Shown: positions 1-53,655 of the stretch, in pieces
Numbering within the stretch: position 1 is the first letter of the stretch
Layout of the letters: every line of letters begins with the position of its first letter
Assembly: GCA_013140805.1 (NCBI GenBank)
Contig: JABFRW010000103.1
Coordinates: 1 to 53,655 of the forward strand
DNA length: 53,655 nucleotides
From: Candidatus Eisenbacteria bacterium
GTDB lineage: Bacteria; Eisenbacteria; RBG-16-71-46
Reading direction: 5' to 3'
Made by a program: the position numbers and the translations under genes
The notes under the pieces: generated by a model
The model's input: the letters and a program-made list of their open reading frames with translations, nothing else
Databases searched by the model: none
Told to the model about the DNA's origin: nothing

Positions 1-1
1 T

Positions 2-340
2 CTCGAGGCGGCCGCCAGCGGCGGTCTCACTGCCGAAGCGGTGAAGAAGCAGTTCGGCGTCACGCCGGTCACGTACTACTCGTGGCGCAAGAAGTACGGC
101 GTCGGTCGCAAGCGCCGCGGACGCCGGGCAGCGACCGCCGCTCCGGCGCGCGCCAGCGGTGGGCTCGATCTGGGCTCGATCGGAGCGCAGGTTCGAAGCA
201 CCGTGCAGGCGCGGGTGCGCGAGATGGTCCAGGGCATCGTTCGTTTGGAGGTCGAGAGCTACGTCGCGAGCCTGTTCGGCGGCAAGCGTCGCGGCCGTCC
301 ACCCGGCAAGCGCCTCGGTCGTCCGCCCAAGAAGAAGTAG
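2..340 (+). CDS. Small DNA-binding protein, HTH plus C-terminal AT-hooks (5' partial)
   Basis: The reading frame is open from the window edge, so the N-terminus is missing; 112 residues are visible. A GTG at 41 could be an internal start, but the frame upstream of it (LTAEAVKKQFGVTPVTYYSW) reads as the first helices of a transposase-type (IS3/Hin-like) helix-turn-helix, so the true start lies outside. After the HTH come a basic linker (KRRGRR), a helical segment and two AT-hook cores (RGRPPGK, GRPPKKK) at the extreme C-terminus. AT-hooks bind the minor groove of A/T-rich DNA. I infer a nucleoid-associated or regulatory protein; no transposase catalytic domain follows. The precise family is not recognised. 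Confidence 0.7.
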   Translation, partial: LEAAASGGLTAEAVKKQFGVTPVTYYSWRKKYGVGRKRRGRRAATAAPARASGGLDLGSIGAQVRSTVQARVREMVQGIVRLEVESYVASLFGGKRRGRPPGKRLGRPPKKK

Positions 341-387
341 CCCGTTCGCGGCGCGGCCTTCACGCCCCGCACCGTCGCGCGAATCGA

Positions 388-414
388 TTGAGCCCGGCCC
401 ACCGTCGGGCTCTT
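388..414. terminator. Weak hairpin between convergent genes
   Basis: A 7-bp perfect stem (GAGCCCG 390-396 with CGGGCTC 406-412) around a 9-nt loop lies between the end of the HTH/AT-hook gene and the convergent end of pgl. There is no U-tract, only TTCGCTCGT. It may serve both genes. Confidence 0.4.
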
Positions 415-421
415 CGCTCGT

Positions 422-1132
422 CTAGCCGCCGGCGGACGCCGCGTCGACGAACCACACGCCGTCCCGAGCGATGCGCGCGGGCGTTTCGAGCACGTCGCCG
501 TGGATCGCGAGCGAGCGCCGGACCGCCGCCGCCTTGGCAGCCCCGAAGCCGAGCACCAGCCGCAACGGCGTCTCGGTGATCGCGCGCGAGGTGAGGGTCA
601 GCCGCCGCGCGGGAGGCTTGGGACTGTCGAGCACCACGCCCACGCGGCGCTCGCTCTCGCGCAGCCAGGGCGAGCCCGGAAACAGCGAGGCGACGTGGCC
701 GTCTTCGCCGAGTCCCAGGATCACGGCGTGCAACGGCGCGGCGAGTTGACGATCGTAGTCGAGCGCGGCCGCTTCGAGATCGGACGCCTCGGCCGCCATG
801 CGATGCAGCACCACCGGCGAGGCGCCGAGCGGCACCACGAACTCGCGCTCGATCAATGCGTCATTGCGTTCGGCATCGCCGCGCGGAACCGCGCGCTCGT
901 CGGTCAGGAACAGATCCCACTGCCTCCAGCGCCACTGCTCCCGATCCGCCCCGACCACGAGCGCCTGCAGCACCGGCACGATCGAGCGCCCGCCGCACAC
1001 GCCGAGCCGAATCCGCGCACCCTGCTCGATCGAGTCCTCGAAGTGGTGCAGCAACCGATGCGCGACTTCTCGCCCGGCGTCGGCCGCACTCTCGCAGCGG
1101 TGCACGCGTGGTCCGCCGACGGTCAATCGCAT
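422..1132 (-). CDS. pgl: 6-phosphogluconolactonase
   Basis: Hydrolyses 6-phosphoglucono-delta-lactone to 6-phosphogluconate, the second step of the oxidative pentose phosphate pathway (cytoplasm). The protein has 236 residues, the usual size. It shows the family signatures LFLTDERAVP followed by ERND (substrate-phosphate loop) and LGLGEDGHVASLFPG near residue 150. The ATG at 1132 (MRLTVGG...) overlaps the last 10 nt of zwf, indicating translational coupling in a gnd-zwf-pgl operon. The frame stays open far upstream through zwf, but that extension is only a shadow of zwf. Confidence 0.93.
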   Translation of the reverse strand: MRLTVGGPRVHRCESAADAGREVAHRLLHHFEDSIEQGARIRLGVCGGRSIVPVLQALVVGADREQWRWRQWDLFLTDERAVPRGDAERNDALIEREFVVPLGASPVVLHRMAAEASDLEAAALDYDRQLAAPLHAVILGLGEDGHVASLFPGSPWLRESERRVGVVLDSPKPPARRLTLTSRAITETPLRLVLGFGAAKAAAVRRSLAIHGDVLETPARIARDGVWFVDAASAGG

Positions 1133-2643
1133 CTCCAGGCGCGGCGATCGCGCGCGATCCACTCGTCGGCACGCTTCGGGCCCCACGAAGCGGGCGCGTA
1201 GTTCGGAAAGTCGGTGGGAGGATGGCGGTCGAAGTACTGCAGCAGCGGATCGATCCACGACCACGAGGTCTCGACCCAGTCGCGGCGCGAAAACAGCGTG
1301 GCGTCGCCGCGCATCGCATCGAGCAGCAGCCGCTCGTAGGCCTCCGGCGGCTCGCCGCCGAACGCCTCCTGATAGCGCATGTCCATCAGCACGCGTCCCA
1401 CCCGCGTATCCTCGCCCGGAATCTTCGAAGCGAACTGGAGCTGCACGCCCTCGTCGGGCTGAACGCGGATCGTGAGCACGTTCGGCGGCACGCTCTCGCA
1501 CACGTCGTGTCGTCCGAACAGGCTCAATGGAATCGGCTGCAGGTGCACCGAGATCTCGGTCGCGCGCTTCGCCAGCTTCTTTCCCGCCCGCAGATAGAAC
1601 GGCACGCCCTGCCACCGCCAGTTGTCGACGAACAGTCGCAGCGCGGCATAGGTCGGCGTGAACGAATCGGGCGCCACGTCCTTTTCGGCACGGTAACCGT
1701 CGTACTGGCCGAGCACCACGTCGCGACTCACCGTGTCGTCCCAGCCATCGCGCAGCGCGTTCAGCACCTTGAGCTTCTCGGAGCGCACGTCGTCCGCCGA
1801 ACCCGAAGTCGGCGGCTCCATGGCCGTGAGCGCCACCAGTTCGAGCAGGTGATTCTGCACCACGTCGCGCATGACGCCGTATTGATCGTAGAAGGCCCCT
1901 CGGGTCCCGACACCGACGGTCTCGAGCGCGCTGATCTCGACGGCGGCGACGTACTTCCGATTCCAGAGCGGCTCGAAGATGCTGTTCGCGAAGCGCATCA
2001 CGAGGATGTTCTGGACCGTCTCCTTGCCGAGGTAGTGATCGATTCGAAACGTCTGCGACTCGTCGAGCACTTCGCTCACCAGCGTGTTGAGCGCGCGCGC
2101 CGAGGCGAGATCGCGGCCGAACGGCTTCTCGATGATGACGCGCGACCACGGACCCTCCCCGCCCGGCGGCAGCAGCAGGCCGTGTGAGCGCAGGCCGCGC
2201 AGGATGACTTCGAACTCGCTCGGTGGCGTCGCCAGGTAGAACAGGCGATTGCCTTCGAGGCCGTGCTGGAAGTCGAGCTGCTGCAGACGCATCGAGAGGC
2301 GCTCGAAGCCGGCGGGATCCGAGAAGTCGGCCGCCACATAGTCGATTCGCCCGGCGAAACCCTCCCACGTCGCCGCGTCCGGCTTGCGGCGAGAGAATTC
2401 GTCGCACGCCGCGCGCATGTCGGTGCGGAACTGCTCGTCGGTGAGCGGTCGGCGCGCAACGCCGAGCGTCACGAAGTGCTCCGGCAGCGCACCCGAGACC
2501 TGAAGATTGTAGAGCGCCGGCAGGAGCTTCCGACGCGTGAGGTCGCCGGTCGCGCCGAACACCACCACCGCGCACGGTGGCGCGGGGTTCGGCTTGAGTG
2601 CCGCGACCGCCTGAGCCGCGGTCACCTCGATCTGGGTCGTCAT
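1123..2643 (-). CDS. zwf: Glucose-6-phosphate 1-dehydrogenase
   Basis: Oxidises glucose 6-phosphate to the 6-phosphogluconolactone with NAD(P)+ reduction. 506 residues, typical length. N-terminal Rossmann fingerprint GATGDLTRRKLLPAL, a KPFGRD segment, and the active-site signature RIDHYLGKE with its catalytic His are all intact. Lies one nucleotide after gnd and overlaps pgl by 10 nt, so the three oxidative pentose phosphate genes form a single unit, transcribed gnd-zwf-pgl. No anomalies seen. Confidence 0.97.
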   Translation of the reverse strand: MTTQIEVTAAQAVAALKPNPAPPCAVVVFGATGDLTRRKLLPALYNLQVSGALPEHFVTLGVARRPLTDEQFRTDMRAACDEFSRRKPDAATWEGFAGRIDYVAADFSDPAGFERLSMRLQQLDFQHGLEGNRLFYLATPPSEFEVILRGLRSHGLLLPPGGEGPWSRVIIEKPFGRDLASARALNTLVSEVLDESQTFRIDHYLGKETVQNILVMRFANSIFEPLWNRKYVAAVEISALETVGVGTRGAFYDQYGVMRDVVQNHLLELVALTAMEPPTSGSADDVRSEKLKVLNALRDGWDDTVSRDVVLGQYDGYRAEKDVAPDSFTPTYAALRLFVDNWRWQGVPFYLRAGKKLAKRATEISVHLQPIPLSLFGRHDVCESVPPNVLTIRVQPDEGVQLQFASKIPGEDTRVGRVLMDMRYQEAFGGEPPEAYERLLLDAMRGDATLFSRRDWVETSWSWIDPLLQYFDRHPPTDFPNYAPASWGPKRADEWIARDRRAWRCD

Positions 2644-2644
2644 C

Positions 2645-3541
2645 TCACTTGGCCTTCACGGCATGGCCGCCGAACTCGGCGCGGAGCGCGGCGAGCACCC
2701 GATCGCGGAACGAGTCGCTCTGTCGCGACCGGAACCGATTGAGCAACGAGAGCGTGAGCAGTTCGGCCGGCACGTTGAGGTCGATCGCCTCCATCACGGT
2801 CCAGCGACCTTCGCCCGAATCCTCGACGTAGCCGCGGATCTGCTCGAGCGCCGGATCCTTGCGAAACGCGAGCACCGCGAGTTCGAGCAACCACGAGCGC
2901 ACCACGCTGCCCTGATTCCACAGATGCGAGACCTTCTCGAGGTCGGGCTTGTATTCGCTCGCCTGCAAGATCTCGAAGCCCTCGGCATACGCCTGCATCA
3001 TGCCGTACTCGATGCCGTTGTGAATCATCTTCGTGTAGTGCCCCGAGCCCGGCGCTCCGACGTGCAGCCACCCCTGGGGCGGCGCGAGCGTGTCGAGCGC
3101 GGGTGAGAGCCGCTTCAGTGCCTCGGGATCACCGCCGAGCATCATGCAGTAGCCGACCTTGAGTCCCCAGATCCCGCCCGAAGTTCCGCAATCCACGAAT
3201 GCGACGCCGCGCTCCTTCGAGCTCGCGTAGCGGCGCTTCGAGTCCTTGAAGTTGGAATTGCCGCCGTCGACGACGAGATCGCCGGCCGCGAGCAGCGGCA
3301 ACAACGCGTCGAGCGTGTCGTCGACCGGCTTGCCGGAGGGAATCATCATCCACACCACGCGCGAACTGCCGAGCCTCGCAATCAGATCCGCGAGCGAGGT
3401 CGCCGCGACCGCTCCCGCGCCGACCGCTTCCGCCACTGCGCTCTCCGAGCGATCGAATGCCACCACGCGATGCCCGCCGAGCAGCAGGCGTCGCGTCATG
3501 TTGAGACCCATGCGACCCAGACCCACGAATCCGATATCCAT
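2645..3541 (-). CDS. gnd: 6-phosphogluconate dehydrogenase, decarboxylating (short form)
   Basis: Oxidatively decarboxylates 6-phosphogluconate to ribulose 5-phosphate. At 298 residues it belongs to the short (GntZ/YqeC-type) class, not the ~470-residue NADP form; short-form enzymes are often NAD-preferring. Visible: Rossmann motif GLGRMGLNM at the N-terminus, the substrate signature DCGTSGGIWG, and the catalytic KMIHNGIEYGMMQ segment. I chose the ATG at 3541 because GGAGGT sits 7 nt upstream; a GTG at 3550 overlaps that ribosome site and is unlikely. First gene of the operon. Confidence 0.95.
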   Translation of the reverse strand: MDIGFVGLGRMGLNMTRRLLLGGHRVVAFDRSESAVAEAVGAGAVAATSLADLIARLGSSRVVWMMIPSGKPVDDTLDALLPLLAAGDLVVDGGNSNFKDSKRRYASSKERGVAFVDCGTSGGIWGLKVGYCMMLGGDPEALKRLSPALDTLAPPQGWLHVGAPGSGHYTKMIHNGIEYGMMQAYAEGFEILQASEYKPDLEKVSHLWNQGSVVRSWLLELAVLAFRKDPALEQIRGYVEDSGEGRWTVMEAIDLNVPAELLTLSLLNRFRSRQSDSFRDRVLAALRAEFGGHAVKAK

Positions 3542-3704
3542 TCGGAGCACCTCCCCGCGACTAGGATCGGCAGAAAACCCTGCGGCGGAAGGGCCGAACG
3601 GGGCCGATCTCGCGCCGACTCGGCGTCATTCAAGCACAGAGCTCGCGGTGGGGCGATGGGGCGCAGATTCCGGGGCGGTTTCGGCATCCCGGCCCCCGCT
3701 GACG

Positions 3705-3732
3705 GCGGGCCCGGCGGCGGCGCCGGGCCCGC
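3705..3732 (-). terminator. 12-bp perfect GC hairpin after the DUF4331 gene
   Basis: GCGGGCCCGGCG (3705-3716) pairs perfectly with 3721-3732 around a 4-nt loop, 6 nt past the stop of the gene at 3739. No U-tract follows on the minus strand, so either it is a hairpin-only terminator or an RNA 3'-end protector. The remaining interval to the gnd start (3542-3704) shows nothing else recognisable. Confidence 0.55.
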
Positions 3733-3738
3733 GCCAGG

Positions 3739-5541
3739 TCACCGCAGGATCACCTTGCGACTGTCCTGCACCCCGCCGTCGCCGATCATGCGCACGAAGT
3801 AGACGCCGCGCGCGGCCACGGCACCGTCGTCGCGAGCGCCGTCCCAGCGCGCCATGAACGGGCCAGCGGCAGCCTGCTGATCGACCAGCGTGCGCACCAC
3901 ACGGCCCTGCACGTCGAACACCCGCACCTGAACGCGGCCGTCGCGCGGCACGGCGAACTGGATTCCATTGCGCGCGTCGTTCGACACTCCGGGCTCGCGC
4001 AGCGTGGTGGCGTCACTCGAAGTGGCCGAGACCTCGCCGGTTTCGCCGTCGCCCAGTTCCAGCTCGAGCGTCGCGTCGCTCGACATCGACTCGGTGCCCG
4101 AAGCGGATTCGTCGGCGGAAGCGGAGACGATCAGCGCGTGACCGTTGCGCCGTCCGATCTGAATCGCATGACCGCGACGGGTCAGCGGGCTGAACGGAGG
4201 GGCGAGGTACGGGAAGCTCGGCGAGAACGGACGATCGTTGCAATCGATTCCGTCGCCGAGTCTCTGGTTCGGATCGATGTTGAAGTCCGGCGTGAACGGC
4301 GTTGCCCCCGCCAGTGCCCGCAGCTCGATGTCGACGATGTCATCGCCGAGTCGACGGCCGTTCGGGAAACCGGCGACGTCTCCACCCAGCACGCCGAAGC
4401 GATTGGGCTTCATGGCGGGCGGAGTGGTGAGGTTCAACCGCAGCATTTCGCACGGCGTGCCGCCGGCGGGCTGATTGAGGCCCGGGAGGCCGGTCAGGAA
4501 GATCGCCACCAGGTCGTTGCGCGGCGCCGGCGGCACCTTGATGCCGTAGAGCGCGGTCAACAGGCCCGCGGGCTCGGGGCTCAGCACGTAGCTCAGGAAC
4601 TGACCATCCTGCGCCGGTGACGACGCATTGAATCGATCCTTGTCCTTGAGCGGAATCACCACTTCGTTCACGAGCGGCATGCCGAGTCGCGAGACCTGCA
4701 CGCCGGGGCCGCTCAGCGACAGCGTACCGTCCCCATTCAACGTGCGAGTCGCCGCACGCTCGGCCGAGTTGTAGAAGCCGAGGATGTGATTGTTGAGCGC
4801 GGCACTCGGTGCCTGACGGTCCTTCGTGAGCGCCGACTTCGGAAGCTGCAGAACGATCGAGAGCACGTTGTAGTTGCTGACGCCGTCGACGCCGCGGCCG
4901 CGGTCACCCGGCAGCTTGCGGATCGTGAGCAGGTCGAAGATCGCGCCCAGATCCACGAAGAACGGATCGTCGCGCGGGCCCACGAAGACCTTGCCGCCAC
5001 CCGGCAGATTGCGGATCGACGAAGCCGCGAGATCGTTGTAGCGCGGCATCGAGACCGGTCCGACGTAGTAGGGCGCCACCTGCGCGTCCTGGACCAGAAC
5101 CGTCGGGGCGCCGTTGTCCCAGCGCGTGAGCGTGTAGGTCTGCACCACGTTGAGATCCGCGTCGCCCAGTGAGGTCACCACGCCGGTGTTGTACAGGAAG
5201 GTATTGGGATTGCGACGCGTGGTGTTGAAAGTGAACTCGAAGCGCACGTGCGCCTGCGCGTCGCCGACATTGTCGACGTTCAGGTAGTAGCGCGCGCCGT
5301 CATCGAACGCCGCGAAGTTCGGACCGCTGTTCGGCTCGATCAACGGATACCAGTTGCCGACGATCGTGACGGCGTCGTTCGCGTCACGCGCGACGAATGC
5401 GTAGAGATCGGTATCGTCGGCCGAGCGATCCTTGGTGGTGCCCGGTGCTTCACTGTGACTCGATGCGAGCGCGGCGACCGGCGCGCACAGCGCGAGTCCC
5501 GCGAGCACCGCGATTGCGGTGCGGAGTCGGTGGAACGACAT
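3739..5541 (-). CDS. Secreted DUF4331 protein with C-terminal FlgD-like Ig module
   Basis: 600 residues. Signal peptide at 1-26 (LAGLALCAPVAALA then SSHSEAP). The opening SSHSEAPGTTKDRSADDTD and the following beta-rich region to about residue 440 match the DUF4331 family, whose function is unknown. The last ~80 residues (VRVFDVQGRVVRTLVD ... ARGVYFVRM ... RKVILR) form the FlgD-like Ig / type-IX-like sorting module seen in five other proteins here. Likely exported to the surface or outside. Start supported by the signal peptide; the 5' region carries a large inverted repeat (5581-5646). Confidence 0.88.
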   Translation of the reverse strand: MSFHRLRTAIAVLAGLALCAPVAALASSHSEAPGTTKDRSADDTDLYAFVARDANDAVTIVGNWYPLIEPNSGPNFAAFDDGARYYLNVDNVGDAQAHVRFEFTFNTTRRNPNTFLYNTGVVTSLGDADLNVVQTYTLTRWDNGAPTVLVQDAQVAPYYVGPVSMPRYNDLAASSIRNLPGGGKVFVGPRDDPFFVDLGAIFDLLTIRKLPGDRGRGVDGVSNYNVLSIVLQLPKSALTKDRQAPSAALNNHILGFYNSAERAATRTLNGDGTLSLSGPGVQVSRLGMPLVNEVVIPLKDKDRFNASSPAQDGQFLSYVLSPEPAGLLTALYGIKVPPAPRNDLVAIFLTGLPGLNQPAGGTPCEMLRLNLTTPPAMKPNRFGVLGGDVAGFPNGRRLGDDIVDIELRALAGATPFTPDFNIDPNQRLGDGIDCNDRPFSPSFPYLAPPFSPLTRRGHAIQIGRRNGHALIVSASADESASGTESMSSDATLELELGDGETGEVSATSSDATTLREPGVSNDARNGIQFAVPRDGRVQVRVFDVQGRVVRTLVDQQAAAGPFMARWDGARDDGAVAARGVYFVRMIGDGGVQDSRKVILR

Positions 5542-5580
5542 GAGAGATCCTCCAGGGGCGCCGTGGGGCGCAAGGGGTCA

Positions 5581-5646
5581 TGTCGCAGGGGCGGGAAGAG
5601 CCTGCGCACGCCCGCCACCCGGGGACCGCCGAGCTTTCCTGCGACA
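5581..5646. repeat. Inverted repeat with nested stem between MFS and DUF4331 genes
   Basis: TGTCGCAGG (5581-5589) is exactly complementary to 5638-5646. The 48-nt interior contains a second 6-bp GC stem (GGCGGG with CCCGCC). It sits just after the MFS stop and about 40 nt before the DUF4331 start on the minus strand, so it could terminate the first or regulate the second. Confidence 0.45.
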
Positions 5647-5652
5647 CCCCGA

Positions 5653-6834
5653 CTACGAGGCGGTCGCTGGACCGGATGAGGCGCGAACCGTTGCGGGCGG
5701 TGCGAGCCGCGGCAACGCGTTCGCGAGCAGCCAGCCGACCACCAGCAGCACGCTGAGCGCGAGAAGTCCGGCGCGCAGTCCGTAGTGATCGGCGAGCACG
5801 CCGATCGGCCCGATCAGCAGTGCCCCCACGCCCCACGCCGCACCCATCAGCAGGCTCGAGATCGCCGAGGAGTGTCGTGGCGAGAGCTGCTGGCCCAGCA
5901 CCACGTTGACCGGCAGCGAGGCCTGCAGCACGAAGCTCCCCACCACGAGCGGAACCAGTCCGTAGGGAAGCGGCACCGCCAGGAATGCCATGTAGAGCGG
6001 TGCGGCGAGCAGGAACGAGGAGGTCACCACGCGCCGACCACCCCAACGATCCGACAGCCAGCCGCCGAGCAGCCCGCCGCTGGCACCCAGCACCAGATAG
6101 AGCGAGACCAGGCGCCCCGCGTGTTCGAGCGACGCGCCACGCCCGGTGAGATAGAGCGGCAGAAAGGTCATGAAGCCATACGACACCGCCGAACGGCACA
6201 CGGTCGCGAAGTAGAGCAGCGTGAGCGGGCGCAGGTGCGGCCTCAACTCGCGCACGTCGGGGCGCTCACGGCGCGCGATTGCGTGCGGCGGCAGTTTCAG
6301 CGCCCACACCGTCAGCAGCACGCCCATCACGAGGCCGGGACCGATCGCGATCCACGTACGCTCGAGACCGAAGCGGGAGACCAGCGTGACCGCGATCAGC
6401 GGGCCGATCGAGAAGCCGAGCGTTCCGCCGGTCACGAACACCGACATCGCGAGCCCGCGACGCGGCGACGACTCCCCCGCCAGCACCGCTGCCTGCGGAT
6501 GGAACGCGGCCACGCCGAATCCCGCCAGCACCAGCAGTCCCACCAGCGCCCAGTAGGTCGGCGCGAGCCCGATCCCGCTCATGAACAGTGCGGCGACCGG
6601 CGGCCCGAGCGCGAGGAACCACGGACGCCTCACTCGATCCGAGAGCCAGCCGAACAGCGGCTGCGAGAAGGACGAAGCGAGCGAGGCGATCGCCACCAGC
6701 CCGCCGACCAGGCCCAGATTGAGGTCGAGCTTGTGGACCAGCAGTGGCAGGAGCGGCGAGAAGAAGCTCGAATAGGCGTCGATCGTAAAGTGCGCGATCG
6801 CGAGCATCCACAGCCGTGGCGAGAGGTGGCGCAT
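5653..6834 (-). CDS. MFS transporter, fosmidomycin-resistance-like
   Basis: 393 residues with about 12 hydrophobic helices and the MFS loop motif GWLSDRVRRP after helix 2, repeated as GWLSDRWGGRR in the second half. The N-terminus (HFTIDAYSSFFSPLLPLL) and overall pattern resemble the Fsr/YnfM-type efflux group; the substrate cannot be read from sequence. I start at the ATG 6834 because the open frame beyond it runs into the kinase gene. It begins 32 nt after the hybrid kinase stop on the same strand, so the two may be co-transcribed. Confidence 0.85.
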   Translation of the reverse strand: MRHLSPRLWMLAIAHFTIDAYSSFFSPLLPLLVHKLDLNLGLVGGLVAIASLASSFSQPLFGWLSDRVRRPWFLALGPPVAALFMSGIGLAPTYWALVGLLVLAGFGVAAFHPQAAVLAGESSPRRGLAMSVFVTGGTLGFSIGPLIAVTLVSRFGLERTWIAIGPGLVMGVLLTVWALKLPPHAIARRERPDVRELRPHLRPLTLLYFATVCRSAVSYGFMTFLPLYLTGRGASLEHAGRLVSLYLVLGASGGLLGGWLSDRWGGRRVVTSSFLLAAPLYMAFLAVPLPYGLVPLVVGSFVLQASLPVNVVLGQQLSPRHSSAISSLLMGAAWGVGALLIGPIGVLADHYGLRAGLLALSVLLVVGWLLANALPRLAPPATVRASSGPATAS

Positions 6835-6866
6835 CGGGGCCACGCACGTTAGCACACCGTGCGGGG

Positions 6867-9866
6867 TCAGGCGGCGGCGGCGAACCCGTCGCGGAACATC
6901 GCTTCCATGCGCGCCACTTCGATCTCGGCGCGCTGGAGCAGATAGGAGATCGGTTCGAGTCGGCCCTCGCGACCGAGGCGCTCGATGGTTTCGAACACCT
7001 GCGCACAGCGCGCAGCGCCGACCGTCGCGCACATGCCGCGCAACGCGTGGGCTTCGAACGCGACACCATCGGCATCGTTTTGCGTCGCGGCCACAGTGAG
7101 CTTCTCGAAGCGCGGTCGCGTCTGGGCGGTGAACGCCTTGACGAGCAGAGCCTTGAGCTCGGGGTTCCCCATGCTCGAGGCCTCGAGACGTTTGGTGTCG
7201 AGCACCGGAGTCTCGTGCATGCCCGACTCCTTGGCCGCATCCCAGTCCACCGGGCGGAAGGAAGCGTCGTCCGAGCTGGCGGCGAGGTCCGGAAGCGAGT
7301 CGTCGACAGCCTCGGCCTCTGCACTCGCCCCGGGTTCGCCGGTGGAGCGATTCGAGGCGAAGTCGTCGGACGCGCGAAGCTCGAGCGGCGGCACCAGACC
7401 GAGCGCCGGCGCTTCGAATGTGGTCGATTCGATGGAAGACTCGAGCGACGCAGGCTCGAATGCCGGCGACTCGACCTCGGGCCGCGCCCAGTTCGGATTG
7501 GAATCCGGCTCCTCCTCGACTTCCCAGTGCTCGACCACGGGCTCGGACGGCACCGCCGGCGTGTCCCAGGCCGAAGCAACTCCCGGGTCGCCGAACGGCA
7601 GCGGCTCGACACTCGATGCCTCGATCGTCGTCGGCGGAACCTCGAGGGGTTCGACCTGGCGCGCCACATGCGCCGCAGCGCTCGCCTCGGCCGGTGCCTC
7701 GAAGAACATTCCCATCGCCGAGCCGGCGATCGCCGCGTCGTTCGCGTCATGCGCGCCACTCGCCCGCACGGCGCCGGCGGCATCGCGCCTGACCCAGCGG
7801 TCCACCCGCTCGCACATGTCTTCCAGATTGATCGGCTTGGCCAGGTAGTCGTCCATGCCGGCGTCGAGGCACGCGCGTCGTTCCTCGGAGCGGTCGTGGG
7901 CGGTCATCGCGACGATCGGCGTGTGACGCGTGTCGGCTTCGTTCTCACGAATGCGGCGCGTGGTCTCGAGACCGTCGAGCTCGCCGAGATTCACGTCCAT
8001 GAAGATGATGTCGTACGGCGCGCGCGCGACCGCGTCGAGAGCGGCTTCACCGCTCGAGACCACGTCCGGCGAGTAGCCCATGCGGCGCAGGCTCGCGACC
8101 GCGACCAGCTGATTGACCGGGTTGTCCTCGACCAGCAGCACTCGCACCCTTTGCCGCTGCTGCTCTGCGATCACGTGACGCGTGATGATGCGTGGCGAGG
8201 TGCTGACCTTGGCGCCCGGCGGCGGACCGAACGAGTCGCCGCGGCTCACGATCTGGACCAGTGCTTCGTGCATCTGAGACGACTGCACCGGCTTGAGCAG
8301 GTAAGCGAGATAGCCCCAGTCCTCGGCGCGGGCGGCGTCGCCGCGGCGGCCGAGATTGGTGAGCAGCATGAGTCGGGTGCGATTGAGGCCCGGCTCCGAT
8401 CGCATCGCGGCGGAGAACGACTCGGGGTCGAGAATCGGCAGGTCCATGTCGATCAGCGCGACCTGAACCGGCTTGCCATCCGAGGCCGCCGAACGCAGAC
8501 GCTCGAGTGCCTGCAGACCGTCGCCGGCTTCCTCAGCCTCGCAGCCCCAGGCGGTGAGCATCAGTTTCATCTCCTCGCGCGCCGCGACCGCCGCATCCGC
8601 GACCAGCACGCGCACGCCACGCAGATCCGCTTCGGCGCGCGGTTCCGGCGCCACTTCGTCGGGCTGCTTCTTGAGCGGGAGCATGAACCACAACGTGGCA
8701 CCGCGCCCCGGCTCTTCCACCACTCCGACTTCGCCGCCCATCAGCGAGACGAGCTGTCGCGCGATCGTGAGGCCGAGTCCGCTGCCGCCGTACTGCTTCA
8801 TGGCGGCCGGGTCGCCGCTACCGAACACGCGGAACAGGCGGTCGATGTTCTCGGCCGTGAGTTCCGCGCTGTTCTGACGTACCGAGACGCGCAGCACCAC
8901 CTGGTGTGCGGTCTCCTCGGCGAGGTCGACCACCACGTCCACGGCGCCGCGTTCGGTGAACTTGATCGCGGCACCCGCGAGGTTCAGCACCACCTGGCGG
9001 AGGCGCCCCGGATCGCCGGTCAGGCGTGACGGCACGCGCGGCTTGACCTCGGCCGTGAACGCGAGCCCCTGGGCCGCGGCCCGCGGCGCCAGCAGCGAGC
9101 TGCACTGGTCGACCGCCACGCGCAGGTCGAAGTCGAGGGTTTCGAGATCGATCTTGCCGGCCTCGATGCGCGAGAAGTCGAGGATGTCGTTGACCAGCTG
9201 CAGCAGCGCCTCACCCGAACCCAGGATGACGTTCGTCCACATGCGCTGCTCTTCGTTCAGCGTCGATTCGAGCAGCGTCCGGCTCATGCCGATCACGCCG
9301 TTCATCGGATTGCGGATCTCGTGGCTCATACTGGCCAGGAAATCGCTCTTCAGCTGGGAGGCGCTCTTGGTCTCTTCGACGCTGGCGCGCAATTCGCGCT
9401 CGCGCATCTTCAGGCGCTCGAGTTCCTCGTGGACGTCCTGCAGATCGTGCGCGGAGGCGACGTAGCCGGCCTTGCCGCTGCCCGACAGCACCTTCTTGAC
9501 CTTGAGGCCGACCCAGTGCACGCGGCCTTCGCCGGTCACGAACGGCGCTTCGCAGTAGAACTCGTTCTTGCCCTTCAGGTGCTGACGCGCGATGTGACGA
9601 CTGATGCGCTTGCGATCCGGGAATGGAAACAGGATCGGGAAGGTCTGCCCCAACAGTTCGTGCGAAGGGTGTCCGGCGAGCTGCTCGGCGGCCGAATTCA
9701 TCCAGACCAGGCGGCCGTCCGAGTCGCAGCAGAACAGCGGCTCGGGAACGATGTCGCGGGGATCGAACGTTGAGCCACTCGGCGAACTGGCGGGGCGCGC
9801 AGCTGCCGCGGCGGCAGCGTGAGTGCGCTGAGCGGCAGACGCATCCTGCGACTTGCGATCGTCCAT
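6867..9866 (-). CDS. Hybrid histidine kinase (PAS-HisKA-HATPase-REC-REC-HPt) with degenerate ATP site
   Basis: 999 residues, no membrane segment, so cytoplasmic. PAS ~35-150; HisKA with phospho-acceptor H182 (SHEIRNPMNG); HATPase ~283-400; REC1 ~417-540 (D473, K525 kept, but the acidic pair reads ADAA); Pro/Glu-rich linker ~700-890; REC2 ~575-695 canonical (E580-D581, D624, T655, K677); HPt with H940 (AHALRG). The ATPase lacks two key parts: the Mg-binding Asn of the N-box is A299 (NLAGAAIKFT), and the DxGxG box is replaced by QNSAE at 331-335; only the GGSGLGL lid remains. Start at ATG 9866 is set by GAGGAG just upstream; the longer frame would cross the tRNA. Confidence 0.92.
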   Translation of the reverse strand: MDDRKSQDASAAQRTHAAAAAAARPASSPSGSTFDPRDIVPEPLFCCDSDGRLVWMNSAAEQLAGHPSHELLGQTFPILFPFPDRKRISRHIARQHLKGKNEFYCEAPFVTGEGRVHWVGLKVKKVLSGSGKAGYVASAHDLQDVHEELERLKMRERELRASVEETKSASQLKSDFLASMSHEIRNPMNGVIGMSRTLLESTLNEEQRMWTNVILGSGEALLQLVNDILDFSRIEAGKIDLETLDFDLRVAVDQCSSLLAPRAAAQGLAFTAEVKPRVPSRLTGDPGRLRQVVLNLAGAAIKFTERGAVDVVVDLAEETAHQVVLRVSVRQNSAELTAENIDRLFRVFGSGDPAAMKQYGGSGLGLTIARQLVSLMGGEVGVVEEPGRGATLWFMLPLKKQPDEVAPEPRAEADLRGVRVLVADAAVAAREEMKLMLTAWGCEAEEAGDGLQALERLRSAASDGKPVQVALIDMDLPILDPESFSAAMRSEPGLNRTRLMLLTNLGRRGDAARAEDWGYLAYLLKPVQSSQMHEALVQIVSRGDSFGPPPGAKVSTSPRIITRHVIAEQQRQRVRVLLVEDNPVNQLVAVASLRRMGYSPDVVSSGEAALDAVARAPYDIIFMDVNLGELDGLETTRRIRENEADTRHTPIVAMTAHDRSEERRACLDAGMDDYLAKPINLEDMCERVDRWVRRDAAGAVRASGAHDANDAAIAGSAMGMFFEAPAEASAAAHVARQVEPLEVPPTTIEASSVEPLPFGDPGVASAWDTPAVPSEPVVEHWEVEEEPDSNPNWARPEVESPAFEPASLESSIESTTFEAPALGLVPPLELRASDDFASNRSTGEPGASAEAEAVDDSLPDLAASSDDASFRPVDWDAAKESGMHETPVLDTKRLEASSMGNPELKALLVKAFTAQTRPRFEKLTVAATQNDADGVAFEAHALRGMCATVGAARCAQVFETIERLGREGRLEPISYLLQRAEIEVARMEAMFRDGFAAAA

Positions 9867-10007
9867 GACTCCTCGGAAGGGTTCGAGACCGGTCCGTGGC
9901 AGCGCGCGAAACGTCCCTGTGCGCATGCCGGGCTGTCCCGGGAGATATCGGCGGCCGTCCGAGGGGCCTTGAGGAGAAGCTTGGGGTGAATCGCCCGCGA
10001 AAAAGAT

Positions 10008-10082
10008 TGGAGGCGGCACCCGGATTCGAACCGGGGAATAAGGGATTTGCAGTCCCTCGCCTTACCACTTGGCCATGCCGCC
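10008..10082 (-). tRNA. tRNA-Cys (GCA)
   Basis: Cloverleaf readable on the minus strand: acceptor GGCGGCA/TGCCGCC, D-arm GCCAAGTGGTAAGGC, anticodon stem-loop GAGGGA-CTGCAAA-TCCCTT with anticodon GCA, T-arm CCCGG-TTCGAAT-CCGGG, discriminator U73 as expected for tRNA-Cys. The CCA end is encoded (10008-10010). Lies upstream of the hybrid kinase on the same strand. Confidence 0.97.
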
Positions 10083-10095
10083 TCGGGGGCGGTGG

Positions 10096-10125
10096 AAGGT
10101 AGCACCGGGCCGCGAAACCGAACAA
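10096..10125 (-). promoter_or_regulatory. Possible tRNA-Cys promoter
   Basis: On the minus strand TTGTTC, 18 nt, TACCTT places a start site about 8 nt before the tRNA. Each hexamer matches the sigma-70 consensus at only 3 of 6 positions, but nearly the same pair recurs before the gene at 19950. Confidence 0.25.
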
Positions 10126-10218
10126 GGTGGAGGCCGCGGCGACGGGGCGAACTTGAATAATCCTTGACCGTCGAGGGCACTCGGTCCAACGTCCCTCGTG
10201 CCGGGCGACGGAGGCCAC

Positions 10219-11013
10219 ATGAGTCCACGCGAACTCCCCCGCTACTCGGTGACGTTGTCGCAAGAACACTGTTTCCTTCCGCGTCTCGCGGCCCTGCTGG
10301 TGAGCCTGTCGCTGCTCGCCGCGGCTGCTCCTCCCTCAGACGCCCAGCTCGGTGTCACGGGGCTGATGAACCTCGGCTGGAACGACTGCGGTCTCACCTC
10401 TGCGAATTCGAATCAGTTCGTCGACTGCAGCGCCCCGGCCGCAGTCTACGAACTGGTCGGGTCATTTCGACTCAACCGCAATCTGACCGGCTTCGTCGGT
10501 GTGAGCACTACCCTGTCGATTCGATTCGACGGAGCGAGCGTCCCGAACTGGTGGGCATTCCAGAGCGCCGGCTGCCGCGAAGAGGCCCTCACGGTCCCGC
10601 CCGTCACGGCGCTGGCCGGCTGCGCCAATCCTTACTCGGGGGCCAATCAACTCGCAGCGCACCTCGTGGAGCCCGACTCACCCGCGCAACCGAACGCCTT
10701 TCAGATCCGGCACGACATCGTTCGCGACACGGCGGTCGCGCTCACGGGGGGAACGCTGTACAGCGCCTGGCGGCTTCGGATCTCCAGCCAGAACCCGAAT
10801 GCATGCGAGGGTTGCGAGATTCCCGCCTGCATCTACCTGAGGTCGATGGAAGTGTTTCGAGTCGTCGGCCCTTCGGTGCTGATTCAGTCGCCCGAAGTCC
10901 GCAACGTCGTGACCTGGCAGGGTGGACCGAACAGCCCGGGATTGTGCCCCGCCAGCGGACCGACGGCCGCACAACGCTCCACGTGGGGAGCGGTCAAGTC
11001 GCTGTATCGATAG
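10219..11013 (+). CDS. Secreted protein ending in the TWGAVKSLYR tail
   Basis: 264 residues, family not recognised. An N-terminal signal peptide (hydrophobic LAALLVSLSLLAAAAP, cut near SDA-Q) is followed by a beta-rich, Cys-containing body (about ten Cys, suggesting disulfides outside the cytoplasm). The last residues RSTWGAVKSLYR almost duplicate the end of the unrelated protein at 19950-20930 (RATWGSIKSIYR); both tails follow a Cys and a Pro-Thr pair. I chose ATG 10219 over GTG 10198 because GGAGG precedes it at a proper distance. Followed by a strong hairpin. Confidence 0.75.
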   Translation: MSPRELPRYSVTLSQEHCFLPRLAALLVSLSLLAAAAPPSDAQLGVTGLMNLGWNDCGLTSANSNQFVDCSAPAAVYELVGSFRLNRNLTGFVGVSTTLSIRFDGASVPNWWAFQSAGCREEALTVPPVTALAGCANPYSGANQLAAHLVEPDSPAQPNAFQIRHDIVRDTAVALTGGTLYSAWRLRISSQNPNACEGCEIPACIYLRSMEVFRVVGPSVLIQSPEVRNVVTWQGGPNSPGLCPASGPTAAQRSTWGAVKSLYR

Positions 11014-11033
11014 TCCGCGCCCGATCGAAGCGA

Positions 11034-11063
11034 AGCGGGCCGCACCACGCGGTGCGGCCCGCT
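11034..11063 (+). terminator. 13-bp perfect hairpin
   Basis: AGCGGGCCGCACC (11034-11046) pairs perfectly with 11051-11063 around ACGC, 20 nt after the stop of the secreted protein gene. No U-tract. Confidence 0.6.
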
Positions 11064-11071
11064 CGCCCCGT

Positions 11072-11317
11072 TCAGTTCACTTCGATGCGCACCGCCCCGC
11101 TCGGGAAGAAGTGATTCGCGCCGGCGAACAGGAACAATGCTCCGAATTGCGGTCGGATCGCGATCTGCAGCGGACCAATGTTCCGGAACAATTGCACCGG
11201 CCAATTTGACTCTTGCGCGCCGTGGCTCGAAGGCCTAATTGGCGAATTGCGCGAGCGTCGAGGACACGCGCGAATCTTCGATGCACAGCGCGAGCGAACC
11301 TCGATCGGGGTTCGCAC
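11072..11317 (-). CDS. Doubtful small ORF or gene remnant
   Basis: In the 348-nt interval 11014-11361 the only coding-like signal besides the hairpin is this minus-strand frame of 81 codons. Its C-terminal half (PLQIAIRPQFGALFLFAG then NHFFPSGAVRIEVN) looks like real beta-strand protein, and the hairpin at 11034-11063 would separate it from its convergent neighbour. The N-terminal half looks random and the base composition is AT-richer. It may be a decayed gene end. Confidence 0.22.
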   Translation of the reverse strand: MRTPIEVRSRCASKIRACPRRSRNSPIRPSSHGAQESNWPVQLFRNIGPLQIAIRPQFGALFLFAGANHFFPSGAVRIEVN

Positions 11318-11361
11318 ACTCCCTTCCCACCCGGTTGTTCGGAGTCGAAAGGAGACCCCCC

Positions 11362-11718
11362 ATGAAGGCAGTTCTCGTCATCGCGGCACTCACGCTGTGC
11401 GCAGGCGCCGCATTCGCCCAGGACAAGGTGCAGCCGCCGACAGTCACGATCACGATCGGGACCGGAAAGACCACGGCCGTCGTCTCATGGACAGCGCCAG
11501 GCGACGCGTGCACGAACGCGACCGTCGCCGAGTACGATGTGCGCTGGTCATCGTCGGCCATCACCGAATGCAATTTCACGAGCGCCACGCAGTTCGCCAA
11601 CATTCCGAGCCCGAGCTCACCGGGAAGTGACGAGTGCGAGGATCTCGGAGGCGCGACCGGAAGCAGAGCCACACGGTCGTGCGGGACGCCGGGATCACCC
11701 GAAGTCCTGTGCCCGTAG
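11362..11718 (+). CDS. Small secreted fibronectin-III-like protein
   Basis: 118 residues. Signal peptide MKAVLVIAALTLCAGAAFA-Q, then strands typical of the first half of an FN3 domain (TAVVSWTAPGD ... EYDVRWSSSAIT). The second half expected of FN3 (the ...TYYFALK... strands) is absent; the C-terminus is Gly/Ser/Cys rich. Neither other frame restores it, so this is a genuinely short or truncated protein. AAGGAG 8 nt before ATG 11362 fixes the start. Function unknown; probably periplasmic or surface. Confidence 0.65.
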   Translation: MKAVLVIAALTLCAGAAFAQDKVQPPTVTITIGTGKTTAVVSWTAPGDACTNATVAEYDVRWSSSAITECNFTSATQFANIPSPSSPGSDECEDLGGATGSRATRSCGTPGSPEVLCP

Positions 11719-11732
11719 TTCGCTGACTCGCA

Positions 11733-11766
11733 GCGGCCGACGCGTCGGGAGTGTCGCGTCGGCCGC
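11733..11766. terminator. 12-bp perfect hairpin between convergent genes
   Basis: GCGGCCGACGCG (11733-11744) is fully complementary to 11755-11766 with a 10-nt loop, between the ends of the FN3-like gene and the convergent PATAN gene (stop 11772). Probably bidirectional. Confidence 0.65.
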
Positions 11767-11771
11767 GTGCG

Positions 11772-13259
11772 TTAAGCCGCGACTTCGCCCGGCCCTTCGG
11801 CGTCCGATTCGGCGGCGGGCTCGACCGCGACCGGCGTGCTGCTCGCCCACAGTCGCAACGATTCGGCGATCGCGAATCGCAGGTCCACTTCGAGGTTCCA
11901 GAGCGTGCCCAGGATGCCACGTTGCGGAAGCGGACGGTTCGCAAGCGTCGCCAGTTCCTTGACGTGGCGCTCGATCATGACGTTTCCGATCGACACGCAC
12001 CCGCGCGGAGACCAGCGCGTGAGCAACTCGATGAGTCCCGAGCGGGCGTCGAGATCGAGCGTCTGAAAATCCCCGTGGGTCGGCGCAACGATCATCGCGA
12101 CCGGGCGGCGATTGAGTTCGTCGATCAGCGTACGCGGCCGATCCTGATCGATCAGGATCACCTCGAGGCGCGTCTCGGCGTCCATGCGCAGCGACCACAC
12201 CAGCGCTTCGGGGGGATCGTGCAACGCGTGACACACCTGCTCATCGGCGAGCGGGGTGGCGACGGCACTCAGCGCCTGCACCCCGCAGTGAAGGTCGGTG
12301 ACGAGCCAGATCTGGATCCGCTGCGTGATGCGACGCTCGACACTCCAGGCTTGATACGCGGCGCGCGAAAGCAGCTGCAGCTCGCCAAGCGGCTTGGTGT
12401 GCTCGAGCAGCGCTTCCCCGCGCGCGGCCCAGCTCACGTCGGGTTCCCAGGAGGCGCCCTCCCCGTTGCTGCGATCCGGCACCGCGGTCAGCGGCGCGGG
12501 CAGGAACGCGCGCGCCTCGCCCTGCTCCTCATCGAAGCGGGTCGCGGCACGCAGCACCAGGCTCGCTGTCGTCGAGTCGATCGTGGCTTCGAGTTCGTGC
12601 TCGGCCGCCGGGTCTCCCGGACGGAACTCGTACTGCGCCTTCTCGAGGTGCATCAACTCGAAGAACGCTTCCTCGCCCACCAGGTTTCCGAACTCGGCAT
12701 GGATCACGCGGCCTTCGCCGAACAGCACGCGACCCTCGCCATCGGACGTGAGCAGTCGCAGCCGTCCGCTCGCACGCCCGAGCTCGAGCAGCCCGATCAG
12801 ATCGGTGAAGCCGAGTGCGGTGAGATCACCGGACAGGTTGTAGTGACGTTCGGTCAGCTTGCGCCGATGGCGGCCCGCCACGCGCGCGAGTGCCCGCAGG
12901 CGCGCGGCCAGTTCGGAATGCGAGCCCGGATAGGCCATGCAGTCGGCGGCTCCGGCATCGATCGCATCGGCGACCTGCTCGCTGGTCGCGGACTCGAGCA
13001 ACGCGAGCACCGGGATCACGGCGAGACGCCGATGATGCCGCAGCTCGTCGAGAAGTCCCTCGGTCAGGCTCTCGCCCACGTGCACGTGCAGAACGATCAG
13101 GTCGACGCGCACCCGAGACAGCACCTCGAGTGCCCGCTCCCAGTTGCGCACCGAGCGGACGGTCAGGCGCAGGCTCTCGGAGCCGAGCTGCTCCATGGTC
13201 TGCATGAGGGTCTCGTCGGTCGAGACGAGCAGCACCGTTCCCTGGGCATCGAAGCGCAC
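11772..13259 (-). CDS. Pseudo-receiver plus PATAN (DUF4388) protein
   Basis: About 495 residues. An N-terminal receiver-like fold (VLLVSTDETL ... VDLIVLHVHVGES ... PVLALLES) has His where the phospho-acceptor Asp should be, so it cannot be phosphorylated normally. It is followed near residue 140 by a DUF4388/PATAN domain (LSGDLTALGFTDLIGLLEL ... GRLRLL ... GRVIHAEFG ... FFELM). The C-terminal ~200 residues are not recognised. PATAN proteins usually act in signalling, motility or differentiation. I prefer GTG 13259 because GGGGGAG lies just upstream; GTG 13292 is possible. Confidence 0.75.
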   Translation of the reverse strand: MRFDAQGTVLLVSTDETLMQTMEQLGSESLRLTVRSVRNWERALEVLSRVRVDLIVLHVHVGESLTEGLLDELRHHRRLAVIPVLALLESATSEQVADAIDAGAADCMAYPGSHSELAARLRALARVAGRHRRKLTERHYNLSGDLTALGFTDLIGLLELGRASGRLRLLTSDGEGRVLFGEGRVIHAEFGNLVGEEAFFELMHLEKAQYEFRPGDPAAEHELEATIDSTTASLVLRAATRFDEEQGEARAFLPAPLTAVPDRSNGEGASWEPDVSWAARGEALLEHTKPLGELQLLSRAAYQAWSVERRITQRIQIWLVTDLHCGVQALSAVATPLADEQVCHALHDPPEALVWSLRMDAETRLEVILIDQDRPRTLIDELNRRPVAMIVAPTHGDFQTLDLDARSGLIELLTRWSPRGCVSIGNVMIERHVKELATLANRPLPQRGILGTLWNLEVDLRFAIAESLRLWASSTPVAVEPAAESDAEGPGEVAA

Positions 13260-13345
13260 GATCGAAACTCCCCCGCGGAGCGACTGGCGCACCCGCCGAG
13301 ATCGGCGGGTGCATGGGTGGAGCCAGTTTCAGGGAGTGATCGGCC

Positions 13346-13378
13346 CCGAGGCTCGAAGGCTTGACCCTCGAGCCCCGG
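13346..13378 (-). terminator. Hairpin after the Ycf48-like gene
   Basis: Eleven-position stem with one mismatch (13346-13356 against 13368-13378), 10 nt beyond the stop codon of the gene at 13389 on the minus strand. No U-tract. Confidence 0.5.
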
Positions 13379-13388
13379 GTGCGCCCGG

Positions 13389-16300
13389 CTAGGGCAGAAC
13401 CAGCATCCGCCGGGTGTCGCGGAAGGTGCCGGCCGTGAGGCGGTAGAAGTAGACACCGGCCGCGATCCGTCCCATCGAACTGCCGCGATTGGCAGCGCCG
13501 GGGCCGAACGAGACCGCGTACTCGCCGGCCTCCTGCTGGGTATCGACGAGCGTCGCGATGCGGTGACCTTGCAGGTCGAACACCTCGAGTCGCACCGATG
13601 CACGGGTCGGCAGCGCGTAGCGGATCGAAGTGCTGCGCGAGAACGGATTCGGCAGATTCGGCCGCAGCGCGAATGCGACCGGGTTCGGATCCCCGACCGC
13701 CACCAGCGCCTGCGCCTGTGCGAGCACCTTGAGCGTGTGCGAGCCGGCCGGATCATCGGTCGTGACCGTGATCGTGGCGCTGTCCGCTCCGGCGGCACCT
13801 GGTGCGTTGTAGGTCACGCCGAGCGTGTCGTCGTCGCCCTCGGTGACCGCGAACGTGGTGCGGTGTGGAACGAAGCGCGGGTTGTCGCTCGCTACACCCA
13901 GCACCCCGAGGAACGCGGTGCCGGGGTTCGCGATCAAGAATGCTCCGCTCGCCGCAGTGTTGATCTCGACTGCGCCCAGGTCGAGCGGCGTCGGCAGGCC
14001 GTTGAATCCCGGCACCGTGATCGCCAGATCGTCCTCGCTCACGTCGGTGATCGAGCCACCCATGTCGCGCACTCGCACAGCGCCGGTGGTGGTCTGCGCA
14101 TTGGGGATCACCCAGTCGAAGGTGCCGAGCGTCGCGTCGATGTTGTCGGCGATCAGCTCCCACGGCAGGTTGGGCGCGGTGCGGTAGTCGATCCCGACCT
14201 GTGTGATGCCGCTCGCGAGCCAGGTGATCGGGTGCGTCGTGCCGTACTTCCACGTCTGAGCGGCCCCCGGCGCGAGCACCGTCAGCGCACCCGACGCGGT
14301 TCCGGTGCCGTCGAGCGGCACCTTCACGGTGCCGGCGTCGCTCACGATCGTGAGACTGTCGACATAGCCCTGACCGGCGGTCGGACGGAACGTCACGCCG
14401 ATCGAATCGCTGGCGGCCGGCGCGATCGTCAGAGAGATGCGGCCTTCCGTGAACGCGGCGGTCCCGGTCGAGACCGAGGTCACGATGAGCGCAACGGTTC
14501 CGGTGCTCTGAACCGTGACCGGCAGCAGTGCGGTGTTACCGGCCGCGTGCGAACCGAACGACAGGTTGCCGGGCGTCACCACCATGCGAGGTGCCAGGAT
14601 CGTGAAGGTGGCGTTCGATTCGTCCTGCGGCGCGCTGTCCCATGCGTCGAGTACCCGCACCTGCGCCTGCGTGGTCGGCACGTCGGGGACGGTCCAGGCA
14701 AAGGTGCCGAGATAGCCGGGCACTTCGCTGATCAACTGCCACGACGACGCGTTGTTCTCTCGCCACTCGACGCGTGCGAGCCCGATGTTGGTCGAGTTCC
14801 AGTTGATCGCCACCACCGCGCCGCGCGCCAAAGACTCGCCGCCGTTCGGTGACGCGACCGTGAGCGACTGCGTCGTCGCCGGCGTGTAGTTGTAGTTGAA
14901 GCGCATCTTGAAGAGTGAATCCGACTGCTGAGCAAAAATGGTGGCACGATCCACCATCAGAAACGAGTAGTTGGTACCGTTCAGCGGGATGCTCTGGTAG
15001 CTAATGCCACCATCGAGCGAGAAGCGCGAAGAACCCCCGCTGTACTGACCGATGACCACAACGTTCGGATCGTCCTTGGCGACATCGGTGCCCCATGAGG
15101 AGCCGTAGCCCGCGAGCGCCGAGATGGTCGGCCAGGTATTGCCACCGTCGCTGGTGGCGCGTGCGCCGGCGGCTGACCAGGTGCTTGCGTAGGTGCGTTC
15201 CTTCCGGAGGCGCGAGGTCGACATGCCCGGCACTTCGCTGCCGTTCGCGTTCTGACGCAGCGAGAAGTTGAGGCCGTTGTTGGTGGAGCGGAACAGCTCG
15301 CCGATGCCCGATCCGGTGATGCCGTCTCCGACCTGCCACACGTCGTTCGAATCCGGAAGCACGATGATGTCGCACGGGCTTCTGAACACCTGCGTGCCGT
15401 AGTCGCTCCAGGTCGCACCGCGATCGGTCGAGATCTGCAGCACGTCGTCGTCACCGCCGAAGATCAGCGTGTCGGGCCGGTCGGGGTGCTGCTCGAGCGG
15501 AATGCCGTAGGTGCCGAACTCGTGCGCGTGCGTGGTCGACCAGGTGGCACCGCGGTCGGTCGAGCGGATCACGCCGCGCCCGCCGGCATCCAGCGAGACG
15601 GCGGCGATGAAGGTGTTGGTGTCGCGATCGGACACGATGAACGCATTCGGATCACTGGAGAGCGTGGTGGTCGCGATGGTGCTCCAAGTCTCGCCCCGAT
15701 TCGGCGAGTAGCGCACCGAGTTCAGCGACATCACATAGATGATGTTCGGATTGAGATAGTTGTAATCCATGGTGAGGCCGCGGAAGCCATTGCTCAAGTT
15801 GTGCATCTTCAGCCAGGTGCGAGTCACACCGCCGCCACGCTGCATCACCCAGTTCGTCGCCGAGCTGTCGCGCAACACCACGTTGTAGACGTTCGATGCC
15901 GCGAAGGTCTTGCCGCCCGCGATCCCGATGCCCGAGACCTGGCCGTGCAGCGAGTGGATCGGAAAGGTCCAGGTCGTGCCGTCGTCGACGCTCGAGCGCA
16001 CGAAGCCGCCGCCGCCGCCGAGGATCACGCGCGTGGCGTCGAGTGCCACCGCGCGCACGTCCGGCCGCGCGTCGGTGCGCAGGTTGACCGCGTTCCAGTT
16101 GGCTCCCGAGTCGGTGCTCTTGAACGCGGTCGCGCCGCGGCCAACCGCCCACACGCGCGAGCCGTGCTGCGCGACGCTCAGCAGTTCGGCGGTCGAGCCG
16201 AGTGCCACCGGGTTCCAGCTGGCGCCACCGTTGGTGGTGCGCAGCAGCGTGCCGGAGGCACCCACCGCCCAGCCGTCGTCGGCATTCGTGAACGCGACGC

Positions 16301-16745
16301 CGAACAGATTCGCGCCGCTCCCGCTCACCTGTGCGTTCCAGCTCGCACCCGCGTCGGTGCTGCGCAGAATGGTTCCGGCGTCGCCGACCGCGATCGCGAC
16401 CAGGTCGGTCGGCATCGAGACCGCGTTGAGATCGGATGCCGAGGCGACCTGCGATGCGAAGGTGCCGCCGTTGTTGGTGCTGCGCCACACCACGCCGCCG
16501 TCGCCGACGATCAGCGGCACCAGCTGACGGTGCGCGACTCCACGCAGCGGTGCGGTGCCGAGATTGTTTTTCACGTAGGTGATGCCCGAGTCATAGGAGC
16601 GGAAAATCGCGCCCGAATCGCCGACCGCCCACACATGGGTGCCGTCTTTGGAGTGAACGGCATGGAAGCCGACCGCCTGCGAGACGGTCGAAGTCGCCGC
16701 GAGCAGCGCGAGAAGGCACACGAGCAGGGGGGCGATACGTCGCAT
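13389..16745 (-). CDS. Secreted Ycf48/BNR-type beta-propeller with Ig modules and FlgD-like C-terminus
   Basis: 1118 residues. Signal peptide 1-24 (LLVCLLALLAATSTVSQA). Residues ~25-620 carry repeated sorting-propeller/Ycf48-like blades (HVWAVGDSGAIFRS, GWAVGASGTLLRTTNGG, STDRGATWS). Next are two Ser-Thr-rich GPI-type/Ig modules (SPNGGESLARG ~632; ~820-910) interleaved with two choice-of-anchor-D/ASH-like modules (~720-815 and ~918-1010), then the FlgD-like module to the end (VFDLQGHRIATLVD, GVYFYRL). Last gene of a three-gene operon, 7 nt after the HzsA-like gene. Likely a secreted or surface binding protein; ligand unknown. Confidence 0.85.
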   Translation of the reverse strand: MRRIAPLLVCLLALLAATSTVSQAVGFHAVHSKDGTHVWAVGDSGAIFRSYDSGITYVKNNLGTAPLRGVAHRQLVPLIVGDGGVVWRSTNNGGTFASQVASASDLNAVSMPTDLVAIAVGDAGTILRSTDAGASWNAQVSGSGANLFGVAFTNADDGWAVGASGTLLRTTNGGASWNPVALGSTAELLSVAQHGSRVWAVGRGATAFKSTDSGANWNAVNLRTDARPDVRAVALDATRVILGGGGGFVRSSVDDGTTWTFPIHSLHGQVSGIGIAGGKTFAASNVYNVVLRDSSATNWVMQRGGGVTRTWLKMHNLSNGFRGLTMDYNYLNPNIIYVMSLNSVRYSPNRGETWSTIATTTLSSDPNAFIVSDRDTNTFIAAVSLDAGGRGVIRSTDRGATWSTTHAHEFGTYGIPLEQHPDRPDTLIFGGDDDVLQISTDRGATWSDYGTQVFRSPCDIIVLPDSNDVWQVGDGITGSGIGELFRSTNNGLNFSLRQNANGSEVPGMSTSRLRKERTYASTWSAAGARATSDGGNTWPTISALAGYGSSWGTDVAKDDPNVVVIGQYSGGSSRFSLDGGISYQSIPLNGTNYSFLMVDRATIFAQQSDSLFKMRFNYNYTPATTQSLTVASPNGGESLARGAVVAINWNSTNIGLARVEWRENNASSWQLISEVPGYLGTFAWTVPDVPTTQAQVRVLDAWDSAPQDESNATFTILAPRMVVTPGNLSFGSHAAGNTALLPVTVQSTGTVALIVTSVSTGTAAFTEGRISLTIAPAASDSIGVTFRPTAGQGYVDSLTIVSDAGTVKVPLDGTGTASGALTVLAPGAAQTWKYGTTHPITWLASGITQVGIDYRTAPNLPWELIADNIDATLGTFDWVIPNAQTTTGAVRVRDMGGSITDVSEDDLAITVPGFNGLPTPLDLGAVEINTAASGAFLIANPGTAFLGVLGVASDNPRFVPHRTTFAVTEGDDDTLGVTYNAPGAAGADSATITVTTDDPAGSHTLKVLAQAQALVAVGDPNPVAFALRPNLPNPFSRSTSIRYALPTRASVRLEVFDLQGHRIATLVDTQQEAGEYAVSFGPGAANRGSSMGRIAAGVYFYRLTAGTFRDTRRMLVLP

Positions 16746-16752
16746 GATCGGC

Positions 16753-18840
16753 TTACTCCCAGGCGATGCGAGCGATGGTCTCGATCTCGGCAAGGGCAAG
16801 GGGAGCCGGATCGCGACCGCGATTGAGGGCCGGGAAATAGCGCAACTCCATGGCATCGATGCGGGTGAGCGGGAAGCCCAGCCACCCGTCGTTCGACCGC
16901 CATTCCCGGTCAAAGCTCTGGTGTCGAACCACCGCACCGGCGGAATAGAGCGTCAGCTCGAGGCGGCCCCGCTGGGAGGTCGCCGGTGCACGGTCGCGGC
17001 GCTCCAGACGATAGAGTCTGATCCCCTTCGATTCAATGGGAACTTGCCACGCGAGCCGAACCCACTGGGGGCCCGGATCCCCGGCCACCCATGCCACTTC
17101 CCCCCACGCGCCGCGGGTCTTGCGGTCGATGAGTGCCATGGGCCCGAGGGTCCCCACCGCCTGAGAGGACGCGGTGACGGTCGCCGAGGTGGAAACATTG
17201 GTGAACTGCCCGCGACCGCGGCTCGTCTCGACGAAGATTTGGCTGTGGCCGACGTGGCAGCCCACGCATTTGGTGCCGCCTCCCGGCCGCGCGGCGTTGA
17301 AGCCCGCGACGTGCGCCGGGCCGGCGGTGCTGCGCACCACGTGGCCGTGCGCATCGATCAGTTGCTCGAACATCGGCTGATCGGCGGGAGCGCGATCCAC
17401 GAACACGCCGCCCTGCGGGTTGACGCGCTGCTCGTCGACCACCACCAGCGAGTCTTGGCCACTGCCGTCGGCATTCACGATCGTCGTGAAGAAGCGAATG
17501 CGCAGGCCCTGCTGGAGTTTGGGCGCATCGGGAATCGCGGCATCGATCGGCGCATTGGCGAAGACGTTCAGGCAGTCGAAACGCACCGTGTGTTCGCTGG
17601 CGAGAATCTGCGCGAGCGAAATCGGTGGAAGCGGCTCGGGCGCGTGCGGGTTGTACTCGGGATAGATCGACCGCGGCGGCAGTCGGCGCGGAGCGAGCAC
17701 GGCGGCATCGAGCTCGAGTGAACCGGGCCGGTCGAAGACGCGGGACAGTCCGCGACCGTTCGCTTCCACTATATAGAGGCCCCAGTCGCCGGTGCCGTCG
17801 GCATCCATGGAGAACACGATTCGGCCGTCGGGCAGCCCGACCGGCGAACACGCCGAGTGGCCGATCGGCGCGCCGTACCCCGCGAGCGGACGGGCCGGCG
17901 CGATGCCGCGATCGAAACTCTGCAATCCGAGTCGGCCCGGGCTCGCGAGCCCCGCCGCTTCCGAGATCACGCCGACCAGCGTGGTGTCGGACAGCACCAC
18001 GGGCTGATACGCCCACTGCCCGGAGCGATGGCGCGCATCGCCGCCCTGAAGTCGCGCCAGGTCGCCATCGCGCTCGCTCGAGATCGCATGCCACAGGTCG
18101 ACCGAGTCGGCCGGGAGCGCGCCGTCGAATCCGTGCGAGGCATTGCGCGCCACGACGTCGCTCGCCCGATAGGGATTGAACCACCAGCGGGCGTAAACGA
18201 TGCGCGACGAGGTGGGGTCGATCGACGGCTCCTCGGCGCCATTGCGCTCGCTGGTGATGCGCAGCCGCTCGCTCCCGTCGGCGTGCATCGTCCACAGGTT
18301 GGAGACCCGCTCGCCGCGTGGTGCGCGCATCGGGAATCGCGTGCTCGCGAATACGATGCGCCCATCGGGCATCCAACACGGATCGAAGTCGTCGAAGCGC
18401 GCGTAACGTATCGCGGCATCGCGGCCATAGCGTTGGCCGGGATCGGCATCGGGCGAGTCGTCGGTGAGGCGAACCACCGAGTCTCCCGCCGCACTGCAAC
18501 GGTAGATTCGCCAGCACGAGTCGGGCGGCGCGATCGCCGCGAACGCCACCCACCGGGCGTCGTAGGAAACCGCCGGATCGCTGACCGCGAGGAAGAAGCG
18601 ATTGGAGTTCCGAAGGAACGGGCGCACGAGTCCATTCGCTTCGCGCACCATCAGCACCGCGGGTGCACTCGAGAGTCGCCCGAGCGGTCCAACGCCCGGA
18701 ATGATGTCCGAGGTCGAGTCGGCGTTTCGAATGACGAACAGCATCCGCGGCAACGGGCCTCCGCTGCGCGGGGCCAGCGACAGCACCAGCGGCAGAATCG
18801 TTGCGGCAACCAGCAGCGTGGCGAGTCGGCGCACGACCAC
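16753..18840 (-). CDS. HzsA-like secreted beta-propeller with CXXCH haem site and discoidin-like domain
   Basis: About 695 residues. N-terminal signal/anchor (LLVAATILPLVLSLAP), then TolB/PD40-type propeller repeats (DPCWMPDGRIVFASTRF, GLPDGRIVFSMDADG). A single c-type haem motif CVGCH lies near residue 525, followed by a C-terminal carbohydrate-binding/discoidin-like region (VTASSQAVG ... GPQWVRLAWQVP). This order resembles the widespread HzsA-related family (hydrazine synthase alpha-like), not proof of hydrazine chemistry. The start is tentative: GTG 18840 shares one base with the TAG of the upstream gene, a coupling arrangement; GTG 18834 is possible. Confidence 0.78.
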   Translation of the reverse strand: MVVRRLATLLVAATILPLVLSLAPRSGGPLPRMLFVIRNADSTSDIIPGVGPLGRLSSAPAVLMVREANGLVRPFLRNSNRFFLAVSDPAVSYDARWVAFAAIAPPDSCWRIYRCSAAGDSVVRLTDDSPDADPGQRYGRDAAIRYARFDDFDPCWMPDGRIVFASTRFPMRAPRGERVSNLWTMHADGSERLRITSERNGAEEPSIDPTSSRIVYARWWFNPYRASDVVARNASHGFDGALPADSVDLWHAISSERDGDLARLQGGDARHRSGQWAYQPVVLSDTTLVGVISEAAGLASPGRLGLQSFDRGIAPARPLAGYGAPIGHSACSPVGLPDGRIVFSMDADGTGDWGLYIVEANGRGLSRVFDRPGSLELDAAVLAPRRLPPRSIYPEYNPHAPEPLPPISLAQILASEHTVRFDCLNVFANAPIDAAIPDAPKLQQGLRIRFFTTIVNADGSGQDSLVVVDEQRVNPQGGVFVDRAPADQPMFEQLIDAHGHVVRSTAGPAHVAGFNAARPGGGTKCVGCHVGHSQIFVETSRGRGQFTNVSTSATVTASSQAVGTLGPMALIDRKTRGAWGEVAWVAGDPGPQWVRLAWQVPIESKGIRLYRLERRDRAPATSQRGRLELTLYSAGAVVRHQSFDREWRSNDGWLGFPLTRIDAMELRYFPALNRGRDPAPLALAEIETIARIAWE

Positions 18841-19787
18841 TAGTGGAGGCGTGTGAACGAGCGGCTCTCGCCACCCGACGCGCTGCGCGCCACCACGCGG
18901 TAGCGGCCCGCAGGTACCCGACGGCCGGACTCGTCGCGCCCGTCCCACAGCCAGGTGCGAGGCCCCGCGACCTGCGCCGTCAGTTCGACACGTCGCAGAC
19001 GACGCCCGAACACGTCGACGATGTCGAGCGTCACCGGGCCGGCGTCGAGAATCTCGAGGCCGAAGGCGACGGGTCCGGAGGCCGGGTTCGGATACGGGGC
19101 GAGCAGCCTCAAGGGGCCCGCGGGGGCCCGCGTCCCACGTGGCGCCACCCCCACGATGCCGTCGGTCAGCAGGATCTGGTCGATGCCGGCATCGCCCTGG
19201 ATCGGATCGGGCGGATTCGGAACCTGAGGAAACGGCGCCAGGTCGTGGCGGATCAGGACGATCGAGACATCGCTCAGTGTCGTCGCGAGCGTTCCGGAGA
19301 GTCCGTTGATCTGCGTGAAGTTCGCGGTGTCGGTGAGGTCGACCACGAACGGCGCCCAGTGGCCCGAGGGCGGTACGAAGCCGATGTCGTACTGCCAGAG
19401 CGTCGTGTCGTTGCCGACCGTGACGTGCATCTCGAACGGCTCGTCGACGCCGACATCGTTGAGCCACACGATCAGCTGGGTGATGCCCGCCGAGTTCCAG
19501 TCGCCGGTGTACGGCGTGCACCCGCGACACCGCAGCCCCCAGTTGGCGGGTGAAACAGTCGCGCCACGCAGGAATCCGTCCGCCGCACCAAGCACCCCTC
19601 CGGTGTTCGGATTGCCGAACGACGGGATGCCGCCGGACCAGCCGTGCGCTCCGGTGCCGGCCGCGAAATCTTCGATGAAACCGACGACTGGCTGACTGTT
19701 CGATGGCTCGGGGGTGCCAATCACCAGACTCAGTACGACCCATGCCGCGGTGAACGAAACTCGGAGGCTGGCCCGATTCGGATACAT
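18840..19787 (-). CDS. Secreted protein with FlgD-like Ig C-terminus
   Basis: 315 residues. Signal peptide ~1-33 (FTAAWVVLSLVIG). The body (~34-220) reads as a beta-sandwich of the choice-of-anchor/laminin-like kind (IEDFAAGTGAHGWSGG ... HWAPFVVDLTDTANF), which I cannot assign. The C-terminal ~90 residues are an FlgD-like Ig module (LDIVDVFGRRLRRVEL, WDGRDESGRRVPAGRYRV). GAGGG before ATG 19787 supports the start. First gene of the operon with the HzsA-like and Ycf48-like proteins; divergent from the gene at 19950. Confidence 0.78.
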   Translation of the reverse strand: MYPNRASLRVSFTAAWVVLSLVIGTPEPSNSQPVVGFIEDFAAGTGAHGWSGGIPSFGNPNTGGVLGAADGFLRGATVSPANWGLRCRGCTPYTGDWNSAGITQLIVWLNDVGVDEPFEMHVTVGNDTTLWQYDIGFVPPSGHWAPFVVDLTDTANFTQINGLSGTLATTLSDVSIVLIRHDLAPFPQVPNPPDPIQGDAGIDQILLTDGIVGVAPRGTRAPAGPLRLLAPYPNPASGPVAFGLEILDAGPVTLDIVDVFGRRLRRVELTAQVAGPRTWLWDGRDESGRRVPAGRYRVVARSASGGESRSFTRLH

Positions 19788-19811
19788 CGACGTTTCCCTC
19801 GTGTTTTCAAC

Positions 19812-19840
19812 TTGTTTGTGACGAGTTGCGGACTTACCTT
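19812..19840 (+). promoter_or_regulatory. Possible promoter of the PPC-domain gene
   Basis: TTGTTT, 17 nt, TACCTT in the 162-nt divergent interval. It would give a leader of about 100 nt containing a small stem (19848-19853 with 19860-19865). The same -35/-10-like words precede the tRNA-Cys gene. Confidence 0.3.
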
Positions 19841-19949
19841 GGTTCATCCGCGTGCAAGGACGCGGCGCCGCGCCCATCCCGTCGAGATCCCCTCATCCCC
19901 CTGCCGCCTCGACCTTCCTTGCAGCCGAGACGACGACACGGAGGCTAGC

Positions 19950-20930
19950 ATGAAGCGCTGGTACTCAAGCGTCGCAATCTGTCTGGTCGCGCTCACCTGG
20001 TCGGCAATCGCGTTCGCGAATCCGGCCAACGTGGTGATCGAGACCGATGCAAAGGCCTGGTCCGCTGCGCCCTCGTTCCTCGCGAACGTGGCCGAGACCG
20101 AGCCGAACAACTCGCTGGCGACCGCTCAGTTCCTGGGGTGCGGAAACATCCTCGCGCCGGCCACCATCGCGGTCGGCGCAGCCCCGCCCGATACCGACTA
20201 CGTGACGTTCACGGCCAACGCCGGTGATCTCATCACGGTCGGCACCGAAGCGAACGGCACCACCGGTCAGGTGGGTGATACGCGCATTCGACTGTTCAAC
20301 AACGCAGGCGGGGTGCTTGCGAGTGACGACGACGCGGGCCCGGGTCTCTATTCGCTGATCGCCGGTTTCGTGGCGCCGTACACCGGCACGTACTACGTCG
20401 GGATCGCGGCGTTCGGCTCCGAAACCGGCGGCTATCGCGCGTTCCTGGTGTGCTGCCCGTCGACCCCTCCGGCGAATGATGTGTGCGCCGGAGCGACGCC
20501 GTTGCCGTGTGGCAACCTGTCGCTGTCGGGCGGTACGCAGTGCTACACCAACAACTACACCCCGCTCGCGAGCGGCACCGGCGGCTGCACCGGCTTCACG
20601 GCCCTCGGCCGTGACGTGGTGTACCGCATCGACGCGGGCCAGGCCGATCAGCTCAACGTGACGTACACGTCGAGCGGCGACGGCTCGATCTACATCATCA
20701 CGGACTGCAACAACCCGACGACCACGTGCGTCGCAGGCGCCGACGCCACGCTGGGCGGAGCCCCGGAAGTGCTGAGCTACGTGTTCCCGACCGCCGGCAC
20801 CTACTACCTGGTGCTGGATACGTTCGGAACCAACTCGAGCGGCTTCTGGACTCTCGACGGTGCGCTGCAGTGCGTTGCCACTCCCACGCGTCGTGCGACG
20901 TGGGGATCGATCAAGTCGATCTACCGCTAG
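19950..20930 (+). CDS. Secreted PPC-type beta-sandwich protein ending in the TWGSIKSIYR tail
   Basis: 326 residues. Signal peptide (SVAICLVALTWSAIAFA). Two pre-peptidase C-terminal (PPC)-like domains: the first opens with ETEPNNSLATAQ and contains DTDYVTFTANAGD and GTYYVGI; the second starts at PANDVCAGATPL and ends GTYYLVLDTFG. Six or more Cys in the second suggest disulfides. The extreme C-terminus RATWGSIKSIYR nearly matches that of the otherwise unrelated protein at 10219-11013. No catalytic domain accompanies the PPC modules, so this is likely a binding or structural exported protein. GGAGG precedes ATG 19950. Confidence 0.82.
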   Translation: MKRWYSSVAICLVALTWSAIAFANPANVVIETDAKAWSAAPSFLANVAETEPNNSLATAQFLGCGNILAPATIAVGAAPPDTDYVTFTANAGDLITVGTEANGTTGQVGDTRIRLFNNAGGVLASDDDAGPGLYSLIAGFVAPYTGTYYVGIAAFGSETGGYRAFLVCCPSTPPANDVCAGATPLPCGNLSLSGGTQCYTNNYTPLASGTGGCTGFTALGRDVVYRIDAGQADQLNVTYTSSGDGSIYIITDCNNPTTTCVAGADATLGGAPEVLSYVFPTAGTYYLVLDTFGTNSSGFWTLDGALQCVATPTRRATWGSIKSIYR

Positions 20931-20951
20931 TCGAGCAGTCAGGTCACACCA

Positions 20952-20997
20952 CCTAAGGGCGCGCGGCGGGATTTCCTTCCGCGCGCCCTTAGGTTTT
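20952..20997 (+). terminator. Strong rho-independent terminator
   Basis: A 15-bp perfect stem (20952-20966 with 20979-20993), 12-nt loop, followed by TTTT. It separates the PPC gene from the M36 peptidase gene. This is the best terminator in the window. Confidence 0.9.
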
Positions 20998-21026
20998 CCG
21001 ACATCGGCCTCGGAGGTTCGTCCCCC

Positions 21027-24000
21027 ATGCACCGACATCTGCGTTCCATCCCGATCACGCGACTCGCCGCTCTCGCGATCGCAACGCTTCCGCTGCTCGC
21101 TGTGCTGCACGCCGCTCCGGCGTCAGCGAAGCGCGCGCCGGTGCGGGACGAAAAGTCCGCCGCGCTCACGGCCCGCAAGGCCTCCATGCGCGAGGCCGAG
21201 GCGCTCGAGCCCATGAAGGTCGAAGGCGCGATCCAGCGCCGTTTCGGCGCCGAGTCCGGCCTGCTGCGCCGCTACTGGCGCCACTCGGCCCCGGTCGCTC
21301 AGGCGCGCAACATCGCCCCGCAGCTGGCGGCGCGTGAGTTCCTGCTCGCCAACGCCGGATCGATCGGCTTCACGCCCGATCAGATCGAGCGCGATCTGGT
21401 GCTGGCCTACGAGAAGGGTTCGCCCTCCGGCACCCATCTGCGCTGGAACCAGACCTTCAACGGCGTCCCGGTCTATCGGTCGGAGATCGTCGTCAAGGTC
21501 GCGCCGTCGGGTGAGATCTCGTCGGTGCACAACAATCTGGTGATGGGTCTCGATCTCGCGACCAAGCCGACGCTCGGCAAGGCCGAAGCGCTCGCGCGCG
21601 CGATCGACGCCGTGCAGCCGACCGGCAAGCCGCTCGGCGAGTTCCAGGCCGAATTGGCGATCGTGAACTTCGCGTCACGGCCGCGTCTCGTCTACCGGGT
21701 CAGCGTTCCAGTCGAAGCGCCGATGGGCGACTGGGTGGTTTCAGTCGATGCGCAGTCCGGCTCGATCGTCGGCGTCGAAGACCAGATGGTCTACGCGACC
21801 GGCACCGGACAGGTGTTCGATCCGGATCCGGAGACCAAGCTCAACAACCCCTCGCTGCCGGACAACGCCGACGCCGACACCGGCATCCCGTTCCCCGGTG
21901 CTTACGACATTCGCACGCTGCTCGACATCACGAACACCGCCGGCACCTACAGCCTGTCGGGACCGTTCGCGCGCATCATCGAGTTCGAGTCGCCGGTCGT
22001 CACGCCCTACACCGCGACGCATCCGGACAGCTTCCGCTTCCAGCGCTCGGCGCAGGCGTTCGAAGACGTGATGGACTACTACCAGCTCGACAACTATCAG
22101 CGGTACATCCAGAGCCTCGGCTTCACGAACATCAACAACCGCGTGCAGGAAATGGACACGCACGGCCTGAGCGGCGCGGACAACTCGCACTACATCCCGT
22201 CGAACAAGCGCATCGCGTTCGGCGAAGGCGGCGTCGACGACGCCGAGGACACCGACATCGTGGTGCACGAGTACGGCCACTCGATCCAGGACAACATCGT
22301 TCCGGGCTGGGGTGGCGGGCAGGAAGGCGCGATGGGCGAAGGCTTCGGCGACTACATCGCCGGCTCGTACTCCCGCGATCTGTTCCCGCTCTACCAGCCG
22401 AACTTCGTGTTCAACTGGGACGGTCACAACGAGTTCTGGGACGGGCGCCTGCTGATCGACCCGACGCTCCACTACCCCGAGAACTGCTGCGGCGAAGTCC
22501 ACGACTCGGGCACGCTGTGGTGCTCCGGCCTGACCGATGCCTGGCAGATCCTCGGCCGCACGGTCATGGATCGCGTCGTGTTCGACCACCACTTCGCACT
22601 CGGAACCTCGGCGACGATGGCGGACGCGGCCCAGCAGATCATCCAGTCCGACTTCGACCTCTATGGTGGCACGCACGTCGGCACGCTGGTGACGGTGTTC
22701 GATACCTGGGGCTTCGTGAACGCCGAGGACTTCATCCCGACGATCACGCATACGCCCCTCACCGACACCGAGAACACCGCGGGTCCCTACACCATCACGG
22801 CGACCATTACGTCGGCTCAGCCGCTCGACGTCTCGTCGCTCAAGGTGCACTACGGCACCACGGGCAGCTTCACCGACTCGCTCCTGATGACGGCGACCGC
22901 CAACCCGAACGAATACTCGGCGGCGATCCCGGGACCGCTCAGCAACGTGAACGTGCGGTACTACATCATCGCGCGCGACAATTCGAACGGCACGGCGACG
23001 CATCCGACCGGTGCGCCGGCTTCGTTCCATCAGTTCCACGTCGGCGCCGACGTCACGCCGCCGGTCATCGTGCACACGCCCCGCGCGACCTTCCCGCGCA
23101 TTCAGTGGCCGGCCTCGATTCAGGCCGGAGTCACCGACAATTTGGGCGTGAACCACGACTCGGTGCGGGTCGACTGGAGCATCAACGCCGCTCCGAAGGC
23201 TCCGTTCTACATGCCGCGCATCGGACTGACCACCAACTACGCCGGCACCTTCCCGTCGGACACGACGCAGGTGATCGTGGGCGACGTGATCGCCTATCGC
23301 ATCACGGCGCGTGACGTGGCGACGGTTCCGAACCTGGCGACGAGCCCGCCCTCGGGTGATCACAGCTTCACGATCATCGCGAGCCGCGGCACCGTGCTGG
23401 TGCTCGACAACGACGAAGTTGCGGCGCACGCGAGCTCCAAGCTGCGCAGCCCCGAGGACACGCCCAAGGGCGAGAACTCGCTGGTCGAGGCCAAGTCGAC
23501 GCCGGCCGGGCAGATCACCTCGGCGGTCAACCTCGCCGCGGCGCTCAACACGCTCGGCTTCACGGCGACGCTCGAGTCCGCGTTCACCTCGAACTCGGCC
23601 ACCTGGTCGAGCTACGGTCTGGTGATCTCGTCGAGCGGCAGCAATCTGGATCCGGTCGCCAACGCACCGTACCGCGCGGCACTCGAAGCCTACGTGGCGG
23701 GCGGCGGCAAGCTGCTCGTCGAGGGCGGTGAGGTCGAGTACGACGGAGCGAGCACGCCGGGCTACCCGACGTTCGCTGCGAACGTGCTGCACACCATCGA
23801 TTGGGACGCCGACAACGCCGGCTCGCTCCAGAAGCTGGCGGGTCAGGCCGGTCATCCGATCGCGAACATCCCGAACGTGCTGCCGACCACGCTCCCGATC
23901 GCCTACGTGGGATTCGCGAGCGAGGACTCGTACAAGCCGGCCGCGCCCGCATACATCGTGTACGGCGTGACGGCGCAGCCGGGCAACGGCGGCATTCTGG

Positions 24001-25100
24001 TGTACGACAACACGCCGTCACCGCAGAGTGCCCAGATCGTGCTGTTCGGATTCGACTGGAAGCTCGTGTCCGACCTTGCGACCCGCACCAACCTGCTCGA
24101 GAACACGGTGCAGTACCTGCTGGCCCCCGAAGCGCCGCCGACCAGTGGCGTGTCGGGTCGGGTCTACATCGCGGCGCAGTCGAACTACTCGGGCGTGACG
24201 GTGACTCTGTCTCCGGGCGGTGCGTCGATGGTGACGGATTCGACCGGCAACTACGCGTTCTCGGGCCAGTACGCGGGGACCTATACGGTGAGCGCGTCCA
24301 AGACCGGCTATCGGACCGCGAACCAGACCGGCGTCACGCTGGCGCAGAACTCGACCGTCTCTCACGTCAACCTGGTCCTCTACCCGGAGCCGATCTTCCA
24401 GGCATGCCTCACGCCTGGCACCGCGATTCCGGACAACAATGCGGTCGGCGTGACCAGCGACATGATCGTGGCGCCTGCGTTCACGGTCGCGTCGGTCGAG
24501 CTGTCGGTGAACATTCCGCACACCTTCATCGGCGACCTGATCGTGGAACTCCGTCACGGTGCGACCACCGTGCGGGTCCACAACCGGACCGGTGGATCGC
24601 TGGCGAACCTGGTGCGGAATTATCCGTCGGTGAACACGCCGGACGGACCCGGAACGCTCGCGAACTTCGCGGGCAGTCCGTCGAACGGCACCTGGACGCT
24701 GTTCGTCTCGGATAACGCCGGCCAGGACCTCGGCAACATCGCGCAGTGGTGCCTGACGCTGCATGGCGTTCCGGACACCACGCTGGCGGTGGCGGTCACG
24801 AATCCGACCGCGCCGTCGGTGGCGTGGCTCGCTCCGGCACAGCCGAATCCGGTGCGTGCGAGTGGAACCGAGATCCGCTTCGCGCTGCCCACCTCGACGC
24901 ACGCCGCACTCGAGATCTTCGATGTGAGCGGACGCCGGGTGCGCACGCTGGTGGATGGCATGCTGCAGGCCGGCACTCACAGCGAGCGCTGGAACGGCCG
25001 CGATGCCGCGGGACGCCCGGTTGCCTCGGGGGTCTATCTCTACCGCCTGCGGGCCGGAAGCTTCACCGGCACACGCCGCGTGGTGGTGGTGAGCCAGTAG
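21027..25100 (+). CDS. Secreted M36 (fungalysin)-type metallopeptidase, multidomain
   Basis: 1357 residues. Signal peptide to ~36 (APASA). FTP-type propeptide ~70-250 (GTHLRWNQTFNGVPVY); catalytic domain with zinc motif HEYGH at ~413-417 and downstream EGFGDYIAG supplying the third ligand Glu; Ig-like and flavodoxin-like/GATase-like region ~570-1030; carboxypeptidase-regulatory-like repeat ~1041-1125 (GNYAFSGQYAGTYTVSA); proprotein-convertase P-domain ~1135-1250 (HTFIGDLIVELRHG, GTWTLFVSD); FlgD-like C-terminal module (IFDVSGRRVRTLVDG, GVYLYRL). Expected to be secreted, self-activated and surface-linked. GGAGG precedes the ATG. Confidence 0.9.
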   Translation: MHRHLRSIPITRLAALAIATLPLLAVLHAAPASAKRAPVRDEKSAALTARKASMREAEALEPMKVEGAIQRRFGAESGLLRRYWRHSAPVAQARNIAPQLAAREFLLANAGSIGFTPDQIERDLVLAYEKGSPSGTHLRWNQTFNGVPVYRSEIVVKVAPSGEISSVHNNLVMGLDLATKPTLGKAEALARAIDAVQPTGKPLGEFQAELAIVNFASRPRLVYRVSVPVEAPMGDWVVSVDAQSGSIVGVEDQMVYATGTGQVFDPDPETKLNNPSLPDNADADTGIPFPGAYDIRTLLDITNTAGTYSLSGPFARIIEFESPVVTPYTATHPDSFRFQRSAQAFEDVMDYYQLDNYQRYIQSLGFTNINNRVQEMDTHGLSGADNSHYIPSNKRIAFGEGGVDDAEDTDIVVHEYGHSIQDNIVPGWGGGQEGAMGEGFGDYIAGSYSRDLFPLYQPNFVFNWDGHNEFWDGRLLIDPTLHYPENCCGEVHDSGTLWCSGLTDAWQILGRTVMDRVVFDHHFALGTSATMADAAQQIIQSDFDLYGGTHVGTLVTVFDTWGFVNAEDFIPTITHTPLTDTENTAGPYTITATITSAQPLDVSSLKVHYGTTGSFTDSLLMTATANPNEYSAAIPGPLSNVNVRYYIIARDNSNGTATHPTGAPASFHQFHVGADVTPPVIVHTPRATFPRIQWPASIQAGVTDNLGVNHDSVRVDWSINAAPKAPFYMPRIGLTTNYAGTFPSDTTQVIVGDVIAYRITARDVATVPNLATSPPSGDHSFTIIASRGTVLVLDNDEVAAHASSKLRSPEDTPKGENSLVEAKSTPAGQITSAVNLAAALNTLGFTATLESAFTSNSATWSSYGLVISSSGSNLDPVANAPYRAALEAYVAGGGKLLVEGGEVEYDGASTPGYPTFAANVLHTIDWDADNAGSLQKLAGQAGHPIANIPNVLPTTLPIAYVGFASEDSYKPAAPAYIVYGVTAQPGNGGILVYDNTPSPQSAQIVLFGFDWKLVSDLATRTNLLENTVQYLLAPEAPPTSGVSGRVYIAAQSNYSGVTVTLSPGGASMVTDSTGNYAFSGQYAGTYTVSASKTGYRTANQTGVTLAQNSTVSHVNLVLYPEPIFQACLTPGTAIPDNNAVGVTSDMIVAPAFTVASVELSVNIPHTFIGDLIVELRHGATTVRVHNRTGGSLANLVRNYPSVNTPDGPGTLANFAGSPSNGTWTLFVSDNAGQDLGNIAQWCLTLHGVPDTTLAVAVTNPTAPSVAWLAPAQPNPVRASGTEIRFALPTSTHAALEIFDVSGRRVRTLVDGMLQAGTHSERWNGRDAAGRPVASGVYLYRLRAGSFTGTRRVVVVSQ

Positions 25101-25130
25101 GCGACACTCAGTCGACGCTTCAGAAGTGCG

Positions 25131-25170
25131 AGGGCCCGGGGCTTAACCGCCTCGGGCCCTTCGTCTTGTC
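25131..25170 (+). terminator. Hairpin terminator after the peptidase
   Basis: Ten-position stem with one G-U pair (25131-25140 with 25151-25160) followed by the T-rich TCGTCTTGTC, 30 nt after the stop. The rest of the interval to 25310 is very GC-rich with no other signal seen. Confidence 0.6.
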
Positions 25171-25310
25171 AGGGTGGCAGCGGCCGCCCCCCGGCGGGCG
25201 GCCGGGAATTGGACCCAATTCCGCGGTAAAGCCTCCCCGCCCCGGCGCCGAAAACAAGCGGGTGCCCCGCAACCTGTCCGGCGGGGCCGCTCCGAAAGGG
25301 AGGACCTCAA

Positions 25311-25895
25311 ATGAAGTTCAAGTCTCTGATCCTTGCGACGGCGATCATGGTCTGTAGCGTGGGTGCCGCGAATGCCGCGGGCTCGTTCTGGCTCGGCGCG
25401 AACGCCGGCGGTGCGATTCCCAGCGGTGACTTCGGCGATGCCGCCGCGACCGGCTGGAACCTCGGCGCGGTCGGGACCTACATGGTCAACGACCAGTGGG
25501 GATTTGGTGGCGATGTGGGCTACCACGCGTGGAACGGCTCGGAAGATCTCAATGCGTCCTTCGGGCCGAATGCCGAAGTGAAGTTGAGCGCGATTCAGGC
25601 CACGGGCCACGCGGTCATGCTCATCCCGTCGAATAGCAACATGAAGCCCTACGCCAAGGCGGGTGTGGGACTCTACAACCTGAAGGGCACCTCGAGCGGC
25701 GGAACGAGCACGCTGGACAGCTCGGAGAGCAAGCTCGGATTCAACTTCGGTGGCGGTATGAACTTCATCTCGAGCGGGAACATGATGTGGGGCCTGAATG
25801 GCGCCTATCACATGGTTCCTGTGGACGACCCGGGCGCCGACGTCAATGAGTTCACGCTCGGCGTCAACCTGATGTGGGGAATGAACGGCAAGTAG
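25311..25895 (+). CDS. Small outer-membrane beta-barrel (OmpA/OprW-like)
   Basis: 194 residues. Signal peptide MKFKSLILATAIMVCSVGAANA-A. The mature part alternates amphipathic strands with Gly turns (FWLGANAGGAIPSGDFGD, WGFGGDVGYHAWNG, PYAKAGVGLYNL, FTLGVNLMWGMNGK), typical of an eight-stranded outer-membrane barrel. No peptidoglycan-binding OmpA domain follows. GGGAGG upstream of the ATG. Monocistronic between two hairpins. Confidence 0.85.
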   Translation: MKFKSLILATAIMVCSVGAANAAGSFWLGANAGGAIPSGDFGDAAATGWNLGAVGTYMVNDQWGFGGDVGYHAWNGSEDLNASFGPNAEVKLSAIQATGHAVMLIPSNSNMKPYAKAGVGLYNLKGTSSGGTSTLDSSESKLGFNFGGGMNFISSGNMMWGLNGAYHMVPVDDPGADVNEFTLGVNLMWGMNGK

Positions 25896-25923
25896 GTCGT
25901 TCAGCACCCTGAGATTCTCGAAC

Positions 25924-25947
25924 CGGCCGGGGCTCGCGCCTCGGCCG
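25924..25947 (+). terminator. Hairpin after the barrel gene
   Basis: Nine-position stem with one G-U pair (25924-25932 with 25939-25947), 6-nt loop, followed by AATCGTTT; 29 nt after the stop. Confidence 0.5.
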
Positions 25948-26068
25948 AATCGTTTGCGAACGCGAGAAGTCGAACTGCGAAATCGGACTGGCCGAGGGGC
26001 AGGGCTTCGGCGACAATCATCGCCCGCCTCACCTCAGTCCACCCGATCCCGGCAACGAGGGGAACCAT

Positions 26069-27700
26069 TTGAACTCCGCTGTCCGGATTCGCGCGGCCGC
26101 CGCTCTTGCGTTTCTGCTGGTTCTCGGGCCGCGCGCGCTGTCCACCGGGATCGCGCATGCCGACCCCGGCACGGCACGGCGCCTGGTGGTGCTGGGTTCC
26201 TCGACCGCGCTCGGTGCGGGCGCTTCGACCCCCGACAGCGCGTGGGTGAAACGATTCGAAGTCGCGTTGACCGCGCTCAACCCCGACCATCAGCTCGTCA
26301 ATCTGGCGACGCTCGGCAGCACCGGCTATCACCTGCGGCCCACGGGAACCTCACCGCCGGCCGGGCGTCCGTCTCCGGACACCGCGCACAACATCACGGC
26401 GGCGCTCGCGCTCGATCCCGACGCGATCGTGATCAGCCTGTCGGGCGACGACGTGGCGAGCGGGTTCGCGAGCTGGGAACAGATTGCGAGCTTCGACAGC
26501 CTGCTCGATCGCGCCGACGCGGCTCGCGTTCCGGTGTGGGTCGCGACCCCACAACCCCGCGATCTCGCTCCGGCCGCGCGCGATAGCCTGGCGGCAATGC
26601 GCGACTACACGTTCGCGAAGTTCGGCTCCAAGGCACTCGATTTCTGGACATCGCTCGCGACTGCGAGCGGCAGCATCGACCCGGCCTACGGGAGCGGCGA
26701 TGGCGTGAACCCGAACGACGCGGGACATCGCCTGTTATTCGATCGGGTGCTGGCCGCAGGCATCGTGGTCGCTTCACCTCCACCCGGCACCGACACCACT
26801 CGGCACATCGTGGTGCTCGGCTCCTCGACCGCCGCCGGTATCGGTCCCTCGCACCCCGACAGTGCGTGGGTCAATCGCTACCGCGCCGCGGTCCAACAGA
26901 TCTTCCCCGGCCATCAGGTCACCAATCTCGCGGTGGGCGGGTTCACCACCTATCACGTTCAGCCGACCGGGTTCGTGGCCCCGGCGGGGCGCCCCTCGCC
27001 CGACCCGACTCACAACATCACGACGGCACTCGGTCTGGCGCCCGACCTGCTCATCATCAACCTGCCGAGCAACGACGCGGCCAATGGCTACACACTGGCG
27101 GAGCAATTCGAGAACTACGAGCGCGTGGTCGCACTCGCGGAACTGGCCGAAGTCCCCGTGTGGGTCACGACCACTCAGCCGCGTGACCTCAGTGCTGCGG
27201 CGAGAGAGAGCCTGATGGTCGTGCGCGACTGGACCCTCACGCGCTTCGGCACACGCGCGATCGACTTCTGGAGCACGGTCGCGAACCCCGACGGAACGAT
27301 CGATTCGGGCTATTCCGCCGGCGACGGAATTCACCTGAACGACGGTGCTCACCAATTGCTGTTCGAGCGCGTGATGGCCGAGAGCCTGGTGACCGCGCCG
27401 GTGGTGGGCGTGCCGACGCCGCGCGCTCCGGCCGGGCCCGCACTCCATCTGCTGTCGGTCGGCCCTAATCCCGCGCGCGGGCGGGTGCGCTTCGAATTCG
27501 TGCTGGATCGGCCCGAGTCGGTCGAACTCTTGCTCTACGACGTTCGAGGCCGGCTGCGTGATTCGACCGGCTTCGGGCGGCTGCCCGTGGGCCGGCACGC
27601 GCAGTGGCTCGCGGTAGACGGACTCCCGAGCGGCATCTACTTCGCGCTCGTGCGCACGTCGCACGGAAGCACGGCTCGGCGCGTTGCCCTCGTTCGCTGA
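26069..27700 (+). CDS. Tandem SGNH/GDSL hydrolase with sorting-like C-terminus; first copy degenerate
   Basis: 543 residues, TTG start preceded by GAGGGG. Signal peptide ~1-31. Two homologous SGNH domains (~38-233 and ~246-441) share much sequence (VVLGSSTA, NITTAL, GDG..ND). Copy 2 keeps the catalytic set: Ser in LGSST, Asn335 (LPSNDA), and Asp419/His422 (DGIHLND). Copy 1 keeps the Ser but has Asp127 for the oxyanion Asn (SGDD) and Asn214 for the catalytic His (DGVNPND), so it is probably inactive and may bind substrate. The C-terminal ~90 residues resemble a FlgD-like module (LLYDVRGRLRD, GIYFALVR). Substrate, presumably an ester of a glycan or lipid, is unknown. Confidence 0.82.
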   Translation: MNSAVRIRAAAALAFLLVLGPRALSTGIAHADPGTARRLVVLGSSTALGAGASTPDSAWVKRFEVALTALNPDHQLVNLATLGSTGYHLRPTGTSPPAGRPSPDTAHNITAALALDPDAIVISLSGDDVASGFASWEQIASFDSLLDRADAARVPVWVATPQPRDLAPAARDSLAAMRDYTFAKFGSKALDFWTSLATASGSIDPAYGSGDGVNPNDAGHRLLFDRVLAAGIVVASPPPGTDTTRHIVVLGSSTAAGIGPSHPDSAWVNRYRAAVQQIFPGHQVTNLAVGGFTTYHVQPTGFVAPAGRPSPDPTHNITTALGLAPDLLIINLPSNDAANGYTLAEQFENYERVVALAELAEVPVWVTTTQPRDLSAAARESLMVVRDWTLTRFGTRAIDFWSTVANPDGTIDSGYSAGDGIHLNDGAHQLLFERVMAESLVTAPVVGVPTPRAPAGPALHLLSVGPNPARGRVRFEFVLDRPESVELLLYDVRGRLRDSTGFGRLPVGRHAQWLAVDGLPSGIYFALVRTSHGSTARRVALVR

Positions 27701-27895
27701 GCCTACCCTCCAGCGCGAGCGCTCCGCGACGCGTCGCCGAGGTGATTCGGGAGCACGTCCGGGTGTATCGTTGCCTCGCTTCATTCATCGCTGATGGCGC
27801 CATCGGGCGCCCGGCCATTGCGACGATTCGCTGGGAGATCCGGTGCCCGTGAGCCCCGACTTGGCCGGCTGACTTCAGGAAAGGGGCATCCGGTC

Positions 27896-29398
<1,503 letters not shown>

Positions 29399-29433
29399 TC
29401 ACGACCCTTCGTTCCCACCCTCGAGAGGCCCCC

Positions 29434-30300
29434 ATGCCGCGCAAGCTGATCGGCGGTTTGATCCAGTGCAGCAATCCGTTGAACGACGAGTCGCAGCCCG
29501 TCGAGAAGATCAAGCAGGCGATGTTCGACAAGCACGTGCCGTTCATCGAGGAAGCCGGCAAGAAGGGCGTTCAGATCCTGTGCCTGCAGGAGATCTTCAA
29601 CGGACCGTACTTCTGCCCCGGGCAGGACAAGCGCTGGTACGACTCGGCTGAGTCGGTGCCGGGTCCGACCACCGACGCGATTGCGAAAATCGCCTCCAGG
29701 TACAAGATGGCGGTGGTGGTGCCGGTATACGAGAAGGACATGCCGGGCGTGCTCTACAACACCGCCGCGGTCTACGACGCCGACGGCAGCTACCTTGGCA
29801 AGTACCGCAAGAACCACATCCCGCACACCTCGGGGTTCTGGGAGAAGTTCTTCTTCAAGCCCGGTAATCTCGGCTACCCGGTGTTCCAGACCCGCTACGC
29901 GAAGATCGGCGTGTACATCTGCTACGACCGCCACTTCCCCGAGGGCGCACGAGCACTGGGCCTGAACGGCGCCGAGATCGTGTTCAATCCGAGCGCCACG
30001 GTGGCGGGACTCTCGCAGTACCTGTGGAAGCTCGAGCAGCCGGCGCATGCGGTGGCGAATGGATACTTCGTGGGCGCGATCAATCGCACCGGCACCGAAG
30101 CGCCCTGGAACCTGGGCAAGTTCTACGGCTCGTCCTACTTCGTGGACCCGCGCGGCAACTTCCTCGCGCAGGCCAACGAAGACGACGACGCGCTGGTGGT
30201 CGCCGAGATGGACCTGGACCTGATCAGTGAAGTGCGGAACATCTGGCAGTTCTACCGCGACCGGCGTCCCGAGACCTACGAGCCACTGACCGCCCTGTGA
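29434..30300 (+). CDS. Beta-ureidopropionase (N-carbamoyl-beta-alanine amidohydrolase), nitrilase superfamily
   Basis: 288 residues. Carbon-nitrogen hydrolase with the Glu-Lys-Cys triad E53 (LQEIF), K126 (KYRKNHIPH) and C163 (ICYDRHFPEG). Family sequence fits N-carbamoyl-beta-alanine/putrescine amidases; position between the semialdehyde dehydrogenase and dihydropyrimidinase makes N-carbamoyl-beta-alanine the likely substrate, giving beta-alanine, CO2 and ammonia. GAGAGG precedes ATG 29434. Its TGA overlaps the GTG of the next gene. Confidence 0.92.
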   Translation: MPRKLIGGLIQCSNPLNDESQPVEKIKQAMFDKHVPFIEEAGKKGVQILCLQEIFNGPYFCPGQDKRWYDSAESVPGPTTDAIAKIASRYKMAVVVPVYEKDMPGVLYNTAAVYDADGSYLGKYRKNHIPHTSGFWEKFFFKPGNLGYPVFQTRYAKIGVYICYDRHFPEGARALGLNGAEIVFNPSATVAGLSQYLWKLEQPAHAVANGYFVGAINRTGTEAPWNLGKFYGSSYFVDPRGNFLAQANEDDDALVVAEMDLDLISEVRNIWQFYRDRRPETYEPLTAL

Positions 30301-30719
30301 GCACCAGCCCCCGCATCGATCGCGTCCTCGAGACCGCGCTGTACGTCGACGACATGGAACGCGCCGTCGCGTTTTATCGCGACGTGCTGGGTCTGACGGC
30401 GCTCTCGACCGGCGAGCGGCTGTCGGCGTTCGACGCGAACGGTGCGACCGTGCTGCTGCTGTTCCGACGTGGCGCGACGGCCGAGGGCTTCAAGTGGGAG
30501 GACGGGTTCATCCCGCCGCACGACGGCGCGGGGCCGCTGCACATCGCGTTCGCCATCGGGCGCGAGGCGGTCGAGCAGTGGGCCACCACACTCGGTGAGC
30601 ACGGCGTCCAGGTCGAGAGCCGCGTGAGCTGGGAGCGCGGCGGGAAGAGCCTGTACTTTCGCGATCCCGATGGACACTCGCTCGAACTCGTCACACCCGG
30701 GACCTGGGCGAACTACTGA
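30297..30719 (+). CDS. VOC-family (glyoxalase/dioxygenase fold) protein
   Basis: 140 residues in two beta-alpha-beta-beta-beta halves: ETALYVDDMERAVAFYRDVLG at the N-terminus, then LHIAFAI and YFRDPDGHSLELVTPG. His in LHIAF and Glu in LELVTP are likely metal ligands. Starts with GTG overlapping the previous stop by 4 nt, so translated with beta-ureidopropionase. The reaction is unknown and no such enzyme is required by the known reductive pathway; it could handle a reactive aldehyde intermediate. Confidence 0.85.
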   Translation: MSTSPRIDRVLETALYVDDMERAVAFYRDVLGLTALSTGERLSAFDANGATVLLLFRRGATAEGFKWEDGFIPPHDGAGPLHIAFAIGREAVEQWATTLGEHGVQVESRVSWERGGKSLYFRDPDGHSLELVTPGTWANY

Positions 30720-30749
30720 TCGACGACGCATCGCGGGGAGGTACACGAC

Positions 30750-32156
30750 GTGGGCCTGCTGATCAAGAACGGCGAAGTCGTCAACGCGGGTGAGCGCTTT
30801 GGGGCCGACGTGAGGTGCGACGACGGTCGGATCTCGGAGATGGCGTCGCGGCTCGAGCCCCGCACCGGCGACACGGTGATCGACGCGCTCGGCAAGTACG
30901 TGATGCCGGGCTTCATCGACCCGCACGTGCACATGGAACTGCCGTTCATGGGCACCGTCTCCGCCGACGACTTCGAGACCGGCACCGCGTCGGGAGTCGC
31001 AGGCGGCACCACCTGCATCATCGACTTCTGCATTCCGGCGCCCGGCGAGTCGATGCTCGCAGCACTCGCGACCTGGCAGATGCGCGCCTCGAAAGCAGTC
31101 GCCGACTACACCTTCCACATGGCGATCACGTCGTGGGGGCCCAAGTCGGCCGACGAAATGCGCTCGGTGGTTCAAGACCACGGCATCACGAGCTTCAAGG
31201 TGTTCATGGCCTACAAGGGCGCCATCATGGTGGACGACGGCGCGCTCTATGATGTGATGCAGCATGCAGCGAAGCTCGGCGCCGTGGTGACCGTGCACGC
31301 CGAGAACGGCGAAGCGGTGTGGCATCTGCAGCGCGCGCTGCTCGCGAGGGGCTGCACCGGGCCTGAGTTTCATCCGGTCTCGCGCCCCAGTTCGGTCGAG
31401 GGCGAAGCGACGGAGCGCGCACTCATGATGGCGCGGCTTCACGGCGCCACCGCCTATATCGTCCACATGACGTGCCGCGAATCCATGCAGGCACTGGAGC
31501 GCGCCAAGCTGCGCGGCCAGCACTGCTATGGCGAGACCTGCCCGCAGTACTTGCTGCTCGACGACACCGTGTTCGACAAGCCCGACTTCGGCGGCTCTGC
31601 GTACGTCATGAGCCCGCCCATTCGGCCTCCGGGTCAGGGCCACCACGAAGCACTGTGGAGCGGACTCACCAATCGCCTGCTCGACTCAGTCGGCACCGAT
31701 CACTGCCCGTTTCTGCACGAGCAGAAGAAGGCAGGTCTCGAGGACTTCACGAAAATTCCGAACGGTGCCGCCGGCATCGAGGATCGTCTGGTCATGCTGC
31801 ACACCTACGGTGTGCTGGGGCGTCACTTCGACCTGTGCCGCATGGTCGAGCTCGGCAGCGCCGCTCCCGCACGCATCTTCGGGCTCACGTCCAAGGGCTC
31901 GGTCGCGGTCGGCAAGGATGCGGACCTGGTGGTCTTCGACCCCGCGGCCAAGGGCACGCGCAGCGCCAGGACCCATCACTCGAAGGCAGATCGAAGCATC
32001 TTCGAGGGCTTCGAGACCGTCGGGCGCATCGCCTCGACCATCGTGGCCGGAGCGGTGGCGTTCGACGGCACGAAGCTCATGACGACCCGCGGAAGCGGTC
32101 GGCTGCTCACGCGCAAACCCACGCACTTCGCCCACCATCCGGAGGTCACGCTGTGA
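30750..32156 (+). CDS. hydA: Dihydropyrimidinase / hydantoinase
   Basis: 468 residues, amidohydrolase superfamily. Opens 5,6-dihydrouracil or dihydrothymine to the N-carbamoyl beta-amino acid. Binuclear metal site complete: H59 and H61 (DPHVHM), carbamylated K150 (SFKVFMAYKG), H183 (TVHAEN), H239 (IVHMT), D317 (GTDHCPF). GTG start at 30750 is supported by GGGGAGG. Ends overlapping the GTG of preT by 4 nt. Confidence 0.93.
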   Translation: MGLLIKNGEVVNAGERFGADVRCDDGRISEMASRLEPRTGDTVIDALGKYVMPGFIDPHVHMELPFMGTVSADDFETGTASGVAGGTTCIIDFCIPAPGESMLAALATWQMRASKAVADYTFHMAITSWGPKSADEMRSVVQDHGITSFKVFMAYKGAIMVDDGALYDVMQHAAKLGAVVTVHAENGEAVWHLQRALLARGCTGPEFHPVSRPSSVEGEATERALMMARLHGATAYIVHMTCRESMQALERAKLRGQHCYGETCPQYLLLDDTVFDKPDFGGSAYVMSPPIRPPGQGHHEALWSGLTNRLLDSVGTDHCPFLHEQKKAGLEDFTKIPNGAAGIEDRLVMLHTYGVLGRHFDLCRMVELGSAAPARIFGLTSKGSVAVGKDADLVVFDPAAKGTRSARTHHSKADRSIFEGFETVGRIASTIVAGAVAFDGTKLMTTRGSGRLLTRKPTHFAHHPEVTL

Positions 32157-33481
32157 GCCCTCATCTGAATGGCGGGCGACTCGAGGAGCAGCTCGATGAC
32201 GCGAAGCCGCTCTACACCAAGGGCGAAGCAATTGCCGAGGCGAACCGCTGCCTCTATTGCCAGGATGCCCCGTGCATCCAGGCGTGCCCGACCGGCATCG
32301 ACATTCCGACGTTCATCCGCAAGATCGGCACCGAGAACGTGCGGGGTTCCGCGCGCACCATCCTGTCCGCGAACCTGCTCGGCGACTCGTGCGCGCGGGT
32401 GTGCCCGGTCGAGGTGCTGTGCGTGGGCTCGTGTGTCTACAACGCGTGGGACCGCTACCCGCCGATCGCGATCGGGCGCCTGCAGCGCTACGCGACCGAG
32501 ACGGTCATGACTCGCGGCGAGTCGGCGGCACTGCTCTCGAAGGCTCCGGCGAACGGAAAGAGAGTCGCATGCGTTGGCGCGGGACCCGCGTCGCTCGCGT
32601 GCGCAGGTTATCTCGCTCTCGAAGGCGCGAGCGTCACGCTATTCGAGAAGCGTGAGCTGGCGGGCGGGCTCAATACGACCGGCGTCGCTCCCTACAAGAT
32701 GCACGCCGAGGCGTCGCTGCGCGAGGTCGCGTTCGTGCGCTCGCTCGGTGTCGAGATCAAGACCGGCGTCGAGGTGGGCCGCGGCGTCACCGCCGAGCAG
32801 CTCGTGAAGGACTACGACGCCGTGTTCCTGGGCGTCGGGCTCGGCGACGATACGCAACTCGGCGTGCCCGGCCAGGACGGCGCCGGCGTCGAAGGTGCGG
32901 TCGCCTGGATCGAGCGCATGAAGCTGCAGCGCGACTTCACGCTGACCGGCGTGACGAACGCGGTGGTGATCGGCGGCGGCAATACCGCGATCGATGCCGC
33001 GCGCGAGCTGGCGCGGCTGCGCGTTCCGTCCGTCTCGATGCTCTACCGCCGCACTGCGGCCGACATGAGCGGCTACGCGCACGAGATGGAGCACGCGCGC
33101 ATCGATGGCGTGGTGCTGGTGGAGCGCGCGGTCCCCAAGTCGTTCGAGCGCGACGCGGCCGGCAAGCTCGTCGCGATCACGCTGGCCGACGGGCGACGCA
33201 TCGCGTGCGAGCTCGCGCTGGTGGCGATCGGGCAGGGCAAGCTCGCGGCTCTAGCGGCCGGATTCAAGGGCATCGAGGTGGACGAGAAGGGTCGCCTGAA
33301 GGCGGACCCCAAGACCGGCGCCACGGGCCACGCAAAAGTTTTCGCGGGCGGCGACGCCGTGCGGGGCGGCGACCTCGTGGTGACGGCGGTACAGGACGGC
33401 AAACGCGCCGCACGCGCGATCGCCAGGGCCATCGGGATTGCGGTGCGCGAAGGCGCGCCCATGAATGCGGGGCACGTATGA
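32153..33481 (+). CDS. preT: NAD-dependent dihydropyrimidine dehydrogenase, PreT subunit
   Basis: 442 residues. N-terminal double Fe-S cluster domain (NRCLYCQDAPCIQACPTGID and GDSCARVCPVEVLC), FAD fold (VGAGPASLACAGYLA) and NAD-binding fold (VVIGGGNTAIDAAREL), as in PreT and GltD-like flavoproteins. Passes electrons between NAD(H) and the PreA subunit. GTG start overlaps hydA by 4 nt; the frame remains open upstream only as a shadow of hydA. Its TGA overlaps the ATG of preA. Confidence 0.94.
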   Translation: MSPHLNGGRLEEQLDDAKPLYTKGEAIAEANRCLYCQDAPCIQACPTGIDIPTFIRKIGTENVRGSARTILSANLLGDSCARVCPVEVLCVGSCVYNAWDRYPPIAIGRLQRYATETVMTRGESAALLSKAPANGKRVACVGAGPASLACAGYLALEGASVTLFEKRELAGGLNTTGVAPYKMHAEASLREVAFVRSLGVEIKTGVEVGRGVTAEQLVKDYDAVFLGVGLGDDTQLGVPGQDGAGVEGAVAWIERMKLQRDFTLTGVTNAVVIGGGNTAIDAARELARLRVPSVSMLYRRTAADMSGYAHEMEHARIDGVVLVERAVPKSFERDAAGKLVAITLADGRRIACELALVAIGQGKLAALAAGFKGIEVDEKGRLKADPKTGATGHAKVFAGGDAVRGGDLVVTAVQDGKRAARAIARAIGIAVREGAPMNAGHV

Positions 33482-34797
33482 GCGCCGATCTCAGCATCGA
33501 TTTCGCGGGCATCAAGAGCCCCAACCCGTTCTGGCTCGCGAGTGCTCCGCCGACCAACACCGGCGATCAGATCATGCGGGCGTTCGACGCCGGCTGGGGC
33601 GGTGCGGTGTGGAAGACGCTTGGGGAGCCGATCGTGGATACCTCGAGCCGATTCGGCTCGATCGACGTCGGCAATCAGCGCATGGTCGGCTTCAACAACA
33701 TCGAGCTGATCACCGACCGACCGCTCGAAGTGAACCTGCGCGAGATCCGCGAGGTGAAGCGCAAGTACCCGAAGCACGTGGTGATTGCGTCGCTGATGGT
33801 CGAGTCACGCGAGGACTGGCGCGACATCATCCACAAGGTGGTGGACGCCGGCGCCGACGGCATCGAGCTGAACTTCGGCTGCCCGCACGGCATGTGCGAG
33901 CGCGGCATGGGGTCGGCCGTCGGCCAGGAGCCGGAAGTGCTCAAGACCGTCGCCGGCTGGGCGGTCGAGTACTCGAAAGTGCCGGTGCTCATCAAGCTGA
34001 CGCCGAACGTGGGTGACATTCTGGAGCCCGGCATCGCAGCCGTGGAAGCCGGCGTGCACGGGCTATCGTTGATCAATACGATCAAGTCGATCGTCGGCGT
34101 GGATCTCGATCGCATGGTCCCCTACCCCGTGGTCGGCAATCGTTCGACCAACGGCGGCTACTGCGGCCCCGCGGTCAAACCGATCGCGTTGCACATGGTG
34201 GCGGCCCTTGCGCGCGACGAGCGGGTGAAGATCCCGATCTCGGGGATCGGCGGCATCGCGACGTGGCGTGACGCCGCGGAGTTCATCGCGATGGGCTCGA
34301 CCAGCGTGCAGGTGTGCACGTCGGTGATGCACTACGGATTCCGAATCGTGGAAGACCTGATCGACGGGCTCACGAACTTCCTCGACGAGAAGGGCATGAA
34401 GAGCGTGCGCGAGCTGCGCGGCCGCGCGGTGGGTGCCTACTCCGAGTGGGGGGACCTGGACCTGAACTACAAGGTCGCCGCGCACGTAGACCCGGCCAAG
34501 TGCATCGGCTGCGACCTGTGCCTGGTGGCGTGTCGCGACAGTTCGGTGGACTGCATCCACACCGGCCCGCATCCGTTGCCCGCCGGTCATCGCGCACCGA
34601 CCCGGGACGCCGCGATCGCGCGCGCCAAGGACAGCGGCGTGAACGTGACATGGGTCGACTGGGACGAGTGCACGGGCTGCAATCTGTGCGCGGCCGTCTG
34701 CCCAGTCCCGGGGTGCATCACGATGGCGGACGACACACGCGGCAAGCCGTTCGAGAGCTGGAACGATCGGGTCGCGAAGGGGACCGGTGGAGCGTAG
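33478..34797 (+). CDS. preA: NAD-dependent dihydropyrimidine dehydrogenase, PreA subunit
   Basis: 439 residues. FMN TIM barrel of the dihydroorotate dehydrogenase type (~1-310: NPFWLASAPPTN, LNFGCPHGMCERGMG, ISGIGGIATWRDA) followed by two 4Fe-4S ferredoxin motifs (CIGCDLCLVAC and CTGCNLCAAVC). Reduces uracil or thymine to the dihydro form with PreT. ATG 33478 is fused to the preT stop (ATGA). Last gene of the catabolic operon; no terminator is evident in the 62 nt before the next gene. Confidence 0.95.
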   Translation: MSADLSIDFAGIKSPNPFWLASAPPTNTGDQIMRAFDAGWGGAVWKTLGEPIVDTSSRFGSIDVGNQRMVGFNNIELITDRPLEVNLREIREVKRKYPKHVVIASLMVESREDWRDIIHKVVDAGADGIELNFGCPHGMCERGMGSAVGQEPEVLKTVAGWAVEYSKVPVLIKLTPNVGDILEPGIAAVEAGVHGLSLINTIKSIVGVDLDRMVPYPVVGNRSTNGGYCGPAVKPIALHMVAALARDERVKIPISGIGGIATWRDAAEFIAMGSTSVQVCTSVMHYGFRIVEDLIDGLTNFLDEKGMKSVRELRGRAVGAYSEWGDLDLNYKVAAHVDPAKCIGCDLCLVACRDSSVDCIHTGPHPLPAGHRAPTRDAAIARAKDSGVNVTWVDWDECTGCNLCAAVCPVPGCITMADDTRGKPFESWNDRVAKGTGGA

Positions 34798-34859
34798 TCT
34801 TAGCTTGGCGTGGTTCTCAGTGTAGACAGGGCGGGCCGCCGTGCGAATCGGAGGGTGTG

Positions 34860-36416
34860 ATGTCTCAGCAACGTCGGTTCTCAATCCTCTTCCTGGTCCC
34901 TCTGCTTCTCATTCTCGCGAGCCGGCCGGCTTTGTGTGCGGAGGGAGAGTCGCTCCTCCAGCGGGTCCCCTTGTTCGATGCAGGCGGAGCGCTTCTGCCA
35001 CCGGGGTTGATCTGCGCCCCGTACGCGTCCATCCGGCATGAGCCGATCACGCAGGCGGCCTTCCCACTCGACCGCATCGCAGAAGCCTTCCCCTGCCTCT
35101 ATCAGCAAGCCACCTTCGGAGATACCGACCATGACGGTCGTAACGAGGTGATCGTCTACGTCAACGACAACTTCACCTATCACTACCGGATCCTCGAAGC
35201 CCAGGGCAATAACGTCTACGCGGATGAGTATTCCGGAGATCCCCTCCTCCCCTACGCCGTGGGCGACCTGGACGCGGATGGCAAGTCAGAGATCATCGGC
35301 CAGCAGGGCTCTTACGTCTACGTCTATGAAAGCTCCGACGCCTCGACCTACCCGACGAATCTGGTTTGGACCTCTCCTGCGATGTCCAACATCGTCGGCT
35401 TCACGGCGATCGGCGATACGGATCGTGACGGCAAGGCGGAGATCATCCATTCGATGAATCTCCTCGGCGGGTCTTCCGAGCTCTTCATTTATGAGAACAC
35501 CGGAGACAACTCTTTCGCCGAGGTCTATCACACGATCGTGGAACCGGGCGCCGCGAGCGGAGAGAAGGTCATCGGCGATTTCGACGGTGATGGTCTGACC
35601 GAGATCGCGTTCAGTGGCGTCTCTGGAGACATCTCCGTCTACGAGTCCTCGGCCGACAACACCTGGAGCCGTACCTGGACGGATTCAACCGGGATGTCCA
35701 ACGCGTACGGCGCGGAGGGAGGCGTGGACACCGACGGAAACGGCAAGCCGGAGCTCTTCATCGCGGGCAACTCCGCTCTCGGCTGGACCACGCGCATCTA
35801 CGAAGCGACCGGGGACAACCAGTTCGCTCTCGTTGACTCGCTTGCGATGGCGGACGGATACATCGGTTCGAGCTGCAACGCGCTCGCGGATCTGGACGGG
35901 TCTGGCAAGCGGAAATACCTGATGCAAGGCGCTAAGCACTTCTGGATCTATGCGCCCGGCTCCCCCGGTCACTGGAATCTGGTCGATGTCTACCAGAACC
36001 CCACCGGCGACAATCATTTTGGACTGCAGACCTTCGACCTGAACAAGAACGGCGTGGCTGAGATCTTCTACGACCTCGAAGTCTCCATTCAGTCGGGCCT
36101 GAAGAGCTGGATCCTGGAGCATCCGCGCGGTCCAGCCGGAGTCGGCGCTCCGCCGGAAGCCGGTGCTTCCAGGTTGCAGGTTTGGCCGAACCCGTGCGTG
36201 TCGGGCGTGTCCTGGAACGTGGCAGCGGATCGACTCTCCATCGACCAGCTGGACCTCTATGACTTGAGTGGCCGCCGGATCTCGTCGCTGAGGCCCGGCA
36301 CTTCGCGGCCCATTCACTGGGACCCTGGCTACCTGGGGACCGGGATCTACTTGCTCAAGGCAGTGGACGAACGTGGCGCCACTTCTGCCACGGCTCGAGT
36401 CGCGGTGATTCGCTAG
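34860..36416 (+). CDS. Secreted FG-GAP/VCBS repeat protein with FlgD-like C-terminus
   Basis: 518 residues. Signal peptide ~1-27 (FLVPLLLILASRPALCA). Seven Asp-rich calcium-loop repeats of FG-GAP type (DTDHDGRNE, DLDADGKSE, DTDRDGKAE, DFDGDGLTE, DTDGNGKPE, DLDGSGKRK, DLNKNGVAE) indicate an integrin-like propeller. The C-terminal ~90 residues (LDLYDLSGRRISSLRPG, GTGIYLLKA) are the shared sorting-like module. GGAGGG before ATG 34860. The gene is visibly less GC-rich than its neighbours with more A/T-ending codons, suggesting separate ancestry. Confidence 0.85.
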   Translation: MSQQRRFSILFLVPLLLILASRPALCAEGESLLQRVPLFDAGGALLPPGLICAPYASIRHEPITQAAFPLDRIAEAFPCLYQQATFGDTDHDGRNEVIVYVNDNFTYHYRILEAQGNNVYADEYSGDPLLPYAVGDLDADGKSEIIGQQGSYVYVYESSDASTYPTNLVWTSPAMSNIVGFTAIGDTDRDGKAEIIHSMNLLGGSSELFIYENTGDNSFAEVYHTIVEPGAASGEKVIGDFDGDGLTEIAFSGVSGDISVYESSADNTWSRTWTDSTGMSNAYGAEGGVDTDGNGKPELFIAGNSALGWTTRIYEATGDNQFALVDSLAMADGYIGSSCNALADLDGSGKRKYLMQGAKHFWIYAPGSPGHWNLVDVYQNPTGDNHFGLQTFDLNKNGVAEIFYDLEVSIQSGLKSWILEHPRGPAGVGAPPEAGASRLQVWPNPCVSGVSWNVAADRLSIDQLDLYDLSGRRISSLRPGTSRPIHWDPGYLGTGIYLLKAVDERGATSATARVAVIR

Positions 36417-36434
36417 GTCGGGCCTCGCACGGGC

Positions 36435-37649
36435 TTACCCCCGTCCTCCCGCCAACCGTCCTGCGCGTGGCGAGCCGCGCAGCGCCGCCATCGCCCACGC
36501 CCCCACGACCGGACCGATCGCGAGCATCGCGAATGCCCAGCCCCATCCCGATCGCATTTCGATCAGCGGCACCAGGCGAATGGTGACGAGTGTCAGCAGG
36601 AAACCGAGGCTCGTCTGCAGCGTGAGCGCCGTGCCCATGAAGGCGGGCTCGCACAGCTCGCTGATGCACGCCGAGAACTGTGCCGAATCGGCGACCACCG
36701 CAAAGCCCCACACGAGGCACAGCGCGATGAGCAGCCACGGCGGCGCTCCGAACAGCGCTCCCGCCACCAGGCAGCACGCGCCGCTCATCGCGAGCGACAC
36801 GATCGTGATCGTGGTGCGCCCCATGCGATCCGCGAACACGCCGGCCGCGAAGCTGCCAATGCCGCCCACCGCAATCACCGCAAACGCGGCGAGGCTGGCA
36901 CTCGACGAAGCGATCCCCCGCGCCGCGAAGCTCGCGATGAGAAACGCCGGGATCCAGGTCCACATCGCATAGAGCTCCCACATGTGGCCCAGGTAGCCGA
37001 GATTCGCGAGCACCATCTCGCGATCACGCGCGATTTCGGCCACGTAGCGCCAGCGAAAGGGCGGTGCCGCGACGCGCTCTGGCCCCTCGCGCACGAACAC
37101 GGCGATGAGCACCGCTCCCGCCGCTGCGAGCGCAGCGGCCGTGTGAAGAATCCCGCGCCAGTCGCTGGTCGCGCCGAGTGCGCGCAACAAGTGAGGCGAC
37201 GCCGAGCCCATCGCGAGTGCTCCGACGAGCAGGCCGATCGCGCGCCCGCGATCCGCGCGTGTCCAGGTGGCCATGATCTTCATGCCCACGGGATAGACGC
37301 CGGCGAGCGCCACTCCGGTGAGGAAGCGCAGCGCGAGTGCGACCGGCAGCCCGGTCGCCATGCGCGCGATCAGCTCGGTCGCGAGCGCCGCGACGAGCGA
37401 CGACACGGTGACGAGCACGCGCGAGGCAACGCGATCGCTCAGATTCAGCAGTGCCGAAAGCAGAGCCCCCACCACGAAGCCGATTTGCACCGACATCGTG
37501 AGCCACGCGCGGCCGGCATCATCGAGCCGCCACTCACGGGTGAGCGCCGGCACCACCGCTGAGGCCGAGAACCAGGTCGCCATGGCGAGCAGTTCCGCGA
37601 ACGAAAGGATCAGCAACGTGCGCCATTTGCCGAAGAGGAGGTCAGGCAT
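36435..37649 (-). CDS. MFS transporter
   Basis: 404 residues, about 12 hydrophobic helices. The first helix (LLILSFAELLAMATWFSASAV), a GVYPVGMKIMATWTRADRGR segment (signature near helix 4/5) and GVFADRMGRTTIT between the halves are MFS-like. The substrate cannot be inferred. ATG 37649 is used; the frame beyond it is unrelated shadow. Divergent from the HAD-HerA gene (143 nt between) and convergent with the FG-GAP gene (18 nt). Confidence 0.84.
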   Translation of the reverse strand: MPDLLFGKWRTLLILSFAELLAMATWFSASAVVPALTREWRLDDAGRAWLTMSVQIGFVVGALLSALLNLSDRVASRVLVTVSSLVAALATELIARMATGLPVALALRFLTGVALAGVYPVGMKIMATWTRADRGRAIGLLVGALAMGSASPHLLRALGATSDWRGILHTAAALAAAGAVLIAVFVREGPERVAAPPFRWRYVAEIARDREMVLANLGYLGHMWELYAMWTWIPAFLIASFAARGIASSSASLAAFAVIAVGGIGSFAAGVFADRMGRTTITIVSLAMSGACCLVAGALFGAPPWLLIALCLVWGFAVVADSAQFSACISELCEPAFMGTALTLQTSLGFLLTLVTIRLVPLIEMRSGWGWAFAMLAIGPVVGAWAMAALRGSPRAGRLAGGRG

Positions 37650-37792
37650 CGCGAGAACGTACCAATTTCGTCCGCGGCGAGACGGCCACCCCGCGGAATG
37701 CGGTTCCGGTGGCCGCGGGGCGGAAGTCGCATACTGTCGGCCGACGGCCACGACCCGCGAAGCGCCCCAGGAATCCGGGAGAATTCGACGCC

Positions 37793-39523
37793 ATGAAATT
37801 TGGCGTGCTTGCGCTCGACTACGACGGGACCATCTCGACCGCGAATGGAATCCACCCTGCGGTGCGCGATGCCATCGCCGCGCTGCGTGATCGGCGCATC
37901 GCCGTGTTGCTCGTCACCGGGCGGATCATCCAAGACCTTCGGACTCAGGTCGGAGATTTGCGCCAGTTCGACGCCATCGTCGGCGAGAACGGCGCGGTGC
38001 TGCTGTTCCCCGAATCGGGACGCAGCCAGTTGCTCGGCCCCGCACCCGATCCCCACTTCCTCGCCGAACTCACGAGCGCCGGCATTGCGATCACGGCCGG
38101 TGAGTGCGTCGTCGAGGCCGAGGCGGACGCGGCGGGCAGGATTCTCGACATCATCCGCCGCTTGAGCCTCCCGCTGGTGATCCACTTCAATCGCGGGCGG
38201 CTCATGGTGCTTCCACAGGCGGTCACCAAGGGGACGGGGCTCAAAGAAGCGCTCGCGGCGATGCGGCTCTCTCCGCACAACGCGGTGGCGATCGGCGACG
38301 CGGAGAACGATCACCAGATGCTGGAAGTCGTAGAGCTTGGAGCCGCCGTGAGCTGGGGAAGTCCGGCGCTGATTGCAGCGGCCGACGACGTGGTCGAGGG
38401 CACCGGCCCTCCCGCTCTGGTCGAGTACGTGAAACGCCTCGCCGATCAGTCGCGCCTTCCGCCCGAGCGCCTTGGGCGCCGCACGCTCATGCTCGGCCAC
38501 ACGGCGGACCACGCGCCTCTGTCGCTCGCCGTGCGAGGCCGTAACGTGCTCATTGCCGGGGAGCCGCGGTCGGGCAAGTCGTGGGTCGCCGGGTTGCTCG
38601 CGGAGCAGTTGATCCTCCAACGCTACGCCGTGTTCGTGATCGATCCGGAAGGCGACTATCAGACGCTCAACCGTCTGCCGGGCGTGGTGCTGATCGACGC
38701 CGCGGATTCCCAGCCGCACGCGGGTGACATCGCGCGAGCGCTCCACCACGCCGACATGAGCCTGGTGCTCGACCTCTCGCATCTTGCGGCCGGAGCGAAG
38801 CGTGAGTTCGTCAAAGCGACCCTGCATCGACTGCGCGAACATCGGCGCGAGTCGGGGCTGCCCCATCGAATTGTCGTGGACGAGGCGCACTACTTTCTGC
38901 ACGATCCTGATGTCATGGAGCTGCTCGACCTCGAGCTCGCGGGCTACACGTTCGTCACCCATCGCGCATCTCGCCTGCACGCAGCGGTGCTGGCGTCCGC
39001 CGCAGCCACCGTGGTGACACGCGAGACCGACCCGCAGGAGATTCGCGCGCTGGCCGATCTGCTCGGTGAGGCTCCGGAGGCGGAATGGTCGACGGTCTTC
39101 GCCGATCTCTCGCTCGAAGAGGCGGTGCTCCTGCCGGGCGCAGAGGAAGCCGGAGGTCGGCTCGTGCGATTTCGCGTCGCGCCTCGTCTCACTCCGCACG
39201 TGCGCCATCGGCACAAGTACCTGGACATGCCAGTCCCCACCCGCCAGGCGTTCGTATTCACACACGCGGACGTGCCGACCGGAGCGCGAGCGCACAGCCT
39301 GCTGGAGTTCGTCACGATCGCGGCCCGCTCACCGGCCGTGGTCGAAGACCATCTCCGGCGCGGCGATGTTTCCGTCTGGATCGACCGCGTGTTCGGCGAT
39401 CAGGAGCTGGCCGCGCTCATCCGGGAACTCGAGGGCGATCTCCGAATCGTGGCGCGGCCCGAGGTGACGGCCGAACTCACGACGATGATTCGCGAGCGCT
39501 ATGCCGTGGACCAGAGGACGTAG
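37793..39523 (+). CDS. Fusion of HAD-IIB phosphatase and HerA/FtsK-like ATPase
   Basis: 576 residues. N-terminal ~1-215 is a Cof-type HAD hydrolase: motif I DYDGTI (D9, D11), motif II VTGR, Lys146, motif IV GDAENDHQM (D169, D173). From ~230 follows a P-loop ATPase: Walker A GEPRSGKS (256-263), IDPEGDY, Walker B VVDEAH (D363, E364), resembling the DUF87/HerA-FtsK central domain but without the HAS barrel. The rest (to 576) is unassigned. Small-molecule phosphatase fused to a motor-like ATPase is unusual; role unknown. GGGAG upstream of ATG 37793. One continuous frame, no sign of a join error. Confidence 0.85.
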   Translation: MKFGVLALDYDGTISTANGIHPAVRDAIAALRDRRIAVLLVTGRIIQDLRTQVGDLRQFDAIVGENGAVLLFPESGRSQLLGPAPDPHFLAELTSAGIAITAGECVVEAEADAAGRILDIIRRLSLPLVIHFNRGRLMVLPQAVTKGTGLKEALAAMRLSPHNAVAIGDAENDHQMLEVVELGAAVSWGSPALIAAADDVVEGTGPPALVEYVKRLADQSRLPPERLGRRTLMLGHTADHAPLSLAVRGRNVLIAGEPRSGKSWVAGLLAEQLILQRYAVFVIDPEGDYQTLNRLPGVVLIDAADSQPHAGDIARALHHADMSLVLDLSHLAAGAKREFVKATLHRLREHRRESGLPHRIVVDEAHYFLHDPDVMELLDLELAGYTFVTHRASRLHAAVLASAAATVVTRETDPQEIRALADLLGEAPEAEWSTVFADLSLEEAVLLPGAEEAGGRLVRFRVAPRLTPHVRHRHKYLDMPVPTRQAFVFTHADVPTGARAHSLLEFVTIAARSPAVVEDHLRRGDVSVWIDRVFGDQELAALIRELEGDLRIVARPEVTAELTTMIRERYAVDQRT

Positions 39524-39536
39524 CCCGTGCGACAGG

Positions 39537-39597
39537 GCCGCGCGGCGTTCAGCTCGCCCGGCGGTCGATGACAGCGGGCCTCGCGAGCCGCGCGGCG
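39537..39597. repeat. Two copies of an 11-bp palindromic word between convergent genes
   Basis: GCCGCGCGGCG occurs at 39537-39547 and again at 39587-39597, exactly 50 bp apart. Each copy is self-complementary over 10 bp, and the two can pair with each other into a larger hairpin. Sits between the ends of the HAD-HerA gene and the sigma-54 regulator; may terminate both. Confidence 0.4.
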
Positions 39598-39599
39598 AA

Positions 39600-41648
39600 T
39601 CAGGCCGACAGGTTGGTGAGGGGCCCCGGCGCGGGAGCTTCGGCAGGCGCCGGTTCAGTCTCGAGTCGAGGCAGCTCGTCGGTGCGCCGCAATCCGAAGC
39701 GGTCGAGCATCCGGTAGAGCGTGCTCCGTGCGACTCCGAGCTGCCGCGCTGCGTCGCTCATGTTGCCGTTCGCGCGGTCGAGCGCGCGCTGGAGCGCCGA
39801 GCGTTCCGCGGCGGTTCGCAGACCCTCGAGCTCGCCCGCTCTGGCCGGCTCCGCCTCGATGGGCAAGTGCCATCTCTCGATACGGCTCGCGCCTTCGGCC
39901 AGCACGGCCGCGTACTCCAGCGCGCTGCGAAGTTCACGAACGTTGCCGGGCCACGAGTGATGATCGACCCATCGCGCAGCGGCCGGTGATACGGCGAGGG
40001 CATGAGTCTGCTCATTTCGCCTGGCGAAGCCGGCGAGAATGGCCTCGGTCAGCTCGCGCCGGTCGGATCGCTCACGCAAAGCCGGAAGGCCGATGGTCAC
40101 ACCTCGAAGGCGATAGAACAGGTCGCTCCGAAACCGGCCGTCGGCGAGCATCGGAGTGAGATCACGGCAAGTCGCGGCGATCAGTCGCACATCGGAATGA
40201 CGTTCCTCGGCCTCGCCGACTCGATAGTAGGTTCCGTCATCGAGGAATCTCAGCAACATCGCCTGGGCGGTCGGTGAGAGTTCGGCCACTTCGTCCATGA
40301 ACAGCGTCCCCTGGTCCGCGGCTGCAAGCTTGCCCATGCGCCCGCCCCCGGCAGCACCCGTGAACGCCCCGGGGCTGTAGCCGAAGAGCTCGGACTCGAG
40401 CAACGTACCGGTGAGCGATCCACAATTGACCGGCACGAAGGGGCCGTGGGCACGACGACTGCCCGCATGAATGGCGCGCGCAAACAGCTCCTTGCCGGTG
40501 CCGGTCTCCGCCTGGAGCAAGATCGGTAACCCCGAGCGCGCAAAGCGCTCGGCGTGCTCGCGAGCGGCCATGAGAGCCGGATCGCTTCCCACGATGGCTG
40601 CGAATGCCTGAGAAACGACAGCGCGGCCTCGCGCGGAGGTCCGGGCCGGGGGTCGATCGAGCAAGTGCACGATCGCGGCGATCGCTCCGTCGGGGCCGGA
40701 GACCGGCTCGACCTCGAGTCGCACTCCGCGCAACCATGAGGGCAACGCGGCGTCGGATTCGCGGAGCCGCGGACTCGCCGTTGGAACGAGCCCATCCCAG
40801 GACAGCAGCGCAAGCTCCTGGGGCTCGTCACGCCGCGGCAGCAGCCTCAGGAGCGGTTCATTGGCGCGACGCACGCGCCCTGTGGTCTCGATCAGCAGGG
40901 CCGCGTGCGGAAGCTTGGCGAGCAGCGCTTCCAGCGCGAACAGACCTCCGCTGATCGAGGCGTCATAGGCACGCGCACGTAAGACGGATTCCATGGCGGC
41001 GGCGGCGGCTTGAACCGACGCGAACGCAAACTCCGAGGCATCGCGGGCGGGCCCGGTCGCATCCAGCACGCCAACGACTCGCCCGCGCACGTCACGAATC
41101 GGCGCCGCATAGCAGCACAGCACGTGGTTACGCTTCTCGAAGTGCTCGAAGCCGACGACCGCCACAGGCAAGTGTTCGGCCACCGCAGTGCCGATCCCGT
41201 TGGTGCCCCGTGAGGCTTCGTTCCACAGTGCTCCCTCGATGAGTCGCGCTTCCGTCATTCGATTGGAGAACGGTTCGGCGATGCGACGTGCCAACACGAC
41301 TCCATCGGCGCTGCTGAGGATGCCGCAGAATCCAGCATTCGCGAGCGAGCTCGCGAATGCCTCGAACGGCGCATCAGCGGTGAGCAGCGGCTTGAGAGGC
41401 TCGAGCGCAACCAGCCGCTGCGAGTCGGGCACGACGACGGGTTCGGCCAGCCCTTCGGCGGTCGCGCCGAGCCGAACGGAGCGGTCCCAGCGTCGGAGTA
41501 TCGGACTGTTCTCGATTTCATCGCCCGAACAGCGGCCGCTCAGGAATCGCGTCCAGATCTGCTCAGTGGCGGCAGAAGGACTATCGGTTGAGTTCTTCAC
41601 AGGGGGCACCGTAGTCCTGTATGCGCGCGCGCTCAAGGGGGCGATCAT
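39600..41648 (-). CDS. Sigma-54-dependent activator, AcoR-like
   Basis: About 682 residues. N-terminal GAF-type sensor with AcoR features (~70-225: [24 protein letters not shown]), a PAS-like stretch (~235-330), AAA+ domain with Walker A ETGTGKE (~381-387), the sigma-54 contact loop GAFTGA (~427-432), Walker [11 protein letters not shown], and a C-terminal Fis helix-turn-helix ([20 protein letters not shown]). Activates sigma-54 promoters by ATP hydrolysis. The ligand is unknown. The porin upstream on the same strand has a good -24/-12 element and is a plausible target. The start (ATG 41648) lacks a clear ribosome site; GTG 41654 or a GTG at codon 18 are alternatives. Confidence 0.88.
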
Positions 41649-41997
41649 GGCCACCGCAACTCTTGTATCGGATGTCGCAGTCAGGTGGCCGACGTGTAGC
41701 GTTTCGCTCCATTTCTGGCGTGGTCGAACCGCGGATCTCCTTGAATGGACGTCTCGGCATGGACATTGCGAAGTTCATCCCGCAGTCCCCCGCGAGACGC
41801 AAGCGATAGCGCGACTCTTGAGTTTCATCAACGCGTCTCGAATGCCGACTCCGCACCCGATCTGGTTCGACTCGGGGGCGGAGTTCGGCTGTGGGGGTCG
41901 CGCGGCAGGGCTGGGAGGCAGCTCCGGGAAGTGACGGCACGGATATTTGCCCTCCCCTTCGCTCATGCGAAGTCGCGGCGTCGAGTTCGTCGGAGCG
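41649..41997. other. 349-nt non-coding interval with plus-strand sigma-54-like words
   Basis: No credible gene. Two plus-strand elements resemble -24/-12 promoters: GGCAT-GGACA-TTGC at 41756-41769 has the correct 10-nt GG-GC spacing, and GGCACGGATATTTGC at 41936-41950 has good halves but one extra base. Both point into the antisense of the porin gene, so they may be chance or drive a non-coding RNA. Confidence 0.25.
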
Positions 41998-43029
41998 CTA
42001 GAATCGGACCTGCATCCACACCAGCAAGCGGTCATCGTGACGCAGGTCCGGTTCCGACATCACCTCGTAGGTGACGATCGCACGTAGCGGCGCGCCGGGC
42101 AGTCCGTGGTAGACGCCTATGGTCCATCGATGGGTGTCGGTGTCGAACACGTCATAGCGCACCACCGGTCCACCGTTCCAGCGCGTCTTTCCCGCGACCA
42201 GCACGTACCAGGCGTCGAGCGTGCCGCCCTGGTCGGGAAGGCTTGCGTTCTCCTCCCCGCGCGCATACTCGACCACTGCCAGTGCGCGACGCGTGTCCAG
42301 TTCCGCGTCCACGCCGAGCCGATTGAAATCGATCGAGAGACCCGGAACCGGAGGCGGACCCGGGTCGATCGGCTCGTTCACGCTGCCTGAGGCACCCGAC
42401 ACTCCCAGCCAGACGGTTGCGCTCGGGCGCTTCGAGCGAAACCCAAGCCTCCCAAACACGTTCTTCCGTCGATCGTCGTCGGCCTGGACGCTCAGTCCCG
42501 CGCCGTTCGTGACCGTGAGCTCATGCTCGATCCGAAAGCCGCGACCGAGCGGAACGTGGCCGAACCACCCCACACCGATGTCGCGCAGCTTCAATCCGCG
42601 CCCGAACAACTCCCCGACTTCGGTTCGGTTCACGGTGAAGAGGTCCGCAGTCGAGGTGCGATTCTCCCACCCGAAGGGAGTCTTCATTTGTCCGGCGCGC
42701 AGGGCTTGATGAGGATGAAATCCCCACTCCAGGTAGCAGTCGCGCAGCAACCCCTCGACCTGCGGAGAACGTGGATCGATCTCGACCACGTACGAAACCG
42801 CGGGACTCAACTTACCGTCGACCTGAATCTTCACTCTCCCGAATCGAAACACGTCGGGTTCGGTCACACGGTCGCCGCTCCGTTCGACTCGCGACTTGTA
42901 GTAAATCTGGATGTAGCCGGAAACTCTGGGCGCCGTAGTGCACGGCGCCGCTTCTTGCGCGCGCGCCGTAACGCTCGAGAGCATGAACGCCGTGATCCAC
43001 ATCACTGCAGGGTACCTGCGACCTGTCAT
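41998..43029 (-). CDS. Porin, phosphate-selective O/P type
   Basis: 343 residues. Signal peptide ~1-25 (ITAFMLSSVTARA-Q), then YIQIYYKSRVERSGDR, a PDVFRFGRVKIQVDGKLSP segment and GQMKTPFGWENR, all characteristic of OprP/OprO-type porins of 16 strands; the C-terminus ends in aromatic VRF as outer-membrane barrels do. Somewhat shorter than classical OprP. The solute cannot be inferred: the family name does not prove phosphate. GAGGGGGG precedes ATG 43029, and a sigma-54 type promoter lies about 90 nt upstream. Confidence 0.85.
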   Translation of the reverse strand: MTGRRYPAVMWITAFMLSSVTARAQEAAPCTTAPRVSGYIQIYYKSRVERSGDRVTEPDVFRFGRVKIQVDGKLSPAVSYVVEIDPRSPQVEGLLRDCYLEWGFHPHQALRAGQMKTPFGWENRTSTADLFTVNRTEVGELFGRGLKLRDIGVGWFGHVPLGRGFRIEHELTVTNGAGLSVQADDDRRKNVFGRLGFRSKRPSATVWLGVSGASGSVNEPIDPGPPPVPGLSIDFNRLGVDAELDTRRALAVVEYARGEENASLPDQGGTLDAWYVLVAGKTRWNGGPVVRYDVFDTDTHRWTIGVYHGLPGAPLRAIVTYEVMSEPDLRHDDRLLVWMQVRF

Positions 43030-43116
43030 GCCCCCCTCTGTTCGAGCTTCGGGCTGCGGCCCGGCTCGCGTGATGGATCCCATGAGCCCTGCGATTTGTG
43101 ACAGTCCGCCCGATCA

Positions 43117-43132
43117 TGCGAGAGCTGCGCCA
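43117..43132 (-). promoter_or_regulatory. Sigma-54 (-24/-12) promoter of the porin gene
   Basis: Minus strand TGGCGCAGCTCTCGCA: GG (43131-43130) and GC (43119-43118) are separated by exactly 10 nt and 14 of 16 positions fit TGGCACRNNNNTTGCW. Start site expected near 43106, giving a leader of ~77 nt. A sigma-54 activator gene follows the porin. Confidence 0.5.
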
Positions 43133-43308
43133 TCTCGAGCGCTGGACGCGGAACGAGGGAACGGCGCGCGCACGAGGCTTCGGCAAGCGACGAGAATTCC
43201 GCTACTTCACGGCTCCCCGAGCGACGACCCAACCGCACGCCGAGAGCGATCGACCGTGCTAGTCTGCGTCACTTCGCGCCGCTCGAATTCGGTCCGTTGG
43301 AGGTCCGC

Positions 43309-44811
43309 ATGGCCGCTTCCGATGCCGCACTCTCGAATCCCAGCGATCAGCTCTCGAATTCCGATCTCGCCCCGGTCCCGGCCTCGAAGCGCACCTGGAA
43401 CTGGTGGCACTTCTGTGCGCTGTGGATCGGGATGTCGGTGTGCATTCCGACCTACACCATGGCCTCGGGGCTCATCGATTCCGGCATGTCGTGGTCGCAG
43501 GCGATGTTCACGATCTTCCTCGGCAACACGATCGTGCTGCTGCCGATGCTGCTCAATGCCCATGCGGGCGCTCGCTACGGCATTCCGTTCCCGGTCTTCG
43601 CGCGCGCGAGTTTCGGCGTGCTGGGCGCGAACGTTCCGGCGTTGCTGCGAGCGCTGGTGGCGTGCGGGTGGTTCGGGATCCAGACCTGGTTCGGTGGCGC
43701 CGCCCTCTGGACCCTCACGAAGCAGCTGTGGCCGGCAGCCGCGAGCCTGCCGAATGTCCTGCCGGCCTGGTTCGGACTCACCACCGGCGAGGCGCTCGGC
43801 TTCATCGTGTTCTGGCTCATCAACGTGTGGTTCATCGTCAAGGGCACCGAGAGCATCAAGTGGCTCGAGTCGGTCTCGGCGCCGTTTCTCATCATCGTGG
43901 GACTGGCGTTGCTCGGCTGGGCTTACACGCGGGCAGGTGGATTCGGGCCGATCCTCTCTCAGCCGTCCCGGTTCCCGGACTTCGCCGCCTTCTGGCCGGT
44001 GTTCCTGCCGTCGCTGACCGCAATGGTCGGCTTCTGGGCGACGCTGTCGCTCAACATTCCGGACTTCACACGCTACGCCCGCTCTCAACGTGATCAGGTG
44101 GTCGGGCAGGTGCTCGGGCTACCCCCCACCATGACGCTCTACGCCTTCATCGGTGTGGCCGTCACTTCCGCGACGGTGATCATCTTTCCCGGCGGCAAGG
44201 TGATCTGGGACCCGGTCGAACTCCTTGGGCGGATCGGCGGTCCGTTCACCGTGATCCTCGCCATGGTCGCGTTGAGCGTTGCGACCCTCACCACCAATCT
44301 CGCCGCCAACGTCGTCTCGCCCGCCAACGACTTCAGCAACCTCGCACCGCGGCGCATTTCATTCCGGACCGGCGGACTCATCACCGCATTTCTCGGACTC
44401 GCGATGATGCCGTGGAAGCTGCTCGCGAGTTCGCAGGGCTATATCTTCACCTGGCTGATCGGCTACTCGGCGCTGCTCGGGCCGATCGGCGGCATTCTCA
44501 TCGCCGACTACTTCGTACTGCGCGGACGTGAATTGTCGCTCGACGATCTTTACCGTCGCGGCGGCCGCTACGAGTATCGCGGCGGCGTGAACCCGATCGC
44601 GCTGATCGCGCTGATCGTCGGCATCGCCCCGTGCGTGCCCGGTTTTCTCGCACAGGCGTTCCCGAGTACGTTCACGAGCGTCGCGCCGTTGTGGAAGTCG
44701 CTCTACTCCTACGCATGGTTCCTCGGCTTCGCGGTCGCGGGGCTCGTCTATCTGGTGCTCACGAGCCTGACGCGCGGTTCGAAGCCCGCACACGAAACGG
44801 GAGTCGCATGA
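43309..44811 (+). CDS. NCS1-family nucleobase/hydantoin/allantoin-type permease
   Basis: 500 residues with about 12 membrane helices. NCS1 signatures: NWWHFCALWIGMSVCIPTY at helix 1, CGWFGIQTWFGG at helix 3 (substrate-stacking Trp and Gln as in Mhp1), SLNIPDFTRYA, and ANVVSPANDFSNL at helix 8 (substrate-binding Asn). Imports a nucleobase, hydantoin or allantoin with Na+ or H+. In this genome the pyrimidine-degradation operon ends 8.5 kb upstream, so uracil, thymine or hydantoin is a reasonable guess. TTGGAGG precedes ATG 43309. The TGA overlaps the ATG of a Ser/Thr kinase (ATGA). Confidence 0.92.
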   Translation: MAASDAALSNPSDQLSNSDLAPVPASKRTWNWWHFCALWIGMSVCIPTYTMASGLIDSGMSWSQAMFTIFLGNTIVLLPMLLNAHAGARYGIPFPVFARASFGVLGANVPALLRALVACGWFGIQTWFGGAALWTLTKQLWPAAASLPNVLPAWFGLTTGEALGFIVFWLINVWFIVKGTESIKWLESVSAPFLIIVGLALLGWAYTRAGGFGPILSQPSRFPDFAAFWPVFLPSLTAMVGFWATLSLNIPDFTRYARSQRDQVVGQVLGLPPTMTLYAFIGVAVTSATVIIFPGGKVIWDPVELLGRIGGPFTVILAMVALSVATLTTNLAANVVSPANDFSNLAPRRISFRTGGLITAFLGLAMMPWKLLASSQGYIFTWLIGYSALLGPIGGILIADYFVLRGRELSLDDLYRRGGRYEYRGGVNPIALIALIVGIAPCVPGFLAQAFPSTFTSVAPLWKSLYSYAWFLGFAVAGLVYLVLTSLTRGSKPAHETGVA

Positions 44812-47279
44812 ACGACCTGGACCGCCCCGGCGATTCTCCGGCCGACGCTGAAACGATGGCCGGAGACGCCACTCCGACTCTTAGCTCACACGGAAAGCCG
44901 CCGCACCACGACTCGATTCGCGCGCTCCCCGAGCACATCGGCGAGTATCGGATTCTCGGCATCCTCGGCCAGGGCGGCATGGGGGTGGTGTACGAGGCCG
45001 AGCAGCCCTCGCCCCGCCGGCTCGTGGCGCTCAAGGTGGTGCGCGGCACCGAGATCGTCGACGACCTGCGGCTCAAGATGTTCGAGCGCGAAGCCTCGAC
45101 GCTCGCGCGGCTCGACCACCCGAACATCGGCAAGATCTATCAGTCGGGGCGCACCCCCGAAGGCCGCCACTACTTCGCGATGGAGCTGGTGCGCGGCCCG
45201 AGTCTCGGGGAGTGGCTCACGAGCCGCCCCGCCAATCCCGATCGCACCGAGATCGAGCTGCGTCTGCGGCTGTTCCGCCAGATCTGCGACGCGGTGCACT
45301 ACGCGCATCAGCGCGGCGTCATCCACCGCGATCTCAAGCCTTCGAATCTGATCGTGACCGACGCACCCGCGTCCGCAACCGGCTCCTCACCTTTGAACGC
45401 GATGGTGCGCATTCTGGACTTCGGCCTCGCGCGCATCACCGAAGAAGACATCGGCGCCAGCCAGGTCACCGAAACCGGCGACATCAAGGGGACACTCCCC
45501 TACATGGCGCCCGAACAGGCGCGCGGCGAGTCGGGGGCGATCGACGTTCGCACCGACGTCTACGCGTTGGGCGTGATTCTCTACGAGATGCTCACCCGGC
45601 AACGGCCCTATGCCGTCGACGCGACCTCGCTGCTCTCGGCGGTGCGTGTGATCTGCGAGCAGGCTCCACGTCCGCTCGCCGAGGTGTGGCAGTCCTCGCT
45701 GCGGCTCGACCCCGATCTCACAACCATCGTCGGCGCCGCGCTCGAGAAAGAGCCCGATCGGCGCTATGCGAGCGCCGCCGCGTTCAGCGACGACGTCGAG
45801 CGCTTCCTCACCTCGCAGCCGATTCAGGCGCGCCCCGCGAGCACGATGTACCAGATCAAGAAGCTCGTGGCACGGCGTAAGCCGTTGTTCGCGACCGCCG
45901 CCGTCGCGCTGCTGCTGCTGGTGGTCGCGGCAATCGGGCTCGGTGTCCTCTACGTGCGCTCGGTCGAGTCCGAGCGACTCGCGCGCCTCGAAGCCGCGAC
46001 CGCCACGCGCACCTCCGAATTCCTCGTCAATCTGTTCGAGCAGGCCAACCCCGAGAAGACGCGAGGCGCCACGCTCACCGCGCGCCAGGTCGTCGACGTG
46101 GGAGCCCGCCAGGTGCGCGATGAACTTGCGAGCGAACCCGCGATGCAGGCCCGCATGATGGGAGCACTCGGTCGTGTGTACCTGAGTCTCGGGATCCCCG
46201 ACAGCGCGCTCAGCATGACCGACGCATCGGTGGCACTGAGGCGCAAGCACCTGCGGGCCGGCGATGCCGAGATCGCGCAGGGCGTCGCTCAGCAGGCGCG
46301 CGTGTTCGAAGAGCTCGGCATGGTCAAGGAGTCTCGAGCAGCCTACGCAGAAGCGGTGGAGCGCTACGAAGCACTCGGAGCGAGCGGGACGGATGGCCTG
46401 ATCGCGACACTCGGCAACTCGAGCTCTGCACTCGACGATGCGGGCGAGTACGGCGAAGCGAACCGCGGCCTTGATCGCGCTCTGTCGCTGCTGTCCCAGC
46501 GGCGCCCGCCCGACGAGGAGCGGCTGCTCAATCTGCTCATCGGTCAGGCCAACATTCGCCTCCACACCCGCCAGACCGACTCGGCGCTCACGATCCTCGA
46601 TCGCGCGCTGACCCTGACGCGTCGGCTCCACGGTGAGAATCACCATCTGACCGGCAATGTGCTGACCGCGCTCTTCAGCGCGAATTCCCAGGCCAAGCAC
46701 CTCGATCGCGCGCGCGAGTTCGCATTCGCCGCGCTGAAGGTTCACCGGGCGATCTACGGCGAGGACCATCCGAAGGTCGCCAGGGACCTCGGCAACGTCG
46801 CGATCAGCTTCGCAGAGGATGCGAAAGGCGATGAGGCGCGACCCTATTTCGAGCAGTCGATCGAGGTTCTGATCCGCGTCTATGGGCCGAATCATCCCGA
46901 GGTCGCGCAGGGCTGGATGAACCTGGGGTTGCTCGAATTGCAGTCGGGCCACGTGCCGCGCGCGCTCGAGCTGCTGCAACGCTCGGTGAGCATTCACGAA
47001 CGAGTCTCGGCCTCGAGCCCGTCCCTGGCGCTCTCGCTCTATCACCTCGCGGCAGCCCGCTCCGCGCTGGGCCAGCACGACCAGGCGCTCCGGGCGCTCC
47101 TGCGCGTGCTGGCGATGGACGAGAAGATGCACGGTCCGGAATCGGCCGACGTATCGGACGACCTCGAAGCCGTCGCCTCCGTCCAGCGCGATCTGGGCCT
47201 CACCGCTGAGGCCACGCGAAACGAGACGCGCATGAACGCGATTCGAGCGAAGCTGACCAAAGCCGGCGCGGGCCCGTAG
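44808..47279 (+). CDS. Transmembrane Ser/Thr protein kinase with C-terminal TPRs
   Basis: 823 residues. Kinase domain ~44-335: glycine loop GQGGMGVVYEA (54-64), Lys76, HRDLKPSN (D175), DFG (204-206), APEQARGE; all catalytic residues intact. One membrane helix ~361-383, then an extracytoplasmic region with tetratricopeptide repeats (e.g. RPYFEQSIEVLIRVYGPNHPEV) to the end. PknB-like architecture common in Planctomycetes, Myxococcales and Acidobacteria. ATG 44808 overlaps the permease stop, so both are probably translated together. Confidence 0.93.
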   Translation: MNDLDRPGDSPADAETMAGDATPTLSSHGKPPHHDSIRALPEHIGEYRILGILGQGGMGVVYEAEQPSPRRLVALKVVRGTEIVDDLRLKMFEREASTLARLDHPNIGKIYQSGRTPEGRHYFAMELVRGPSLGEWLTSRPANPDRTEIELRLRLFRQICDAVHYAHQRGVIHRDLKPSNLIVTDAPASATGSSPLNAMVRILDFGLARITEEDIGASQVTETGDIKGTLPYMAPEQARGESGAIDVRTDVYALGVILYEMLTRQRPYAVDATSLLSAVRVICEQAPRPLAEVWQSSLRLDPDLTTIVGAALEKEPDRRYASAAAFSDDVERFLTSQPIQARPASTMYQIKKLVARRKPLFATAAVALLLLVVAAIGLGVLYVRSVESERLARLEAATATRTSEFLVNLFEQANPEKTRGATLTARQVVDVGARQVRDELASEPAMQARMMGALGRVYLSLGIPDSALSMTDASVALRRKHLRAGDAEIAQGVAQQARVFEELGMVKESRAAYAEAVERYEALGASGTDGLIATLGNSSSALDDAGEYGEANRGLDRALSLLSQRRPPDEERLLNLLIGQANIRLHTRQTDSALTILDRALTLTRRLHGENHHLTGNVLTALFSANSQAKHLDRAREFAFAALKVHRAIYGEDHPKVARDLGNVAISFAEDAKGDEARPYFEQSIEVLIRVYGPNHPEVAQGWMNLGLLELQSGHVPRALELLQRSVSIHERVSASSPSLALSLYHLAAARSALGQHDQALRALLRVLAMDEKMHGPESADVSDDLEAVASVQRDLGLTAEATRNETRMNAIRAKLTKAGAGP

Positions 47280-47304
47280 GCGTGGCGCGAGCCGCGCCGC
47301 GCGA

Positions 47305-49101
47305 CTAGCGAACCGGATTCGTCAGCGTCACGCTGCGCACCCACACCCCGCGCACGCCGATCTCGCGTCCCGCGAGTGCGGCGAAACGATCGAATGCCCC
47401 CGCCCGGCGCGGTCCGCTGTCGCGCGGCATCGCGGCCACCCCGCCGACCCCTCGCAGGCGTTCGACGGTGGCAGGCGCGATCGCCGCGTACTCGATCGGA
47501 TGCCCGGCGCGCGGCGCCGGCAGCTTGCTCAGCTCGGCCTCGATCTCGGCGACCGGTTTGGGGCTCGCGATCACCAGGAAGTGCTCGCGACCGCCACGGC
47601 TCGTCACGGTCCACGCGTTCTCACGACCGCCGACGGTGCCGGGCAGCACCACCGCCGCGTTCTCGGGGATCGGATTGCCGCGATCGAACAGCGGCTGCGG
47701 GAACAGCAGGTACGACTCGCCGCGCTCGTCTTCGTTCAACACATAGACGTGCACGGCTCGCGTCGAGCGGAACTCGAGCGACAGCCGGTCGCCGGGCCCC
47801 ACGCGATCGCCGGTCGCAAGCCGTTCGTCGCCCTCTGCACCACGCCGCACGAAGCTGGCCTCGACATCGTAGGCCGCGATCGCGGCATCCGCCGCCGGGT
47901 TCTGCGCTGCCAGCGAAGGAGCCTGCGAAGTCCCGGTCGACGCGACCGAAGCCTGGCGCCCCGCCCGGCCCTGCCACACGAACCAGGTCCCCGCGAGCAC
48001 CACGAGCACCGCGGCGGCGGCGAGCCAGCGGCCGAGCGGGGCTCGGCTCACTGCGGGCCTGGCGACCGCACTCGTGTCGATCGCTTCGAGCGCCTGCGCA
48101 AACGCCTCGGCATCTGCGAAACGCGACTCGGCGCTCGGAGCGATCGCGCGCTCGATGGCGCGTGCCAGTGACGCGGGCACGTCGGAGCGCAGCGCGGTGA
48201 GCGAGCGCGCAGGCCCGCGTCGCGCTTCGACTTCCAGCTCCGCAAGCGTCGTCGCCGTGAACGGGTGCGCGCCCGTGAGTGCGCACCACATCGTCATGCC
48301 AAGCGCGTAGAGGTCGGAGCGCACGGTCGCCGCATCTCCGTCGAGGCGTTCCGGGGCCATGAACATGGGGGTGCCGGAATCGCGCACCGGGTCGGCAGCG
48401 GCCAGCGCGACCTGCTGGCCGAGTCCGAAGTCGGTGAGCACCACGCGGGCGTCGCGCTCGATCACCACGTTGGCGGGCTTGAGATCGCGGTGAATGAGTC
48501 CTGCCGCATGCACCGCACCGAGTGCCCGCGCAAGGTCGCGACCGATGCGAATCACTTCGGCGACCGGCAACTTGCCGAGTCGCTGGATCGCCTTCTCGAG
48601 CGTCGTGCCGCCGAGGAACTCCATCCACATGCCGACCCGGCCGTCGGCATCGCCGATGCCGTGGACCGCGACCACGTTGGCGTGCCGCACCCGCGCCAGC
48701 GCTCGCGCCTCCTCGAGCAGCGGCGAGGCGGCGGCATCGGCCGCGGGCCAGGCGCCTTTGGGCTGCAGGAACTTGAGCGCCACTTCGCGCTGAAGTCGCG
48801 GATCCCACGCGCGCCACACTTCACCGTTGGCGCCGACGCCCACCCGCTCGAGCAGCAGCAGGCTCCCCCAGCGCGCGGGCTCGAGGCTCGCGACCGGCGG
48901 CGCGTGGCGCGCCGGGATCGCTCCGCGCTCGCGCTGCAGCGTTCGGTTGAACTGCGCGATCCGCGACACCTCGCGCAGGGCGCGCACGCTCGCGGTCGAG
49001 TCGCTGCGCTTCAATTCGGACTCGGCGGCATCCCAGTCGACGGCTTCTCCATCCATCAGGCGCGAGGTCAGTTCCTCGAGGCGCAGGTCGTCAGGATTCA
49101 T
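47305..49101 (-). CDS. Transmembrane Ser/Thr protein kinase with DUF4384-like domain
   Basis: 598 residues. Kinase domain ~80-340: loop GVGANGEVWRAWD, Lys110 (VALKFL), HRDLKPAN (D206), DFG (224-226), APERLDG; intact. One helix ~359-377 (AAAAVLVVLAGTWFVW). The outside part (~430-530: LSLEFRSTRAVHVYVLNED...YLLFPQP) matches DUF4384, often found after bacterial kinases. The ATG at 49101 overlaps the sigma factor stop by 11 nt, so both genes are coupled. Convergent with the TPR kinase (25 nt apart). Confidence 0.92.
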   Translation of the reverse strand: MNPDDLRLEELTSRLMDGEAVDWDAAESELKRSDSTASVRALREVSRIAQFNRTLQRERGAIPARHAPPVASLEPARWGSLLLLERVGVGANGEVWRAWDPRLQREVALKFLQPKGAWPAADAAASPLLEEARALARVRHANVVAVHGIGDADGRVGMWMEFLGGTTLEKAIQRLGKLPVAEVIRIGRDLARALGAVHAAGLIHRDLKPANVVIERDARVVLTDFGLGQQVALAAADPVRDSGTPMFMAPERLDGDAATVRSDLYALGMTMWCALTGAHPFTATTLAELEVEARRGPARSLTALRSDVPASLARAIERAIAPSAESRFADAEAFAQALEAIDTSAVARPAVSRAPLGRWLAAAAVLVVLAGTWFVWQGRAGRQASVASTGTSQAPSLAAQNPAADAAIAAYDVEASFVRRGAEGDERLATGDRVGPGDRLSLEFRSTRAVHVYVLNEDERGESYLLFPQPLFDRGNPIPENAAVVLPGTVGGRENAWTVTSRGGREHFLVIASPKPVAEIEAELSKLPAPRAGHPIEYAAIAPATVERLRGVGGVAAMPRDSGPRRAGAFDRFAALAGREIGVRGVWVRSVTLTNPVR

Positions 49102-49699
49102 GGCTCATGGCCTCCGCCAGTCGGCGCAGTGCGCGTTGAACGGCCATGCGAGCGGCATCCCTGCTCGGTCGCTCCGTCATGCCCGCGATCTCCTCGTAGT
49201 CGAAGTCCAGCTCGATGCGAAGGTGGAGAAGCCGCTGCTCGTCTTCGCTGAGTCGCGCGAGCGCGGATTCGTAGCGCTCCAGCACGTCGGCGCCGATCGC
49301 ATGTTCGAGCGGCGAGGGCGCGCGGTCGGTGAGGTCTTCGGGGACCCCTTCGGGGCCCGGTCGACGTCGCGCCCAGCGAATCTGATCGCGGATGCGGTTG
49401 AGCACCGCCTGGCGAACGTAAGCCTGAAAACCGCCCGGCCCACGGACCTCGATTCCATCCAGCCCCTCGAGCGCTTTGAGCAGGGTTTCCTGGACCAGGT
49501 CCGAGGTGTCGAAGAGCGAACGAGCGTAGTTGGGAAGTCGGCCGCTCGCCCAGCGCTGAAGTCGCGGAAGGTAGCGAGCGCTGAGGGCCTCCAGCGAGGG
49601 TCGATCGCCCTGCTTCGCGCGACGCAGCAACTCGACGGTGAGCAGCAGGTCGGAAGCAGCATTCGCTCGAGCGGAATTGGACTCGGGTGGGTTCGGCAT
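49091..49699 (-). CDS. ECF-type RNA polymerase sigma factor
   Basis: 202 residues. Region 2 (ALSARYLPRLQRWASGRLPN ... DTSDLVQETLLKALEGLDG) and region 4 (LARLSEDEQRLLHLRIELD FDYEEIAGM ... AARMAVQRALRRLAEAM) are recognisable; sequence resembles the ECF group linked to Ser/Thr kinases. No anti-sigma gene is adjacent; the kinase that overlaps it by 11 nt may take that place. ATG 49699 with AGGG 8 nt upstream is preferred; an in-frame ATG at 49756 would add 19 residues. Confidence 0.9.
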   Translation of the reverse strand: MPNPPESNSARANAASDLLLTVELLRRAKQGDRPSLEALSARYLPRLQRWASGRLPNYARSLFDTSDLVQETLLKALEGLDGIEVRGPGGFQAYVRQAVLNRIRDQIRWARRRPGPEGVPEDLTDRAPSPLEHAIGADVLERYESALARLSEDEQRLLHLRIELDFDYEEIAGMTERPSRDAARMAVQRALRRLAEAMSHES

Positions 49700-49936
49700 G
49701 GCGGGAACCCTAACCGATTCGAACTCACCGTTCCCCTCCTCAAGGATGCCCCACATCCGGGTGGCCCGTGCTGCCTGTCACCTCCTTTACGTCCGGCCGG
49801 TCAGGGGCGAACAGCCTTGCGGCGGCGGGGTACGGCTCGTAGCGTGCGGCTCAGGAGATCCGGCCCCGCGACCGATACCCGGCGGGTCACCCGCCGGCTC
49901 CCCGCCCGGGCACTCATCATCTATGAAGGAGGCGAC

Positions 49937-51016
49937 GTGATCGGCCACGGAAGGCTGGGAGTTCTAGCGCTCGTGGGAGCGGCCGCGCTCGCACTTGCGA
50001 GCCTCGCAGCCCCGGCGCTCACTCAGCCACCCGAGACGCGCAGCGTCGCCTACCGCACGCGCACCATGGGCACCTATGCCCAGGTGGTGATCGTGACCGG
50101 CGACTCGGTCGCGACCGCCGCGATCGCGGTCGAGGCGCAGGCCGCCCTGATGCGCGTCGACTCCCTGATGAGCAACTGGACGCAGACCAGCGAGGTGGCG
50201 CGCATCAATCGAGTCGCTGCCCGGGAGACCACGCAGGTCGAGCCCGAGGTCGCACGCGTGCTCGACATGGCGCTGCGCTGCTGGCGCGAGGGCGAGCGCA
50301 CGTTTGACATCACGGTCGAACCGCTGGTGCGGGCCTGGGGTTTCATCGGCGGTCCCAAACGCGTCCCGAGCGATGAAGCGGTGCGCACCGCATTCGCGAG
50401 CGTCGGCAGTCAGCGGCTCGAATGGGATTCAACGCGACGCACGCTTCACTTTTCGCAGCCGGGGGTGAAGATCGACCTCGGTGGGATCGCCAAGGGCTAT
50501 GGCGTCGACGCGGCGGCGGCGCGGCTGAGCGCGCGAGGCGTGGTCAACGCGCTCGTGGATCTGTCCGGCAACATGTTCGCGCTCGGAGCACCTCCAGGCG
50601 CCGAGTCCTGGCGCATCGGCGTGCGCGATCCGCGCGACCGCGTGCCCTCGCTCGGACGCGTGCCGTTGACCGGCCGGGGAATCGCCACCTCCGGCAAGTA
50701 CGAACAGTTCGTAGCCGCCAACGGAAAGACCTACGGGCACATCATCGACCCGCGGGACGGGCAGCCGGCCGACGGCGTGATCGCGGTCACGGTGCTCGCG
50801 CCCACTGCCATGGAGGCCGACGCGTGGGGCAAGGTGTTCTTCGTGCTCGGGCCACGCGATGCAAAACGCAAGGCGCGCGAGCGCACTGATCTCGATGTGA
50901 TGTTCGTCTCGCCCGGTCGCGCGGCACCCGACACGTTGTGGATCGAGTCGACGCTCCAGAATCGTTTCGTTCTCGAACCGTCGGCCAGGGGATTGATCGT
51001 CGTCGAGTATTTTTGA
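49937..51016 (+). CDS. apbE: FAD:protein FMN transferase
   Basis: 359 residues. Transfers FMN from FAD onto Thr/Ser of exported proteins. Signal peptide ~1-35 without a lipobox Cys, so a soluble periplasmic form. Family motifs: TRTMGTYAQVV, RAWGF, DLGGIAKGYGVDAA, TSGKYEQF, YGHIIDPRDGQP and AWGKVFFVLG with the metal/FAD residues. GTG 49937 has AAGGAGG just upstream. No flavinylated target (S/T-G-A-T/S) is seen in the window. Confidence 0.93.
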   Translation: MIGHGRLGVLALVGAAALALASLAAPALTQPPETRSVAYRTRTMGTYAQVVIVTGDSVATAAIAVEAQAALMRVDSLMSNWTQTSEVARINRVAARETTQVEPEVARVLDMALRCWREGERTFDITVEPLVRAWGFIGGPKRVPSDEAVRTAFASVGSQRLEWDSTRRTLHFSQPGVKIDLGGIAKGYGVDAAAARLSARGVVNALVDLSGNMFALGAPPGAESWRIGVRDPRDRVPSLGRVPLTGRGIATSGKYEQFVAANGKTYGHIIDPRDGQPADGVIAVTVLAPTAMEADAWGKVFFVLGPRDAKRKARERTDLDVMFVSPGRAAPDTLWIESTLQNRFVLEPSARGLIVVEYF

Positions 51017-51370
51017 CGCACTCGAACGATTCTCCTCGGTAGATCCCCTCGCTTCTCCGCATTGCATTTCGTCACTCGAGCGCGCCCGATCGCGTGCGCG
51101 TTCCCCGACCGCGAGTCGATCCGTCGCGCTCCCCGAGGCCGCGACCAGCGTCACAGGTCGTGCGCACACACCACGTTCAGTCGTGACGCGACTCCATGGC
51201 CCACCTCTTGCGTGATCCCTCCCCGTCTGACCATCGGATGGTCGGCATGATGGATTTCGAATCGGCCGCAACCTCGTGTGCGCCATGGGGAGAATCCCTC
51301 TCGGGCCTCGCGATGGAATTCGGTCGAATCGCACGTGTGTGGACTGCGGTTCGCACGCATCGGAGGTCGT
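51017..51370 (+). other. 354-nt intergenic region with a perfect dyad
   Basis: No gene seen. At 51229-51243 lies the dyad GACCATC-G-GATGGTC, too tight for a hairpin but suited as an operator half-site pair, about 130 nt before the lipoprotein start. No clear sigma-70 hexamers. Confidence 0.3.
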
Positions 51371-51829
51371 GTGGCTGGACTCGCGAGCAGAGCTCGAGGT
51401 CGCCGTGGCGCGTCGTTGATTCTCGCGTCGCTGGTGCTCCCGGGCGTCGTGCATGGATGCAGCTCGCCGACCGAACCGCCGGCGCCGCCCTCGGGCGGAC
51501 AGCAGGTGGTGCTGAGCTACGCGCTGTTCCAGTCGAGCGTGGAGCCGGTGATCACGCGCCACGGCTGCGACGCCGAGGGTGACTGCCACGGTGGCGGCAT
51601 TCGCGGCACGCTGGAGCTCTCGCCGCCGGGCGCCAAGAACGCGCAGTTCGACTACAACCAGCTGAGCCTGCAGGTGTGGGCGACGGCGCTCGAGTCGAGC
51701 CCGATTCTGACCGAGCCGCTCGCAATCGCCGCAGGTGGCACACCCCACCAGTTCAAGCCGTTCGCGACCAAGTCGGATTCCGACTGGGTCGCGCTGCACG
51801 CCTGGGTCACGAGCGAGGAGACGCCTTGA
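51371..51829 (+). CDS. Lipoprotein with C-X5-CH motif (cytochrome-like)
   Basis: 152 residues. GTG 51371 is preferred: GGAGG lies 4 nt upstream and it gives a clean lipoprotein signal (ASLILASLVLPGVVHG-C). The mature part has VEPVITRHGCDAEGDCHGGG, i.e. two Cys five residues apart followed by His-Gly-Gly, reminiscent of the (C...CH) haem or CHGG regions of myxobacterial/planctomycete cytochrome-like lipoproteins, though not the standard CXXCH. No other recognisable domain. Its TGA overlaps the TTG of the next gene; translation is coupled. Confidence 0.68.
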   Translation: MAGLASRARGRRGASLILASLVLPGVVHGCSSPTEPPAPPSGGQQVVLSYALFQSSVEPVITRHGCDAEGDCHGGGIRGTLELSPPGAKNAQFDYNQLSLQVWATALESSPILTEPLAIAAGGTPHQFKPFATKSDSDWVALHAWVTSEETP

Positions 51830-52533
51830 GCGCGTCCTCGCACCGCAACGTGCTGCGTGCACTCGCCCTCGCGGCCGGCCTCACCGCCGTCGCACCGATC
51901 GCTCACGCCGAGCTCGAGCCCGTCGCCGCGGATTCCGCGACCTCCGACCCGAGTCTCACCGAGTCGATCGAAGCCCCGCGTTTCGATGCGTCGCGCACCG
52001 CGCGGCGCAGCGGCGGCGAGATCGAGGCGCTGGTTCCGGAACTCTCCGAGCACCCGTATCGGCTCGCGCCCGGGCCACGGGCGTTCATGAACCGCATCAG
52101 TTTCAGCCCCGGCTACGGGCGGCTCGGCAGCGAATCGCTGTTCGCCTTCCGGCTCGCCTACAACCCGAATGCGTGGCTCGGCTACGAAGCCATGCTCGGG
52201 CACAACCCGGCGCAGTCGGTGCATGCCGTCATCCACTCGTTGAGCGCGATCGTCCGTGCGCCGCTGCCGGGGCGCTTCCAGCCCTACGGCACCGGTGGCT
52301 ACGGAATGATGATCGTGTTCCCAGGCCAATCGTTGAACGCCGACCCGGTGACCAAGAACGCACTCACCGTGGGCGGCGGACTCGAGCTGTATCTGCGCAG
52401 CGATCTCGCTCTGCGCGGTGAGATGCGGTACGCGACCGTGTTCGGTCGCGATCGCGATCGCGAGGGTGTCGTCACTTACAACTACGTCCAGGAGACGATC
52501 GGTCTCTCCTTCTATCGGTCGATCCGGCCGTGA
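51826..52533 (+). CDS. Outer-membrane beta-barrel protein
   Basis: 235 residues, TTG start (TTGA overlap) with GAGGAG upstream. Signal peptide ~1-30 (LALAAGLTAVAPIAHA-E), a ~50-residue polar segment, then amphipathic strands (FAFRLAYNPNAWLGYEAMLGHNP, YGTGGYGMMIVF, VGGGLELYLRSDLALRGEMRYATVFGR) ending IGLSFYRSIRP. Typical 8-stranded barrel of the OmpW/porin-like kind. Middle gene of a lipoprotein - barrel - HzsA-like set. Confidence 0.8.
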   Translation: MSASSHRNVLRALALAAGLTAVAPIAHAELEPVAADSATSDPSLTESIEAPRFDASRTARRSGGEIEALVPELSEHPYRLAPGPRAFMNRISFSPGYGRLGSESLFAFRLAYNPNAWLGYEAMLGHNPAQSVHAVIHSLSAIVRAPLPGRFQPYGTGGYGMMIVFPGQSLNADPVTKNALTVGGGLELYLRSDLALRGEMRYATVFGRDRDREGVVTYNYVQETIGLSFYRSIRP

Positions 52534-52567
52534 CGCACGGATCTCAATCGGAGGGCTCTTGAACATC

Positions 52568-53655
52568 ATGCGGACTCATCGCCTCCATCCCGCTTCCGTG
52601 ACCTTCACGGCGCTATTCGGCGCCGCGATGCTCGCTTCGCTCGCCGTCACGGGCTGTCGTGAGAGCGCTCCCGACGACCTCATTCAGGAGGAACCGACCA
52701 CCGACGCGCTGGTGTTCGTGAAGACCCAGACCGAGGAGACGCTGAATCGTTCGAATGCGTCCGGCAACCTCTACAAGTTGTCGCCGATCGCGCCTGACGG
52801 CGTGGTCACCCCGCTCACGAACTTCACCGGGGCTTCGATCTTCGATCCCGAAGTGTCGTTCGACGGCTTGAAGATCATGTTCTCGATGCGTCCGGCCGGC
52901 GGCTCGAACCGCAACATCTACGAGATCAACGCCGACGGCACCGGACTGCGCCAGGTGACGAACGGCGGTGGTGACGATTTCGATCCGACCTATCTGCCGA
53001 ACAACCGCATCCTGTTCACCAGCAATCGCGACAATGAAATGGACGAGTACAACCACTCGCCCGCCGAGCACCTGTACACCGCCGACGCCGATGGCGGGAA
53101 CATGGAGCGCATCAGCTTCAACCAGAGCGACGACTTCGATCCCGCGCTGCTGCCGGACGGCCGCATCATGTACACGCGCTGGGATCACTTCGGCGACTTC
53201 AACCGCTTCCCGCTGTTCTTCACCAATCCGGACGGCTCGAGCACCTTCCACCTGTACGGCCCGCACGATCGCAACTTCTTCCACGCGGTGCCGACTCCGG
53301 ATGGTCGCCTGATCGCGATCGAGTCGACCATGATCAACAACGACGCCGGCCCGATCGCGGTGCTCAAGATGGAAGAGGGCCCGGCGGATCCGCGCACCGG
53401 CCCCTCGGGCACCAACTGGGACGTGCTCACCGCCCAGGTCAACACCGACGGCGAGCCGTGGCCCTACGGCGCCTTCAAGTACCCGCACCCGCTGGGCGGC
53501 AACAAGTACGTCGCTTCGTACACGCTGCCGGCGGCGACCGAGGACGACGTCGACTACGGCCTCTACACCTTCGCGCTCAATCAGTCGGGCACCGGCACGC
53601 CGGGCGACCCGGCCTCGTTCTCGGTGCAGAACCTGACCTTCCTCTACAACGATCC
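52568..53655 (+). CDS. HzsA-like PD40 propeller lipoprotein (3' partial)
   Basis: 362 codons to the window end. Lipoprotein signal with lipobox VTGC (~residue 30). Propeller repeats of the PD40/TolB type (GASIFDPEVSFDGLKIMFS, DDFDPTYLPNNRILFTSNR, DDFDPALLPDGRIMYTRWDH). The DFDP...LPxxRI pattern and RWDH/HDRNFFHA segments match the HzsA-related family (hydrazine synthase alpha-like). Any haem motif would lie beyond the edge. GGAGG is 13 nt before ATG 52568; a TTG at 52559 is nearer to it. Confidence 0.82.
   Translation, partial: MRTHRLHPASVTFTALFGAAMLASLAVTGCRESAPDDLIQEEPTTDALVFVKTQTEETLNRSNASGNLYKLSPIAPDGVVTPLTNFTGASIFDPEVSFDGLKIMFSMRPAGGSNRNIYEINADGTGLRQVTNGGGDDFDPTYLPNNRILFTSNRDNEMDEYNHSPAEHLYTADADGGNMERISFNQSDDFDPALLPDGRIMYTRWDHFGDFNRFPLFFTNPDGSSTFHLYGPHDRNFFHAVPTPDGRLIAIESTMINNDAGPIAVLKMEEGPADPRTGPSGTNWDVLTAQVNTDGEPWPYGAFKYPHPLGGNKYVASYTLPAATEDDVDYGLYTFALNQSGTGTPGDPASFSVQNLTFLYND

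Follow-up and report, generated by a model that had tools for sequence, protein, structure and literature searches.

Evidence for a short C-terminal tail as a sorting signal of exported proteins in Candidatus Eisenbacteria and Krumholzibacteriota, with a PorU-like C25 peptidase clade as the candidate enzyme

PEP-CTERM, MYXO-CTERM, and GlyGly-CTERM tags consist of a transmembrane helix followed by a basic end. In the corresponding systems (PEP-CTERM/exosortase, MYXO-CTERM/myxosortase, and GlyGly-CTERM/rhombosortase), many choice-of-anchor bodies carry C-terminal tags in a many-to-one arrangement. In the T9SS, which reviews call Bacteroidota-specific, the C25 peptidase PorU cleaves the CTDs and joins the cargo to surface lipopolysaccharide (PMC11969387 and PMC4560394). 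The T9SS CTD is a beta fold of 40 to 80 residues, and the “short” CTDs of Prevotella intermedia still comprise 43 to 55 residues in beta strands with motifs B, D, and E (PMC11969387). A PorU paralog has been proposed as a second sortase in PorU2/PorV2, a putative second type IX sorting system (NCBIfam NF052324 and NF052325).

The stretch of Candidatus Eisenbacteria DNA analyzed here (the window, 53,655 nucleotides) encodes two secreted proteins, P0001 and P0002, that end in a similar tail, termed here the WG tail (Table 1). P0001 terminates in RSTWGAVKSLYR, whose last base is 11010, and its stop codon follows immediately at 11011-11013; P0002 terminates in RATWGSIKSIYR, with its last base at 20927 and the stop codon immediately after it at 20928-20930. 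A degenerate tail pattern matched twice in the window and not at all in 100 dinucleotide shuffles. In BLASTP, the alignment between the two proteins was limited to the final ~30 residues (E value of 3e-4), and the bodies gave no match. PPC domains (PF04151) were found in the P0002 body, whereas P0001 had no match in Pfam or NCBIfam and a structure search with its body returned generic beta-sandwich matches only. Searches of Pfam and NCBIfam detected no FlgD/T9SS module in either protein and no match to the tail region of either. The preliminary description was thus correct in placing the same tail at the stop codon of two proteins that have signal peptides, lack a FlgD-like module, and are not full-length homologs. 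P0001 is, in addition, a paralog of tail proteins that lie in a cluster with a C25 peptidase gene on another contig (C89) of the same genome.

Table 1. WG-tail proteins of the window and their tails (positions within the 53,655-nucleotide window)
Feature	Position	Strand	Description
Secreted protein P0001, 264 aa from ATG 10219	10219..11013	+	Signal peptide, Cys-rich predicted beta-sandwich body, linker, WG tail
P0001 C-terminal tail GPTAAQRSTWGAVKSLYR	10957..11010	+	Core WGAVKSLYR, 10984-11010
Secreted protein P0002, 326 aa	19950..20930	+	Signal peptide, two PPC-domain stretches (best, residues 81-153), WG tail
P0002 C-terminal tail VATPTRRATWGSIKSIYR	20874..20927	+	Core WGSIKSIYR, 20901-20927

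Genomes were searched with a strict pattern, W-G-x-[IVL]-K-x-[ILM]-[YF]-R at the stop codon, and with the reversed pattern as a control. The window's genome (G000) contained 24 strict and 41 relaxed tails, and the control gave none. Strict tails were present in 40 of the 47 genomes of the window's phylum, Eisenbacteria, and in 77 of the 80 genomes of a second phylum, that of the Krumholzibacteriia genome G065, with no control match in either. The motif, whose absence elsewhere in the genome had been named as a reason to drop the proposed tag, therefore recurs in other proteins of the genome and in its relatives. Among further genomes, the highest number of copies was 62, followed by 56 and 55. 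Among the matches listed in a scan of a genome collection, most belonged to Ca. Eisenbacteria, Krumholzibacteriota/-iia, Effluviviaceae, and unnamed bacteria. Tail matches also sit in genomes labeled Kerfeldbacteria, Actinobacteria, and Planctomycetota (L037, L070, L099, L119, and L120), and these contigs look mislabeled or misbinned. Some genome handles denote one genome reached twice (G061 is G002, and G074 has the same coordinates as G028). Family f11 was rejected as a tail-free control because the relaxed pattern revealed tails, terminating in R, K, H, or Q, in seven of its nine genomes. A second set of 17 tails in G000, in which the seventh core position is occupied by Arg or by a small or polar residue (WGxLKxRYR; for example, C5:14653-14682 and C121:6345-6374), may form a subclass.

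The consensus of 154 tails was P-[VT]-[ER]-x-[ST]-[ST]-W-G-x-[IVL]-K-[AS]-[LIM]-Y-R, in which the W, G, K, Y/F, and R columns were set by the search pattern itself and the remaining columns were also strongly biased. When a 16-column profile was run against 6236 open reading frame C termini, the scores were bimodal, with 74 matches above 23 bits and the next one at 13. Dropping the stop codon from the pattern left the counts nearly equal in the window's family and raised them mainly in family f6; all of the additional copies that were read end 1 to 8 residues further on, and the motif is therefore C-terminal. The terminal Arg is strongly preferred and not absolute. Two elements upstream of the core had been described as part of the motif. 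The Cys did not hold up, as it occurred within 19 residues upstream of the tail in 73 of 126 proteins versus 65 of 126 in a control stretch, and the exact form C-x-A-x-P-T-x-R fitted a single protein of the 126. Of the proposed Pro-Thr pair, what stands is a more general P-[VTAI] dipeptide ahead of the W (87/126), usually six residues before it, with strict P-T found in only 38 of 126.

The conserved hydrophobic residues of the tail share one helix face, and the hydrophobic moment, averaged over tails, is highest near 110 degrees per residue, with a value at 100 degrees of 0.45 versus 0.34 in shuffled sequences. In an AlphaFold model of P0001, the last 14 residues (250-263) are drawn with low confidence (pLDDT of <50) as a helix that is separate from the beta-sandwich body. 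The tail, about 16 to 18 residues long and helical in the model, is probably a short amphipathic helix carried by a flexible linker. It thereby differs from the T9SS CTD, which is recognized as a folded beta-sandwich of ~40 to 80 residues by TIGR04183 or a related model; the tail is not such a domain. It is also unlike the PEP-CTERM type of tag, in that none of 126 complete tail open reading frames had a TM-like segment near the C terminus and exosortase did not track it. Neither NCBIfam nor Pfam yielded a model for the tail, and a literature search returned no sorting signal described in these phyla.

A signal peptide was assigned by a simple rule to 117 of the 126 complete tail open reading frames. 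The bodies of the tail proteins are unrelated and include beta-helix, NHL, PPC, LTD (lamin-tail), CHRD, LamG, and cohesin domains according to Pfam and NCBIfam. They also fall into the NCBIfam families choice-of-anchor E, J, and V, ScyF (PEP-CTERM), MXAN_6652 (MYXO-CTERM), and a rhombosortase-dependent M36 family, that is, families normally tagged elsewhere by PEP-CTERM, MYXO-CTERM, or rhombosortase signals. For 114 tail proteins, no CTD model appeared among the best 25 of 36 families and the best 25 of 43 families. Homologous bodies carrying either the WG tail or a T9SS-like CTD were found (L105 versus L031, L051 versus L046, and adjacent genes in L043). As in the T9SS, then, proteins with signal peptides bear an exchangeable C-terminal signal on many bodies, and the same bodies can occur with either signal. 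One tag on many unrelated secreted bodies is a classical sign of an exchangeable sorting tag, and here the same end-aligned tag was found on unrelated secreted bodies and many times per genome, as is general for sorting signals. The evidence is strong that the tail, P-[VT]-x(3)-[ST]-W-G-x-[IVL]-K-x-[ILM]-[YF]-R-COOH, is a C-terminal sorting signal. That the two unrelated window proteins end alike is accounted for by what appears to be a sorting tag, which dozens of exported proteins per genome share in two uncultured phyla and some relatives, and the new sorting or anchoring tag proposed in the preliminary description is supported at the level of sequence by the recurrence of the motif in proteins that are not full-length homologs. 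Some tagged proteins resemble lipoproteins (L001, L101, L251, and L264), and this counts against the reading, since such proteins have no obvious need of a second anchor.

The co-occurring protease that had been anticipated was searched for, and one candidate emerged, a PorU-like C25 clade; several lineages have genes of this clade downstream of tail genes. C25 peptidases occur throughout the window's phylum. The tail-cluster regions of three genomes had in common a C25 gene near LspA and DksA, a link seen only in 20-kb regions; the 8-kb flanks of the pattern matches gave mainly T9SS-CTD and tail proteins. This C25 paralog scored 216, 258, and 276 bits against the PorU model NF033707, below the cut-off of 420, and 94 to 105 bits against PorU2, so that it fell far under both cut-offs. 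True PorU proteins of G000 and G015 scored 478 and 582 bits, over the cut-off, and were adjoined by a PorV-family gene that also exceeded its cut-off; within G000, the comparison is 478 bits for true PorU versus 216 for the paralog. In a tree of 63 C25 domains, the paralog formed its own clade of 44, separate from PorU with 100/100 support, which spans Eisenbacteria, family f11 included, as well as the majority of the tail-bearing genomes not belonging to that phylum. The catalytic His and Cys of the C25 family, conserved likewise in PorU, are kept in all 44 members, and the candidate carries its own FlgD-like CTD. In the phylum of G069, which has a T9SS, the 22 best C25 matches long enough for the tree all fell on the PorU side. 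In G004, G007, G008, and G011, 18 to 29 C25 peptidase matches were counted versus 3 to 5 in the window's family.

Between one and five tail genes lay within 8 kb at 20 of 41 loci of the C25 clade, upstream and on the same strand at all 20; counted by hand, 50 of the 51 tail genes listed at C25 loci had this position and orientation. Such linked tail genes occur in several Eisenbacteria families as well as in genomes that do not belong to the phylum. None of 21 true PorU loci had a tail gene, and true PorU was rejected as the linked partner. Fisher's test of C25 versus PorU loci gave P values of 3e-5 and, without the three loci found through tails, 1.6e-4, both of which are optimistic because related genomes are not independent. 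Exosortase was likewise rejected, since it had no match in the tail-rich genomes G032 and G017 (96-97% complete) and did have one in the tail-poor genomes G038, G039, G046, and G012. In some lineages outside Eisenbacteria, drifted tails such as SFGSVKSLFR, TLDNIKSLYR, and SWGAIKSMYSE lay upstream of the C25 gene. At L352, L353, and L356, C25-adjacent tail genes have F or L replacing W, which makes the counts from the strict pattern too low in these lineages.

About half of the C25 loci had no tail gene within 8 kb, some of them because of a contig end. The clade was not found in the tail-rich genomes G062 and G056, which look fragmented and in which the best matches were PorU-like, and a second tree did not draw a clean line between the clade and group A C25 proteins. 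Because the clade and the tail are both restricted to related lineages, their co-occurrence is partly a matter of shared descent, and their linkage could owe something to conserved synteny. On linkage and co-occurrence, the C25 clade is the likely candidate for the tail enzyme. Small secreted dockerin-like genes without the tail are often found in the clusters of tail and C25 genes (L178, L197, L216, L350, L354, and L363; family in seven loci). At L349, L353, L354, and L363 (family in eight loci), a gene resembling SpoIID is located downstream of the C25 gene; its product terminates in H-Y-Y-P-G or a similar sequence.

We consider it rather probable that the tail is a short, helix-like C-terminal sorting signal handled by a dedicated C25 sortase distinct from PorU. 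Tagged proteins would be exported by Sec via the signal peptide, and the tail would be recognized in the periplasm or at the outer membrane by the PorU-like C25 cysteine peptidase. This enzyme would most likely cut the linker upstream of the tail and, like PorU with its T9SS cargo, join the new C terminus to a surface glycan, and a single enzyme would serve up to 20 to 60 substrates per genome. We infer recognition, cleavage, and covalent attachment from the likeness to the T9SS, the cut and the glycan transfer being proposed by analogy with PorU. The difference is that PorU adjoins the PorV gene, whereas the candidate clade is separate from PorU and adjoins tail genes.

SprA, PorU, and a PorV-family protein are all encoded in this non-Bacteroidota phylum (G000:C98, which is L268, and G015:C11, which is L269). 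Matches to SprA were found in 46 of the 47 genomes of the phylum and in 25 of the 26 tail-bearing genomes reached through loci, and because of the latter the T9SS translocon SprA might conceivably be needed for tagged proteins to cross the outer membrane. The same matches, together with the true PorU and PorV-family genes and the bodies common to tail proteins and T9SS-like CTD proteins, would also fit the tail being an alternative short signal of the ordinary T9SS, read by SprA/PorV and cut by true PorU, with the nearby C25 paralog incidental. We regard this as unlikely: tail genes accompany the paralog and not true PorU, the tail has no similarity to CTDs (even to the short beta-strand CTDs of P. 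intermedia), and SprA occurs in tail-poor as well as tail-rich families.

It is less likely still, indeed improbable, that the tail stays uncleaved and serves for retention, as an amphipathic helix that keeps the protein in place by binding to the outer membrane or to a receptor. The one-sided hydrophobic face, the raised hydrophobic moment, and the AlphaFold helix would suit such an element, but the helix is modeled at low confidence, the sequence is conserved more tightly than a membrane-binding helix should need, and the linkage to a C25 peptidase with kept catalytic residues is left unexplained. That the tail marks proteins for a non-sorting role, such as periplasmic chaperone binding or degradation, with the SurA-like and cyclophilin-type PPIases encoded near the C25 gene in several Eisenbacteria genomes as partners, is very improbable, since many bodies are surface or adhesive types that bear anchors elsewhere and some homologs have a secretion CTD in place of the tail.

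Returning to the dedicated C25 sortase, a broader proposal, which we advance tentatively and hold somewhat short of probable, is a second surface-sorting route beside the T9SS, in which the short helical tail would be the signal of its own C25 transpeptidase and dozens of proteins per cell would be covalently attached to the surface. If this were true, C25 sortases would be a family with several signal specificities and not one T9SS enzyme. With the tail, C-terminal sorting signals gain a class that has neither a transmembrane helix nor a folded domain, and, a candidate enzyme family having been named, the signal-enzyme pair is directly testable. Furthermore, in Eisenbacteria and Krumholzibacteriota, which are known almost exclusively through metagenomes, the tail predicts likely surface proteins from sequence alone.
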